DNA from: Akkermansia muciniphila
GTDB taxonomy: Bacteria; Verrucomicrobiota; Verrucomicrobiia; Limisphaerales; BJHT01
Reading direction: 5' to 3'
DNA length: 52,767 nucleotides
Assembly (NCBI GenBank): GCA_945861535.1
Contig: CAMAUZ010000058.1
Location: 1-52,767, forward strand
Each line of letters opens with the position of its first letter. The stretch's first letter is position 1. Position numbers and translations under genes: made by a program. Below the pieces are notes generated by a model, which saw only the letters and a list, made by a program, of their open reading frames with translations, was not told the DNA's origin and did no database searches. Of the stretch, positions 1 to 52,767 are shown piece by piece.

Positions 1-929
1 ACCGTGTCACACGCTACGGACGCGTCCTCCCACTCACCATTGGGTGAGTTCCATAAAGGGTTCGGAAATTCGCTCGCCCTCGACAGGACGCACGCTTCTG
101 CGGCCTGAAGGCCGCGCTCCTTGCGCCCTCACTGAATGGTTACGGCTTATAGTCCCATCGGAGCCGCGGTCCGCCCGCCCTTGTAGCGCAGGTTTCCAAA
201 CCTGCTGTGTCGCCGACTTCCAAGTCGGCAGGACGTCGGCCTCGCCGAGCGCGCAGCGGGTTTAGAAACCCGCGATACAGCAGGCTTGGAAGCCTGCGCT
301 ACAGAATGAGCAGGAAATATCCGGGCTATCCCGGGGCGGTCGCCCCCGCGGCGGCGGGCGATCCCCTGGCCCTGAGGAAAACAGAGCAGGTCAGCGCCGG
401 GAGCGGTTCGGCAAGCGCCCCGAAGTTGCCCGGACCTGCCAGTCCCGGCTGAAACGCTCCACCTCCTTTGTGAACCGCATAAATACCCGGCGCGACCTGC
501 CGCCCGTCCAACTTTTTGGACGACGGATAATTAACACGGAACTCGCCGAGTGAAGTTTTCGAGGGAGCAAACGCGGCGATTCTGGGGCGAACCGTTGTTT
601 TCACGGGGCGAACTGCTCGTCGGAAAATCCGCGCCCCGGAACCTCAAATCGCCCGTCAGCGCGCCCAGAAGCACCAGTCGAACTGCGACGGCAGCCGACC
701 AGGCGCGCGCGCAAGCGCGGATGCGGGTGCAGCAGGGTGAAGCGGTTCGGGATTCGAGGGTGCCTCCGGGTGGTCGGGATACGGCGGAATGATGGCGCGG
801 GGATCCGGCGCATCTCGCGTTTCCGCCATGCGGGAGAATCACGATTGGGGCCGGATTCAAGGGTGGATTGGAAAGCCGCCTGAGCCGTGCCACCCGCAGC
901 GCACCGCGCCTGTCGCGCGGCCCCTCCTC
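1..929. other. Gene-free left edge
   Basis: No reading frame here has a credible start, composition or family resemblance; the open frames on both strands look like GC-driven chance frames. The stretch holds one copy of a palindromic repeat (183-302) and, near 94-122, a small hairpin-forming motif built on GCGGCCTGAAGGCCGC. That motif recurs inverted near 20258-20284. Confidence 0.5.
183..302. repeat. Palindromic intergenic repeat, family A, copy 1
   Basis: The outer arms GTAGCGCAGG...CCTGCGCTAC are inverted repeats, and nested hairpins lie inside (GGTTTCCAAACC, CCGACTTCCAAGTCGG, GGGTTTAGAAACCC, GGCTTGGAAGCC). Related copies occur at 35261-35412 and 48459-48614, always between genes. No coding content is visible. 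It could act as an RNA hairpin or as a REP-like element; nothing here decides which. Confidence 0.8.
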
Positions 930-1289
930 TCACAAGCCGTGGTTCGGCACACTGCAACGCGGCGGCTCCTCGACAGTGCTCACCGAGTAGCTGCCGCCGG
1001 CCGGGCACGCGGGAACGTGCTGGCCTTCGAGTCGCGCGCGGATCGTTTCCGTGGGGACCGCGGCGGTGCTGGCGGCGTTGTGCTCCAGCGCCCATTCCTG
1101 GATCGCGATGTCGATGCGCCGCAGGGTGGCGCGACAGGTTTGCACGTGGTCGTTGGCACGCCATTGCTGCGGCCACGCGATGGGATTGGGGGTGTGCCAG
1201 AAGGTCGCGGCGGCACCGTAGGCCAGCAGCGCGAGCGCGCTGCTGCTCGCGATGGCGGCGGACCGGGAAATGCGGCGTGAAGCTGACAT
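930..1289 (-). CDS. Small exported pseudopilin-like protein
   Basis: 119 residues. An N-terminal hydrophobic segment (about residues 10-30) is followed by a short extracytoplasmic domain. That domain contains CRATLRRIDIAIQEWALEH and ends with a CPAGGSY motif and a further cysteine (PRCS). This layout matches the small pseudopilin-like proteins common in Verrucomicrobia and Planctomycetes, which resemble type II secretion/type IV pilin minor subunits but lack a clear prepilin peptidase site. It is the last gene of a three-gene minus-strand run with the DUF2752 and GYF_2 genes, 79 bases after the DUF2752 stop. A role in surface assembly or substrate sensing is inference only. Confidence 0.6.
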   Translation of the reverse strand: MSASRRISRSAAIASSSALALLAYGAAATFWHTPNPIAWPQQWRANDHVQTCRATLRRIDIAIQEWALEHNAASTAAVPTETIRARLEGQHVPACPAGGSYSVSTVEEPPRCSVPNHGL

Positions 1290-1368
1290 GCGAATATTGT
1301 CCCGCCCGCGGTTCGACTGCGCCCATCGAGGTCGCTCGTGGCCGGCGCGAATGGAAAAATCCCCACCG

Positions 1369-1809
1369 CTACAGCCCGCCAGCCGGCAGATTCCGCAGCA
1401 CGCTGAAGCCGACCGTCACCACCACCAAGAGCCAGACCCGGCGCGGCGTGAGCGGGATTTCGGGAAAGGCCCGGTGACGGAAACGTTGCACGCCCGCCCA
1501 CACCAGCCACACCGCAACCAGCGGGGCGAGCGTGACGAGCAAGGGGTTGAGGCGAAACGCGGTGAGCACGTGGCCGTGCAACAGTTGATGCGTCGCACGC
1601 AAGCCGCCGCAGCCCGGACAATCAAGGCCCGTGAGCAGTTTGATCGTGCAGCGGGGATAGAAAGAATTTTGCGCCGGATCGAACGCGAAGAGCACGATCA
1701 CGCTCACCGCGCCGATCGCGAGCAGGAGCAGGACCGCCCGCGACCAGGACTGCGACGTGGCGAGTCTGGGGGGCGCGGTGGGCGGGCACGGTTCAGTGGA
1801 AGGAGTCAC
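1369..1809 (-). CDS. DUF2752 family membrane protein
   Basis: 146 residues. Membrane segments lie at about residues 22-43, 88-108 and 125-140. Between the first two is the DUF2752 signature, CPGCGGLRA (residues 64-72), followed by a leucine/histidine/glycine patch (LLHGH) and an asparagine-proline pair (LNPL). The biochemical role of DUF2752 is unknown; its members are small inner-membrane proteins with a conserved CPxCG motif. The start overlaps the end of the GYF_2 gene by 17 bases, which points to co-transcription and probably translational coupling. The best guess is a membrane partner of the GYF_2 protein. Confidence 0.8.
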   Translation of the reverse strand: MTPSTEPCPPTAPPRLATSQSWSRAVLLLLAIGAVSVIVLFAFDPAQNSFYPRCTIKLLTGLDCPGCGGLRATHQLLHGHVLTAFRLNPLLVTLAPLVAVWLVWAGVQRFRHRAFPEIPLTPRRVWLLVVVTVGFSVLRNLPAGGL

Positions 1810-2698
1810 GGACTTCGGGTTTCGCGAGGACGACCAAGGCCCAGATGCCGGCGGCCAGCCCGAGTCCGCAGCAGCAGCCCGAGCAGGGGAGCAGCGTCAG
1901 CACGGCGGCGATGACGCACACGGTGTGGCGGCGGAGATTCATCATCGAGATGGCGCCGAAGAGACAGAACGATGCGATCAACAATCCGACGACATTCGAC
2001 GGCCCCTGCGAGGCGAGGGCCTGGGTGAACATTCTTTTTGCTGCGGGATCCATCCCGGGGATGTTGTCCAGCATGTCGGGCGGGAATCCCACCGAGAGCA
2101 TCGCCAGGGAAACCACAATGCCCACGGCGTTGATCACGATGAGGAAAATCGCGGGTCCGTTCACCAAGGCGGAGGCCAGCGCGGCCTGCGGCTGGCTCGC
2201 CGGCTGGCCACCGGGACGGAGTTGCGGGGCGGCGGCACCGCCAGACCAGCCGCCGAATTGCGCGGCAAACTCAGGATATTCAGCGAGCGTTTTCCATTCG
2301 GTTGCGCCGTCGCGTTGCGCCCGGGTTTGCGCGTTGGCACGCCGGTCGGCGATCCACTGGCGCACCTCGTCGGCGGTGACGGGGCCGTAAGTCCGGCCAT
2401 CGCCGCCCACAATCATGAAGCGGCTCGGCGGTGAAGTGGACCCCACGGCGGAAACACCCGGCAATGCGGACGCGGACGCCGCCGACGGCACGGATGTTTC
2501 GGCGATGGTGCCGGGCGCGGGCTTTGGCGCGAACAGGTCGGCGAACTCCGGGAAGTCGGCGAGATTTTTCCACTCCGTCGTGCCCTCCGCCGCCACGCGT
2601 GTCTGACCGTTGGCGCGGCCCTCGGCCACCCATTGCCGGATGACGGTCCCCGACACCGGACCATACTCGCGCCCATCGCCGCCCATGATCTTGAACAT
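1793..2698 (-). CDS. Tandem GYF_2 domain membrane protein
   Basis: 301 residues. Two GYF_2-type modules lie at residues 1-52 and 94-147. Each opens with GGDGRxYGPV and carries RQWxA and TEWKxLA(D/E)xPEF blocks. A Pro/Ala/Ser-rich linker follows, then three membrane segments (about 181-203, 235-253 and 259-292, the last containing a CSGCCCG cluster). GYF_2 domains in bacteria are predicted peptide-binding adaptors tethered to the membrane; the ligand is unknown. I chose the ATG at 2698 because the first GYF module begins there; the frame stays open upstream to 3016, but that stretch is low-complexity and unlike protein. First gene of the operon with DUF2752. Confidence 0.8.
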   Translation of the reverse strand: MFKIMGGDGREYGPVSGTVIRQWVAEGRANGQTRVAAEGTTEWKNLADFPEFADLFAPKPAPGTIAETSVPSAASASALPGVSAVGSTSPPSRFMIVGGDGRTYGPVTADEVRQWIADRRANAQTRAQRDGATEWKTLAEYPEFAAQFGGWSGGAAAPQLRPGGQPASQPQAALASALVNGPAIFLIVINAVGIVVSLAMLSVGFPPDMLDNIPGMDPAAKRMFTQALASQGPSNVVGLLIASFCLFGAISMMNLRRHTVCVIAAVLTLLPCSGCCCGLGLAAGIWALVVLAKPEVRDSFH

Positions 2699-3102
2699 GC
2701 CGCAGCTTGCGCCCCCAAAACCCAGCCCGTCAAGACGCGCGCCACGAAACCCCGACCGGAGTGCGCCCCTCCCCAAGCGCAGCCGGGTGAAGCGCAGTAC
2801 GACACCGGCCGATCCCAAGGCTCCGGGCGGGCGAACGTCGCTGCGGCCGGGGACGGCCGCACTCCGGAGGCGTCGTGCGCTGCGGAACTTCCGACCTTCC
2901 ACACTCCCAAGTCTCCGCGGCACGGGCAAATTCCCGGCTATCGCAAAACGAATGAAAACCAATCCTCCGCCGATAAACCCCGCCCGCTCATTTTCACCGT
3001 CCCCATCTGTGCCCATCCGAGTCCATCCGTGATTGAAAAGCGCTTTTTAGATTCACCTGCAACTTCCCGATCCCCCCATCTCTCCCTCCCTCGTCCCCTC
3101 CC
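2699..3102. other. Gene-free spacer between the comM and GYF_2 genes
   Basis: The spacer carries the promoter region of the GYF_2 operon (minus strand) and the 3' end of the comM transcript. Near 3005-3035 is a TGTGCCCATCCGAGTCCATC string of the kind found between genes in this type of genome. I see no convincing promoter or terminator. Confidence 0.4.
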
Positions 3103-4629
3103 TCACCCCCACAACTGCCGGTCCAGCGAGCGCAACTGAATCGCCTCGGAAATGTGATCAGACGCGATCCGCTCCGATCCCGCCAAATCGGCGATGGTGC
3201 GCGCCACCTTCAGAATCCGGTCGTGCGCCCGGGCGCTGAGGTTCATGTCCGTCATCGCAAACTTCAGCAGCTCCTGCCCGGCCTCATCCAGCGCGCAAAA
3301 AATCTTCAGCTCGCGCGAACCCATCCGCGCGTTGCTCGTGATGCGCGGCCGGTCGGCGAACCGCGCCTGCTGGATGCGCCGCGCCGCCACCACCCGCTCG
3401 CGGATGTTCACCGACGGCTCGCCTGGCTGCGCCGCCGCCAGTTCGCGAAACTTCACCTGCGGCACCTCGACATGGATGTCGATGCGGTCCAGCAGCGGCC
3501 CCGAGATGCGCCCGAGATAATTCTGAATCTCGCGCGGCGAACTTTTCGATTCGCCCGGCATCTTCCCATCCGGCGTCGGGTTCATCGCGGCCAGCAGCAT
3601 GAATTGCGCGGGAAACGTCACCGAACCGGCCGCGCGCGAAATGGTCACGCGCCCATCCTCCAGCGGCTGCCGCATCGTCTCCAGCGCACTGCGTTTGAAC
3701 TCCGGCAGCTCATCCAAAAACAGCACGCCGTGATGCGCCAGCGAAATTTCCCCCGGCGCCGGATTGATGCTCCCACCGAGCAACCCCGCGTCGCTCGCCG
3801 TGTGATGCGGCGACCGAAACGGCCGGCGCGTCACCAGTCCCAACCCCGGCGGCAGGATGCCCGCGATGCTGTGAATCTTGGTCGTCTCGAGCGCCTCGGC
3901 GAGCGTGAGCGGCGGCAGGATCGTCGGCAGGCGCTTGGCGAGCATCGACTTGCCCGTGCCCGGCGGACCGATCAAGAGCGCGTTGTGATTGCCTGCTGCG
4001 GCGATTTCAAGCGCACGCTTCACTGACTCCTGCCCCTTCACCTCCGAGAAATCCACCTCGTCGTCGAACAACTGGTCGAACATTTTCGCGAGGTCCACCT
4101 TGAACGGGGAAATCGCCAGCTCGCCTTCGAGAAAGCTCACCGCCTCGCGCAGATTCTGAATCGGAATCACCTGCAAGCCCTCGACTACCGCCGCCTCCGC
4201 CGCGTTCTCGCGTGGCACCAGCACGCCCGCGCGTCCGTCGGCTTTCGCGCGCAGCGCCATCGGCAGCACGCCCTTCACCGACCGCACCGCGCCGGTGAGC
4301 GCCAGCTCGCCCAGCATCACAAAATTGTCGAGTTGATCGGACTCCATCTGCTCGCTCGCCGCGATCATTCCGACCGCGATGGGCAGATCGAGACTCGGCC
4401 CCTCCTTGCGCACATCCGCCGGTGCCAGATTGATCGTCGTGCGGCCCATTGGCATCTTGAAACCCGAGTTCGACAGCGCCGTCACCACGCGGTCCTGCGA
4501 CTCGCGCACCGCCGCATCCGGCAGCCCCACGATCACAATCTTCGTGTCGCCCCACCCGGCATTCACCTCCACCTCGATTGGATAAGCCTCGATGCCTTGC
4601 ACTGCTGCGGAACAGATTTTGGCTAACAT
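3103..4629 (-). CDS. comM: YifB/ComM family Mg chelatase-like AAA+ ATPase
   Basis: 508 residues, the usual length. Residues 1-170 form the ChlI/Lon-protease-like N-terminal domain. A Walker A GPPGTGKS lies at about 221-228 and a Walker B LFLDE at about 303-307, followed by the sensor and Mg-chelatase C-terminal region. ComM-type proteins are hexameric helicases that promote branch migration during natural transformation. The ATG at 4629 starts the family-typical MLAKICSAAVQG; an in-frame ATG 39 bases upstream adds residues unlike the family. The gene stands alone and is divergent from the small membrane gene at 4795. Natural competence of this organism would be inference. Confidence 0.93.
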   Translation of the reverse strand: MLAKICSAAVQGIEAYPIEVEVNAGWGDTKIVIVGLPDAAVRESQDRVVTALSNSGFKMPMGRTTINLAPADVRKEGPSLDLPIAVGMIAASEQMESDQLDNFVMLGELALTGAVRSVKGVLPMALRAKADGRAGVLVPRENAAEAAVVEGLQVIPIQNLREAVSFLEGELAISPFKVDLAKMFDQLFDDEVDFSEVKGQESVKRALEIAAAGNHNALLIGPPGTGKSMLAKRLPTILPPLTLAEALETTKIHSIAGILPPGLGLVTRRPFRSPHHTASDAGLLGGSINPAPGEISLAHHGVLFLDELPEFKRSALETMRQPLEDGRVTISRAAGSVTFPAQFMLLAAMNPTPDGKMPGESKSSPREIQNYLGRISGPLLDRIDIHVEVPQVKFRELAAAQPGEPSVNIRERVVAARRIQQARFADRPRITSNARMGSRELKIFCALDEAGQELLKFAMTDMNLSARAHDRILKVARTIADLAGSERIASDHISEAIQLRSLDRQLWG

Positions 4630-4794
4630 GATGCGCCGAGCATTCCGCCAACCAGCGCACCGGTGCAACCGGGTTTTTGCCGCGCTTCGCGGGAGTTCTT
4701 TTGTTCCGAATCAGTGCTCGGGGCGGTAATGCGAGCGCGCGCGAGGCTTGCCTCCGGCGGCGTATGCAGGTCCAGTCCACGAAAACGCAAAGCC

Positions 4795-5241
4795 ATGACT
4801 CCGGTGCCGCCAACCGAACAAGAGAAACTCTTTATCCGTGTGGTGAAATTCTCGACCGCCTTCAGCCTGGGCTGCATGGCGGCCTTTCTTCATTCCGTGC
4901 GGGAGGTGAATCCGAAATTGCGATTTGAAGTGTCGTGGCTGACGGGGATTTGGTTTTTGGCGGGCGCGGGATTTTCCCGGTTGCTGTGGAAGCTGCTGCC
5001 ACTGGAAACCGCCCGCCGTGACGCGCCAGCCTCGGTCACCAAAGGCAAGATGTTGCGGGCGGTGCTGCTCAGTCTCGTGATGACCGTGGGATTGGTGGCG
5101 GCATTTGCTTACGGGCTGAAGGATGTCGCGCGCGAGAAACTGCCGGAAATTGCTGTCGGCACGACCTTGGCCCTCGCTTTCCTCACCACCGCGGGAGGCA
5201 TGCTGTTCGCAGTCGGACGTTATTTCGAGCGGGATCGCTGA
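4795..5241 (+). CDS. Small multi-pass membrane protein, unknown function
   Basis: 148 residues with four likely membrane segments (about 15-34, 47-67, 88-108 and 119-141) and a charged C-terminus (GRYFERDR). I do not recognise a family. The start ATG (MTPVPPTEQE) was chosen because the frame upstream of it is arginine-rich, low-complexity and partly antisense to the comM leader. It is divergent from comM across 165 bases. No motif suggests transport or catalysis. Confidence 0.6.
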   Translation: MTPVPPTEQEKLFIRVVKFSTAFSLGCMAAFLHSVREVNPKLRFEVSWLTGIWFLAGAGFSRLLWKLLPLETARRDAPASVTKGKMLRAVLLSLVMTVGLVAAFAYGLKDVAREKLPEIAVGTTLALAFLTTAGGMLFAVGRYFERDR

Positions 5242-5684
5242 TCTTTGTCCCCTCCAATCTGAGGGCCGAGCAGAGCCAGACGTAACGGCATGTTCGTTTG
5301 CGTCGGTGTTGATCCGTGATTTCCGGGCGAGTGTCGCCCTACCGGGGTGAGGAACAACTTCTCCTTCTCCCCGGGCGTGGCTCTTGAAACATCGAGTGAA
5401 ACCTGGGCTTCCAGTCTGCGCGCTCAGGCCGGTCGTGCTTCACCTGCGAGAGATAACGACGCACTACCGGTTGCGACGGTTTCGGTTCGAAATTTCGCAG
5501 TGATTGCTGGCCCTTAAGGCAGAGCGCGAGGATCTGCTCACCCTGTCCCCTTTGCCCTGAACCCCCGTGCACCGTCACGAAATGCACCACGCCGGTGGGT
5601 GGAAATGCATCAATTGTTTTAAGCGATGGATCGTGGGTTTTATCAATTAACACCCCGGCGGCGTGGCTCGCTAGAACGTGCGCC
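5242..5684. other. Gene-free spacer before the TRAP operon
   Basis: A minus-strand frame is open across 5339-5690, but it runs on as the antisense of the lipoprotein gene and has no credible start, so I do not call it. The AT-rich stretch at about 5600-5655, just before the GTG start at 5685, is the likeliest promoter region for the TRAP operon. I cannot assign -35 and -10 boxes with confidence. Confidence 0.35.
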
Positions 5685-6689
5685 GTGAATTCAATCGCGC
5701 TCTGCTCCGCTTGGCAGCTTGTCCGAAACATTTTGGTCCGGGTCATTTTGATCCTTGCTCTTGGCGGGCTGATGACCGGTTGCAAGACCGTCAAGCGCGC
5801 GGCGATCAACGGACTCGGTGACGCGCTCGCATCCGGCGGGACAACGTTCGCCGCCGACGATGATCCCGAAATCATCCGCGCGGCGGCGCCGTTCAGTCTG
5901 AAGCTTATGGAAAGCCTGCTCGCCGAAAGCCCGCGCCACCGGGGACTCCTGCTCGCCACTGCCAGCGGCTTCACGCAATACGGCTTCGCATTTGTCCAGC
6001 AGGAGGCCGACGAACTGGAGGAAAAGGACCTCGCGGCGGCCACGGCGCTGCGCGACCGGGCGCGCCGCCTGTATCTGCGGGCGCGTAGCTACGGCCTGCG
6101 CGCGCTGGAGGCGACGCATCCGGGATTTGAAAAACAATTGCGCGCCGACCCGCGCGTCGCTGTCCGCGTCCTCCAGGCGAAGGAAGTGCCGGTGCTGTAT
6201 TGGACCGCCGCCGCGTGGGGCGCGGCGATCGCGCTCTCCAAGCAGGACCCGGCGCTGATCGCCGAGCAACCGCTGATGGAAGCCCTCATGGACCGGGCGC
6301 TGGCACTCGACGAACACTTCGACCGCGGCGCGATTCACGCTTTTTTCATCAGCTACGAACAGGCGCGCCAAGGCGGCGAAGGCGACGCCGTCACCCGCTC
6401 GCGCCGCCATTTTGAGCGGGCGATGACGCTCTCCGGGGGCCAGCAGGCCGGACCGCTGGTGGCGCTGGCCGAAACGGTCTCAGTGACCGAACAAAACGCG
6501 GCGGAGTTCCGGTCACTGTTGGAGCGGGCGCTGAAGATCGACCCCGACGCGCAGCCGGAGACACGCCTCGTCAATCTCGTCATGCAGCGCCGCGCCCGCT
6601 GGCTGCTGGGCCGCCAGGGCGAACTCATTCTCACTTCCGATTCCGCAACCGCCGATTCCAACAACCCCACAACTCCCCAAAAACCATGA
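5685..6689 (+). CDS. TRAP transporter T-component lipoprotein (TatT family)
   Basis: 334 residues. A lipoprotein signal peptide ends in the lipobox LMTGC (Cys about 33). The rest is helical and degenerate-TPR-like, matching the TatT (TRAP-T) family first described in Treponema pallidum, where TatT binds the periplasmic protein TatP in a TPR-protein-associated TRAP transporter. The GTG at 5685 gives a clean signal peptide; an upstream in-frame ATG at 5595 adds 30 residues that spoil it. The stop overlaps the start of the DctP-like gene (ATGA at 6686-6689), so the two are translationally coupled. It probably presents substrate to, or scaffolds, the binding protein at the outer or inner membrane surface. 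The ligand is unknown; hydrophobic acids have been suggested for this class. Confidence 0.82.
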   Translation: MNSIALCSAWQLVRNILVRVILILALGGLMTGCKTVKRAAINGLGDALASGGTTFAADDDPEIIRAAAPFSLKLMESLLAESPRHRGLLLATASGFTQYGFAFVQQEADELEEKDLAAATALRDRARRLYLRARSYGLRALEATHPGFEKQLRADPRVAVRVLQAKEVPVLYWTAAAWGAAIALSKQDPALIAEQPLMEALMDRALALDEHFDRGAIHAFFISYEQARQGGEGDAVTRSRRHFERAMTLSGGQQAGPLVALAETVSVTEQNAAEFRSLLERALKIDPDAQPETRLVNLVMQRRARWLLGRQGELILTSDSATADSNNPTTPQKP

Positions 6690-7726
6690 AACTCCGTGCA
6701 TTCATTCGCTCCGTCCGCGCTGTTTGGCGCGTCGGTTTCCTCAGCCTGCCGACCGCCGGATTGGCCGCCGACAGCCCGGTGGAAATCCGCCTCGGCACCC
6801 TCGCGCCGACCGGCACCTCGTATCACCGCAACCTGCAGGAAATGGGCGAGCGCTGGCGCAAGACCACCAGCGGCGGCGTCAAGCTCACCATCTATCCCGA
6901 CGGGCGGCAGGGCGGCGAGTCCGCGATGGTGCGGAAGCTGCGCGCCGGCCAACTCAACGCCGCCGCGCTCTCGGTCGTGGGCCTCTCCGAAATTGATCCG
7001 GCGGTCTGCGGCCTGCAACTGATGCCGCTGATGTTCCGCTCCTGGGCGGAGGTGGACTACGTGCGGGAGAAAATCCGGCCGCAGCTCGAGGGGCGGCTGC
7101 GCGACAAGGGCTTCGTCGTGCTCTGCTGGTGCGACGCCGGCTGGGTGCGCTACTTCTCCAAGGAGCCGGCAGTGCATCCCGACGAATTCAAGCGCCTGAA
7201 GATGTTCACCTGGGCGGGCGACCCCGATCAGGAACAGATCATGAAGCGGCTCGGCTACAAACCCGTTCCGCTCGAGACCACGGACATCCATACCGGTCTG
7301 CAAAGCGGCATGATCAACGTCGTGCTCACGCCGCCGTTCTTCGCCCTGGCCGCGCAGTTCGACCGCAGCACGCCGCACATGCTGGAGATGAACTGGGTGC
7401 CCATTGTCGCCGCCGTCGTGATAAAGCGGGAAACCTGGGCGAAGCTCCCGCCCGCGTCGCTCAAGGCCATCGAGCAGGCCGCGACGGAAGCGGGCGCCAA
7501 CATCCGTGCTCAAAGCCGCCAGGAGGACGAGAAGGCCGTCGCCGCGATGAAGCAGCGCGGGCTGAAAACCCATCCGCTCACGCCGGAGACCGCGGCCGCC
7601 TGGCAGGCGCTCGCCGAGAAGGCCTATCCGATGATTCGCGGCAAGCAGGTGCCCGCGGACATTTTTGATGAAGTGCGCCGACTGGTCGCCGAATCCCGCA
7701 ACTCCGCAACCACCCCCGCGCAATGA
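6686..7726 (+). CDS. dctP: TRAP transporter DctP-type substrate-binding protein
   Basis: 346 residues. A signal peptide of about 28 residues ends at AGLAADS. The mature protein starts with the DctP hallmark VEIRLGTLAPTGTSYHRNL and continues with MGERWRKTTSGGVKLTIYPDG. Further DctP-type blocks include the LKMFTWAGDPDQ region and the GLQSGMINVV motif near residue 210. The usual ligand-carboxylate arginine cannot be assigned securely by eye. It captures substrate in the periplasm and hands it to the QM permease. Coupled on both sides by 4-base ATGA overlaps to the T-component gene and to the permease gene. Substrate unknown. Confidence 0.9.
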   Translation: MKLRAFIRSVRAVWRVGFLSLPTAGLAADSPVEIRLGTLAPTGTSYHRNLQEMGERWRKTTSGGVKLTIYPDGRQGGESAMVRKLRAGQLNAAALSVVGLSEIDPAVCGLQLMPLMFRSWAEVDYVREKIRPQLEGRLRDKGFVVLCWCDAGWVRYFSKEPAVHPDEFKRLKMFTWAGDPDQEQIMKRLGYKPVPLETTDIHTGLQSGMINVVLTPPFFALAAQFDRSTPHMLEMNWVPIVAAVVIKRETWAKLPPASLKAIEQAATEAGANIRAQSRQEDEKAVAAMKQRGLKTHPLTPETAAAWQALAEKAYPMIRGKQVPADIFDEVRRLVAESRNSATTPAQ

Positions 7727-9579
7727 ACTGCGAAGCCGTCCTCGAACTTCCGGCCGTGCTGCCAACGCCGGCCCCCGCCACACCCCGGCGGCGCTGGCCG
7801 CGCGGCGAAGACCTCGTGCTCGCGCTCGCGCTGGCGGCAATGATCGTGCTGCCGATTGCCGAAGTCCTTCTGCGGCTCACGCTGCATCGCGGACTCGCCG
7901 GTTCGGCGGCGTGGGTGCAGCACCTCACACTCATCGCCGGCATGATCGGCGGAGCCATCGCCGCACGCGAAGGTCGCCTGCTCTCGCTCTCGACGACGAC
8001 GACGTTTCTAAAAGGCCGGTGGCAGGCCGCCGCGATCTTTCTCGGGGGCGCGGTGGGCGCGGGCGTCGCCGCCTGGCTATGCGTGGCGGGCGCACAGTTC
8101 GTCCTTCAGGAAAAGGCGGCGGGAAACCTGATCGCCTACGGCGTCCCGCGCTGGACGGTGCAGACGATTCTTCCGCTCGGCTTCGCCGTCATCGCGCTGC
8201 GGTTGCTCTGGGGCGCGGCGCAAACCTGGAAAACGCGCACCCTCGCCGCGCTGCTTGTCATCGGGATGGCGCTGCTCGGCACCGTGACCCACCTCGCGCC
8301 GGCCAAGCTCGTCCTGCCCGCACTGCTCACACTCGCCGCCGCCACGCTGGCGGGTACGCCGGTGTTCGTGACGCTCGGCGGCGCGGCGCTGGTGCTGTTT
8401 TGGGGTCGCGAAATACCGGCCGCGGCGGTCGCGATCGAACACTACGGCCTCGTGACCAATCCCACGCTGCCGACCATCCCGCTGTTCACGCTCGCCGGAT
8501 ATTTCCTCGCGGAAGGCGGCGCATCGAAAAGGCTGGTGCGTGTATTCCAGGCGCTGGCCGGTTGGTTTCGCGGCGGCCCGGCGGTGGCCACGGCGCTGTC
8601 CTGCGCGTTCTTCACCTCGTTCACCGGCGCGTCGGGTGTCACCATCCTCGCGCTCGGCGGCCTGCTCATGCCCGTGCTGCTGGCGGCGCGCTACTCCGAG
8701 CGCAACGCGCTCGGCCTGCTCACCGGAGCGGGCTCGCTCGGCCTGCTGCTGCCGCCGTGCCTGCCGCTCATCCTCTACGCCGTCGTCGCCAAGGTGGAGA
8801 TGAAGGACATTTTTCTCGGCGGAATCCTGCCCGGCCTCCTGCTCATCGCGCTGACGGCGGCGTGGGGAATGTGGCAGGCGCCCAAGATTGAAACCGAACG
8901 CCGCGCCTTCGATTTCACCGAACTGCGCCGCGCGCTCTGGGATGCGAAATGGGAACTGGCGCTGCCCGCCGTGGCCGTGTTCGCGCTCTTTGGCGGCATC
9001 GCCACCCCCGTCGAAGCGGCGGCGCTCACGGCGTTCTACGCCTTCGCCATCGAGACGGCGGTTTACCGCGACCTGAAAATCTTTCGCGACGTGCCGCGCG
9101 TGATGACCGAGTGCGGCCTGTTGGTCGGCGGCATCCTGCTGATCCTCGGCGTGGCGCTGGGCTTCACGAACTACCTCATTGACGCGCAGATTCCCGACCG
9201 CGCCGTCGCGTGGGTCGGCGCGACGATTCACTCCAAGTGGGTTTTCCTGCTCGCGTTGAACCTGCTCCTGCTCGGCGTGGGCTGCCTGATGGACATTTTC
9301 TCCGCCATCATCGTGGTGGTGCCGATTCTGGTGCCGATGGGCGCGATCTTCGGCATCGACCCGGCTCACCTCGGCATCATTTTCCTGGCGAACCTCGAAC
9401 TGGGCTACCTCACGCCGCCCGTGGGCATGAACCTGTTTCTCTCCTCGTATCGGTTCAACAAACCGCTGGCCGAAGTCACGCGTTCGGTGCTGCCGATGCT
9501 CGCGGTGCTCTTTGTCGGTGTGCTGCTCATCACCTACGTGCCGGCGCTCACGACCCTGCTGCCGCGCTGGTTCAAATAG
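7723..9579 (+). CDS. dctM: TRAP transporter fused DctQ-DctM permease
   Basis: 618 residues. The first roughly 180 residues form a DctQ-like small subunit (four membrane segments, starting near residue 28). The remainder is a DctM large subunit with about twelve membrane segments, including IPLFTLAGYFLAEGG, a glycine-rich FTGASGVTILALGG block and a C-terminal LTPPVGMNLFLSSYRFNK. DctM drives Na+-coupled import. The Q-M fusion is common in the TatT-associated class. It completes a three-gene operon in which every junction is an ATGA overlap, so the complete transporter is encoded here. No regulator or catabolic gene sits next to it to reveal the substrate. Confidence 0.9.
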   Translation: MNCEAVLELPAVLPTPAPATPRRRWPRGEDLVLALALAAMIVLPIAEVLLRLTLHRGLAGSAAWVQHLTLIAGMIGGAIAAREGRLLSLSTTTTFLKGRWQAAAIFLGGAVGAGVAAWLCVAGAQFVLQEKAAGNLIAYGVPRWTVQTILPLGFAVIALRLLWGAAQTWKTRTLAALLVIGMALLGTVTHLAPAKLVLPALLTLAAATLAGTPVFVTLGGAALVLFWGREIPAAAVAIEHYGLVTNPTLPTIPLFTLAGYFLAEGGASKRLVRVFQALAGWFRGGPAVATALSCAFFTSFTGASGVTILALGGLLMPVLLAARYSERNALGLLTGAGSLGLLLPPCLPLILYAVVAKVEMKDIFLGGILPGLLLIALTAAWGMWQAPKIETERRAFDFTELRRALWDAKWELALPAVAVFALFGGIATPVEAAALTAFYAFAIETAVYRDLKIFRDVPRVMTECGLLVGGILLILGVALGFTNYLIDAQIPDRAVAWVGATIHSKWVFLLALNLLLLGVGCLMDIFSAIIVVVPILVPMGAIFGIDPAHLGIIFLANLELGYLTPPVGMNLFLSSYRFNKPLAEVTRSVLPMLAVLFVGVLLITYVPALTTLLPRWFK

Positions 9580-9666
9580 AAAATCCGCCATGAACACCAC
9601 CCATCTCCCCGTCGCCCGCCGCTAGCCTTTCACCCGCCAACCACCAACTCAAAATCCACCCCCGCC

Positions 9667-10257
9667 ATGCACACCACCGACCTCCTCATTCAACTCGTCA
9701 TCAGCGTTTTTCTCATCGTCGGCGTTTACCAGTTCTACTTCTGGTGCCAGCGCCATCACGCCACCGCGCCGCGTGAGTTGCGGCTGCCGCTCGACGACGC
9801 CATTCCCTACCGCCCCCGCTGGGTGTGGATTTACAGCTTCCTCTATTATCCGGTCATTGTGCTGATCAACCTCGCGGTCGAGTCGCCGCGCCATTTTCTC
9901 TACGTGGCGACCAGCTTCGTGCTGCTGCTGGGATTTCAGATGGCGTTCTTCGTCTTCTTCCCCGTGGCGACGCCGGCGGAATGGCGCGCGGTTCCAAATG
10001 GTCGCGGCCACTCGGTGAGGTTTCTGGAGTTCGTGCAGAAGTTCGACGCGCGCTCGAACAGCTTCCCCAGCATGCACACGTCAGTGGCGACGCTCACAGC
10101 GCTGCACCTGCTGCCATTCGCCGGAACGCCGGTGTTCGCTTTCCCCGTGCTGATCGCGGCGAGCTGCCTGTTCACCAAGCAGCACTACGTTGTGGATTTG
10201 CCGGCGGGCGCGCTGCTGGGCTGGTTCACGTTCGGCCTGTTCCGAATGATTTACTGA
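9667..10257 (+). CDS. PAP2-superfamily membrane phosphatase/transferase
   Basis: 196 residues with five or six membrane segments. The conserved PAP2 boxes are visible: SFPSMH at residues 132-137 and KQHYVVD at 171-177 (catalytic His and Asp). An upstream RFLEFVQKFDARSN block is typical of the Aur1/Ipt1-like PAP2_3 subgroup. Such proteins dephosphorylate lipid phosphates or transfer phospho-alcohol head groups at the membrane. It lies 87 bases after the TRAP permease gene on the same strand, but coupling is not evident. The exact substrate is unknown. Confidence 0.75.
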   Translation: MHTTDLLIQLVISVFLIVGVYQFYFWCQRHHATAPRELRLPLDDAIPYRPRWVWIYSFLYYPVIVLINLAVESPRHFLYVATSFVLLLGFQMAFFVFFPVATPAEWRAVPNGRGHSVRFLEFVQKFDARSNSFPSMHTSVATLTALHLLPFAGTPVFAFPVLIAASCLFTKQHYVVDLPAGALLGWFTFGLFRMIY

Positions 10258-10494
10258 AGCGGACGCACGCGGGAGTTTTCCGATGTCCATAACGCCGCTT
10301 CGTCTCCGTCGGGGACGACCTGCCACCCGGCTTTGGCAGAGGGGTCACAGCTTCACTGGCGGCCTTTGCTTCCGCCTTCCCCGGCGTGGTCGCCCACCGA
10401 CACATGCGTCCCCACGTCCACAATTCCGCGACCACACACCCGTACGCCGCCGCGGCTTGCGCGCTTCACCGCGCGCGGTGTACGCTGCGCCCGG

Positions 10495-11613
10495 ATGCGT
10501 CTCCTCGATCGTTATCTGCTGCGCGAGTTGTTGATCCCGCTGCTTTATTGCCTCGGCGGGTTCCTCGTTTTTTGGATCGCCTTCGACCTCTTCACCACGC
10601 TCGACACCTTTCAAGCCAAACACCTCGGCCCCGGCGAGGTGGTGGAATATTACGCCGTGCGCCTGCCAGAACTGATGGTCACGGTCCTGCCGGTGGCCCT
10701 GCTGCTGGCGCTGCTCTACGCGCTCTCCAACCACGCCCGACACCACGAACTGGTCGCCATCCGCGCCGCGGGCGTCGGCCTGTGGCGCCTGTGCGCGCCG
10801 TATCTGGGCGTCGGGATTTTCGCCAGCCTCGCACTGTTCGGACTGAACGAATTCTGGGCGCCCGACGGCAGCGAGGCGGCCACGCGCATTCTCAACCGCC
10901 ACCTGCGCACCGAGGAAAAAACCGAGCGCGAATGGCGGCGCAATCTGAACTTCCACAACGAACGCGACGACCGCTTCTGGACCATCGAGGCCTTTCACAT
11001 CCCCACGCACACCATGCACAAACCGAGCGTGGAATGGCGCACCCCCGACGGCGTGCGGCGGCAGTTCTTCGCGGACAACGGGCGGCGGCTCGGCGGCGTG
11101 TGGACCTTTCAAAACGTGCTCCTGTTTGTCTATCGACCGGCGAATCCCGAGGTGCCGGAACGCACGCAGACCAATCAACTGGCCTTTCCCGCCTTCACCG
11201 AAACGCCCGAGCAGATCCTCAGCGAAATCAAAGTCAGCAGCGTCAGCAACGTGCTCGCCGTGAAGCGCCTCCACTTCAGCCTCCAGGAAATCCTCAATTA
11301 CCGGAAACTCCACCCCGCCCGCGACGGCGAGGTTTATGCGATGATCAACACGCAGTTCCACGGCCGCATCGCCACGCCGTGGACCTGCCTCGTCGTCGTG
11401 CTCATCGCCATTCCGTTCGGGATGCTGCCGGGCCGGCGCAATGTCTTCGTCGGCGTGGCCGCCAGCATTTTCATCTGCTTCGCCTTCTTCGTCCTCGCCA
11501 AATACAGCCTCGCCCTCGGCACCAAAGGTAGCATGGCACCCTGGCTCGCCGCGTGGCTCCCCAACCTCCTCTTTGGCCTCGGCGGCATCGCGATGACCAC
11601 GCGCATTCAGTGA
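10495..11613 (+). CDS. LptF/LptG (YjgP/YjgQ) family permease
   Basis: 372 residues. The N-terminal MRLLDRYLLRELLIPLLYCL and GGFLVFWIAFDLFTTL match the start of the YjgP/YjgQ family. A beta-rich periplasmic domain (about residues 115-265) follows, then the C-terminal membrane helices with IATPWTCLVVVLIAIPFGML. LptF and LptG form the membrane part of the ABC machine that extracts lipopolysaccharide from the inner membrane. Only one such gene is here, with no LptB or LptG partner, so I cannot say which paralogue it is. The ATG at 10495 is preferred because the 54 in-frame residues upstream are Arg/Pro-rich and unlike the family. Confidence 0.88.
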   Translation: MRLLDRYLLRELLIPLLYCLGGFLVFWIAFDLFTTLDTFQAKHLGPGEVVEYYAVRLPELMVTVLPVALLLALLYALSNHARHHELVAIRAAGVGLWRLCAPYLGVGIFASLALFGLNEFWAPDGSEAATRILNRHLRTEEKTEREWRRNLNFHNERDDRFWTIEAFHIPTHTMHKPSVEWRTPDGVRRQFFADNGRRLGGVWTFQNVLLFVYRPANPEVPERTQTNQLAFPAFTETPEQILSEIKVSSVSNVLAVKRLHFSLQEILNYRKLHPARDGEVYAMINTQFHGRIATPWTCLVVVLIAIPFGMLPGRRNVFVGVAASIFICFAFFVLAKYSLALGTKGSMAPWLAAWLPNLLFGLGGIAMTTRIQ

Positions 11614-11615
11614 CG

Positions 11616-11655
11616 AAAAAAAGCTCAAAGCTTAAAGCTCAAAGCTCAAGGGAAG
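11616..11655 (+). repeat. Left arm of an inverted repeat flanking the IS110 element
   Basis: An A/G-rich arm made of repeated AAGCTCAAAG units. The innermost 37 bases pair with 13483-13519 with only two mismatches. The arms are too far out and too AT-rich to be IS110 ends and look like a host spacer palindrome into which the IS inserted. Confidence 0.75.
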
Positions 11656-11659
11656 CACC

Positions 11660-11946
11660 TGAACAGGCGGAACGGCGGACCTGTGACGGCGGGAGAATAA
11701 CTGGCTGTTGCGGCACCCGGCAGTCGTGGTAGAAGCGCCCTGCGCAGTGCGGGAACGAAGACCGACGATCCCATGGTGGCGCAGCGGAAGCTGCGGACCC
11801 CGTAGGGAAGCATGGTCGCAGCCCCCGCGAGACGGCCAGTGGTGGCGGCGCGGGTTCACACGGCTCGCCCGACCCCGTTCAGGAGACTGACTCATTTGGT
11901 TCGGCGGCTGCCCCGCACGGCGCAACAACCCCAACCCATCCGTATT
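11660..11946 (+). ncRNA. Candidate bridge RNA region of the IS110 element
   Basis: In the IS110 group the bridge RNA comes from the left non-coding end, upstream of the transposase. This leader is about 290 bases, is free of credible coding sequence and contains hairpin-forming segments, including CGCAGC-GGAA-GCTGCG at 11780-11795. I cannot place the target- and donor-binding loops by eye, and the exact RNA ends are unknown. The call rests on family knowledge plus position. Confidence 0.4.
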
Positions 11947-13329
11947 ATGAGCCAACGTAAACGTCAGCATCGCAAAACCACCCGGACCGCCGCCGCGCAC
12001 AGCCCGCTGCAGACGGTCATTCATCCCGACGCCGCCGGCATTGATGTCGGGGCCACCGAACTGGTCTGTGCCGTCCCGGCCGGACGCGGCCCCGGACCGC
12101 ACGTCCGCACCTTCAGCGCCTTCACTGCCGGGCTCCACGAGTTGCGCGACTGGCTGGTGGCCTGTGACATCAAGACCGTGGCCATGGAATCGACCGGCAA
12201 CTACTGGCTGTGCGCCTGCCTCCTGTTGGAGGATGCCGGGATCGAAGTCTGCCTGGTCAACGCCCGGCACATCAAGGGCGTGCCCGGCAAAAAGACCGAT
12301 GTCTGTGACGCCGCCTGGCTGCAGCAGCTCCATGCCGCCGGCCTGCTGCGGGGCAGCTTCCGGCCGGAAAAGGAAATCCTCCCGCTGCGCTATCTGATGC
12401 GGCACCGGGGCGACCTGCTGCACCAGGCCGCCGAGCAGGTGCTGCTCATGCAAAAGGTGCTGACCGAGATGAACCTGCACATCCACCATGTCTTCAGCGA
12501 TGTGGATGGCGAGAGCGCCCAGCGCATCATCACCGCCATCCTGGGCGGCGAACGCGACGCGGCCAAGCTGGCCGCGCTGCGCGATCCGCGCTGCCGCGCC
12601 TCGCTGGCCAAGGTGCTGGCGGCGCTGAAGGGAGACTTCCGCCCCGAGTACCTGTTCGTCCTGCGCCAGTGCCAGGAACGCTGGCAGCAACTGGGCCGCA
12701 GCCTGACCGAGTGCGATGCCGTCATCGCCCGGCAGACCGCCGCCGTGAGCGGGGTCACCGACGCCCCGTTGCCGGCGGCCCCGGCGACCCAGCGCCGGGT
12801 CCACAAAAACATGCCGCAGACCATGCCCGTGTATGCCGAGGCCTACCGCCTGTTCGGGGTCGATCTGAGTGCGGTGCCCGGCGTCAGCGGCGGCGTGCTC
12901 TGCACGCTGCTGAGCGAACTGGGCACGGCGGTCCACCTGCGGGAGAAATTCCGGAGCGCCGAAGCCTTCGCCAGCTGGCTGGGGCTGTGTCCGGACAACC
13001 GGATCAGCGGCGGCCGGATTCTCAAGGCCCGCACGCGCAAGGTGGCCAACCGCATCGCCACCATCCTGCGACTGGCGGCCAACTCCCTCAGTCGCGCCAA
13101 GGGACCGATGGGCGACTACGTGCGGCGCTTCAAAGGGCGCCTGGGCAAGGCCGAAGGGATCGTGGCCGGGGCCCACAAGCTGGCGCGGATCATCTGGGCG
13201 ATGATCGTCAGCGGCGAGGCCTACGATGAAAGCAAGGCCTTTGCGGTGAGTGCGAGCACCACCGCCCGCCGCCTCAAAAACCTCCAGCACCAAGCCCAAG
13301 CCCTGAACATGAAACTCGTGCCCGTGTAA
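11947..13329 (+). CDS. IS110-family transposase (DEDD recombinase)
   Basis: 460 residues. The RuvC-like DEDD acidic residues are visible: Asp33 (GIDVG), Glu81 (AMESTGNYW), Asp118 and Asp121 (KKTDVCDAAW). The C-terminal Transposase_20 domain starts near LSAVPGVSGG (about 308) and carries the conserved serine in PDNRISGGR (Ser354), the presumed nucleophile. Both catalytic centres look intact, so the element may still be mobile. The ATG at 11947 is chosen because the 45 in-frame residues upstream come from the structured non-coding leader. Recombination is RNA-guided in this family. Confidence 0.95.
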   Translation: MSQRKRQHRKTTRTAAAHSPLQTVIHPDAAGIDVGATELVCAVPAGRGPGPHVRTFSAFTAGLHELRDWLVACDIKTVAMESTGNYWLCACLLLEDAGIEVCLVNARHIKGVPGKKTDVCDAAWLQQLHAAGLLRGSFRPEKEILPLRYLMRHRGDLLHQAAEQVLLMQKVLTEMNLHIHHVFSDVDGESAQRIITAILGGERDAAKLAALRDPRCRASLAKVLAALKGDFRPEYLFVLRQCQERWQQLGRSLTECDAVIARQTAAVSGVTDAPLPAAPATQRRVHKNMPQTMPVYAEAYRLFGVDLSAVPGVSGGVLCTLLSELGTAVHLREKFRSAEAFASWLGLCPDNRISGGRILKARTRKVANRIATILRLAANSLSRAKGPMGDYVRRFKGRLGKAEGIVAGAHKLARIIWAMIVSGEAYDESKAFAVSASTTARRLKNLQHQAQALNMKLVPV

Positions 13330-13482
13330 CATACTCGCTCGCCTGTTACTCAGGAGGAGCAAGCACCAAGCTGAATCGCACACTGCGCAAAAAATGTCGC
13401 GCCCCGCACCGCTCGTCGCCGTTGGGAAAAGTAATCGCCAGACCACCATCCCCACCGCTCCCATGGAACTTGAAAATTGGGC

Positions 13483-13519
13483 CTTCCCTTGAGCTTTGAA
13501 CTTTGAGCTTTGAGCTTTT
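13483..13519 (-). repeat. Right arm of the inverted repeat flanking the IS110 element
   Basis: Reverse-complementary to the innermost 37 bases of 11616-11655, 35 of 37 positions matching. It lies just upstream of rtcB and more than 100 bases beyond the inferred right end of the IS, so it is probably host sequence. Confidence 0.75.
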
Positions 13520-13543
13520 CCGCCCCCTGCCGATCATCGCCGC

Positions 13544-14938
13544 ATGAACTCCCAACACCTCGTCCGCCTCGGCGTGCCCCTCGGCGAGAGCACCCGCCGC
13601 GCGATTGATTTCATCTCCAAATTCATCCTCGGCGGCGGCGACAAAACGCAGCTCGAAGCCGAGGTCAAAGCCATCGTCGCCAATCCCGCCGCCTTCGTGA
13701 CCGACCCCCTGCGCGGCGCGTTTGCCAAGACCCTCCTCGCCGCGCCGCCGCCGCCCCGCGACGCGCCCGTGAAATATCGCCAATGGGGCGAGGGCCTCGA
13801 GCACGAGGCCGTGATGCAAATGGAAAAGGCCTGCCTGCTCCCCGTGGCCGTCGCCGGCGCGCTCATGCCCGACGCCCACGTCGGCTACGGCCTGCCCATC
13901 GGCGGCGTGCTCGCCACGGACAACGCCGTCATTCCCTACGCCGTGGGCGTGGACATCGCGTGCCGGATGAAGCTCACCGTGCTCGACCTCCCGCTGCGCG
14001 ATCTCGAGCGCAAACAAGACCGCCTCACCCGCGCCATCGAGGCCGAGACCCGCTTCGGCGTCGGCGCGAATTTTCGGGACCGCCGCACCCACGACGTCCT
14101 CGATGCCGACTGGTCCGTCAGCCCGATCACGAAACAAAATAAGGACCGCGCCTGGTCCCAGCTCGGCAGCAGCGGCAGCGGCAATCACTTCGTCGAGTTC
14201 GGCGTGTTCACGGTGAAGGAGCCGCTCGACGCCCTGCCACCCGGCGAATACGTCGCGCTCCTGTCGCACAGCGGCAGCCGCGGCACCGGCGCGGCCGTGT
14301 GCGATCACTACAGCAAAATCGCCATCAGTCAGTTTCCCGATCTGCCCAAGGAATTGAAGCGCCTCGCCTGGCTCTCGCTCGACTCGGCGGAAGGCCAGGA
14401 ATACTGGGCCGCCATGGAATTGATGGGCCGCTACGCCGCCGCCAACCACGCCTGCATTCACCAACACCTCGCGGCCAATCTCGGCGCGACCGTTTTGTTC
14501 GACCTCGAGAACCATCACAATTTCGCGTGGAAAGAACGGCACGTCATCGACGGCAGCGCGCGCGACGTGATCGTTCATCGCAAAGGCGCAACCCCGGCGG
14601 GCGCGGGCGTGCTGGGCATCATCCCCGGCTCGATGGCCTCGCCCGGTTTCGTCGTGCGGGGCAAAGGCAACGCTGAATCCCTCAACTCCGCCTCGCACGG
14701 TGCGGGCCGCGTGATGAGCCGCAAACGCGCCACCGAATCGCTCTCGTGGGACAAAGCCCGCCACCTCCTGCACGACCGCGGCGTGAACCTCATCTCCGCC
14801 GGCCTCGACGAAATGCCGATGGTGTACAAAGACATCCACGCCGTCATGGCCGCGCAAACCGACCTCGTTGAAGTGATCGGCCAGTTCGATCCCAAACTCG
14901 TCAAAATGGCCCCGCCTGGCGAACGCCCGGAAGACTGA
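13544..14938 (+). CDS. rtcB: RtcB-family RNA ligase
   Basis: 464 residues. RtcB joins 2',3'-cyclic phosphate and 5'-OH RNA ends using GTP and Mn2+. Metal and active-site motifs are present in order: PDAHVG (Asp110, His112), VDIACR (Cys140), SGNHFVE (His215), SHSGSRG (His242), NHHNF (His324-His325), HRKGATPA (345-352) and SHGAGR with the presumed guanylylated His385. The length suits the shorter bacterial subclass. No RtcA or RtcR-type regulator is next to it. Its role (RNA repair or tRNA healing) is inferred from the family. It begins 25 bases after a palindrome arm and 167 bases after the inferred IS110 end. Confidence 0.9.
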   Translation: MNSQHLVRLGVPLGESTRRAIDFISKFILGGGDKTQLEAEVKAIVANPAAFVTDPLRGAFAKTLLAAPPPPRDAPVKYRQWGEGLEHEAVMQMEKACLLPVAVAGALMPDAHVGYGLPIGGVLATDNAVIPYAVGVDIACRMKLTVLDLPLRDLERKQDRLTRAIEAETRFGVGANFRDRRTHDVLDADWSVSPITKQNKDRAWSQLGSSGSGNHFVEFGVFTVKEPLDALPPGEYVALLSHSGSRGTGAAVCDHYSKIAISQFPDLPKELKRLAWLSLDSAEGQEYWAAMELMGRYAAANHACIHQHLAANLGATVLFDLENHHNFAWKERHVIDGSARDVIVHRKGATPAGAGVLGIIPGSMASPGFVVRGKGNAESLNSASHGAGRVMSRKRATESLSWDKARHLLHDRGVNLISAGLDEMPMVYKDIHAVMAAQTDLVEVIGQFDPKLVKMAPPGERPED

Positions 14939-15115
14939 CGCACCCGCAGCGCGGACGTCTCGCCGGCTCCCATCGCCCGCATGGCCTCACTGCGGGCTTG
15001 GCACCGCGCAAAATGTTCAGCGAACGGTGAGCCGAGAGTCGCTCCTTCGCCCACCGCTTCCGCCCCCGGTTCACCCGAAGCCGGCTGGAAGGCGGCGCTC
15101 GGACCACGGCACCAG

Positions 15116-16783
15116 TTACGGCTCAGCTTGGAGCTGGGAGTTTTCCGCGCTCGTCCGCGCGAGGAGAAACGCCTTCAGTTCCGCCGCAATTTTTCCACCG
15201 AAGCCGGAGACTCCGGCGATTTCCTCCACGCTCACGGTTCGCAAGCGCTGGACGGAGCCGAACTTTTTCAGCAAGGCCAGCTTGCGCGCCTCGCCGATGC
15301 CGGGGAATTCGTCGAGCACGCTCTCAGAAATTTTTTTGAGGCGAAGCTGCGCGTTGAAGGTGTTCGCGAACCGGTGCGATTCGTCGCGCACACGCTGGAG
15401 GAGTTTGAGCGCGCCCGAGTCGAGCGAGAGCCGCAGCGGCTCGGCTTCGCCGGGGCGATGGAGTTCCTCGAATTCCTTGGCGATGCCGAGGATGGGGATG
15501 CGGCTGAGGCCGAGCTTGGCGAGTTCCGCGCACGCGGCGTTGAGCTGGCCTTTGCCGCCGTCGATCAGGATCAGGTCGGGCAGGCCCGCATGACGCGGCG
15601 CGGCGGGCACCCACGGGGCGTTCAGCTCGTCGTTCGTCAGCGTGAAAGCGGGCGCCGCCACTTCGCCCGACGCCTCGGTTGCGTCGTCGGTCTGCGTCGT
15701 CGGCTCGGTCGCGGCGGCGACTTTCCCCGGGTCGCTCGTCGCCTCGCGCAGTTCGCGCAACACGCGCGTGTAGCGCCGCCGCACGGTTTCGGCCATGCAC
15801 GCGAAGTCGTCCTGCCCGACGACGCTTTTCATTTTGAAGCGCCGGTAGTTCGCGCGGTCCGGCCGGCCGTGCCAGAAGCTCACCAGCGACGCGACGGCGA
15901 AGGTGCCGCTGATGTTGGAGATGTCGAAGCCCTCGATGCGCTCGGGGGCCTTGGCGAGGCCGAGCACGCGGGCGAGTTCGCGCACGTCGGCCTCGGGATT
16001 CAGCGAGACCGGGAGCTTGTAGGGAACGCGCTCGAACTTCTCGGTTTTCTCGGTGGTTTTCTTCAGGTCGTTGAGCAGGTCGCGCAGTTGCGCCGCCTTT
16101 TCAAAGTCGAGCGCGGCCGCCGCCTTTTTCATTTCGGCGGTCAGTTCCGCGGCCATTTCCAGACAATGCCCGTCGAGAAAATCCGCGGCGGCCGTGACCT
16201 GGAGCAGATACTGGTCGCGCGTGACGTTGCCGATGCAAGGCGCGGTGCAGACCTTGAGGTGCGCGTAGAGGCAGTGCTTGTAATCGGCCTGCGTGGGCGT
16301 GAGCGGACGGCAGCCGCGCAGGTTGAACTTGGCGCGCACGAGGTGCAGCGTGCGCCGCAGCGCGCCGCCGTTGGCGAAGGGACCGAAGTAACGCGCCGCG
16401 TCGTCGAGCCGCTGGCGCGTGAGGGTGAAGCGCGGGATCGGGTCGTTCAGATTCACCTTGAGCATCAGGAAGCGCTTGTCGTCGCGGAAGGAGACGTTGT
16501 ACCGCGGATGGAATTCCTTGATGAGCTTGCTCTCGAGCAGCAGCGCCTCGGCTTCATTGCGCACGACGTGCGTGTCCAGATCGTGAATCGCCTCGACCAG
16601 CGCGTTGAACTTGAGGTCCCAGCCCATGCGTCGCGACGGGTGAAAATAGGTGGTGACGCGCTTGCGCAGATCGCGCGCCTTGCCGACGTAGATCACCGTG
16701 CCGAAGCGGTCTTTCATCAGATACACCCCGGGCTTGTGCGAGATCTGCGAGAGCTTGTTGCGGATGTGGTCGGTGGCGGGCAT
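15116..16783 (-). CDS. uvrC: UvrABC excinuclease subunit C
   Basis: 555 residues, a little shorter than the usual 600. In order: a GIY-YIG nuclease domain (KPGVYLMKD and GTVIYVGKA, residues 15-40) for the 3' incision; a UVR motif near residues 195-230 (ALDFEKAAQLRDLL); an RNase H-like endonuclease domain for the 5' incision (EGFDISN and LILIDGGKGQLN); and a C-terminal helix-hairpin-helix pair (FPGIGEARK and VSGFGG). A variable Glu/Ala/Thr-rich insert precedes the catalytic GGKGQ block. The ATG at 16783 starts MPATDHIRNKL, two bases after the stop of the upstream frameshifted gene, so the two were probably one operon. Confidence 0.94.
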   Translation of the reverse strand: MPATDHIRNKLSQISHKPGVYLMKDRFGTVIYVGKARDLRKRVTTYFHPSRRMGWDLKFNALVEAIHDLDTHVVRNEAEALLLESKLIKEFHPRYNVSFRDDKRFLMLKVNLNDPIPRFTLTRQRLDDAARYFGPFANGGALRRTLHLVRAKFNLRGCRPLTPTQADYKHCLYAHLKVCTAPCIGNVTRDQYLLQVTAAADFLDGHCLEMAAELTAEMKKAAAALDFEKAAQLRDLLNDLKKTTEKTEKFERVPYKLPVSLNPEADVRELARVLGLAKAPERIEGFDISNISGTFAVASLVSFWHGRPDRANYRRFKMKSVVGQDDFACMAETVRRRYTRVLRELREATSDPGKVAAATEPTTQTDDATEASGEVAAPAFTLTNDELNAPWVPAAPRHAGLPDLILIDGGKGQLNAACAELAKLGLSRIPILGIAKEFEELHRPGEAEPLRLSLDSGALKLLQRVRDESHRFANTFNAQLRLKKISESVLDEFPGIGEARKLALLKKFGSVQRLRTVSVEEIAGVSGFGGKIAAELKAFLLARTSAENSQLQAEP

Positions 16784-16785
16784 GG

Positions 16786-17399
16786 CTATTCCGGCAGCAA
16801 GTCTTCCGGCAGGGCGATCAACTCGCCGCCGCCGTCGATTCGCCAGACGGCCCGGCCATCCGCCGCGATCCTGACGACCACGCCCCGCACCGAGCCACGC
16901 AGGGTTTTCACGCGGTCGCCGGGCTTGAATGCGGCGACTTCGGCGAGGCTCTCGATGATTTCCACCATCGTCTCGCGGTCCAACACCCCCGCGATGTAGT
17001 GGGCCGCAGCCGACGTGATATCGCGATGTCGGGCAGTTGGCAGGTCGGCCAACACCACCCCGAGAAGCTGCCGGCCGATGGCGGCGAAGGTGTTGCCGTT
17101 GAAGAAGAGAAACGGTGCCCGGCGATGAAACGATTTCAGGAAGTCGAGCGCTTCTCCGAGGGTGAAGACGGTGCGATGGCTTTCGTTCCACTCGCGCTCG
17201 CACGCAGCCGCAGTTTCTGAATTAAGGCCGTGCTGCGCTCGACCTCGTTCGCACGTTCCTCGATTGATGTGGGTGACAGACTGCCAGTCCCAGTTTTTGA
17301 GAAAAGCGGCTCGGGTTTGAAACGGTGATTCGTGGCCAGGGCCTCCTCGAGGATGTCCTCGGTGGTCAGGTGTTCCAGCAGGTCGAGACGGAGTTTCAT
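16786..17399 (-). pseudogene. Frameshifted hypothetical gene upstream of uvrC
   Basis: The gene is split between two overlapping frames. The N-terminal part (start ATG at 17399, MKLRLDLLEHLTTEDILEEA) reads well to about 17200. The natural continuation, EREWNESHRTVFTLGEALDF and on to IALPEDLLPE, lies in a different frame that has no start of its own. A single-base indel near 17195-17210, in a GCG/CTG-rich stretch, would explain it. The joined protein would be about 203 residues, helical first, with a small beta-rich end (KPGDRVKTLRGSVRGVVVRI) resembling an SH3/KOW fold. Family unrecognised. Sequencing error or true decay cannot be told apart here. Confidence 0.6.
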
Positions 17400-17448
17400 C
17401 GGGCATAAGTTAGCGCAGGTGCGAGCCGTGCGCCAAGCTGGTTTCGGG

Positions 17449-18021
17449 TCAGGTCGGCGTCAACTCGGGCCGCTCCATGAACGCGTAGCACAGCAGGTGG
17501 CAGATGCCCATGTGCGCGTCCTCCACGCGGCCGTAGTGCGTGTCGGGGATGACGACGACGTCCTTGGCAATCTCCGCGAGCCGGCCGCGTTTGGCCCCGA
17601 CCAAGGCGATGGTGTGCAGGCCGTTGGCATTGGCCCACTCGATGGCTTTCACGCAGTTTGGCGAGTTGCCGCTGACGCTGAGGGTGAGCGCGAGGTCCCC
17701 TGGGCGGCCGTAGTTCTGAAGCTGGCCGGCGAAGACGTCGGCGTAGGCGTAGTCGTTCCCGAGCGCGGTCAGCCAGCTCACGTTGTCGTTGAGCGAGAGC
17801 ACGCGGAAACGCTTGCTGAGCTTGTCGGACGAGCCCTTGCCGAGATCGGTGGCGAAGTGCGAGGCGTTGGCCGCGCTACCGCCGTTGCCGAAGACAAAAA
17901 TCTGCCGGTCCTCGCGGTGCGCCTGCCGGAGCTTGTCCACGAGGCGCACAACCGCGTCCGCCGGGATGGCGTCGAGCGCGGCCTTCTGTTTCGTGATGTA
18001 ATCGGCGACCCAATCTTTCAT
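17449..18021 (-). CDS. SIS-domain sugar-phosphate isomerase (GmhA-like)
   Basis: 190 residues forming one SIS domain. The phosphosugar-binding motif FVFGNGGSAANASHFATDL is at about residues 47-65, followed by SVSGNSPN and the C-terminal DTHYGRVEDAHMGICHLLCY. That last block matches the active site of sedoheptulose-7-phosphate isomerases, which start ADP-heptose synthesis for lipopolysaccharide or S-layer sugars. The ATG at 18021 (MKDWVADYI) is used because the 65 in-frame residues upstream are Arg-rich and unlike protein. No heptose kinase or transferase is adjacent, so the substrate is inferred from family resemblance. Confidence 0.82.
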   Translation of the reverse strand: MKDWVADYITKQKAALDAIPADAVVRLVDKLRQAHREDRQIFVFGNGGSAANASHFATDLGKGSSDKLSKRFRVLSLNDNVSWLTALGNDYAYADVFAGQLQNYGRPGDLALTLSVSGNSPNCVKAIEWANANGLHTIALVGAKRGRLAEIAKDVVVIPDTHYGRVEDAHMGICHLLCYAFMERPELTPT

Positions 18022-18254
18022 GCGCGCACGCTCGCAAAGCGCCGGAGCTTTGCACAGTCGAAACTCCGGCACGGCCGCCATCCGGGCGCATCCGCGAACT
18101 GCCCGCCGAACCCCACCGGTCTCGATCGCGGCGTGCCACGCGCCGCGTCCGGCAGCTCTGGCGGTGCCGATCCGACCACGTCGCAAACCACCCGGGCGGA
18201 TGGGCGGACGCGGCAACCGCTCGCCTCGGGGTCCCCCTTGCTCTACCGTGCCTC

Positions 18255-19313
18255 ATGTTTATCACCGGACTGGCCACGGCGGTTCCGCCCCAGCGCTTCA
18301 CGCAGGCGGAATGTTGGGCGGCGTTGCAACGCGCCCCGCAGTTTTTGCAGCTCAACGCGCGCGCCCACGCGGTGCTGCGGAAAGTGTTGTCGGGCGAAAA
18401 TGGCACCGCCACCCGCCATCTCGCGGTCGCCGAGCTGATGGAAGCCTTCGCGCTCACGCCCGACGCGCTGCACGCCCGCTTCGCGCACAACGCGCCCGCA
18501 CTGGCCACGCAGGCCGCCGAACGCGCCCTCGCCACCGCCCGCCTCCCGCCCGCGCAGGTGGACGCCGTCCTCATCAGCACCTGCACCGGCTACCTGTGTC
18601 CCGGCCTCACCAGCTACGTGAGCGAGCGGCTCGGACTGCGCCCCGACGTGCTCGCGCTCGATCTGGTCGGGCAGGGCTGCGGTGCGGCGCTGCCGAACTG
18701 GCGCACCGCCGAAGCGCTGCTCGCCGCGGGCCGCGCGCAGCACGTCCTGTCCGTGTGCGTCGAGATTTGCAGCGCGGCCTTCTACCTCGACAACGACCCC
18801 GGCGTGCTCATCAGCGCCTGTTTGTTTGGCGATGGCGCGGGCGCGGCGGTGTTGTCGGCCCAACCCGCCGCTCATGCGCGACGAGTGGAATGGAAAGCGG
18901 CGGGAACGGTGCTCAGCCCGGCGGAGCGTGATCTCCTGCGCTTCGAGCAGCGCGACGGGATGTTGCGGAACCTTCTCACGCGCGAGGTCCCCGCGCTCGC
19001 CGCCAAGCATGTGGAAAATCTGCTCGCCGAAATGCTCCATCGCCACGGACTGAAACGCGCCGACGTGACCGGCTGGATGCTGCACGCCGGTGGACGCGAA
19101 GTGCTGGCCGCCCTGCAAAAACGGCTCGGTCTCGACGAATCCGAGCTGCGCCGGAGCGCCGCCGTGTTGCGCGAATTCGGCAATGTCAGCAGCCCGTTCG
19201 TGCTCTTCGTTCTCGAACGGGCGCTCGCAGAAAACGCGCCGGGCGGCTGGTGGTGGCTCTCCTCGTTTGGCGCGGGCTTCAGTTGTCACGGTGCGCTCTT
19301 GCAGGTGGAGTGA
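18255..19313 (+). CDS. Type III polyketide synthase (chalcone/stilbene synthase family)
   Basis: 352 residues, the family length. The Cys-His-Asn triad is complete: Cys142 in DLVGQGCGAALPNW, His277 in WMLHAGG and Asn310 in EFGNVSSPF. An additional GDGAGAAVL block lies near 192-200. The homodimeric enzyme condenses an acyl-CoA starter with several malonyl-CoA units and cyclises the chain to a pyrone, resorcinol or resorcylic acid. It is followed after 3 bases by a methyltransferase and then by a flavoprotein oxidoreductase, on the same strand. The same enzyme classes make methylated alkylresorcinols and alkylquinones in Streptomyces (srsA-srsB-srsC). A phenolic lipid product is therefore a reasonable inference, but starter and chain length cannot be read by eye. 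Confidence 0.93.
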   Translation: MFITGLATAVPPQRFTQAECWAALQRAPQFLQLNARAHAVLRKVLSGENGTATRHLAVAELMEAFALTPDALHARFAHNAPALATQAAERALATARLPPAQVDAVLISTCTGYLCPGLTSYVSERLGLRPDVLALDLVGQGCGAALPNWRTAEALLAAGRAQHVLSVCVEICSAAFYLDNDPGVLISACLFGDGAGAAVLSAQPAAHARRVEWKAAGTVLSPAERDLLRFEQRDGMLRNLLTREVPALAAKHVENLLAEMLHRHGLKRADVTGWMLHAGGREVLAALQKRLGLDESELRRSAAVLREFGNVSSPFVLFVLERALAENAPGGWWWLSSFGAGFSCHGALLQVE

Positions 19314-19316
19314 ATC

Positions 19317-20021
19317 ATGCGCCGCGTAGTCGAACCGGAAATTCTGGATGACCTGCCGCCCGCCGATCCGCGGGCGGTCGGATCGCGCGGGGATTTGCGC
19401 CGGTTGAATTTCATCATGGGCCACGAGGGCATTCTGACCCGCGCATTTCGCCGCCACTGCGAGACCGCTGCCTTTCGCGCGCGTCCCCTGCGGCTGGTCG
19501 AACTGGGCGCGGGGGACGGCACCTTGCTGCTGCGACTGGCGCGGCGCTGGGCGGCGCTGGGCGTCACCGCCGAGGTCACGCTGCTCGACCGGCAGGACGT
19601 GGTCGCCGTGGCGACGCGCCGCGCGTTCGCGGCGCTCCAGTGGTCCGTCGAGAGTGTGGCGACCGACGTGTTCGCGTGGCTGGAGCAAACCTCGCCGCAT
19701 GCGGATGTCATGCTCGCCAATCTGTTTCTGCACCACTTCCCGGACCCATCGCTGGCCGAATTGCTGCGTCTGGCGGCGGCGCGGACGAACCTCTTCCTGG
19801 CGTGCGAACCGCGCCGGTCGCCGCTCGCGCTTGTGGGTTCGCACCTGCTCGGGCTGCTGGGTTGCAACCGCGTGACGCGGCACGATGCCGTGGTCAGCGT
19901 GCGCGCCGGTTTTGCCGGGCGTGAACTCTCCGCGCTCTGGCCTGCGAACGTCGCGTGGGAAACGAGCGAACGGGCGGCGGGCCTTTTCAGCCACTGCTTC
20001 GTCGCGCAACGCCATGCGTAA
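19317..20021 (+). CDS. Class I SAM-dependent methyltransferase of the type III PKS cluster
   Basis: 234 residues. SAM-binding motif I, LVELGAGDGTLLLRLA, is at about residues 60-75. An acidic DRQDVV loop and the post-motif ANLFLHHFPD follow, giving a Rossmann-fold methyltransferase. It starts 3 bases after the polyketide synthase stop, so the two are surely co-transcribed. It probably O- or C-methylates the synthase product; the acceptor is unknown. It is soluble, unlike the membrane-bound isoprenylcysteine-type methyltransferases that accompany some type III synthases. Confidence 0.85.
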   Translation: MRRVVEPEILDDLPPADPRAVGSRGDLRRLNFIMGHEGILTRAFRRHCETAAFRARPLRLVELGAGDGTLLLRLARRWAALGVTAEVTLLDRQDVVAVATRRAFAALQWSVESVATDVFAWLEQTSPHADVMLANLFLHHFPDPSLAELLRLAAARTNLFLACEPRRSPLALVGSHLLGLLGCNRVTRHDAVVSVRAGFAGRELSALWPANVAWETSERAAGLFSHCFVAQRHA

Positions 20022-20411
20022 ATGGAAACGCCGAAGCCGGAATCGGGCGAAGCCCGACGCCTTGGGGAGCGCACGCCGCTGGCGTGCTGTTTTCGGCGGG
20101 CCGCCGAAAACTTCGTTCCCTCAACTTCCTCTCGCGGCGGAGAAGCCAGACTGGGGAACGACGGTTTGGGCGGGCCGCCCAAACCGGCACGCGGGCCGCG
20201 TGCGCTCCCCTTACGGTTTCGGCGTCCGGGCAAAAATGGAACGCCGCGTGCCGCCCGGAGCGCGGCCTTCAGGCCGCTTCAGCGTGCGGCTGGCGGAAGC
20301 GCTCTGGTCATCACGACCGCCCCCCTCGCAGCGCACGGTGAAGGGGCGTGAACGCCGCGCTCCGAACGCCGCCGCTATCCCGAGCGCCACGTTCGTTCAC
20401 TTTTCCACCGC
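20022..20411. other. Spacer inside the polyketide cluster, repeat-rich
   Basis: A gap of 390 bases between the methyltransferase and oxidoreductase genes. It holds one copy of a three-hairpin repeat (20061-20210) and an inverted copy of the GCGGCCTGAAGGCCGC motif (20258-20284). No gene is credible. The hairpins could attenuate read-through between the two genes. Confidence 0.5.
20061..20210. repeat. Three-hairpin repeat, family B, copy 1
   Basis: Three perfect palindromes lie in a row: TTTTCGGCGG-G-CCGCCGAAAA (20090-20110), TTTGGGCGG-G-CCGCCCAAA (20165-20183) and GCACGCGG-G-CCGCGTGC (20187-20203). GGGAGCGCACGCC and GCGTGCGCTCCCC strings bound the unit as inverted ends. A second copy lies at 21866-22020. 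Both sit between genes at the polyketide cluster. Confidence 0.8.
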
Positions 20412-21452
20412 ATGATTTCGCCCCATCCGATCACCATCGTCGGCGGCGGACTGGCCGGCCTGACGCTCGGCATCGGGCTGCGGCAACGCGGCGTGCCGGT
20501 GACGGTCTGGGAGGCGGGCCGTTATCCGCGTCACCGCGTCTGCGGCGAATTCATCAGCGGCGGCGGGCAAGGCTCGCTCGCGCGGCTCGGCCTGTTGGGC
20601 GGACTGCGCGCCGCGGGCGCGGGTGCCGCGACGAGCGCGGCATTCTACGCCGGGCAGGCGCTGGTCGCGGCGCGTCCGCTGCCGGCCGCCGCGCTGTGCA
20701 TTTCGCGTTTGGTTTTGGATGACTGGCTCGCGCGGGAATTCCAGCGGCTCGGCGGCGAGCTGCGTTCCGGCGCGCGCTGGGCCGGTGAATTCGGTGCCGG
20801 CATGGTGCGCGCGAGCGGTCGGCGCGCGGAGCCGGTGGCGGACGGCTGGCGGTTGTTCGGCCTGAAGGTCCACGCGCGCGGCGTCGTGCTGGACGCCGAT
20901 CTCGAGCTGCACTTTGTGCCCGCGGGCTATGTGGGTTTGTGCCGGCTGCCCGGCGGCGAAGTGAACATCTGCGGCCTGTTTCGCAGCACCGCGCCGGTGC
21001 CCGACCTGGCGCTGCGCTGGCGCGACTGGCTGGGCGGTCCGGCCGATTCCGTGCTGCACGCGCGGCTGGCGGGCGCGCACTTCGTGGATGACTCCTTCTG
21101 CACGGTGGCCGGGCTGGGGCTGCGTCCGCAGCGCGCGGCGCAGCGGCACGAATGCAGTCTCGGCGATGCGCTGACGATGATCCCGCCCGTGACCGGCAAT
21201 GGCATGTCGATGGCCTTTGAATCCGCGGAGCTAGCCATCGGGCCGCTCGCGAAATTCAGCCGCGGCGAACTGCCGTGGGCGCAGGCGCAGGCGGCGATTG
21301 CCCGGGATTGCGACCGCGCTTTCAGCACGCGCCTGCGCTGGGCGGCGTGGCTGCAACGGGCGTTGTTCCAGCCGTCGGCGCGTGCGGCGCTGCTGTTCGT
21401 GGTTGCGCGTTCGGAGCGGTTGTGGCGCGGGATTTTCGCACGGACACGGTGA
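20412..21452 (+). CDS. FAD-dependent oxidoreductase of the type III PKS cluster
   Basis: 346 residues. The N-terminal dinucleotide-binding motif TIVGGGLAGLTLGIGL (residues 8-23) is followed by the acidic VWEAG end of the second strand and a YPRHRVCGEFISGGG block, as in the geranylgeranyl reductase/halogenase-like flavoproteins. A second flavin-contact region, GDALTMIPPVTGNGMSMAFESAELA, lies near residue 250. The likely job is hydroxylation or oxidation of the methylated polyketide to a quinone, as the flavoprotein SrsC does in Streptomyces; this is inference by context. It is separated from the methyltransferase gene by 390 bases of repeat-rich spacer. Confidence 0.85.
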   Translation: MISPHPITIVGGGLAGLTLGIGLRQRGVPVTVWEAGRYPRHRVCGEFISGGGQGSLARLGLLGGLRAAGAGAATSAAFYAGQALVAARPLPAAALCISRLVLDDWLAREFQRLGGELRSGARWAGEFGAGMVRASGRRAEPVADGWRLFGLKVHARGVVLDADLELHFVPAGYVGLCRLPGGEVNICGLFRSTAPVPDLALRWRDWLGGPADSVLHARLAGAHFVDDSFCTVAGLGLRPQRAAQRHECSLGDALTMIPPVTGNGMSMAFESAELAIGPLAKFSRGELPWAQAQAAIARDCDRAFSTRLRWAAWLQRALFQPSARAALLFVVARSERLWRGIFARTR

Positions 21453-21584
21453 CGTCCGGATCGGCTGGTGTCGGAGTGGGGGACCCGGGCGCTGCCGCCC
21501 CGCCGCACGGGCATCGGGTTACACCCCATGGAGCAGCCCCCGCCCAGTGCGTAGCTTCCGGCGAGGAAACAAAAGCAACTCACT

Positions 21585-21764
21585 ATGAAAAAAATCTTGG
21601 CCTTGTCCTGCGCTCTCGCGCTTCTGAGCACCACCGGTTGTCTGGTTTCCGGCGGCGGTGGCGGGCACGGAAAAGGGCACGGACACGGGGTGAAGCACCA
21701 CAATTCGTCAGCGGTCATCGTGCCGGCCATCGTCGTGCCGTCCGTTCGGGTGCGGGTGGATTGA
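21585..21764 (+). CDS. Tiny histidine-rich lipoprotein
   Basis: 59 residues. The signal peptide MKKILALSCALALLSTTGC carries a lipobox (STTGC, Cys19). A Gly-rich stretch follows with the histidine cluster HGKGHGHGVKHH (28-39), then a beta-branched tail rich in Val, Ile and Pro (SAVIVPAIVVPSVRVRV). The pattern suits a metal-binding or surface-anchored peptide, but no family is recognised. There is no clear ribosome-binding site at the usual distance. It lies 132 bases after the oxidoreductase gene on the same strand and could be the last gene of that transcript. Confidence 0.6.
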   Translation: MKKILALSCALALLSTTGCLVSGGGGGHGKGHGHGVKHHNSSAVIVPAIVVPSVRVRVD

Positions 21765-22211
21765 TCCATAATCCGGCGGCGGGGGAACCCGCCCTCGGCT
21801 GGAGCTGGATGTGCCGACGCGGCCAGTTCCGGGCGCGGAGAACCGCACCCGAGGGCGGGTGCGCTCCCCGGCTGGGGAGCGCGCGCCGCTGGCGTGCGGT
21901 TTTCGGCGGCCCGCCGAAAACTCGTGCCACCAACTTTTTCCGGCGGCGGTGAGGGCAGACCGGGGAACGAGGGTTTGAGCGGGCCGCCCAAACCGGCACG
22001 CGGGCCGCGTGCGCTCCCCGGTTTTCCGCGAGGGCGCGGAAAAATACACCCGCGGGCGAGTGCGCTCCCCGGCGGGCTGCGGGGCGCGCAGGGCGGTTGG
22101 GAAGACTTGGTGCGCTCGCGGGTCACGCGCGCTGCGGAACGGCGCGCCCCGCCGGAAGCTTCTGGAAACGCAGCCGCCTCCGACTGCCGACGGCGGCAGA
22201 GGCCGGCGCCG
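21765..22211. other. Repeat-filled spacer between convergent genes
   Basis: A stretch of 447 bases between the tiny lipoprotein gene and the convergent ompH gene. It contains the second three-hairpin repeat (21866-22020) and further partial units (TTTTCCGCGAGGGCGCGGAAAA at 22022-22043). No gene is credible; a bidirectional terminator role is plausible. Confidence 0.5.
21866..22020. repeat. Three-hairpin repeat, family B, copy 2
   Basis: The same order of palindromes as at 20061-20210: TTTTCGGCGGCCCGCCGAAAA (21900-21920), a slightly degenerate TTTGAGCGG-G-CCGCCCAAA, and GCACGCGGGCCGCGTGC, bounded by GGGAGCGCGCGCC and GCGTGCGCTCCCC. The connecting sequence differs between copies more than the hairpins do, which points to selection on or copying of the stems. 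Confidence 0.8.
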
Positions 22212-22904
22212 TTACTTCCGGAAGGTTCCCGGCTGAAACGGCGGCGCTGCGGTGGCGGGGCGGGCTGACGGCGATGGGGAAGTCGTGGCGGGGAAGCGGA
22301 CGGCGGCGGCGGGCGCGGGCGGAGGGGAGGCGGCGTTCAACTCGGCGATGATCTCGCTGGTGATGTCGTTCTCGCCGTTGGTGAAGAGCATCATGGGGGT
22401 CTGATTGATGGTCTCGGCGGCGGTGTCGAGCACCATGGTGTAGCCGCGCTGGCGCGCCTTGACCGCCACCTTGTTGCGAATTTCCTGGATGATGTCGTCG
22501 CGCAGGAGGCGCTGTTGTTCGCTCAGCGTCCGGCGGACCTGCGTCTCGAACTGGTCGGTGCTCGCTTCGAGTTCGCGCAGTTCGGTCAGCTTGCGGTCGG
22601 CGTTTTGTTTGCGGCGCTCCCGTTCGGTGGCGGACAGGACGGGGTCGGCGGAACTGTCGAGCAGCGCCTTGTAGTCGGCGCCGGCTTTTTTGTAATCGTC
22701 GAGCATCCGCTGGCGGGTCTGGTCGAGCTGCCGCGCGCGGTCCTTCAGGTTCGTGTCGGCGTGTTTGGTCTTCCAGTAGGAGTCGAAAACTTTCTTCACG
22801 TCGATGATCGCCACGCGCGATTGCGCCAGGGCGGCGGGGGCGACGGCGAGCAGGCATCCCCACACGAGGAGCAGGGCGGACAAACGATGATGGAACTGGT
22901 GCAT
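22212..22904 (-). CDS. OmpH/Skp family periplasmic chaperone
   Basis: 230 residues. A signal peptide (about residues 1-29, ending AALAQS) precedes the OmpH start RVAIIDVKKVFDSYWKTK. A long charged coiled coil (about 48-140) follows, then the conserved C-terminal strand VAVKARQRGYTMVLDTA. Skp-like chaperones escort unfolded outer-membrane proteins through the periplasm. A Pro/Ala-rich tail of about 45 residues follows the core and is unusual for Skp. The ATG at 22904 gives the signal peptide; the frame stays open upstream but is Arg/Ala-rich. No bamA or lpxD neighbour is present. Confidence 0.85.
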   Translation of the reverse strand: MHQFHHRLSALLLVWGCLLAVAPAALAQSRVAIIDVKKVFDSYWKTKHADTNLKDRARQLDQTRQRMLDDYKKAGADYKALLDSSADPVLSATERERRKQNADRKLTELRELEASTDQFETQVRRTLSEQQRLLRDDIIQEIRNKVAVKARQRGYTMVLDTAAETINQTPMMLFTNGENDITSEIIAELNAASPPPAPAAAVRFPATTSPSPSARPATAAPPFQPGTFRK

Positions 22905-23064
22905 AGAATCTGCGACGGACAATCCAAACCAATCCCCGAGATTCTCAAAACTTGCGGACGCACGCAATGCCCGAGCGGCGCAGCGCGCGCAACTGCGGCG
23001 CATCCGCTCACCGTCCGCCGAGTGCGCCGCTGCCGGAATAGTTTTCGGCACCCCCAACGCGCCG

Positions 23065-24642
23065 CTACCGCTTCGCAGCGGCGGGCGGACGAACCACCGT
23101 CTGGCTCTGCTCGCGCAGGAATTGCTGGACGTAATACGGCCCGAGCGCGCCCTTGCCACTGGAGCCGGAACACTTCCATCCGCCAAAGGATTGCACGCCC
23201 GGCCAGGCCCCGGTGGTCGCGCCCCCACGGCGATTGGCATAGGTCACCCCCGCCTCGATGCGGGCGAAGAACTCCTCCTGTTCGCCTTCGATCTGACTGA
23301 AAATCCCGGCGGTCAATCCGTAGTCGCTGTCGTTCGCCCGCACGATCCCTTCGTCCAGCGACGCGATCTCGGCCACCGCCAGAATGGGCGCGAAGAACTC
23401 CTCCTGAAACAACGGCGACTTGGGCGGTAACTGGTCGATGATCGCCGGCTCGACAAACAACCCCGGCGCAAAATCGCCCTGGCGCAACACCGCGCCGCCA
23501 TACACCAACCGCCCGTCGCGCTTTCCTTTCTGCACGGTCTTGCGATAGCGAGCGACCGCCGCCTCGTTGATCAGCGGACCGAGAAACGCGTCGCGCTGCA
23601 CCGGGTCGGCGATTTTCAGCCGCCGGGTTTTTTCGACCAGCAGATCCATGAACGGCGCGTAAATAGTTTTATGCAAATAGAGCCGCGAACACGCCGAACA
23701 CTTCTGTCCGCCCATGCCGAACGCCGAACGCAGGACGCCTTCCGTCGCGTCCTCGAGATTCGCCGTCGGCATGATGATGGCGGGATTTTTTCCACCCATT
23801 TCCGCCAGGCACGGCCGCGGGCGGGCGGCGCTGAAACGCTGTAAAATATCCATGCCCACCGCGCGCGAACCGGTGAACACGAGTCCGTCCACGCCGGGGT
23901 TGGTGAGCAATTCCCCGCCCAGCTCGCCGCCGTCGCCCGTGAGATAATTGAACATGCCCACCGGGAGGCCGGAGCGCTGCAACGCTTCATGCAGCCCCAG
24001 CCCCGCGTAGGGCGCGTCGCTGGCGGGCTTGAAGACCACCGTGTTGCCCGCGACGAGCGCGCCGGCGGCCATGCCCGCGGCGAGGGCGAAGGGGAAATTG
24101 AACGGCGCGACGACCACCCACACGCCGTAGGGCTTCAAAAGGCTGCGGGTCTGCTCGCCCCCCGTGCCGCCCATCGGCTGGACGAAGCCCTGATGCTGCT
24201 CCATCTGCCGGCAGTAGTAGAGAATCAGGTCCACCGCCTCGGAAACTTCGGCGATGGCCTCGAAGCGATTCTTTCCCACTTCGAGTGTGAGTTGCGCCGC
24301 GTATTTGAACTGATGCCGCGCGATTTCATCCGCCGCCGAACGCAGGAACGAGACGCGCTGTTTCCAGCCGAGGTCACGCCAGTCGGGAAAAGCCCGGCGT
24401 GCCGCCTCAATCGCCCTGACGGCATCGGCCCGCCCGCCGCGCTGGAAATGGCCGATGAGCTGGCTCGTGTTCGCGGGATTCGTATCGGGGAAGGTGCCAG
24501 CGGCCGATTTCTTCGCCTTGCCCCCGACGATCAGCGGGTGCGTGGCGCCCAATTTGTGCCGGGCTTGATTCAGCGCCGCATCAAATTCGCGGTGAAAGTC
24601 GTCCCCGAGTGAGCCAAGGTTCGCGTAGGTTATTTTGTCCAT
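23065..24642 (-). CDS. Aldehyde dehydrogenase, 1-pyrroline-5-carboxylate dehydrogenase type
   Basis: 525 residues. The catalytic Cys315 is in GMGGQKCSACSRLY and the general base Glu281 in CLAEMGGKNPAI; the cofactor region includes VVVAPFNFPFALAAG. The C-terminal GGWKCSGSSGKGALGPYYV and QQFLREQSQT are typical of PruA/RocA enzymes, which oxidise L-glutamate 5-semialdehyde to glutamate with NAD+ in proline and arginine breakdown. It is a stand-alone gene without the PutA proline dehydrogenase domain; no putA partner is in the window. Its start region faces the first 146-bp repeat array. Specificity is inferred from the C-terminal block. Confidence 0.87.
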   Translation of the reverse strand: MDKITYANLGSLGDDFHREFDAALNQARHKLGATHPLIVGGKAKKSAAGTFPDTNPANTSQLIGHFQRGGRADAVRAIEAARRAFPDWRDLGWKQRVSFLRSAADEIARHQFKYAAQLTLEVGKNRFEAIAEVSEAVDLILYYCRQMEQHQGFVQPMGGTGGEQTRSLLKPYGVWVVVAPFNFPFALAAGMAAGALVAGNTVVFKPASDAPYAGLGLHEALQRSGLPVGMFNYLTGDGGELGGELLTNPGVDGLVFTGSRAVGMDILQRFSAARPRPCLAEMGGKNPAIIMPTANLEDATEGVLRSAFGMGGQKCSACSRLYLHKTIYAPFMDLLVEKTRRLKIADPVQRDAFLGPLINEAAVARYRKTVQKGKRDGRLVYGGAVLRQGDFAPGLFVEPAIIDQLPPKSPLFQEEFFAPILAVAEIASLDEGIVRANDSDYGLTAGIFSQIEGEQEEFFARIEAGVTYANRRGGATTGAWPGVQSFGGWKCSGSSGKGALGPYYVQQFLREQSQTVVRPPAAAKR

Positions 24643-25385
24643 AGAACTCTCCGTTTGCGTTCTGTAACGAGCGGCAGCCTACCTCTTTATCTGGGTTCCC
24701 GCAAATTTCAGGCGCGGCGGAATTGGGGCCGCTGCCGCAGCGCCTGCCCCGCCCGAGCGCCGTCGGAGCGCGGCTCGCGGAGCGCGGCTGCGTCCCGCTC
24801 GGCGCGGGATCAGCCGCAGCACGTCCGCGCGGAGAGGCGGCCCAAATTCATCCCCCACGTCCGGCGATGCGCAGCCGCTGCGGCTGGTCGCGGCGACACA
24901 GCCGCGCTTCGTCAGAGCGCCGCCGGAGCGCGGCTGTGTCCCGCGCCGAGCGGGATCAGCCGCAGCGCGTCCGCACGGAGAGACGGCTCGAATTCAGCCC
25001 AACGCGTCCGACGGTGCGGAGCCGCTGCGGCTGGTCGCGGCGACACAGCCGCGCTCCGTTCACGCGCTCGCGGAGCGCGGCTGCGTCCCGCTCGGCGCGG
25101 GATCAGCCGCCGCACGTCCGCGCGGAGAGGCGGCCCAAATTCATCCCACATGTCCGGCGATGCGCAGCCGCTGCGGCTGGTCGCGGCGACACAGCCGCGC
25201 TCCGGGCGAGCGGTGGCAGAACACGGCGGCGAGCTTTACGCGCGTGCGTGAGGCGGGCAGGCTCCCCGCCATTCATCATGAAACTGATCCAGCACGACCG
25301 CACGGGACTGATGCCGGCCCGCATCCGCCGAACCCGGCACGTTTCATTTTTCCAACTCCCGTCAGGCCATGACGGCGCACGCTAA
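24643..25385. other. Divergent spacer with the first repeat array
   Basis: 743 bases between the divergently transcribed aldehyde dehydrogenase and madL genes. The 3-copy array takes up 24779-25203. The flanks at 24643-24778 and 25204-25385 must hold both promoters; I cannot identify boxes in them. Reading frames through the array are repeat translations, not genes. Confidence 0.6.
24779..25203. repeat. Tandem array of a 146-bp palindromic repeat, 3 copies
   Basis: The anchor GATCAGCCGC recurs at 24808, 24954 and 25101 (periods 146 and 147). A full unit opens with GGAGCGCGGCTGTGTC (or a one-base variant) and closes with its exact reverse complement GACACAGCCGCGCTCC. Inside is a second inverted pair (CAGCCGCAGCG ... 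CGCTGCGGCTG) and a small hairpin, CCCGC-GCCGA-GCGGG. Each unit could fold as one long arm with a side hairpin. The same unit forms a 4-copy array at 28762-29330. Confidence 0.9.
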
Positions 25386-25781
25386 ATGATCATCTACGGA
25401 ACCGCCCTGCTCGCTGTCTGCCACCTGGTGGGCATTGTGCTCGGGGATTTGCTCGGCGCGGCGCTGGGGATGAAGACCAATGTGGGCGGGGTCGGGATTG
25501 CGATGCTGCTGTTGATCGTGGCGCGCGTGTACCTGCACAAGAGCGGGCGGTTGTGCGCCACGTCGGAGCGCGGGGTGCATTATTGGGGCGCCATTTACAT
25601 CCCGGTCGTGGTGGCGATGGCGATGCAACAGAATGTCGTGGCGGCCCTGCGCGGCGGGCCGGTGGCGTTGCTCGCGGCGATCGGCAGCGTGGTGCTGTGC
25701 GGCGCGTTGGTGTCGTTCATCAATCGGATGGAGCCGCAGCCGCCGGAAACCGCAGCGGGAGCGAAGGACAACGAGGAGTAA
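25386..25781 (+). CDS. madL: Malonate transporter subunit MadL
   Basis: 131 residues with four membrane segments. The start MIIYGTALLAVCHLVGIVLG and the GDLLGAALGMKTNVGGVGIA block are characteristic of MadL. With MadM it forms the Na+-dependent malonate carrier known from Malonomonas rubra. The C-terminal 18 residues are charged and carry the Shine-Dalgarno-like GAGGAG for madM. MadM begins 6 bases after the stop. It sits 182 bases downstream of the first repeat array. Confidence 0.92.
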   Translation: MIIYGTALLAVCHLVGIVLGDLLGAALGMKTNVGGVGIAMLLLIVARVYLHKSGRLCATSERGVHYWGAIYIPVVVAMAMQQNVVAALRGGPVALLAAIGSVVLCGALVSFINRMEPQPPETAAGAKDNEE

Positions 25782-25787
25782 TCCGGC

Positions 25788-26549
25788 ATGGGGGAAATTT
25801 TTGAAAAAGCGGCCCGGGAAAACGGACTCGTCACCGCGTTTGCGATCGTGGGCTTCGTGGTGCTGGTGTCGGGCGTCATCTCACGCCGACTGACGTTTGG
25901 CCGGGTGCAAGGGTCGGCCATCGCCATCCTCATCGGGCTGGCGCTCGCGTATGTCGGCGGCCGGCTGTCGGGCGGAACGAAGGGACTGGCGGACCTCGCG
26001 TTGTTCAGCGGCATCGGTTTGATGGGCGGCAACATGCTGCGCGATTTCGCCATCGTGGCCACGGCGTTTGAAGTGCAGCCCGAGGAGGCGCGGCGCGCGG
26101 GCTGGATCGGTGCGATTGCGCTGCTGCTGGGCACGGTGGTGCCATTCATCGTCGGCGTGGGCGTGGCGCGGGCGTTTGGTTATTCGGATGCGGTGAGCAT
26201 GACCACCATCGGGGCCGGGGCGATCACCTACATCGTCGGGCCGGTGACGGGCGCGGCGATTGGGGCGAGTTCGGACGTGATGGCGCTGAGCATCGCGACG
26301 GGCGTGATCAAGGCGATCCTGGTGATGGTGGCCACGCCGATGGCCGCGAAATTTCTGCGCCTGAAAACCCCGCGTTCGGCGATGGTCTTCGGCGGACTGG
26401 CCGGCACGGTGAGCGGTGTATCGGCCGGGCTGGCGGCGACCAATCGCGAGCTGGTGCCGTATGGGGCGCTGGTCGCCACGTTTCACACGGGCCTCGGGTG
26501 TTTGCTCGGGCCGTCGGTGTTGTATTTCATCGTTCGGGCTTTGACTTAG
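25788..26549 (+). CDS. madM: Malonate transporter subunit MadM
   Basis: 253 residues with about eight membrane segments. Recognisable MadM blocks include LFSGIGLMGGNMLRDFAIVA, MTTIGAGAITYIVGPVTGAA and FGGLAGTVSGVSAGLAATN. MadL and MadM act together to import malonate with Na+. A GAGGAG ribosome-binding site at the end of madL lies at the right distance. The next gene on the strand is the MatB-like ligase, 704 bases on, which would activate the imported malonate. No malonate decarboxylase subunits are present, so decarboxylation by the Mad or Mdc enzymes is not suggested here. Confidence 0.92.
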   Translation: MGEIFEKAARENGLVTAFAIVGFVVLVSGVISRRLTFGRVQGSAIAILIGLALAYVGGRLSGGTKGLADLALFSGIGLMGGNMLRDFAIVATAFEVQPEEARRAGWIGAIALLLGTVVPFIVGVGVARAFGYSDAVSMTTIGAGAITYIVGPVTGAAIGASSDVMALSIATGVIKAILVMVATPMAAKFLRLKTPRSAMVFGGLAGTVSGVSAGLAATNRELVPYGALVATFHTGLGCLLGPSVLYFIVRALT

Positions 26550-27253
26550 GCGTTTTTACTCAGTTGGGACGTGAGAGGAAACCACAGAGACACGATGAAC
26601 ACAGAGAAAACAAGGGGCGACATCTGCTCCGGGAAGTCACCAATCAGCGAACCAATATCGGCCAGCGAAACCTTGGCTTTCTCTGTACTACAACTCTGCA
26701 AAATCCTCGCGCGCCGCGAGAATTTTGCCGCTGCTCTGACCGCCAGCCGACGACCAAACAAGTGTCGCCAACGCTTGGCTCTTCGTCCCGGAAGGACCCC
26801 GCAGGAAATTAGCCGGGGGCAAGCCCGCCCAGCGGGCGCGGCCACCGGTTGCGCCGCCGAACGGGCCATGCCCCAGCGGGGCATCGAAGAAGTTTTTGGA
26901 GGCGTCCTCCCCGCGGCCATGCCGCCACCTCTGGTAGTCTCAGGCCATTTTCTTCGATGCCACGTTGGGCACGGAGTCACGCGGCACGGTTTCCGGGGGC
27001 GGCGTCCGCTGGGGCGGACTTGCCCCCGGCTAATTTCCTCCGGTGTCCCTCCGGGACGGGAACCGTGCGGCCTCGCCCACAGCGCGTACGCAGTGCCGAG
27101 GTCGTCAGCATATTCCGCCGCTCCCTTGCCGCCCCACGCGCTGCGACCGGGACGGTCGCGCTCCGCTTTGGTTACGGCTCCTCCGCTCTGTGTTCATCGA
27201 GTCGCAGTGGTCCGTCAAAATCGGCTCGGCTGAATAGTTACCCCTAAGAAATC
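26550..27253. other. Spacer between madM and the ligase gene
   Basis: 704 bases almost wholly occupied by a large imperfect palindrome (26580-27203). No gene is credible in it. The last 50 bases before the ligase start (27204-27253) are the only unstructured part and may hold its promoter or ribosome-binding site, neither of which is clear. Confidence 0.55.
26580..27203. repeat. Large nested imperfect palindrome
   Basis: Three sets of inverted arms share one centre near 26890-26925. Outer: CGATGAACACAGAG at 26593-26606 against CTCTGTGTTCATCG near 27189-27202. Middle: 26784-26841 against 27001-27060, sharing GGAAATTAGCCGGGGGCAAG. Inner: the CATCGAAGAA end of 26871-26891 against TTCTTCGATG at 26951-26960. 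The length and nesting suggest successive insertion of repeats into the centre of older ones. Confidence 0.7.
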
Positions 27254-28753
27254 ATGACTGAATTACCCCTGATCGACCGTGCCCGTGCGCACGGCTCCGC
27301 CATCGCCTTCGCGTCAAAGGCGGCGACGCACACGTACCAAGATTTGCTCGACCGCTCCGCGTCCTGCGCGGCGGCGTTGCTGGATGACCGAGCGGATATG
27401 GAGGAGGCCCGGATCGCGCTGCTCGTGCCGGCGGGGTTCGAGTACGCCGCGGCGCAGTGGGGCATCTGGCGCGCCGGCGGGATCACGGTGCCCCTTTGCC
27501 TCTCGGCCACGGAAGGCGAGTGGGAATATGCACTCACAGACTCGGGCGCGGCCATCGCGGTGGTGACAGCGGCGTTGGCGGAAAAAATTGGTCCGCTGTG
27601 TCGTCGGCTCGGGGTTCGGGTGCTCGTGAGCGATTCGGTGGCGACCGCTCCCGCCTCCGCGTCCGCAAAGCCGTTGCCGAACGTCACGCCGGAGCGTCGC
27701 GCGATGATCCTCTACACCAGCGGCACAACGAGCAAACCGAAGGGCGTGGTCACGACGCACGCGAACATTCAGGCGCAGATCGAGAGCCTCGTGACCGCCT
27801 GGGAATGGCGCGCGCTGGATCGCATCCCGCTCTTTCTGCCGCTGCATCACATCCACGGCATCATCAATGTCATGAGCTGCGCGCTGTGGACCGGCGCGCG
27901 GATCGAAGCCTTCGAGCGCTTTGATTTGCCGGCCATTTTCGACCGCGTGCGTGCGGATGCGTACACGCTGTTCATGGCGGTGCCGACGATTTACGTGAAG
28001 CTCATCCAAGCCCTCGAAGCCGCGTCGCCGGAGGATCGCGCGGCCATCGTCGGCGGCTTCGCGCGGATGCGACTGATGGTGTCCGGTTCGGCGGCGCTGC
28101 CGGCCAGCGTGCATGAGCAGTGGACGGCGTTGACCGGCCAAAAGCTGCTCGAGCGCTACGGCATGACCGAGATCGGCATGGCCATTTCCAATCCGTATCA
28201 CGGCGAGCGGCGCCCCGGCGCAGTGGGCCAGGCGCTGCCCGGCGTGGATGTGCGCCTCAAGGCCGAGACCGGCGCCATCGTCACCGGCGAGGACGATCCC
28301 GGCGAAATCCAGGTGCGCGGCCCCGGCGTGTTTCACGCGTACTGGAATCGTCCCGACGTCAGCGCCGAATCCTTCGACGACGGCTGGTTTCGCACCGGCG
28401 ACATGGCGGTGTTGGAGCGCGGCTACTATCGCATCATGGGCCGGCTCTCCGTGGACATCATCAAGAGCGGTGGCTACAAGCTCTCCGCGCTCGAGATCGA
28501 GGCCGCGCTGCTCGAACATCCGCACATCCGCGAATGCGCCGTGATCGGCGTGCCCGACGCGACGTGGGGCGAAGCCGTCGCCGCCGCCGTGGTGCTCGCC
28601 GACGGCGCCGCGCTCGAACTCCCCGCGCTGCGCGAGTGGTGCCGCGAAAAACTCTCCTACTACAAAATCCCCCAGCGCCTGCTCGTGGTGAAAGAGCTTC
28701 CGCGCAACGCCATGGGCAAAGTCACCAAGCCGGCGCTGCGCGCGGGGTTTTGA
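27254..28753 (+). CDS. matB: Malonyl-CoA synthetase-like acyl-CoA ligase (MatB/ACSF3 type)
   Basis: 499 residues, the MatB length. The ANL-family motifs are all present: the phosphate loop ILYTSGTTSKPKGVV (152-166), the ERYGMTEIGMAISNP motif, the hinge region WFRTGDMAVLERGYYRIMGR and the C-terminal PRNAMGKVTKPALR with the catalytic lysine. The wording around RYGMTEIGMA and PGAVGQALPGVDVRL resembles MatB/ACSF3, which make malonyl-CoA from malonate, CoA and ATP. Its position after madLM strongly supports malonate as substrate, though methylmalonate or another small acid is possible. The second repeat array starts 9 bases after its stop codon. Confidence 0.85.
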   Translation: MTELPLIDRARAHGSAIAFASKAATHTYQDLLDRSASCAAALLDDRADMEEARIALLVPAGFEYAAAQWGIWRAGGITVPLCLSATEGEWEYALTDSGAAIAVVTAALAEKIGPLCRRLGVRVLVSDSVATAPASASAKPLPNVTPERRAMILYTSGTTSKPKGVVTTHANIQAQIESLVTAWEWRALDRIPLFLPLHHIHGIINVMSCALWTGARIEAFERFDLPAIFDRVRADAYTLFMAVPTIYVKLIQALEAASPEDRAAIVGGFARMRLMVSGSAALPASVHEQWTALTGQKLLERYGMTEIGMAISNPYHGERRPGAVGQALPGVDVRLKAETGAIVTGEDDPGEIQVRGPGVFHAYWNRPDVSAESFDDGWFRTGDMAVLERGYYRIMGRLSVDIIKSGGYKLSALEIEAALLEHPHIRECAVIGVPDATWGEAVAAAVVLADGAALELPALREWCREKLSYYKIPQRLLVVKELPRNAMGKVTKPALRAGF

Positions 28754-29353
28754 ACTGCGGCGGAGCGCGGCTGTGTCCCGCTCGGCGCGGGATCAGCCGC
28801 AGCGCGTCCGCACGGAGAGGCGGCTTGAGTTCATCCCACGCGTCCGGCGATGCGCAGCCGCTGCGGCTGGTCGCTGCGACACAGCCGCGCTCCGTCCGAG
28901 CGCCGCCGGAGCGCGGCTGTGTCCCGCGCCGAGCGGGATCAGCCGCAGCGCGTCCCCACCGAGAGGCGGCTCGATTTCATCCTACGCGTCGGGCGATGCG
29001 CAGCCGCTGGGGCTGGTCGCTGCGACACAGCCGCGGCCCGTCCGAACGCCGCCGGAGCGCGGCTGTGTTCCGCGCCGGGCGGGATCGGCCGCAGCGCGTC
29101 CCCACGGAGAGGCGGCTCGATTTCATCCTACGCGTCCGGCGATGCGCAGCCGCTGCGGCTGGTCGCCGCGACACAGCCGCGCTCCGTCCGAACGCCGCCG
29201 GAGCGCGGCTTTGTCCCGCGCCGAGCGGGATCAGCCGCAGCACTTCCGCACGGAGAGGCAGCTCGAATTCATCCCACGCGTCCGGCGTGCGCAGCCGCTG
29301 CGGCTGGTCGCTGCGACACAGCCGCGCTCCGGGGCCGGCAGCAGCAAGCGCCT
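28754..29353. other. Convergent spacer with the second repeat array
   Basis: 600 bases between the convergent ligase and lactonase genes. The array fills 28762-29330 nearly completely, leaving 23 bases before the lactonase stop codon. It could serve as a transcription terminator for both genes. Confidence 0.6.
28762..29330. repeat. Tandem array of the 146-bp palindromic repeat, 4 copies
   Basis: The GATC anchor recurs at 28791, 28937, 29083 and 29229, exactly 146 bases apart each time. Units match those at 24779-25203, with the same 16-base inverted ends and internal hairpins. Substitutions are scattered and often occur in loops or as single arm changes. No unit contains a conserved reading frame. 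Confidence 0.92.
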
Positions 29354-30643
29354 CTATTCCCCCTTTCCAAGCTCGAGGAAGACGATGATCGAGGGATTGC
29401 CGACGGGGGTGTAATGCCCGGTGAATTTCAGGCCACCGGTCTGCTGGTCCACGCGGAAGGTGGCGAGGTTGTCGGCGCGCTGGTTGCACACGTAGAGGAA
29501 CTGACCGGTGGGTTCGAAGTTGAAGCTGCGCGGGTAGTTTCCGCGGGTCCATTCTTCACCGACAAAAGTGAGTTCGCCGGTGGGACCGACGGAGAAAATC
29601 CCGATGCTGTCGTGCAGACGGTTGCCGGCATAGACAAAGCGTCCGTCGGCGGAGACGAGTATCTCGGAGCAGAAATTACTGCCGGCGAATCCCGGCGGCA
29701 GGCTCGAGACAGTCTGCCGCGCCGTCAGCCGCCCTTGCGCGGCATCGTAGTCGAAGAGGACAACGGTCGAGCCTTCCTCCTGGATGGAATAGAACCAGCG
29801 CCCGTTGGGATGGAAGCTGAAGTGCCGCGGCCCGTCGCCCGGCGGCAGCGAGACGGCGGGCGGATCGTTCGCGGTCAGCACGCCTTTCTGGCCATCGAAC
29901 TTCCACACGAAAATCCGATCCAGACCCAGATCGACATGCAGGACGAAGCGCCCCGAGCGGTCAGCCTCGATCATGTGGGCGTGCGTGCGGTCATGCCCGC
30001 TGAAGGCAAAGCTGCCGGGCGGCGCATTCGTCGCCCGGGCAGGTCCGATTTTTCCAGCATCGTTCTTCACGTCCGTCGCCGGCCCGAGGCGGCCGTCAGC
30101 CAGGATCGGCAGCACTGCGACTGAGCCGCCGAAATAATTGGCGACGAGCAGAAACTTTCCCGCCGGATGCACACTCACATAGGTGGGACCGGCCCCGCCG
30201 GAGCGCACCGTGTTGAGCAGCGTCAACTGCCCGTCGGCGCGGTTGATGGCGAAGGCGCTTACGGTCCCCTCTTTCGCGTCGCCCACGCGGTCAGTCTCAT
30301 TGGCGGAATAGAGACGCGTCCCGGCGGAGTTCAACGCCAGGCAACTCGGGCTGGTCCCCAGTTCGAAGACGCCGCTCGGGGTCATCGCTCCGGTGGCACG
30401 GTTCACCTGAAATAAATGGATGCCGCGACCATTGCCGGGCGGCAGGTCCACCTGAGTTGGGAGCATGTCACGCAGCGGTGAACTGAACGTGCCCACATAG
30501 GCCATGAGCGGCCGCCGCGCGTCGGCCGCTGGCGCGTCGAGCAGGTGCGTCGCGAGCGGCCCGACGGCCGCCAGCGAGCTGGCGGTTTTCAGAAAAGAAC
30601 GACGGGAAAAGCCCGGTGAAATCAGGTTGGAAACGTTTTGCAT
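29354..30643 (-). CDS. Tat-exported lactonase-family beta-propeller protein
   Basis: 429 residues. A twin-arginine signal FSRRSFLKTASSLAAVG lies near the start. The rest is a seven-bladed propeller of the Lactonase (YbhE/6-phosphogluconolactonase) family, with repeated blade motifs such as GPTYVSVHPAGKFLLVANY, GDGPRHFSFHPNGRWFYSI and NYPRSFNFEPTGQFLYVCNQ. Although the family includes 6-phosphogluconolactonase, Tat-exported members act in the periplasm on unidentified lactones or act as binding propellers. It is convergent with the ligase gene across the second repeat array. The role is uncertain; the fold call is firm. Confidence 0.85.
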   Translation of the reverse strand: MQNVSNLISPGFSRRSFLKTASSLAAVGPLATHLLDAPAADARRPLMAYVGTFSSPLRDMLPTQVDLPPGNGRGIHLFQVNRATGAMTPSGVFELGTSPSCLALNSAGTRLYSANETDRVGDAKEGTVSAFAINRADGQLTLLNTVRSGGAGPTYVSVHPAGKFLLVANYFGGSVAVLPILADGRLGPATDVKNDAGKIGPARATNAPPGSFAFSGHDRTHAHMIEADRSGRFVLHVDLGLDRIFVWKFDGQKGVLTANDPPAVSLPPGDGPRHFSFHPNGRWFYSIQEEGSTVVLFDYDAAQGRLTARQTVSSLPPGFAGSNFCSEILVSADGRFVYAGNRLHDSIGIFSVGPTGELTFVGEEWTRGNYPRSFNFEPTGQFLYVCNQRADNLATFRVDQQTGGLKFTGHYTPVGNPSIIVFLELGKGE

Positions 30644-30913
30644 GGTTGGTGAGACGACATGGTAGGGAGCGGACGGCTTGATACCAACAGTTTTCCCACG
30701 TCAGTCACATGGTCGCACGTAGTTTTCCACCTACGCCCACCGGACAAGTTGGTCCGCGCATGGGCAGGCAAGATGGCCCGGTTCCCACCCCGAAACCCCA
30801 CCCCGCAGTGTCTTCCCACGATTGACTCCATCGCACGGCGATGACAGCGGATCGAACTATTGAAATCGCCCCTCGCACCGGGCGCATGCACCTGACAGGC
30901 TGCGGAGACGAAT

Positions 30914-31072
30914 ATGCAAAAAACCAATTATCAGTTCGAGAAGCGCCGCCGGGAAATGGAGAAAAAGGCCAAGAAAGAAGAGAAACGGCGCCAAAATCTC
31001 GAAGCCGTCCGTTCACCCGCCGCCGAAAACGCCGCCGCTCCGACCGAGCCGGCACCTGACGCCGGAGCCTGA
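30914..31072 (+). CDS. Small highly charged conserved protein
   Basis: 52 residues: [20 protein letters not shown], then a Lys/Glu/Arg helix ([12 protein letters not shown]), then an Ala/Pro-rich tail. Short proteins of this make-up ([11 protein letters not shown] at the start) occur in many bacteria and have no assigned function; they look like coiled helices that could bind nucleic acid or ribosomes. The start is fixed by the composition switch at the ATG. Upstream, 30644-30913 holds no other gene. Confidence 0.6.
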
Positions 31073-31087
31073 GCCTTGGCTGGACTG

Positions 31088-31187
31088 TGGGTCAGGCTTC
31101 CAGCCTGGCAGTTGAAGGGGCATCCCTGCCCCGTCTCTCGGGCGGCAAGCTGCCGCCCGAACCGGCAGACAGGATGTCTGCCCCACA
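31088..31187. repeat. Cluster of four short hairpins
   Basis: In about 100 bases: CAGGCTTCCAGCCTG, GGGGCATCCCTGCCCC, CGGGCGGCAAGCTGCCGCCCG and GGCAGACAGGATGTCTGCC, the outer sequence being GTGGG ... CCCAC. Non-coding; it precedes the disrupted methyltransferase gene by about 40 bases. Confidence 0.7.
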
Positions 31188-31227
31188 TTTCCAAAGACGC
31201 CCCGAAACGGCTGCCGCGCTTATCAGC

Positions 31228-31533
31228 ATGTCTGTCCTCGACCACCTGTTTTCCATCGGCAGCCTGCGCAAGGCGGTCTGGCGGCTGTGGTATCCATTTC
31301 TGACTCGGCGGCTGCAAGGCGAAGAGGTGCTGTTTCTCAACTACGCCTTCGAAACTAACCCGCCTGTCGGACTGCGGCTCGATCCCGGGGACGAGCCGAA
31401 CCGCGCGTGCATCCAACTCTATCACCACGTCGCGTCGCAGGTGGAACTGAGGGGAAAAGCGGTGCTCGAGGTGAGTTGCGGACACGGCGGCGGCGCGTCG
31501 TGGATCACCCGCACGCTGCAACCGGCGAGCTAA
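31228..31533 (+). pseudogene. Methyltransferase gene, 5' half, interrupted by insertion
   Basis: The N-terminal 101 residues of a class I SAM-dependent methyltransferase read from the ATG at 31228 ([20 protein letters not shown]). They run through [20 protein letters not shown] to the SAM motif [18 protein letters not shown], then stop abruptly at AAGGGAACC. That point falls inside what should be a GPATYTGLDLNP-like stretch. The missing C-terminal half lies 3.2 kb away at 34762-35135. The family comprises mycobacterial-type phenolic-lipid methyltransferases and relatives. The gene is non-functional as it stands. Confidence 0.8.
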
Positions 31534-31549
31534 GGGAACCAATTCTTCA

Positions 31550-34500
31550 TCAAAATAGCTCTTTCTCCGCACTTTCAATCAACCATTGATGACATCCGCT
31601 TGTGGTCGCCATCTGTTTCGCCGAGGCTAGAGACTTGCTGGCATCATCGAGCTTACCCTCCATGTACCCGAGCTTGGCATGTAACAAGCGAATCTGCACT
31701 GCTCGTCTATGATAGCCCAAACGATTAGCTTCCAGTTCGGCAGCCTCAAGGTGCTCACGACCTCCAGTAAACTCGCCCGCCGCAATCCTCAGCCTCGCCA
31801 AACCCATCTGGCAGTCAACATTATGCAGTCGAAGTCCATCTCTGCTTGCCATCAACAGGGTCTCATTAAGATCATCGGCCGCTCGGCCATATTCTCTCTT
31901 CCAATGATAATACTCTGACCTTCCGAGTAGCGCCTCTGGCATTAGCCACTGGTGATTCACGAGTCGAAGACTCTCAAATGCTTTTGCAAAATACTCTTGT
32001 GATTCACGAAAGTCCTTAGCTCCATTCATGGCCGCACTCAGCAGGAGTGCCCTCGCGATGGTTAGTTCAGCGACCGCTTTGTCAAGCAACATACCCTGCG
32101 AAGACGTCGGTTGTTCTGGAGCCATTCGAAGAGCATATTCACCCCTTTCCTTCGCATTCTGAAAGTCTCCGAGGTCGAGGAGCAATTCACAATACCAATA
32201 ACTCCAAACGGAAGGCAACCAGTGGATTTCGGGAGCAACCTGGCACATGGCTTTTTCAGATGATCGAAACGCCTCTTTTGCCTCTCGAAACAAGCCCATC
32301 TGATGCAGACTATGACCAAGCGTTGCGTAAGTCCCGATCAACCAATAAGGATCACGCGTGTTAAGGGCGTATTCGACGCCTTGCAATGCCATATCTTTCG
32401 CTGCTGACAGATCGCCGAGAGCCTTGCGGGCGACACTCAAGTAATAACTGCCGGTAGCAGCCACCCACCAGGCGTTAGCAGTGATTGCAAGTCTGATTGC
32501 CTCTTCACACGGTTCAAGACCCTCCTTAATCCGGCCAAGAGTAAACAGCAGAGTGCTTGACCAATATAGCAGTAACAATTTCTCCTGCTTATTTAGGCTA
32601 ATCGCGGGACGGCTCCAGGTTTTATCGAAGAAAAAGGTAAGAAGCGCCAAATCACTTTGCAGAGCACCCAAATGATTACAGGAATAGACAGTGCCACGTA
32701 GCATGCGCCAGTGGTAAACCAGGCCTGCTTCTGTATAGCGTCCCGCTTGGCAACCGTGCGCAACAGCAGCGTAAAGAGGCTCCATGTCCACTAGGGTAAT
32801 AGGCTGTTCATCTTTCGTATCTGAAGAATAATATTCAAACAGACGGCTATGAGCTTCTTGCCACCCCTTCAGGTTACTCTTCTTAAACGCTTCTCCAAAA
32901 TGCTGCCTAACCAATGGGTGGCAGTCGATAATTCCTGGCATCTGGGGATCCAGCTGGTTGACAAGACGTAAGTCCCTCAATGTGCGGAGGGCATTGCCAA
33001 TATCAGTATCGGCCAAATTGCGAAACGGTGCGGTTAATTCTCCGACCGATGAAGATCGTCCTAACCTTCGGAAGATGCTGCGAACACTCATTGCCAACCA
33101 GAGACAAAGCGATTTTATGCGTGTAGTATCCGGAAAGCTGCTCAGTCCATTCCATAACCTTCGGGAAGCCCCATAGGATCGAATGCTCGATGGGTCTATG
33201 ACCGCAAATACTGCCGCCTCCTTGGCGGGCCGATCAAAGAGGCCGAGAATGTAAAGCAAGCTCAATTCCGGCTTACCAGCGAACAGCCTTTCATACGATT
33301 GCATGACTCGCCGTGCGTGGCCGCCATACTCTCGCTCTTCAATCAACGGCCCCAATCGATCTCGACATCTAAGGTCGCCGTTGAACTGGCTTGCAAGATA
33401 CTTGCCAAGTAACGTCAACGCCAATGCGTGGCCATCGAACTCCTCGACAGCAAGTTTTAGTTGTTTGATTTCCCCGATGACGCCTGCCTTTTGCAGAAGG
33501 TCTATTCCATCCTTTGTTGACAAGTTGGGAAGAAGCAATTCTACATGACGCTTTTTATCATCCAATTTGAACTCTTGGAGATCGGTAACTGGAACTCTTG
33601 TTGTGACAACACACAATCCAGAGTTTTTTCTGGCAAGCTCACTCAGTAAGCGCTGAATTCCTTGATCCCGAATTCTACCCCGAAATTCCTCGATTTGATG
33701 TTGTAGCGGCTCAAGACCATCAAGGATGAGTAAGGTGGGTCTCGCCCGGATTAACTCAGCAAGACGCTCAGCTTTGTTAATAGAGGAACCCCGCTCCGGG
33801 TACGCATCACCAAACCATTCCAATGCAGCGCTCAGGAAAACTTCCCCCGTGGACTTGGCTTCCTGCGACTCGCGGCCCTGAAGAGCGCCCTGATGGTAAA
33901 AGGAATATGCGTAGATGGCGCGGGCACCATGGTTGCCATTTTCCGTTAAGCGATCTAACCAAGCCTTAACAAGTGATGTTTTTCCAACACCGCCAGATGC
34001 GACTACTGTGCAAATGTTTGTTGTTGGAGAAATCCAGGCGTCGTCTAATTGTTCGAGAACATCGTCGCGGCCAACAACGAGGCCGCCGGTTGATGGAAAA
34101 CTGTGGTACTCCTTGGTTTGGCTGGTGTTTTCCCATGTAAGGTCGGAAACAGATAACGGTATGCCAGACAACCTTTGCAATATGAGATCGGCCATCTGTT
34201 CTGGGGAGCGTGTTCCAATTGGGACGAATCCATCGATTCGAAGGAATCCGGTGATCTGGGTGTCATCAAAGCGAAAGGGCATGACGCGGTCGTCTTCAAG
34301 ATCAAATAGAATAACTCGAATATTACGCCACTCCAATTGGCACCACTGCTTTTTGTCGTATTCAGCACAGAAAAACGGAGCTACCAAGTCGGCATGTACC
34401 CCGTAAATCTTTCCTAGATATACGTCAATGTTCCCTCTTGCTAACTCTGCCTCATAATACTTGTCATAGAATACTGAATCACGCCCGAGGGCGGCAGCCA

Positions 34501-34588
34501 GTTTTTCTGCAACTTTCTCCACGAATTCCCGCCGTTCACCGGGAAAGGACAAGGCTACCTTGAATCTTCGCCCACTGGGATTTGCCAT
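31550..34588 (-). CDS. TIR domain-STAND NTPase-TPR protein, putative phage-defence gene
   Basis: 1012 residues from the ATG at 34588. A TIR domain occupies residues 1-140 (FKVALSFPGERREFVEKVAE start; a candidate catalytic Glu86 in QWCQLEWRNI). The central STAND NTPase has Walker A VVASGGVGKTSLV (195-207) and Walker B TLLILDGLEPL (285-295). From about residue 600 a series of TPR-like helical pairs forms the sensor arm. This layout matches bacterial NLR-like immune proteins in which the TPR region recognises a phage product, the NTPase oligomerises and the TIR domain destroys NAD+. Its lower GC content and position inside another gene show recent acquisition. The sensor ligand is unknown. Confidence 0.85.
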   Translation of the reverse strand: MANPSGRRFKVALSFPGERREFVEKVAEKLAAALGRDSVFYDKYYEAELARGNIDVYLGKIYGVHADLVAPFFCAEYDKKQWCQLEWRNIRVILFDLEDDRVMPFRFDDTQITGFLRIDGFVPIGTRSPEQMADLILQRLSGIPLSVSDLTWENTSQTKEYHSFPSTGGLVVGRDDVLEQLDDAWISPTTNICTVVASGGVGKTSLVKAWLDRLTENGNHGARAIYAYSFYHQGALQGRESQEAKSTGEVFLSAALEWFGDAYPERGSSINKAERLAELIRARPTLLILDGLEPLQHQIEEFRGRIRDQGIQRLLSELARKNSGLCVVTTRVPVTDLQEFKLDDKKRHVELLLPNLSTKDGIDLLQKAGVIGEIKQLKLAVEEFDGHALALTLLGKYLASQFNGDLRCRDRLGPLIEEREYGGHARRVMQSYERLFAGKPELSLLYILGLFDRPAKEAAVFAVIDPSSIRSYGASRRLWNGLSSFPDTTRIKSLCLWLAMSVRSIFRRLGRSSSVGELTAPFRNLADTDIGNALRTLRDLRLVNQLDPQMPGIIDCHPLVRQHFGEAFKKSNLKGWQEAHSRLFEYYSSDTKDEQPITLVDMEPLYAAVAHGCQAGRYTEAGLVYHWRMLRGTVYSCNHLGALQSDLALLTFFFDKTWSRPAISLNKQEKLLLLYWSSTLLFTLGRIKEGLEPCEEAIRLAITANAWWVAATGSYYLSVARKALGDLSAAKDMALQGVEYALNTRDPYWLIGTYATLGHSLHQMGLFREAKEAFRSSEKAMCQVAPEIHWLPSVWSYWYCELLLDLGDFQNAKERGEYALRMAPEQPTSSQGMLLDKAVAELTIARALLLSAAMNGAKDFRESQEYFAKAFESLRLVNHQWLMPEALLGRSEYYHWKREYGRAADDLNETLLMASRDGLRLHNVDCQMGLARLRIAAGEFTGGREHLEAAELEANRLGYHRRAVQIRLLHAKLGYMEGKLDDASKSLASAKQMATTSGCHQWLIESAEKELF

Positions 34589-34597
34589 CGAGCCACG

Positions 34598-34624
34598 ATG
34601 TAACGCTGTCGCCTGTTGTGTCAA
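34598..34624 (-). promoter_or_regulatory. Possible sigma70-like promoter for the TIR gene
   Basis: On the minus strand a consensus -35 TTGACA (34619-34624) is followed after 15 bases by TTACAT (34598-34603), ten bases before the start codon. Spacing is short and the transcript would be nearly leaderless. It would give the inserted gene its own promoter. Confidence 0.3.
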
Positions 34625-34761
34625 GGAAATGGGTAACATCAAAAGGCGCCACGGTCGTGCCTGGCGGGCATCGGGTCCTTGCAAAGAGCAGCACCTTGGG
34701 GTCGGGAATACCTTTTCGGGACCTACTTTTTGCGGCTGCCTTATGCAGGCCTCGAACCATT

Positions 34762-35135
34762 GATGCGGCCATCAAGGGCGAGGCTTCGCAGTGCGATTCC
34801 GATTTCCCCGGTTTCCTCACCGAGATGGCTCAGGTGCTGCGGCTCGGCGGGCATGTTCTCTATGCCGACTTTCGCTTCCGCGATGGCTTCACCGCGTTTG
34901 GGCGGCCATCGCTGCCGCGCCGCTGATGATCGTCAAGACCCCCGATATCCGGGCTGAAGTCCTGCGCGGCATGGACTGCAACGGCTCCCACAGCTTCGCC
35001 CTGGTTCCGCAGCGGCTGCCTCGCTGCCTTCATTCGATCGACCGAGATTCTGCCTTGGTTTCCGGGGCGCGCGTCTATGTGGCGCTGCATACGGGCGGGC
35101 TCGCCAATCGGTCGTGTTGCTTCTGCAAAGTTTGA
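34762..35135 (+). pseudogene. Methyltransferase gene, 3' half, frameshifted
   Basis: The C-terminal part resumes near DAAIKGEASQC and runs FPGFLTEMAQVLRLGGHVLY then ADFRFRDGFTAF. It shifts frame at a T-run (34897-34899) and continues WAAIAAAPLMIVKTPDIRAE, VLRGMDCNGSHSFALVPQRL and ARVYVALHTGG to the stop at 35135. The order and content match the second half of the methyltransferase begun at 31228. The extra frameshift shows that decay continued after the insertion. Confidence 0.7.
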
Positions 35136-35483
35136 AGCCGGGCTTGGGGAAATCCACGGAACAGGTGAGTGTCAACCCACGGCCCAAGCGTAGGGAATTC
35201 GGCGGTGCGGCGATGCGGAATAACGGGTTTTCACTCCGGCCGTCGGGCGCACCCGCTCGGCCCAGGCTTCCAAGTCTGCTGTATCGCGGCTTTCCAAACC
35301 CACTGGGGATCGGACCACCCGCAACGCCACAACCTGCCGCACGCGCCCGCAAACCCGCGCCCGCTGCCGATTGGAGAATCGGAGATACAGCAGGTTCGGA
35401 AGCCTGCGCTACGATGGTGGTGCGTGGATTCGCACGGCATTTCCCCTTGCCAAAGCCAAAGCCCATTCCTAGCGTCCCGCGCC
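35136..35483. other. Gene-free spacer before nuoA
   Basis: 348 bases, dominated by the family A repeat (35261-35412). No credible gene. The last 70 bases must contain the nuoA start signals; no clear Shine-Dalgarno sequence is seen. Confidence 0.5.
35261..35412 (+). repeat. Palindromic intergenic repeat, family A, copy 2
   Basis: The ends CCAGGCTTCCAAGTCTGCTG and GGTTCGGAAGCCTGCGCTAC match copies 1 and 3. The central part (ACCCGCAACGCC ... CCTGCCGCACGCGCCCG) is the reverse complement of the centre of copy 3 (48459-48614), so those two copies sit in opposite orientations. Confidence 0.75.
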
Positions 35484-35873
35484 ATGGAATCACAGTTGCT
35501 CCAATATGCCCCGGTGTTGATCCTCGGGGCGCTCGCCGTCGGTTTTGCCGCCAGCGTGCTCATCCTGTCCGCGGCGCTCGGCAAGCTCGGGCGGAACTCG
35601 AAGATCAAGGACACCGCCTACGAATGCGGCATGTTGCCCGTCGGCGACGGCAGCACGCGCATGTCGGTCAAATTCTACCTCGTCGCCATGCTCTTCATCC
35701 TGTTCGACATCGAAGTCGTGTTCCTCTACCCGTGGGCCGTGGTGTACAAGGAACTGCTGCAAGACCCCGCCACGCGAAACATGATCTTCTTCGCGATGCT
35801 CTCCTTCCTCGGCATCCTGTTTGTCGGCTATCTCTACGCGCTGAAGAAGCGCGCGTTCGACTGGAAAGCCTGA
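35484..35873 (+). CDS. nuoA: NADH-quinone oxidoreductase subunit A
   Basis: 129 residues with three membrane helices. The NuoA hallmarks are all present: KDTAYECGMLPVGDGSTRMS, VKFYLVAMLFILFDIEVVFL and YPWAVVYKEL, including the conserved cysteine and the acidic loop at the quinone channel. NuoA is a small membrane subunit of complex I, next to the quinone-binding site. In most genomes nuoA is followed by nuoB; here the next gene is a phosphohexomutase, so this is either a split operon or a second copy. The ATG at 35484 starts MESQLLQYAP; the frame upstream is repeat translation. Confidence 0.92.
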   Translation: MESQLLQYAPVLILGALAVGFAASVLILSAALGKLGRNSKIKDTAYECGMLPVGDGSTRMSVKFYLVAMLFILFDIEVVFLYPWAVVYKELLQDPATRNMIFFAMLSFLGILFVGYLYALKKRAFDWKA

Positions 35874-35887
35874 TGTGCGGGGAAAGC

Positions 35888-36020
35888 AGGGTTGAAGGGG
35901 TTAATCGTTGAAGGATTGAAGCGTCTTTCCGACCTTCGCCTTGGTGCCGCCAGTTTTTCGCCCTGTAACTCTTCAACTCTTTAACCGTTCAACCCTGTAA
36001 CTCTTCACCCCTTCAACCCT
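35888..36020. repeat. Inverted repeat of GTTGAAG-type units before the phosphohexomutase gene
   Basis: The left arm AGGGTTGAAGGGG (35888-35900) is exactly complementary to 36008-36020; inside are further GTTGAAG/CTTCAAC units (GTAACTCTTCAAC twice). A low-complexity, hairpin-prone spacer. It may terminate the nuoA transcript. Confidence 0.6.
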
Positions 36021-36026
36021 CATCTT

Positions 36027-37460
36027 ATGACCATCAAATTCGGCACCTCCGGCTGGCGTGGACTCATCGCGCGCGACTTCACCTTCGACGGCGTCCGCCT
36101 CGCGACCCAGGGCATCGCGGACTATCTGAAGTCTGAAATCGCCAATCCCCAATCCCCCATCGCCACCCGCAAGCCGGTCGTCATCATCGGCCATGACACC
36201 CGCTTTCTCGGACGCGAGTTCAGCCTCGCCGTCGCCGAGGTGCTCACCGCCAACGGACTCACCTGTCTGCTCTGTCAGCGTGACGCGCCCACGCCGGTCA
36301 TCGCGCACACCATCCGCGTGCGGAAAGCCATTGGCGGCATCAACATGACCGCCAGTCACAACCCGGCGGAGTATCAGGGTTTGAAATTCTCCACTTACAA
36401 CGGCGCCCCCGCCACCGCCGAAGTCACCCAGCAAGTCGAAGCCAACATTGCGAAACGTCAGGCTGCGGGCTGGACCTTCAAGGCCGCCGTCGTAGGTACG
36501 TTCCAATGCAAGACCATTGACCCGCAGCCAGACTACTTTAAGCAGATTCGCAAACTCATCGACTTCGCCACGATTCGGAAGGCGAAGCTCAAGGTCGCCG
36601 TCGAGATGATGTATGGCACCGGCCGCGGCTATCTCGACACGCTGCTCACCGAAGATGGCGGCGCGAAAGTCACCACCTTTCACAACGAACTGAACCCCCT
36701 CTTCGGCGGCCATCATCCCGAGCCGGACGCGGCCGGCATGGCCGAAGTCTCGCAGTTCGTAAAATCCGGCAAGGCCCAGTTCGGCCTCGGTCTCGACGGC
36801 GACGCCGACCGCTTCGGCATTGTGGACAAGGACGGCACCTGGCTCACACCGAACCAGGTGCTCGCGCTCGCACTCTATCACTTGAAGAAAAACCGCGGCT
36901 GGACCGGCGCAGTCGTCCGCACTGTGCCCACGAGTCATCAAGTGGATGCGGTGGCCGAAATGCTCGGCGTGAAGCTTCATGAGACACCCGTCGGCTTCAA
37001 ACACATCGGCGCGCTCATGGAGAGCGAACCTATCATCGTCGGCGGCGAAGAGAGCGGCGGCCTGAGTGTGAAAGGCCATGTGCCCGAGAAGGACGGCGTG
37101 CTCGCCTGCCTGCTCATGGCCGAACTCGTCGCCACGGAAAAGAAGTCGCTCGGTCAGATTCTCAAGACGCTGGAGAAACACACCGGCGAATTCCACACCA
37201 CCCGCATCAATGTCAAAATCAACCCCGAGACCAAGGACGCCCTGCTCGGCAAGCTCAAGACCGGTCTTAGTGACATAGGTGGAATCAAGGTCGAAAAGTT
37301 CATCACCACCGACGGTTTCAAATTCCTACTCCCCAACCGCGAATGGGTCGCCTTCCGCGCCAGCGGCACCGAGCCGCTCATCCGCTGCTACATCGAGGCC
37401 AAGTCGGCCAAGCAGATGAAGAAGCTGGAGACGGCCTGCCGGAAGATTCTGGCGGGCTGA
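36027..37460 (+). CDS. Phosphoglucomutase/phosphomannomutase family enzyme
   Basis: 477 residues, the four-domain alpha-D-phosphohexomutase layout. N-terminal IKFGTSGWRG; the phosphoserine loop GGINMTASHNPAEYQG (Ser about 109); the metal loop LGLDGDADRFG; the sugar-binding loop VGGEESGGLS; and the C-terminal phosphate-binding RASGTEPLIRCYIE. It interconverts the 1- and 6-phosphates of glucose or mannose for glycogen, exopolysaccharide or lipopolysaccharide precursors. Specificity cannot be read by eye. It begins six bases after the repeat arm, with no clear Shine-Dalgarno sequence. Confidence 0.92.
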   Translation: MTIKFGTSGWRGLIARDFTFDGVRLATQGIADYLKSEIANPQSPIATRKPVVIIGHDTRFLGREFSLAVAEVLTANGLTCLLCQRDAPTPVIAHTIRVRKAIGGINMTASHNPAEYQGLKFSTYNGAPATAEVTQQVEANIAKRQAAGWTFKAAVVGTFQCKTIDPQPDYFKQIRKLIDFATIRKAKLKVAVEMMYGTGRGYLDTLLTEDGGAKVTTFHNELNPLFGGHHPEPDAAGMAEVSQFVKSGKAQFGLGLDGDADRFGIVDKDGTWLTPNQVLALALYHLKKNRGWTGAVVRTVPTSHQVDAVAEMLGVKLHETPVGFKHIGALMESEPIIVGGEESGGLSVKGHVPEKDGVLACLLMAELVATEKKSLGQILKTLEKHTGEFHTTRINVKINPETKDALLGKLKTGLSDIGGIKVEKFITTDGFKFLLPNREWVAFRASGTEPLIRCYIEAKSAKQMKKLETACRKILAG

Positions 37461-37485
37461 CGCCGGGCATGGCAGCCTTCGCGCC

Positions 37486-37716
37486 ATGATTCAACCCGAG
37501 GAAATCGTCGCGGGCGAGTGGGCCGACTGGTATCGACTCACACCGCTGGAGCGCTGGCATGAAAGCCAGAAGCTCTGGGCGACTTACCTGGCAATGGGAG
37601 GCTCGCTTGCTACCGAACCCAATACCCAAAGTCCTTTCCACGATGGCCGCGCGGCAAGTTCACGCCCTGCTGATGGGCGGACAGGCCTGCGTGTTCTACG
37701 GCGCGGCCGAGTTTAG
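37486..37716 (+). CDS. Small hypothetical protein, possible partner of a nucleotidyltransferase
   Basis: 76 residues starting MIQPEEIVAGEWADWYRLTP and containing LERWHESQKLWATYLAMGGS. Short proteins with a WYRLTPLERxxES and GGSL-PEPxxQSPF pattern often sit directly upstream of a nucleotidyltransferase-like gene, and such a frame overlaps its 3' end here. The last 25 residues are Arg-rich but end in the expected GLRVLRRGRV. Function unknown; antitoxin-like pairing is only a guess. Confidence 0.5.
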   Translation: MIQPEEIVAGEWADWYRLTPLERWHESQKLWATYLAMGGSLATEPNTQSPFHDGRAASSRPADGRTGLRVLRRGRV

Positions 37717-37777
37717 CCGCGACACCGACATCGCGGTTCTGGCCGAACCGGACAATCTCGACCGGCTGCAAGCCTGA
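37643..37777 (+). pseudogene. Truncated nucleotidyltransferase-like fragment
   Basis: 44 residues: MAARQVHALLMGGQACVFYG then AAEFSRDTDIAVLAEPDNLD and a stop. This is the beginning of a nucleotidyltransferase fold (GG-x-A motif, then DTDIAV with the metal-binding aspartates). The rest of the domain is missing, since the following DNA belongs to the convergent lipoprotein gene. It overlaps the preceding small gene by 74 bases. Confidence 0.55.
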
Positions 37778-37807
37778 TCTGCGAACCGCGGCGGGCGAAC
37801 TCTGCAA

Positions 37808-38692
37808 TTACTTCCGTTTCTTACCCGCCTCTTGTGTCTGCCCGTCGCTTTGCATGAAAGCCATGATCTCCGCACCAGCACGCCGGCCAAGCGCACGCAG
37901 CAGTTCCTCCCTGGTGCCTTCCACAATTTGGTCGGTGAGCCGATCAATGACTTTCCCCAACCCCTTCTTCGGTTCGCTGACGGCACCGTGAACCCGGCCG
38001 GTCATGCGAGCCACCACCTGCTGATCGTGGGCGCGAAAGAGCACACTGTACTCGACGGAAGTCCAGCCGGAATCGGTCCGCACTCGCAGGAGGGTGGTCT
38101 GAATGGTGAAGGCATTGGTTCCCGGACGTAACTCCAGACCGCCCGCCCGCAGCTCGGCGTCCATTTCCCGGCGCAGCGTTTGCGCGCTCGCCACCGCGAC
38201 TTCATTTGACCGGTAAGAGACTTTCAAATTGGCGGTGCGAACCGACGAGAGCCGGTATTCGGCAGGAGGCGCGACCGCCATCGCCGCGTTCCTATCCTGT
38301 GTCGAACTGAACGGTGAAACGTCGCGAAGCTGGCATGATCGCAAGACTCCCGCTTTGTCGAAGCTGAAGACCAGGAACCGGCTCCTTCCCGGAACCGGTC
38401 CGCCACCGCCCGTCCACCCCACCGGCATCAGGAAAACCACCGCCGCCAACTTGTTCCATCCATAACTAATCACCTCCTCATCGGGCGATATATAATCGGC
38501 CTCGCCGAGTGTTAGCAGCACCTCTTCCCGGGTGGTGACACCGACGCGAAAACGTCCGGGAGTATGCTCGTCCACGTTCTCCCGGCTGTCGGGATAGTTC
38601 CCCACTTTCGGCGTGGGAATCACCACACAGCCCTGAATCGCAGACAATGCAGCGATCAGGAGAGTCGTAATTACAAGGGTTTTGGTCTTCAT
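37808..38692 (-). CDS. Lipoprotein with BamE/SmpA-like domain
   Basis: 294 residues. A lipoprotein signal with lipobox AIQGC (Cys22). Residues 45-115 contain GRFRVGVTTREEVLLTLGEA followed by a beta-hairpin with ISYGWNK, the pattern of the BamE/SmpA fold (small outer-membrane assembly lipoproteins). The second half (about 150-270) is a separate alpha/beta domain of unknown type, with many conserved-looking Leu/Arg positions and a basic tail (AGKKRK). The downstream neighbour of the 118-residue BamE-like gene at 38708, on the same strand. Confidence 0.6.
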   Translation of the reverse strand: MKTKTLVITTLLIAALSAIQGCVVIPTPKVGNYPDSRENVDEHTPGRFRVGVTTREEVLLTLGEADYISPDEEVISYGWNKLAAVVFLMPVGWTGGGGPVPGRSRFLVFSFDKAGVLRSCQLRDVSPFSSTQDRNAAMAVAPPAEYRLSSVRTANLKVSYRSNEVAVASAQTLRREMDAELRAGGLELRPGTNAFTIQTTLLRVRTDSGWTSVEYSVLFRAHDQQVVARMTGRVHGAVSEPKKGLGKVIDRLTDQIVEGTREELLRALGRRAGAEIMAFMQSDGQTQEAGKKRK

Positions 38693-38707
38693 GGCTCGCT
38701 CCTTGAT

Positions 38708-39064
38708 TCAATTCACTTTGACCAGGGAATGTCGGCGCAACGTGCCGGCCGCGTCAAAAACCAGCACCAAACTGTGACTGGTGCCTCCCCACGAGAGATG
38801 CGGCGCCCGGCATTGGTGTTCCGACGGCTGGTCGCGGATGATAAATCCATCCTGCTCTTTGCCTGCCAGCCGGTAGGTCTGAATGCGGTCCCGTTCGTAC
38901 CTGGCGGATGGATTCCCAAGGGCTTCCCAGACCATCGCCCGCGTGGTCCGGCCATCCACTAGAAACTGCAATTTCTGGCGTGGTGGATCCTTGGCAGGCG
39001 ATGAGGTCGGAACTCCGGTCACGAGGACCGCGATGAGAGACGGAAGTGTCAGCAGAGTTTTCAT
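38708..39064 (-). CDS. Small exported BamE-like protein
   Basis: 118 residues, with a signal peptide (MKTLLTLPSLIAVLVTGVPT) but no lipobox. The mature part has LVDGRTTRAMVWEALGNPSA and QTYRLAGKE, a BamE-type G-x-T-x-x-x-V-x-x-x-L-G-x-P pattern. It ends with a VLVFDAAGTLRRHSLVKVN strand. The 16-base gap to the larger BamE-like lipoprotein gene points to an operon of two related exported proteins. The ATG at 39064 is used; an in-frame ATG 30 bases upstream adds a non-signal-like leader. Confidence 0.6.
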   Translation of the reverse strand: MKTLLTLPSLIAVLVTGVPTSSPAKDPPRQKLQFLVDGRTTRAMVWEALGNPSARYERDRIQTYRLAGKEQDGFIIRDQPSEHQCRAPHLSWGGTSHSLVLVFDAAGTLRRHSLVKVN

Positions 39065-39387
39065 GGTACAAGTGTGAGTGATTTTGTGAACCACAGGGTG
39101 AACTGTTTTCTTTCACTCGCACACTTGCTCCGAGGCGCAGCCGACACCAATCGAAAAACTTGCGGCATCATCGACGAAGGCAATTCGCGAGGTGCAGATG
39201 GGTGGGGGAACGAACGGACGGGAAAGGGCGAGAGACGCGAAGAACCCTCAAGCCGAAAGCAGAGTCTCGGGGATGACTAACGAGAAACGACCACACGGAA
39301 GAACTTCGCGGAGGTAGATTCCTGATCCACCAGTGTCATGCTTGGGTCCCCCGCTGGCGCAGAGATCAGCCGATCGTCGGCAAAGGG
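39065..39387. other. Gene-free spacer
   Basis: 323 bases between the small BamE-like gene and the haloperoxidase remnant. I see no reading frame of protein-like composition and no repeat. A promoter for the BamE-like pair must lie at about 39070-39150. Confidence 0.4.
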
Positions 39388-39672
39388 TTAGGCCAGACTC
39401 TTGTTGGACGGTAGCCGGTAAATGAAACCCCGGAACCTATCGAGCCGAAGCTCATAGCCGAAGGGAGTCAACGCCCGGATGGCAAGAGTGACCGGGGTGT
39501 TGGCGACGGAACTGTCAAAGTAACTCTGCGCAAGATTCCACATGCCCCGTCCGCGTTGGGAACCTACCAGCCGTCCCGTCAGATCATCCACCGACAAATG
39601 GAGGCCTCCCCAGAGGCGCGACAGGCCCGCCTGATCCGCCGCGCCAAAGCAAGTCGTCCATTGTAGCGGCAC
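39388..39672 (-). pseudogene. Vanadium haloperoxidase-like C-terminal remnant
   Basis: 94 residues: CFGAADQAGLSRLWGGLHLS then VDDLTGRLVGSQRGRGMWNL, ending LTPFGYELRLDRFRGFIYRL. This matches the end of PAP2-related vanadium-dependent haloperoxidase-like proteins (AADQAGxSRLYGGIHF, then ALRYFDGS and a short C-terminal beta region with ELRLDRxRGFIYRL). The catalytic N-terminal three quarters are missing. A related stretch upstream (about 39673-39760) is in another frame, so the remnant is decayed. Not expected to be functional. Confidence 0.6.
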
Positions 39673-39801
39673 GGCCTGGCTCGGTCGGCGCTCGTTGGAA
39701 CGAAAGGCATTGCCGGGTCATTGACGACGAAGGACGGCGGCGGCAGGCTGGCCGGATTGGTAGCCACAGACAGACAACTCACAACCTATCCCCACCATGC
39801 T

Positions 39802-40177
39802 ATGAACACTCCACCCGAAATCCCGCCGCCGGTCGCAGAGGACCGCACGGTCGCCATCCTCGCCTATCTGACCCCGATTGGATTCATCGTCGCGATCATC
39901 ATGCACGGCAGCAAGAAGACCGCGGTGGGCACCTATCATCTCCGTCAGTGTTTGGGGGTGGTATGTGACGGCGTTGGTGACGTGGGTGGCTTTGATGGTT
40001 CTGGCGTTCATTCCCATCCTCGGGCAACTGATCGTACTTCTGGCTTTCCCGGTGATGGGTCTATGTCTCTTTGTGCTCTGGATCATGGGCATGATCGCCG
40101 CCATCAATGGCCTGCAAAAGCCCATGCCGATGGCGGGCGGCCTCTTTCAGCAGTGGTTCGGCAACACATTCACCTGA
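39802..40177 (+). pseudogene. DUF4870-like small membrane protein, frameshifted
   Basis: The start MNTPPEIPPPVAEDRTVAIL and LAYLTPIGFIVAIIMHGSKK then TYHLRQ read from the ATG at 39802. The natural continuation LGWYVTALVTWVALMVLAFI to QQWFGNTFT is in a different frame. The shift coincides with a run of five G (39954-39958); four G would restore a single frame of about 124 residues with three membrane segments. The protein resembles small DUF4870/Tic20-like membrane proteins of unknown role. A sequencing error in the G-run is quite possible. Confidence 0.6.
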
Positions 40178-40493
40178 CAGCCGATTTAGCCGGGTGTGAT
40201 TGACAGTGGGTCAACTGTTCCCAACTAAGCGGCGTGGCGATACCGGTGGGTGGGGCGCGTCTGTCCCCAGCGCGCCGCGGCCCCGTGTGTACCCGCAAGC
40301 GGCGTGGTGAGGACAGACACGCCCTACCACCGCACTTGCCTCACTCGCTTGCACTCACACCCGGTTCAGTATCGGTCGTCCGGTGCCGCCGCCCGTGTCT
40401 TCACGAGCGGCCTTGTTCGTCGGCGGGCAGCGGGGGCCGGAACGGCGCTGCGCTGGTTCCGGGGGAAGGTTTGGGCCGGGCGGCAACCCGGCC
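40178..40493. other. Repeat-rich spacer
   Basis: 316 bases between the DUF4870-like gene and the convergent endonuclease gene. It holds a family C palindrome (40245-40328) and a smaller hairpin built on GGGCCGGGCGGCAACCCGGCCC (40471-40492). No gene is credible. Confidence 0.5.
40245..40328. repeat. Palindromic repeat, family C, copy 1
   Basis: Left arm GGTGGGTGGGGCGCGTCTGT and on to about 40277, right arm GGCGTGGTGAGGACAGACAC and on to 40328: inverted with some mismatches. A near-perfect version of the same element is at 50911-50993. Confidence 0.75.
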
Positions 40494-41192
40494 CTACCAC
40501 GAGGGGTGCGGGTGGCCGGAGGCGTCTTTGGGGAGCAGGCATTGCAGGGGGCATTCGGTGCAGCGCGGGTTTTTGGGGCGGCAGTAGTCTTTGCCGACTT
40601 GCACGAGTTGCGCGTGGTAGTCCTGCCAGTAATCGAGGAGCTGGCGGCCGGGCTTATGACTCAGTGAGGATTCACAAAGGGCTTTGAGTTCATCGTAGGA
40701 GGCGTCGGGCGGGCACCAGCCGTGGCGGGAGAAAATGCGCCGCGTGTAGGTGTCGATGACAAAGCTGAGATGCCCGCCGGCGTAGAGCAACATGCAGTCG
40801 GCGGTCTCGGGGCCGATGCCGTGAATGTCGAGGAGGGTGTGGCGGACGGTCCGGGTGGACCCGCAGAGGAGTTGCTCGATCTCGCTGTCGAACTCGCGGA
40901 CGAGGACCTTGAGGAATGGGATGAGGCGGCGGGCCTTGACGTTGAAATAGCCGGCGGGGCGGATGAGTTGGGCCAGCTCGGACTCGGACAGTTCGAGAAG
41001 GCTGCGCGGCTCGAGGACGTTCGCCTGTTTGAGGTTGGCGATGGCGCGCTCGACGTTGGTCCACGCGGTGTTCTGGGTGAGGATCGCCCCGATGCAAATC
41101 TCGAACGGCGTGTCGCCGGGCCACCAACCCAGATGGCCGTGGCGGCGGCGCATGAGGGTGTAGGCACGGCGGAGGTCGGCGGCGTTCATCAT
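40494..41192 (-). CDS. Endonuclease III-like DNA glycosylase (HhH-GPD family)
   Basis: 232 residues. The HhH-GPD fold is visible: ILTQNTAWTNVERAIANL near residues 37-54, hairpin GIGPETADCMLLYAGG (125-140) and catalytic-aspartate motif FVIDTYTRRIF (Asp147). The C-terminal cysteines 204, 211, 214 and 218 could bind a 4Fe-4S cluster, though the last spacing (X3) is shorter than in E. coli Nth (X5). The lysine that makes Nth bifunctional is replaced (GIGPETAD instead of GVGRKTAN), so it should act as a monofunctional glycosylase or on a different base. A DNA repair role is firm, substrate not. Confidence 0.85.
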   Translation of the reverse strand: MMNAADLRRAYTLMRRRHGHLGWWPGDTPFEICIGAILTQNTAWTNVERAIANLKQANVLEPRSLLELSESELAQLIRPAGYFNVKARRLIPFLKVLVREFDSEIEQLLCGSTRTVRHTLLDIHGIGPETADCMLLYAGGHLSFVIDTYTRRIFSRHGWCPPDASYDELKALCESSLSHKPGRQLLDYWQDYHAQLVQVGKDYCRPKNPRCTECPLQCLLPKDASGHPHPSW

Positions 41193-41286
41193 TTCAAAAG
41201 GAGTTATTCAACCTCCAATGGCCTCGGATGGCCGCGAATGGACTCGGAGGAGAAGGACGAATTGACAATGCCGGTGGAGAGCCGGG

Positions 41287-42432
41287 TTACCCCATCACCT
41301 CCGCGAGTTTCACCAACCGGCTCTTCTCGGTGAGTGATTTCGCGGCGGCCTGCACGACGGCGGTGACTTCCAGAATTTCCTGGTGCGGCACGGGTTCCTT
41401 CCCCGTGAGCGCCATCTCGCGGAACGTCGCAGCCATGCGGAACATCTCGTAGTTGTGACCGTAGTCGAAGCTGCCCTGGATCGACGGGGTGAAGGAATAG
41501 ACCTTCTTTTTGAAATGAATCTGCACGCGGTTGTACTCGAACTTCTCGAACGGCTCGCCGTACCACACATGCGCCGGGAAGCGGTCGGGCCAGGTGATCA
41601 GCGCGTGGCAGGTGTCCTGGTGCGCATACATGCTCACGGCGTCCACGCCCGCGCCCATGAGCGTCAGCACGGACCACACGGGGTGCTGGCCGTAAATCAT
41701 CCATGAGTCGAGCCGGTAGCGGCTGTGCAAGGTGGCGGTGATGAACTCGATCGGTCCGAACTCACCCGAGTCGCGCATTCGCAGCGCGGCCTCCATGCCG
41801 AACTGATGCCGGAACAAACTCGACGACATGAGCGGCGCCTTGTGCTTCCGCGCGAATTCCAGAATCTTCCGCGTCCCCGCCACATCGCCGCCGATGGGCT
41901 TGTCGCAAAACGTCGGCAGGCCTTTCGCCAGGCCCGGCGCGACGAGGTCGAAGTGATCTTCGCCAAAACCCGACGCGTCACCCATCCAGATGGCGTCCAC
42001 TTCCTTCACCATTTCGTCGAGAGCGCGCGCGACCTGCACGCCGGGGAACACTTCGGTGTAAGGCACGGCGACCTTCGGATCAGCATCGTAGTAATGGGTG
42101 ATGCGCGTGTCAGGAAAGGGCAGCACGCCGAAGTGATTGGCCGGGTTGCGATAATGTTTCTGGAAACTGTCGTACGCCTGCGGCCAGTGCTTCTTCATCG
42201 CGACGAAATCGAACTCCGGATGGAGATACTGGCAGAAGGACCAGGTGTGGCCGTTGCGCGGCTGCGGCTTGCCGCGAATGGCGGCGGAGATCACGCCGAT
42301 GCGCAGGGGTTTCTTCGCGGGTTCGGCCGCTGTCAGCGTGCCGACACCGGTGAGAGCAAGCGCGCCGACGGCACCCGCCGCTCCGGCGGATCTCAAGGCG
42401 TCGCGACGAGTCAGGGAGGGGGAGTCAGACAT
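41287..42432 (-). CDS. Tat-exported Gfo/Idh/MocA-family oxidoreductase
   Basis: 381 residues. The twin-arginine signal LTRRDALRSAGAAGAVGALA precedes an N-terminal Rossmann segment KPLRIGVISAAIRGKPQPRN. The family's CDKPIGGD motif is at about residue 180 and a C-terminal beta-sheet half follows. Gfo/Idh/MocA enzymes oxidise or epimerise sugars and polyols with tightly held NAD(P); Tat-exported members are abundant in Verrucomicrobia and Planctomycetes and probably modify extracellular carbohydrates. The conserved lysine is in CDKP. Downstream of, and co-directional with, the GDSL esterase gene (10-base gap), suggesting joint action on acylated polysaccharide. Confidence 0.82.
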   Translation of the reverse strand: MSDSPSLTRRDALRSAGAAGAVGALALTGVGTLTAAEPAKKPLRIGVISAAIRGKPQPRNGHTWSFCQYLHPEFDFVAMKKHWPQAYDSFQKHYRNPANHFGVLPFPDTRITHYYDADPKVAVPYTEVFPGVQVARALDEMVKEVDAIWMGDASGFGEDHFDLVAPGLAKGLPTFCDKPIGGDVAGTRKILEFARKHKAPLMSSSLFRHQFGMEAALRMRDSGEFGPIEFITATLHSRYRLDSWMIYGQHPVWSVLTLMGAGVDAVSMYAHQDTCHALITWPDRFPAHVWYGEPFEKFEYNRVQIHFKKKVYSFTPSIQGSFDYGHNYEMFRMAATFREMALTGKEPVPHQEILEVTAVVQAAAKSLTEKSRLVKLAEVMG

Positions 42433-42442
42433 AGATTTGAGT

Positions 42443-43177
42443 TTAGAGTTTCTTCACCACCCAGAACGCACTCACCGCGCGCTCCCATTCATCAGCCATG
42501 ATTTGATGACCGTTGTAAGTGGGGTGGACGCTGTCCCAAATCCAGTGCGCGGCGGGCGCACGCTTCACGGCTTCGTCGAACGCGCGCTGAAACAACACCA
42601 GCGCCGCGCCGTGTTTCTGCGCCAGCTTCGCGACGACGGCCTGACGCTGGCGCAGGCCAGCGGCCCACGGCTCCCAGTTCTCCGCGCGCTTGCCGACGGG
42701 CAGGCCGAATGGCTCGCACAGCACGAGCTTGAGCTTCGGGTTCGCGGCCTTCGTTTCAGTGAGCAGCTTGTCATAGACCTGCTCGTACTGATCCAAGGAG
42801 ATGCCCCGGCCCTGGTCGTTCACACCGATGAGAATGCTGAGCACGTCGGGCTTCAGTTCGAGCGTGTCCTTCGGCCAGCGCTTTTCGAGGTCGAGGACAG
42901 TGTTGCCGCTGACGCCGCGATTCATGAAATCGAGCTGCAACGCGGGGAACGCCGCGCCGTGTTTCGCAGCGATGATGAAGGCGTAGCCGTGACCGAGAAT
43001 ATGGTTCGGGTCCGCGCTGCGCCCGCGATTGCCATCGGTGATCGAGTCACCTTGGAAGAGAATGCGGGCCTTGGGCGCGAAGAGTGGCAGCTCGGCGGCC
43101 GGGAGCGTGGCGAGTGAGGCGAGCAACGCGATAAGATGCACCGGGGCACTCAGGGAAAGGGCGAAGCGTGTAGTCAT
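42443..43177 (-). CDS. Secreted SGNH/GDSL-family esterase
   Basis: 244 residues. A signal peptide ends near residue 28 (TLPAAELP). Block I FQGDSITDGN contains the nucleophile Ser45, block II has NRGVSGNTV (Gly), block III has IGVNDQG (Asn) and block V has WDSVHPTYNGH (Asp215, His218). Such periplasmic hydrolases remove acetyl or other acyl groups from polysaccharides. It is just upstream of the Gfo/Idh/MocA gene on the same strand (10-base gap), a pairing seen in Verrucomicrobia carbohydrate loci. The true substrate is unknown. Confidence 0.88.
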   Translation of the reverse strand: MTTRFALSLSAPVHLIALLASLATLPAAELPLFAPKARILFQGDSITDGNRGRSADPNHILGHGYAFIIAAKHGAAFPALQLDFMNRGVSGNTVLDLEKRWPKDTLELKPDVLSILIGVNDQGRGISLDQYEQVYDKLLTETKAANPKLKLVLCEPFGLPVGKRAENWEPWAAGLRQRQAVVAKLAQKHGAALVLFQRAFDEAVKRAPAAHWIWDSVHPTYNGHQIMADEWERAVSAFWVVKKL

Positions 43178-43201
43178 GGTGAGTGGAGCAAACCGTGGGA
43201 G

Positions 43202-43909
43202 TCAGTCGGTCGCAAGGTAATGCTGCCGTTCAGTCGGGGAGAATTTCTCGATGGCATAACGCAGCATGGTCCGCGGCATCCGGCCGGCGTGCTGCTGCAA
43301 AAAGCGTCGGAGCACGGCCCCGTCGCGCTTGCCGACTTCGCGCAGCATCCAGCCGCAGGCCTTGTGAATCAGATCGTGCGGATGCGGGAGAAAGTGTTCG
43401 CAAAGCGCGAGGGTGTCGGCGAACTGGCCCGCGCGAATTAGGGCCTGCGTGGCGATGATGGCGATGCGCTGCTCCCAGAGACTCTTCGATTTGGCCAAGC
43501 GGTACAGCACCTGCCGGTCGCGCGCGAGCAGCCAGGTGCCAAGAATCTGCGGCGCGCTGCTGTCCACCAGATCCCAGTTGTTAATCCACGCCGTGTTCGC
43601 GAGATAGAGCTTCACGAGGTGCGCGCGGGTTGGCTCGTCATGGGCGGCTCTCGTGAAGCGACGAACGAAGATGAGGAGCGCGAGCAGGCGCTCCTCGTGC
43701 CACTCCGAGCGCAACAAGGTGAGCACGTCCGCCTCGCTCAGAGCATCGCTCGCGGGCAGCAGCGAGCGCGTCTGCGGCACGGTGACACCGAGGAATTGGT
43801 CGCCCGCGCCATACTCGCCGGGGCCGGTCTTGAAGAAGCGAAGCGCGCCGGCGGCCGCCTCGGGACCGGCGAATCGACGGAGCTCTTGGCGAAGGGCAGG
43901 GAGTTGCAT
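43202..43909 (-). CDS. AlkD-like DNA alkylation repair protein
   Basis: 235 residues, all helical (HEAT-like repeats). Family features: KFFKT-type start (RFFKTGPGEYGAGDQFLGV), WHEERLLALLIFVRRF, INNWDLVDSSAPQILGTWLL, and LIHKACGWMLREVGKRD with the terminal arginine/aspartate motif. The Asp in NNWDLVD is the residue needed for excision of N7- or N3-alkylated bases in AlkD. It is a DNA glycosylase that does not flip bases. Co-directional with the GDSL esterase gene but separated by 24 bases and unrelated in function. Confidence 0.88.
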   Translation of the reverse strand: MQLPALRQELRRFAGPEAAAGALRFFKTGPGEYGAGDQFLGVTVPQTRSLLPASDALSEADVLTLLRSEWHEERLLALLIFVRRFTRAAHDEPTRAHLVKLYLANTAWINNWDLVDSSAPQILGTWLLARDRQVLYRLAKSKSLWEQRIAIIATQALIRAGQFADTLALCEHFLPHPHDLIHKACGWMLREVGKRDGAVLRRFLQQHAGRMPRTMLRYAIEKFSPTERQHYLATD

Positions 43910-44089
43910 TTTTTAGGGGAAGCGAACACGGCGGCTCCAGTTCCCAAACGGTATGCTCGCGCACGTATGTTCGCGCGCAGCAGTCGGCGTGGTCCACGTT
44001 ACCACCGAGGCTGGGGCAATGGTCATGTCTGTTTGTCGGTGCGATGCGTCGGCCCGACCCGTTCCAACTGACAACCTTCCTCGGGGTGC

Positions 44090-44338
44090 TTACTCCCGCG
44101 CGACAATGGCCACCCGGCGCGACCCGGCGGAAAGGCCGTCCGGCAGGCGGACGCTCCAGCACCGCTCCCCGCTGTCCACCTCCATCACGACGCTGCCGTC
44201 GCCCGCAGGCAGATCCCGCGCCACGTCCACCAGTAGAAAATCCGGGCCTAACTGAACCACGGGGACCGTGAGTCCGTGGACCAGCAACCGCATTTTCACT
44301 TGGGCGGAATGTCCGCCCTGACTCAGTATCGCTGTCAT
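44090..44338 (-). CDS. Small beta-rich protein of unknown function
   Basis: 82 residues (MTAILSQGGHSAQVKMRLLV to RRVAIVARE), alternating hydrophobic residues suggesting a small beta-sandwich. A motif VQLGPDFLLVDVARDLPAGD is central. The frame is also open 12 bases further upstream at an ATG (44350). Its start codon overlaps the start codon of the divergent kinase-like gene (44336-44339), so one bidirectional control region must lie within the two genes. No family recognised beyond resemblance to short proteins of cyanobacteria and planctomycetes; the divergent pair may act together. Confidence 0.5.
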   Translation of the reverse strand: MTAILSQGGHSAQVKMRLLVHGLTVPVVQLGPDFLLVDVARDLPAGDGSVVMEVDSGERCWSVRLPDGLSAGSRRVAIVARE

Positions 44339-44831
44339 GGAAGAAACCATAATTCGGAATGCCCGCGCCTACGCCGCCCAACACCGGCTGCAACTGGCCG
44401 AACGGCTGGGCTTCGGTATTCACGGTATCATCCTCGTCGCTGAGGACAACCTCAAAGCCGGGAAGACCGCCGTCAAAGCGCATCGTTACGCCGAACCATT
44501 CTGTCGGGAGTGCGCGGCGTACGAGCGGCTGAAGGCGGCGCGGATTACCGAACTGCTGGGCTTCCATGTGCCCCAGATCATCCGCACCGACGCGAGCTTG
44601 CGCGTCCCCGAAATGACGATCGTCACCCGGCCTTTTGTGCTCGATTTCGCCGGGGCGTGGCTAGACGCGCCGCCCCCGTTCTCCGACGAAACATGGGCGG
44701 AATGGGCGGCCGAAAAACGCGAGCAGTTCGAGCACCGCTGGCCCAGAGTTCAGGATGTCCTAAGCGCGCTTGAGGCGTTGGACATTCACATGGTGGATGT
44801 CTCGCCCAGCAATATTGCGTTTCTCGACTGA
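44337..44831 (+). CDS. Half-length kinase-like protein
   Basis: 164 residues. A glycine-containing loop GFGIHGII (25-32), a lysine on the next strand (TAVKAHRY, Lys47) and an acidic helix (FCRECAAYERL, Glu58) are arranged like a kinase N-lobe. The protein ends HMVDVSPSNIAFLD, which lines up with the HxDxxxxN catalytic loop (Asp154, Asn159). It stops just there, lacking the metal-binding DFG segment and C-lobe. It may be a degenerate or minimal kinase-like fold, perhaps a pseudokinase. It is divergent from the 82-residue gene, the start codons overlapping by two bases. No substrate can be assigned. Confidence 0.6.
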   Translation: MEETIIRNARAYAAQHRLQLAERLGFGIHGIILVAEDNLKAGKTAVKAHRYAEPFCRECAAYERLKAARITELLGFHVPQIIRTDASLRVPEMTIVTRPFVLDFAGAWLDAPPPFSDETWAEWAAEKREQFEHRWPRVQDVLSALEALDIHMVDVSPSNIAFLD

Positions 44832-44909
44832 GCCGCCGGCTGAGTTCCCTATGTCCGGTCCTCCCCAGCACAGAATCGAATCAATCCGGCGTTAAACTGA
44901 ATTGCCGGT

Positions 44910-47246
44910 TCACCGCACCAGCATCCAGTCCAGCTTCGCTTCTGCCGGCGCGGGCTTGTCAAAGTTCACCGTGAAACCTTCGGCGGTCTTTTCCGAAATG
45001 GCGCGCTGGCCCAGCCACGATTGCTCGATGAACACGGCGTAATCCGCGTCGGCCTCGGGAGTAGGGAAGGTCACGCGCAACTTCGCGGCGTTGACGGCGA
45101 CAACAAGGTTTTTGCCGCGCAGATTCTTCGCCGGCTTCGCGTCACCGGAAAGACCAGCAACCCCGGAGACCGGTCCGCCCGCGCGCACGCCGCCGCCTTG
45201 GAAGGTCAGTTCGCCGGTGGCTTTCGAGACCGTCAACGTGGCTTCCTTCGGCGCTTTGCCTTCGACCTGGTCGTAGTGCCACTTGATCGGCTGTTCGTGG
45301 TTGGGCTGCTGGAAGAGGATGGCGGCGTTGGCGACATCGGCCTCGAAATTCAGGCCCACGGTGACGGAGGAACCGACGACGATCACATTGTCCCAGGCGG
45401 GTTTTTTCTCGGCGCGCTTCTCGAGGTCCTCGAGTTTCGCGGGTCCGCCGCGCAGGCTCAGGAAGGCGTGGCGGGAAGCTTCGCCTTGGTTGGCGACATC
45501 CATCACCGCCGACGGCCAAGCGCCGGGAACATCCTCCCACATCCAGATGCGAAAGGCCTGCGGTTTGAACGGATCGGGGCCGATGGCCTGCTCGATGTCA
45601 TCGCCCGCGGCGAAGTCTTTGGCCGCACCCTGATCGGTGTGCGGCGCGAGACCGAGCTTGCGCTGGCCGCCGCGGTCGCCGCCGGGAATCGCGTAGGAGA
45701 CATCGTTGACGTAGGTGCCCGGAGCTATCTCATAACTCAGCGGTCTAAGATGGCCGTCGTAGGAATAATTATCCTTGTTATAGAGAGTGGGACTACCCGC
45801 GCTCTTGGCTCCCCACCAGAAGCGGCGAATCTCAATGTCCTTGGTGCCATCCGCGTTTTGCTTGAAGGCGGTGATCTCGTACCAGCGGCGCAGGGTGCCT
45901 TTAGGAATAAGCTCTCCGGGTTCAGTCACGGCAAAGAAACGACCGACTATCTCCGGTGTCCACGGACAGTCTTTGTCGCCGCGGATAAGTCCGCCCATCT
46001 TGATGCCAGAGACTTTGGTGACCGGGTCCGGGCGGATCAGGGTGGGATAAGTCTTTTTCTCGAACGGATATTTCCCCGTGTCAGTCGTGGCCATGTAGGA
46101 TTCCGCGGGCACGATCCAGACTTTGCCCTGCTTGATCAGTTTGGCGGGGTTAAGGTTAATCAGCGGCCGGGAATCGCCGAGCGTGTTTATGTTCTGGGAG
46201 GTGGGGGTGAAGGTCAGTTGTTGCTTGGTCCAGTCCATCTCCGCCACGCGTCCGCGGAAATTCCCTTTGCTCAGACTACGGATAAAAGCGGCGTAGCAAT
46301 TGCCATTTTCGTCACCGGCGGCCGAGTGGACATCGCTCATGTAATCGAAGTCCATATAGAAGCCGTAGGTGTCGCCATGGGCGTATTGGCGGCGGATGAG
46401 CTTCACGTCATAGGTCTGGTTGTCGTTGTGACTTTCCTGGGTCATGTGGAGCACGCCGGTGTTGCTCTTGTTATGCACGATGGCGCCGACCTTGTGGTCA
46501 ATCTCGGTGTCGGCGACGAAGTAGTGCATTTTCTTGGCGGTATCGTAGCCGACTGACTTCACATAGCCGCGGGTGACGCCGCCGCCGTAGCCGGGGCCGC
46601 CGTGGAGGTTCAGGAACTCACCGGGCCGAATGCCGCGGACCGTGGCGAGATAGAAGCGCCTATCCTTGCCCGCCGTGACCGGTTCCTGAATCCAGTCGAG
46701 ATAGCTGATCGAGCCGTAAACAAGGTTGTTCTCCAGCATGATCATCGGGTGGGTGCCCCAGTGCGGCAGGCTCTCGCCGGGATTCATGCGGAGGGTCCGC
46801 GCGATGTGAAGGCCTTCGACCTGCGGCACACGCACGGTCAGATGCTTCGGATCGGCGTTGACGACGACGATGCCGGGCGTGGTCTCCCAGCGTTTGGTCG
46901 GCTGGGGCAGAGGCGGAATCCGCGCGATGGTCTGCGAGGTGTTTTCAATTTTCAGAACAGTGGATAACTCGGCGGGGATCACGAGGATGCCGCCGGTCTT
47001 GCCCAGTTCCGCCACAGCCTTCTCATAAGTGGCGAGGGCGTCCTTCTGGGCTTTGATCGGCCCGAAGTCGGCGAGGGAGCGCGTGAGTTCGGTGGCGGGC
47101 TTGGGGGCGGGTGGGGCCTGCGCGGGCGCAAGAGCAGGCAGCAGGAAACAGGCGCCGAGCAGGAGCCGAGCGAGCAGGTGGTGGGTTGAGCGGGGGCGAA
47201 ACAGGTGAGCGGTGGCTGGGCGGCAGGAGGGAGAAATTGATTTCAT
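44910..47246 (-). CDS. Large secreted protein of unknown function
   Basis: 778 residues from the ATG at 47246. A signal peptide (about residues 1-42, ending LAPAQA) precedes a region DALATYEKAVAELGKTGGIL then VIPAELSTVL. That region resembles the opening of pectate-lyase-like beta-helix proteins (D-A-x-x-x-A, G-G-x-I-x-I-P). The long middle part is rich in Tyr, Trp, Gly and Asn (for example NLHGGPGYGGGVTRGYVKSV and YMDFDYMSDVHSAAGDENGN), and the C-terminus has Ig-like or fibronectin-like strands. It could be a polysaccharide lyase or another secreted carbohydrate-active protein; no catalytic motif identifies it. The upstream 62 in-frame residues are Arg/Pro-rich and were left out. Confidence 0.55.
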   Translation of the reverse strand: MKSISPSCRPATAHLFRPRSTHHLLARLLLGACFLLPALAPAQAPPAPKPATELTRSLADFGPIKAQKDALATYEKAVAELGKTGGILVIPAELSTVLKIENTSQTIARIPPLPQPTKRWETTPGIVVVNADPKHLTVRVPQVEGLHIARTLRMNPGESLPHWGTHPMIMLENNLVYGSISYLDWIQEPVTAGKDRRFYLATVRGIRPGEFLNLHGGPGYGGGVTRGYVKSVGYDTAKKMHYFVADTEIDHKVGAIVHNKSNTGVLHMTQESHNDNQTYDVKLIRRQYAHGDTYGFYMDFDYMSDVHSAAGDENGNCYAAFIRSLSKGNFRGRVAEMDWTKQQLTFTPTSQNINTLGDSRPLINLNPAKLIKQGKVWIVPAESYMATTDTGKYPFEKKTYPTLIRPDPVTKVSGIKMGGLIRGDKDCPWTPEIVGRFFAVTEPGELIPKGTLRRWYEITAFKQNADGTKDIEIRRFWWGAKSAGSPTLYNKDNYSYDGHLRPLSYEIAPGTYVNDVSYAIPGGDRGGQRKLGLAPHTDQGAAKDFAAGDDIEQAIGPDPFKPQAFRIWMWEDVPGAWPSAVMDVANQGEASRHAFLSLRGGPAKLEDLEKRAEKKPAWDNVIVVGSSVTVGLNFEADVANAAILFQQPNHEQPIKWHYDQVEGKAPKEATLTVSKATGELTFQGGGVRAGGPVSGVAGLSGDAKPAKNLRGKNLVVAVNAAKLRVTFPTPEADADYAVFIEQSWLGQRAISEKTAEGFTVNFDKPAPAEAKLDWMLVR

Positions 47247-47576
47247 GGAGGGGGCAATTTGATTGGAAAAATTTGTGGGCGGACGGTGAGGCATCAGTGG
47301 GCGAAGCGTCAATGCGCGAGTCGTTTTTGGGGATGCGCTGGCAACGGACTGTTCGCCGACGAATGGCAACGCACTGGCGGCAAAGGCATGAGACTCCGGG
47401 TTCCCATTCCTATGCCGCCATTCCTTTGCCATCGGGTACGGACTGTAAGCGCCGCCGGTGATCTGCCGGGCCAGTCCCGCCGTCCACAGCGTTCGCGCAC
47501 TCCCAAGGCAGCCGCCCCGGGTTGCGCGAGCGCCGCGCTGTTCCTCGCGAGAGTCGCGACCGCTCGGACCGCGCCC
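47247..47576. other. Gene-free spacer before the large secreted protein gene
   Basis: 330 bases; minus-strand promoter region for the gene at 44910-47246 and the 3' end of the dnaJ-like gene. I see no repeat and no recognisable boxes. Confidence 0.4.
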
Positions 47577-48314
47577 TCACCGCCCCGCCCGCCTCGTCAC
47601 CTTCACCTCCACCCGATACTTGATCCGCACCAGCAGATCGCCCCGCCCCCCGCGCGGCCGCGGCAAACCCTCGCCCGCCACGCGCAGAATTTCGCCCCGC
47701 CCCACGCCGCGCGGAATCTCCACCCGCACCATTGCCCCAGTCACCCCCGGAACCATCTCCGTTCCGCCCTGCTCCGCGCGCTGCGGTTTCAACGTAAGAT
47801 CGCACCGCAAGTCCGAACCGCGCGCCTTGAACCGAAACCCCGGCAACGCCCGCACGCGCACGCGCACCCAGCCGCCCGCAAACACTCCCGTCCGCGGCAG
47901 GCGAAAACGCGCCCCCGGAGCCGTGCCCGGCGGCACCACCAACTCATACGTTTCCGGCCCCTCGGGATTCGCGGGATCCTTCACCCGCACCTCCAACGTC
48001 GTGCCGCGCAGAAAATCCTCGAACCGCAGATTCACCTCCTGCGCCACGTCGCGCGCGCCGCGTCCGCCGCGCTTGGATGGCGCGGATTGCTTGGCGGCGA
48101 GTTCGGCGTCGAAGGCGGTCCGGCGCTCCGGATCGCTGAGGACTTCGTACGCCGCATTCAACGCCTGCGTGCGCGCCACCGATTCGGATGACCCTGGGTT
48201 CAGATCAGGATGATGCTGCCGCGCCAGCACGCGATAGGCCGTCTTGATCTGCGCGTCCGTGCAACGCCGGTCCAGACCCAGCACCGTGTAATGATTGGCT
48301 TCAGTCGATTGCAA
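47577..48314 (-). CDS. DnaJ-like co-chaperone (CbpA/DnaJ class, no zinc fingers)
   Basis: 245 residues. A J domain at 1-70 has the HPD motif (RQHHPDLNPG) in the expected loop. A short linker and a single DnaJ C-terminal substrate-binding region (about 90-235) follow, with VVPPGTAPGARFRLPRTG and VRVEIPRGVGRGEILRVAGE then GLPRPRGGRGD. The zinc-finger and Gly/Phe regions of DnaJ proper are missing, so it belongs to the CbpA-like group. It stimulates Hsp70 ATPase. The gene starts at the ATG 48314; 145 bases upstream begins a family A repeat. No dnaK partner is in the window. Confidence 0.87.
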   Translation of the reverse strand: MQSTEANHYTVLGLDRRCTDAQIKTAYRVLARQHHPDLNPGSSESVARTQALNAAYEVLSDPERRTAFDAELAAKQSAPSKRGGRGARDVAQEVNLRFEDFLRGTTLEVRVKDPANPEGPETYELVVPPGTAPGARFRLPRTGVFAGGWVRVRVRALPGFRFKARGSDLRCDLTLKPQRAEQGGTEMVPGVTGAMVRVEIPRGVGRGEILRVAGEGLPRPRGGRGDLLVRIKYRVEVKVTRRAGR

Positions 48315-48714
48315 GGACCCACCCTATCGCGGCGAACAAGGCACTGGCAGAAAAATAGGGGGCAGAGAAATGAGGAACGAGCGGGCAGTGTTTTGCGATT
48401 TGCGGCGACTGTTCTGAAAGCCGGACTTCGCCAACGGGCGCATCCGCGCACCGCCCCCGTAGCGCAGGTTTCCAAACCTGCTGTATCGCCGATTTCCAAA
48501 TCGGCAGGGGCCACGGGGTTTCGGGCGCGTGCGGCAGGGCGAGGCGTTGCGGGTGGCCGGACGGTCTGCGGGTTTGGAAACCCGCGATACAGCAGACTTG
48601 GAAGTCTGCGCTACGCGGGGGCAGTGCGCGAACGCGCCCTTCGCAGGCATCCGCCCCCATCTTTCCCGCCCCATTTTTCTGCCCCCCTATTTTTCTGCCA
48701 GCTTCCCCTCCCTC
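48315..48714. other. Spacer with a family A repeat
   Basis: 400 bases between the convergence-free ends of the metallohydrolase gene (stop at 48715) and the dnaJ-like start at 48314. The family A repeat lies at 48459-48614. The rest contains nothing gene-like; the promoter of the dnaJ-like gene must lie just above 48314. Confidence 0.5.
48459..48614 (-). repeat. Palindromic intergenic repeat, family A, copy 3
   Basis: GTAGCGCAGGTTTCCAAACC at the left and GACTTGGAAGTCTGCGCTAC at the right are inverted ends; the centre (GGGCGCGTGCGGCAGGGCGA, GGCGTTGCGGGTGG) is the reverse complement of that of copy 2. The most complete copy here. Confidence 0.8.
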
Positions 48715-50802
48715 TCACCGGCGCTGCAATGATTCAAGAAACGCCCCGAACCCCTCTCCCACCGCGGCCGGCACGAACCTCAGCGCGACCCCGAACACCG
48801 GCGTCCGCACCTCCACACCCGCCGCGTGGCACAGGCTCGCCGCCTGCGCCGCCACCGCGCGATCGTAGTCCGCCAGCTCCGGCACGAGCCGCTGCGCCGT
48901 CGTGCCGAACCGCGCCACCAGCGCCTGCGCATACGCCCGCGCCGCCGTGAACTTGCCGTCGCCATCCGCATCCACCCACACCACGCCGCTGGACCCGACC
49001 ACGCGCGGATTGAACATCGGCGACGACGGCTGATACGGCCGCGGAATCTCCCAGAATGGCGCGCGCACGCCCGGCCCCGTGGCGATGGCGACGAGATGCA
49101 CATCATGCGCGGGACGCGGGAGATTCCACACGAGCTTCGCCTTCTCCACCGCCGTCGTGAGGGGCACCGTTTGCTCGCGAATCTTGCTGCCGTTGGCGAA
49201 CAACTCGACGCGGTCGGCGCTCGTCCACGACGGGCCGAGCACCGTCACTTCCACCCGGATTTCCTCCGCGAGATTGGTCGCGAGATCACCGCTGCTGAAG
49301 CGGTCGTTCACCCGGAGTTGCGTGAGCAGCCCGAGGCTCACCAGCGCCCGCCCCTCGCGCAAACTGCGACACGCCGCCGCGACATCGAGCGCGCCCGGAT
49401 CAGCGTCGGGACACGCGACGTAGGTGCGGCCCTGACCGAGGATGAAACGGCTTACGTCGTGCGTGTCGCTCGACCCGATGGCGGTGATGCGCTGGCCGTG
49501 GTTCAGCAGCGCGAACCAGTCGTGATACAGCAGCATGATGTCGCTCTGCATCGCGCCGGAGGTGATGACTTCGAGGGCATCGAAGGTGAACTCGGGGCCG
49601 CGCAGATTGGCACCGAGGACCGCGTTGAAATTGGTCGGGCCGAGCGGAATGAAGTTACTGTGCAGATCGCGCGGATGATTGAGCGTGATGACTTGCACGC
49701 CCGGCGTGCGGCGCATCGCGGCCATGAGCGTGGGCCAATCCTCGGTGCGATGATCCACCACGGGGCTGCCGAGCTGGATGGGAAAAGCGTTGAAGTGTCC
49801 GGCCTTGGTCGTGACTTCGTTGCCGATGACGGAGGTGAAATGATTTTGCAACCGCGTGCGCACCGCGGCCTCCGAGTAATCCGCGTGATGATTGTGATCC
49901 GTGGCGACGGCCAGTTCGATGCCTTCGCCCGCGATGGTGATCATGCGCTCGTCCAGCGAGGCATCGCCGTGCTTGCTGTAGGTGAGCGTGTGGATGTGCG
50001 TGTCGCACGCGATCAGTCCGGGCGTCGGCACCTGCCGCTCGATCGCCAGATTCACCGGCGTCACGCGCCCGCTGACCACCGCGACGCGCTGCGTGGCGAC
50101 GCTGTACTCGAAGCCGCGCGACGCATAGATCGTGTAGTCGCCGGGCAGCAATCCGAGCTTCACCCGCCCGTCCCGCGTGTAAACGACACCGGGCCGCGCC
50201 GCGACCGACAGCGCGAGATTCGGGATCGCCGGCGAGGGCAGCGGCGTCAGCGCCGCGAGCGCGCCGCTGGCATCGGTAATCGTGAGCCGGCACGGAACGC
50301 GCCGCCCCGCCTCGGTGACCTGCACCTCGACCGCCGCGTCGGCGAGGCACACGGCGAGCGGGCGCGGATCGAGGATGAAGTTGCCGACCACGATGTCATC
50401 GGTCGCGGTCGGCGGGACAATCGCGAGCGCGTTCTGGCCGTTGGTGAGCGTGTTCGGCGGGACCACGAGCGCGTGGATCAGCGCCGTCTCCATCGGCACG
50501 AGCGCGCCGAGTTTCTTGCCGTTGAGCAGCACGTTCCAGGTGAACTTCACATCGCGCTGCCGCAGAAACAGCGTGTGCGCCGTGGCATTGGCCGTCGCCG
50601 GAAACGTGAGATCCAGCCGCCGTCCATGCGGCGTCTTGCCCGCGAACTCGGTCCATTCGGGAAACCCCGGCGTGCCGAGATGAAACTCGCGGGCATCGAT
50701 CGCCACGGGCCGCTCCGGCGCGGCGGTGGACGGTGCTGCGGCGTGGCTGACAAAACAGGAGAGGAGCAGGAGAAGCAGCGTGGCAAGGCTGTGGCGGTTC
50801 AT
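48715..50802 (-). CDS. CehA/McbA-family metallohydrolase with PHP domain
   Basis: 695 residues. A signal peptide (ATLLLLLLSCFVSHAAA) is followed by a beta-rich N-terminal region with a carboxypeptidase-regulatory-like segment. The PHP-type metal site has CDTHIHTLTYSKHGDASLDE (about 270-290), ATDHNHHADY and GSSDTHDVSR with histidine and aspartate ligands. A beta-sandwich region (VELFANGSKIREQTVP) and a C-terminal WVDADGDGKFTAARAYA tail complete it. Members such as CehA and McbA are carbaryl hydrolases, but most homologues in Verrucomicrobia are exported and act on unknown esters or phosphates. The ATG at 50802 gives the signal peptide; the frame continues 12 residues upstream. Confidence 0.8.
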   Translation of the reverse strand: MNRHSLATLLLLLLSCFVSHAAAPSTAAPERPVAIDAREFHLGTPGFPEWTEFAGKTPHGRRLDLTFPATANATAHTLFLRQRDVKFTWNVLLNGKKLGALVPMETALIHALVVPPNTLTNGQNALAIVPPTATDDIVVGNFILDPRPLAVCLADAAVEVQVTEAGRRVPCRLTITDASGALAALTPLPSPAIPNLALSVAARPGVVYTRDGRVKLGLLPGDYTIYASRGFEYSVATQRVAVVSGRVTPVNLAIERQVPTPGLIACDTHIHTLTYSKHGDASLDERMITIAGEGIELAVATDHNHHADYSEAAVRTRLQNHFTSVIGNEVTTKAGHFNAFPIQLGSPVVDHRTEDWPTLMAAMRRTPGVQVITLNHPRDLHSNFIPLGPTNFNAVLGANLRGPEFTFDALEVITSGAMQSDIMLLYHDWFALLNHGQRITAIGSSDTHDVSRFILGQGRTYVACPDADPGALDVAAACRSLREGRALVSLGLLTQLRVNDRFSSGDLATNLAEEIRVEVTVLGPSWTSADRVELFANGSKIREQTVPLTTAVEKAKLVWNLPRPAHDVHLVAIATGPGVRAPFWEIPRPYQPSSPMFNPRVVGSSGVVWVDADGDGKFTAARAYAQALVARFGTTAQRLVPELADYDRAVAAQAASLCHAAGVEVRTPVFGVALRFVPAAVGEGFGAFLESLQRR

Positions 50803-51125
50803 GTCGGCGAGGCTAGGCGTGTGGTCCGCAGGCCGCAATCAGATCGGCTTGGTGGAGACTCGGTGGAAACTTGGTGAGGCCGATCTGCGGAAAATTTGGG
50901 AGCGGCCGAGGGTGGGTGGGGCGCGTCTGTCCTCAGCGCGCCGGTTGCGTGTTCGCATGCCCTGCGGCGCGCTGAGGACAGACGCGCCCTACCCATCGCG
51001 GACTGGTCAGAGCATTTGCCCCGCGACTCGTGGGGTGGCGGCGCTGGGATGCGACTGCGGCGCGGAAGCCTGGGATCAACGTGCCGCTGTCGTCACCATT
51101 TCATTCCGCAGCGTCGCCACGGGCA
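50803..51125. other. Spacer with a family C palindrome
   Basis: 323 bases between the metallohydrolase start and the beta-barrel gene stop. It contains the family C palindrome at 50911-50993. The immediate upstream part (50803-50900) should hold the metallohydrolase promoter; I see no clear boxes. Confidence 0.5.
50911..50993. repeat. Palindromic repeat, family C, copy 2
   Basis: Perfect 23-base arms: 50920-50942 and 50966-50988 are exact reverse complements (core GCGTCTGTCCTCAGCGC), extended by near-matching TGGG/CCCA flanks. The loop is 23 bases. A degenerate copy is at 40245-40328. Such a stem would be a very strong RNA hairpin. Confidence 0.9.
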
Positions 51126-52001
51126 TCAGAACCGGTAGCTGATGCCGCCGACGATGCCGATGGCGTCGGAGAGGCCGATGTTGGCGGAGCGGAGGCCGCC
51201 GTTGTGGGTGAGCGAGTTTTGCAGGACATGGCGCACCTCGACGTGTGCATCCCAGTCCTTGTCGATATGGAAGGTGGCGCGCACGGCGTTGAACCAGCCG
51301 AACCACACGTGAGTCTGGCTCGAACTTCCGCTCTCCGTGAACGCCGGCACGGCCGGGATGGCCACCGTGTCGTTGTAGTCGAGGCGCGAAAAGCCGACGC
51401 CCAGCAACAGGCCGGTTTGCAGGCCCAGGTCCCAGCGTTCGGTCGCCCGCCAGTCCAGCGTCGGTCCCAGACGGAAGTGCAGCGTGTCCATTTGCAGGCG
51501 CCGGCTGCCCGTGACGACGGCGGGTGTGGCCGGTCCCAAGGTTCGCGTGGGCGTGCTGCCGATCACCTTGTCGCCGGGTGTCCAGACGATCGGGCCGTTG
51601 TAGCTGGCCGCGGGCAGGAACACGCCACCGAGGCTGTAGGTGTCCGTGATCAAGTCCGCCGTGGCATTCACCGGGCCGGCCTCCTGCCATTTGAAGAACT
51701 GGTAAGACGCGCCGCCTTCGAGGTTGAACGACCAGGTCTTCTCCTTCTTCAGGTCGTAGCGGTAGAAAAGCTCCAGGCCGGGATAAGGCTCGTTGTCCCG
51801 CTGGCGCGTGTAGTCGCCGCCGTTAATCTGGGCGCTGTGGAGGGCCAGGCTTCCCGGCGTCAGCGGGGCCACGGTGGGTTGCACGACTTGCAGGTCGCGG
51901 TTGACGTGGCCGAAGGCCGAGGTGAGGGGTGCGGTCATCCGGCGGGCGATGGCATTTGTCCATGGCGCGGTCAGCGCGCACGCCATGGCCAACGGTCGCA
52001 A
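51126..52001 (-). CDS. Outer-membrane beta-barrel-like protein
   Basis: 291 residues made of alternating hydrophobic strands with aromatic ends. Recognisable pieces include LELFYRYDLKKEKTWSFNLE, GASYQFFKWQE, the turn GLQTGLLLGVGFSRLDYNDT, HVWFGWFNAVRATFHIDKDW, and the C-terminal GIVGGISYRF with a terminal phenylalanine, as the outer-membrane insertion signal requires. The N-terminus shows only a weak signal-like stretch (MRPLAMACALTAPWTNAIAR), so either the start is wrong or the 5' end has decayed. Probably a porin-like or surface barrel; function unknown. Confidence 0.6.
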   Translation of the reverse strand: MRPLAMACALTAPWTNAIARRMTAPLTSAFGHVNRDLQVVQPTVAPLTPGSLALHSAQINGGDYTRQRDNEPYPGLELFYRYDLKKEKTWSFNLEGGASYQFFKWQEAGPVNATADLITDTYSLGGVFLPAASYNGPIVWTPGDKVIGSTPTRTLGPATPAVVTGSRRLQMDTLHFRLGPTLDWRATERWDLGLQTGLLLGVGFSRLDYNDTVAIPAVPAFTESGSSSQTHVWFGWFNAVRATFHIDKDWDAHVEVRHVLQNSLTHNGGLRSANIGLSDAIGIVGGISYRF

Positions 52002-52029
52002 ATGGAAGCCGGCGTCGTTTCACACAATG

Positions 52030-52404
52030 TTAGTGCATCTTTGCCCAGACCTCGGCCAGCTTCTGGCGAGCGCCGAGACCTTCAAACCAGCAACGCACTC
52101 TCCGGTGATCCGGGCCGTCGATTGTGCCGCTGATGAATTCGCCATTGTCCATGCGGAACTTGGCGAATACCTCGCGCCGGAATACCACATGAAAGTGCTC
52201 GGGAAGATGGTCATGGGGGAAAATCTGGATGCTCAACCTGCCTACCCTTTGCACCAGGGCACGGCCCGATTTCAATTGCCAACTGCCATCAAGGGCGCGT
52301 TCAGCATCGAGAAAATCCGTCAGCACGCCTTCCAAATGCCCAGCGACTTCTTCAAGCGTGTTGCATCGGAGCAATCGCTCTCGCAGAAGGTCATTCAAGC
52401 TCAT
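52030..52404 (-). CDS. DUF4160 family protein
   Basis: 124 residues. The start MSLNDLLRERLLRCNTLEEV leads into the DUF4160 core LSIQIFPHDHLPEHFHVVFR then EVFAKFRMDNGEFISG, with the typical HxPxHFHV motif (histidines at about 73, 76 and 78) of this family of unknown function, often found beside toxin-antitoxin genes. The ATG at 52404 overlaps the stop codon of the methyltransferase remnant (ATGA), so it is translationally coupled. Possibly an antitoxin-like or regulatory partner; no toxin is seen. Confidence 0.8.
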   Translation of the reverse strand: MSLNDLLRERLLRCNTLEEVAGHLEGVLTDFLDAERALDGSWQLKSGRALVQRVGRLSIQIFPHDHLPEHFHVVFRREVFAKFRMDNGEFISGTIDGPDHRRVRCWFEGLGARQKLAEVWAKMH

Positions 52405-52674
52405 GTCTTTTTCCCCCCTGCTGGCTTTCTTGCTTTCCCCGTCGGCGCGAGCGGGGCGGTGAGTTGCTCGTAGAGTTGGAAGAGGTATTCCACGCGGGCG
52501 CGGTCGCTGGGGAAGGGCGTGTCGCGATAGCATTTGTCCACCGCCTTATCGAGCGCGGCGTGCGCGGTGGCGTGGACGGGCGGCATGGCCAGCAGATCGT
52601 AAAGGTCCGCCAGCGTCGCGGCGGGGGAAGCCCGCCCGCGCGTCCAGCACCGCCTGCAACGCGTGCTTCACCAT
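52401..52674 (-). pseudogene. MmeI-type DNA methyltransferase C-terminal remnant
   Basis: About 90 residues: MVKHALQAVLDARAGFP, then after one frameshift PAATLADLYDLLAMPPVHAT and AHAALDKAVDKCYRDTPFPS, ending YEQLTAPLAPTGKARKPAGG. This is the C-terminal part of type IIL/MmeI-like or related adenine methyltransferases (LADLYDPLxMPPxLxxAHxALDxAVD). The shift coincides with a run of five G (52623-52627; C on the coding strand); one base less restores the frame. The large catalytic part is missing. The DUF4160 gene follows with a 4-base overlap, as the original operon order would have had it. Confidence 0.65.
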
Positions 52675-52680
52675 GCGAAG

Positions 52681-52767
52681 CTATGGCTTCTTATTTGCGA
52701 CCAAGCCGAACTTTGAGAGCAACCATTCCAAGACTGCCTCTTGGTCATCAATGGTGGCACGGCGTAC
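52681..52767 (-). CDS. Partial gene at the right edge
   Basis: The last 28 residues of a frame running off the window: VRRATIDDQEAVLEWLLSKF then GLVANKKP and a TAG stop. The residue mix is protein-like and lower in GC than its neighbours. Too short to name. The stop lies six bases before the start of the methyltransferase remnant. Confidence 0.35.
   Translation of the reverse strand, partial: VRRATIDDQEAVLEWLLSKFGLVANKKP

Follow-up and report, generated by a model that had tools for sequence, protein, structure and literature searches.

The combination of a type III polyketide synthase (PKS), a methyltransferase and a flavoprotein is the logic of srsABC in Streptomyces. In cyanobacteria, the hierridin genes hidABC encode a methyltransferase, an FAD-dependent oxidoreductase and a single type III PKS, for which hidA>B>C as well as hidC>A>B have been published as gene orders (PMC8086630). 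A methyltransferase-FAD-type III PKS (MT-FAD-PKS) operon, which accounts for 58 of 96 PKS genes, is also known from Planctomycetota, where it is linked to alkylresorcinols; its heterologous expression gave pentadecyl- and heptadecylresorcinols (C15/C17), as well as a probable C-methylated form (PMC10896814). Unnamed T3PKS clusters with low similarity to known clusters have been reported from Opitutales (PMC12193912), and our literature search found no product-level description of the cluster in Verrucomicrobiota.

In this study, we focus on three intact open reading frames on one strand of a DNA stretch of 52,767 nucleotides (hereafter the window), encoding a type III PKS, a methyltransferase and an FAD-dependent protein, in that order. 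This order equals hidC>hidA>hidB of cyanobacteria (PMC8086630), a likeness of described families and order between hosts of different phyla. An MT-FAD-PKS operon is carried by a plasmid of Paludisphaera borealis, and the best NCBIfam models (PRK06202, GG-red-SF and DpgA) are the same for its proteins and for those of the window. Against this one planctomycete sequence, identity is 30% for the PKS, 29% for the methyltransferase and 24% for the FAD protein; the gene order is permuted, and the one planctomycete PKS compared falls into a separate clade, whereas both operons are compact and the FAD proteins of both contain a GYVGLxR motif. The hidABC operon and its planctomycete version are a better match than srsABC. 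The resemblance to srsABC proposed in an earlier note holds for the PKS/methyltransferase/flavoprotein logic, but srsABC is not the nearest cluster, and its SrsB is a membrane methyltransferase of the ICMT type, whereas the enzyme of the window is a soluble class I methyltransferase (Methyltransf_25/PRK06202-like). The same note regarded the soluble methyltransferase and the geranylgeranyl-reductase-like flavoprotein as departures from described clusters, which had to be abandoned, since both are usual in the hidABC and planctomycete operons (PMC8086630, PMC10896814).

The locus is best read as an uncharacterised, deeply branching form of the MT-FAD-PKS type represented by hidABC and the planctomycete operon, and it rather probably serves to make a modified phenolic lipid of the alkylresorcinol type. 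Cyanobacteria and planctomycetes had already provided examples of this operon type; what differs here is the sequence, with a separate PKS clade. Being compact and spread widely through phyla whose lipid chemistry is little known, the operon is a small, expressible target, and its expression would reveal whether phenolic lipids are made in Verrucomicrobiota.

Gene layout and conservation

The PKS gene occupies positions 18255..19313 (352 aa) and is followed after 3 bases by the gene for a class I SAM-dependent, PRK06202-like methyltransferase at 19317..20021 (234 aa), and after a further 390 bases by that for an FAD-dependent oxidoreductase at 20412..21452 (346 aa), all on the plus strand; the arrangement described in the earlier note, with a complete Cys-His-Asn type III PKS at its head, is confirmed at these positions. 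Compared with a relative of the same genus (L005), dN/dS is ~0.12 for the PKS, ~0.18 for the methyltransferase and ~0.18 for the FAD protein. All three genes are under purifying selection, and because of these values the three open reading frames are regarded as real genes.

A scan of GTDB contigs yielded 68 relatives, with 66 usable loci. The order PKS-MT-FAD on one strand was found in 44 of the 66, MT-FAD-PKS in 7, and FAD-PKS, with no methyltransferase found at the sensitivity used, in 9; the others comprise one locus with a different flavoprotein upstream, one ending with its contig after the methyltransferase gene, and four with the PKS alone. Several of the Chthoniobacter-type loci are among those in which the methyltransferase escaped detection at this sensitivity. 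A separate survey covered 388 Verrucomicrobiota genomes, of which 49 encode the flavoprotein at a threshold of E<=1e-30; all 49 also encode the PKS. Co-occurrence of the genes in relatives, a check named beforehand, is conserved: the PKS and FAD genes are adjacent, as trio or FAD-PKS pair, in 60/66 loci, and lie close together on one contig in 46/49 genomes.

The operon branch is widespread in Verrucomicrobiota and occurs in some Pseudomonadota. Organism labels of several MAGs are doubtful, and the Pseudomonadota cases are confirmed by isolates and one complete plasmid (Uliginosibacterium, Caballeronia sordidicola and Caballeronia sp. SBC2). In the loci of Pseudomonadota and of Nitrospirota-labelled MAGs, the slot of the FAD protein holds a different, longer flavoprotein subfamily. 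On the SBC2 plasmid (L093, 6001-10708), and likewise at L044, genes for an acyl carrier protein and a ketosynthase lie directly after PKS-MT-FAD; at L093, the annotation of the PKS is only a KAS III C-terminal-domain protein.

The references for the PKS were Paludisphaera, DpgA, Tsukamurella, Marinovum, PKS18, 2PS and an Ectocarpus PKS. In the PKS tree, loci with the PKS gene first derive from Pedosphaerales-type Verrucomicrobiota, Pseudomonadota and Nitrospirota-labelled MAGs, and those with the PKS gene last from Opitutales and Chthoniobacterales. Since the two fall into distinct, strongly supported groups (99/95 and 98/100), one change of order suffices within the clade. The window clade as a whole, with a support of 97/77 that lies under the starred level, is set apart from Paludisphaera, other verrucomicrobial PKSs, PKS18, 2PS and DpgA. 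The change in gene order and the flavoprotein swap make the operon a useful case of operon evolution. Outside this clade, verrucomicrobial type III PKSs also lie beside methyltransferase and FAD genes (L091, 5088-7984, and L090, 2694-5607), in the orders PKS-MT-FAD and PKS-FAD-MT, which suggests that the trio has been assembled or rearranged more than once.

Properties of the three enzymes

The PKS scores above the cut-offs of the Pfam models Chal_sti_synt_N/C and FAE1_CUT1_RppA, and its C142, H277 and N310 align with C164/H303/N336 of CHS and are invariant in 26 homologues. Structure comparison of the AlphaFold2 model (pLDDT 90.8) places it in the thiolase/CHS fold. Among solved structures, the methyl-branched alkylpyrone synthase PKS11 comes closest (Foldseek TM 0.92; VIA Z 46.8 over 346 residues, with 27% identity in the structural alignment), with other type III PKSs scoring no more than 1-2 Z units lower. 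The type III fold is thus common to the window enzyme and to PKS11 and PKS18 of Mycobacterium tuberculosis, although we know of no MT-FAD operon associated with either of the latter. The window PKS is the sole CHS-domain gene found in its genome; a second PKS match (C15, 26% identity) was rejected as a type III PKS, as the CHS domain model gives no match to it.

Tunnel residues were compared at positions of PKS18 and CHS which, from the literature on both enzymes, we take to be the relevant ones. T144/A148/C205 of PKS18 correspond to T111/C115/C172, all three of which are small, and T197 of CHS corresponds to the small A175, G256 to F230 and F265 to N239. DpgA, which uses malonyl-CoA as its starter, has two small residues and a Val at the three PKS18 positions; because its residues are so similar, the comparison at these positions cannot discriminate. 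An acyl tunnel is therefore allowed, not proven: the acyl-starter tunnel envisaged in the earlier note gains from the small residues and the PKS11-like fold, but these are not decisive in view of DpgA.

The methyltransferase matches Pfam Methyltransf_25, a soluble class I enzyme, and its top NCBIfam model is PRK06202, with a score under the cut-off. Its distances track those of the PKS closely (r=0.94 over 52 loci, against a shuffled maximum of 0.34); for the FAD protein, the correlation with the PKS is r=0.50 (shuffled maximum 0.21).

The FAD protein belongs to the PHBH-fold/GG-reductase superfamily and matches Pfam FAD_binding_3. Its best NCBIfam hit, the GG-reductase subfamily, is weak and below the cut-off, with 44.1 bits against 158.8 for TIGR02032 (geranylgeranyl reductase). 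The AlphaFold2 model (pLDDT 90.4) has as its nearest folds the phenol/pyrrole halogenases PltA/Bmp2, squalene epoxidase and 3-hydroxybenzoate 6-hydroxylase, at Z about 28-33; as enzymes whose substrates are phenols or lipids, these speak for the phenolic-lipid reading. Neither the halogenase motif WxWxIP nor the GG-reductase motif Y/FxWxFP occurs in any of the 68 flavoprotein matches from the loci (0/68 for each). GxGxxG and GD are kept in the FAD protein, in which the canonical DG..S..R motif was looked for and is absent. Given the two missing and the two retained motifs, ring hydroxylase would be the likeliest role of this protein.

Proposed pathway and alternative readings

In the pathway that we propose, Cys142 of the PKS would take up a fatty acyl starter from CoA or ACP; after extension by about three malonyl units, the chain would be cyclised to an alkylresorcinol, or possibly an alkylpyrone. 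Methylation of a ring carbon or hydroxyl by the methyltransferase and ring hydroxylation by the FAD protein would then lead to a methylated lipid of the alkyl-hydroquinol or quinone kind. The genes, their catalytic residues, the predicted folds, the conserved co-occurrence and the selection are observed; we infer the starter, the ring type, the order of steps, the product and its location in the membrane. In Caballeronia and Rhodoferax, the loci have added ACP and ketosynthase genes, and therefore a supply of the starter as acyl-ACP is suggested. Transfer of the product from the planctomycete operon to the window is uncertain, because the two PKSs are just 30% identical and belong to different clades. 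The lack of a canonical DG..S..R motif in the FAD protein, the swap of the FAD subfamily in Pseudomonadota and the undetected methyltransferase of several Chthoniobacter-type loci argue against the reading as a phenolic-lipid operon. It is improbable that the product of this PKS clade, which Verrucomicrobiota share with several Pseudomonadota/Nitrospirota MAGs, is instead a quinone-like lipid of another class, such as a stress lipid or a redox carrier of the membrane, with an exchangeable flavoprotein step and with a dedicated ACP/ketosynthase pair supplying the starter in Burkholderiales.

Since the type of cyclisation cannot be read from sequence and the closest fold is that of an alkylpyrone synthase, the PKS may instead make long-chain alkylpyrones, as PKS18 and PKS11 do, which the other two enzymes would decorate. 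We consider this unlikely, though foremost among the alternatives, as the PKSs that have methyltransferase and FAD partners of these families in planctomycetes and cyanobacteria make resorcinols (PMC10896814, PMC8086630). Were the starter short or malonyl, as in DpgA-, PhlD- or RppA-like enzymes, the PKS would make a small polyhydroxybenzene, whose later methylation and oxidation would yield a diffusible quinone. The similar tunnel residues of DpgA speak for this, as does the best NCBIfam model of the PKS, which is DpgA at 159.7 bits; this score, however, is far under the equivalog cut-off of 425 bits (an annotated DpgA reaches 621.9), and the planctomycete PKS of the alkylresorcinol-type operon likewise matches DpgA best. 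In addition, no dpgB/C-like gene was seen beside the cluster in an open-reading-frame reading of the neighbourhood, and the Caballeronia version is adjoined by ACP and ketosynthase; we consider a short starter improbable. A further, improbable alternative, compatible with the alkylresorcinol-type reading of the PKS, is that the flavoprotein is a halogenase or a double-bond reductase rather than a hydroxylase. Its best fold matches are halogenases, its weak profile match is to a reductase, and hierridin C is a chlorinated alkylresorcinol of unknown mechanism (PMC8086630), but the motifs of both enzyme types are missing in 68/68 flavoprotein matches.

Repeats and neighbouring genes

The gap between the methyltransferase and FAD genes contains two inverted repeats without assigned strand, a dispersed imperfect palindrome of ~150 bp (20055..20215) and a second repeat (20256..20364), neither of which is part of the pathway. 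The hairpins, which the earlier note had counted as a cluster feature, are real, but the palindrome is a repeat dispersed over the genome. At least 40 copies are present in its own genome (40 of 141 candidates scored), with another at 21873-22019 in the window, and its core motif is absent from 10/10 more distant relatives scanned, which rules out a regulatory element specific to the cluster. A same-genus relative has the palindrome in the same gap and an unrelated insert between the PKS and methyltransferase genes, whereas in the next-closest relatives the operon genes almost touch. The palindrome in the gap is thus an insertion, not a functional part, and possibly represents a REP/MITE-like family.

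A small, His/Gly-rich predicted lipoprotein encoded downstream (~21586-21765) was rejected as a fourth gene, as it has a convincing match in the same-genus L005 only. Thiamine-phosphate synthase, NUDIX and histidine-kinase genes lie near only some of the loci and were judged to be unrelated to the operon. Further downstream in the window, a GC-rich unit of 146 bp is repeated in tandem at two places, with 3.0 copies at 24773-25204 and 3.9 copies at 28761-29331; the two arrays match one another at about 86-92% identity.
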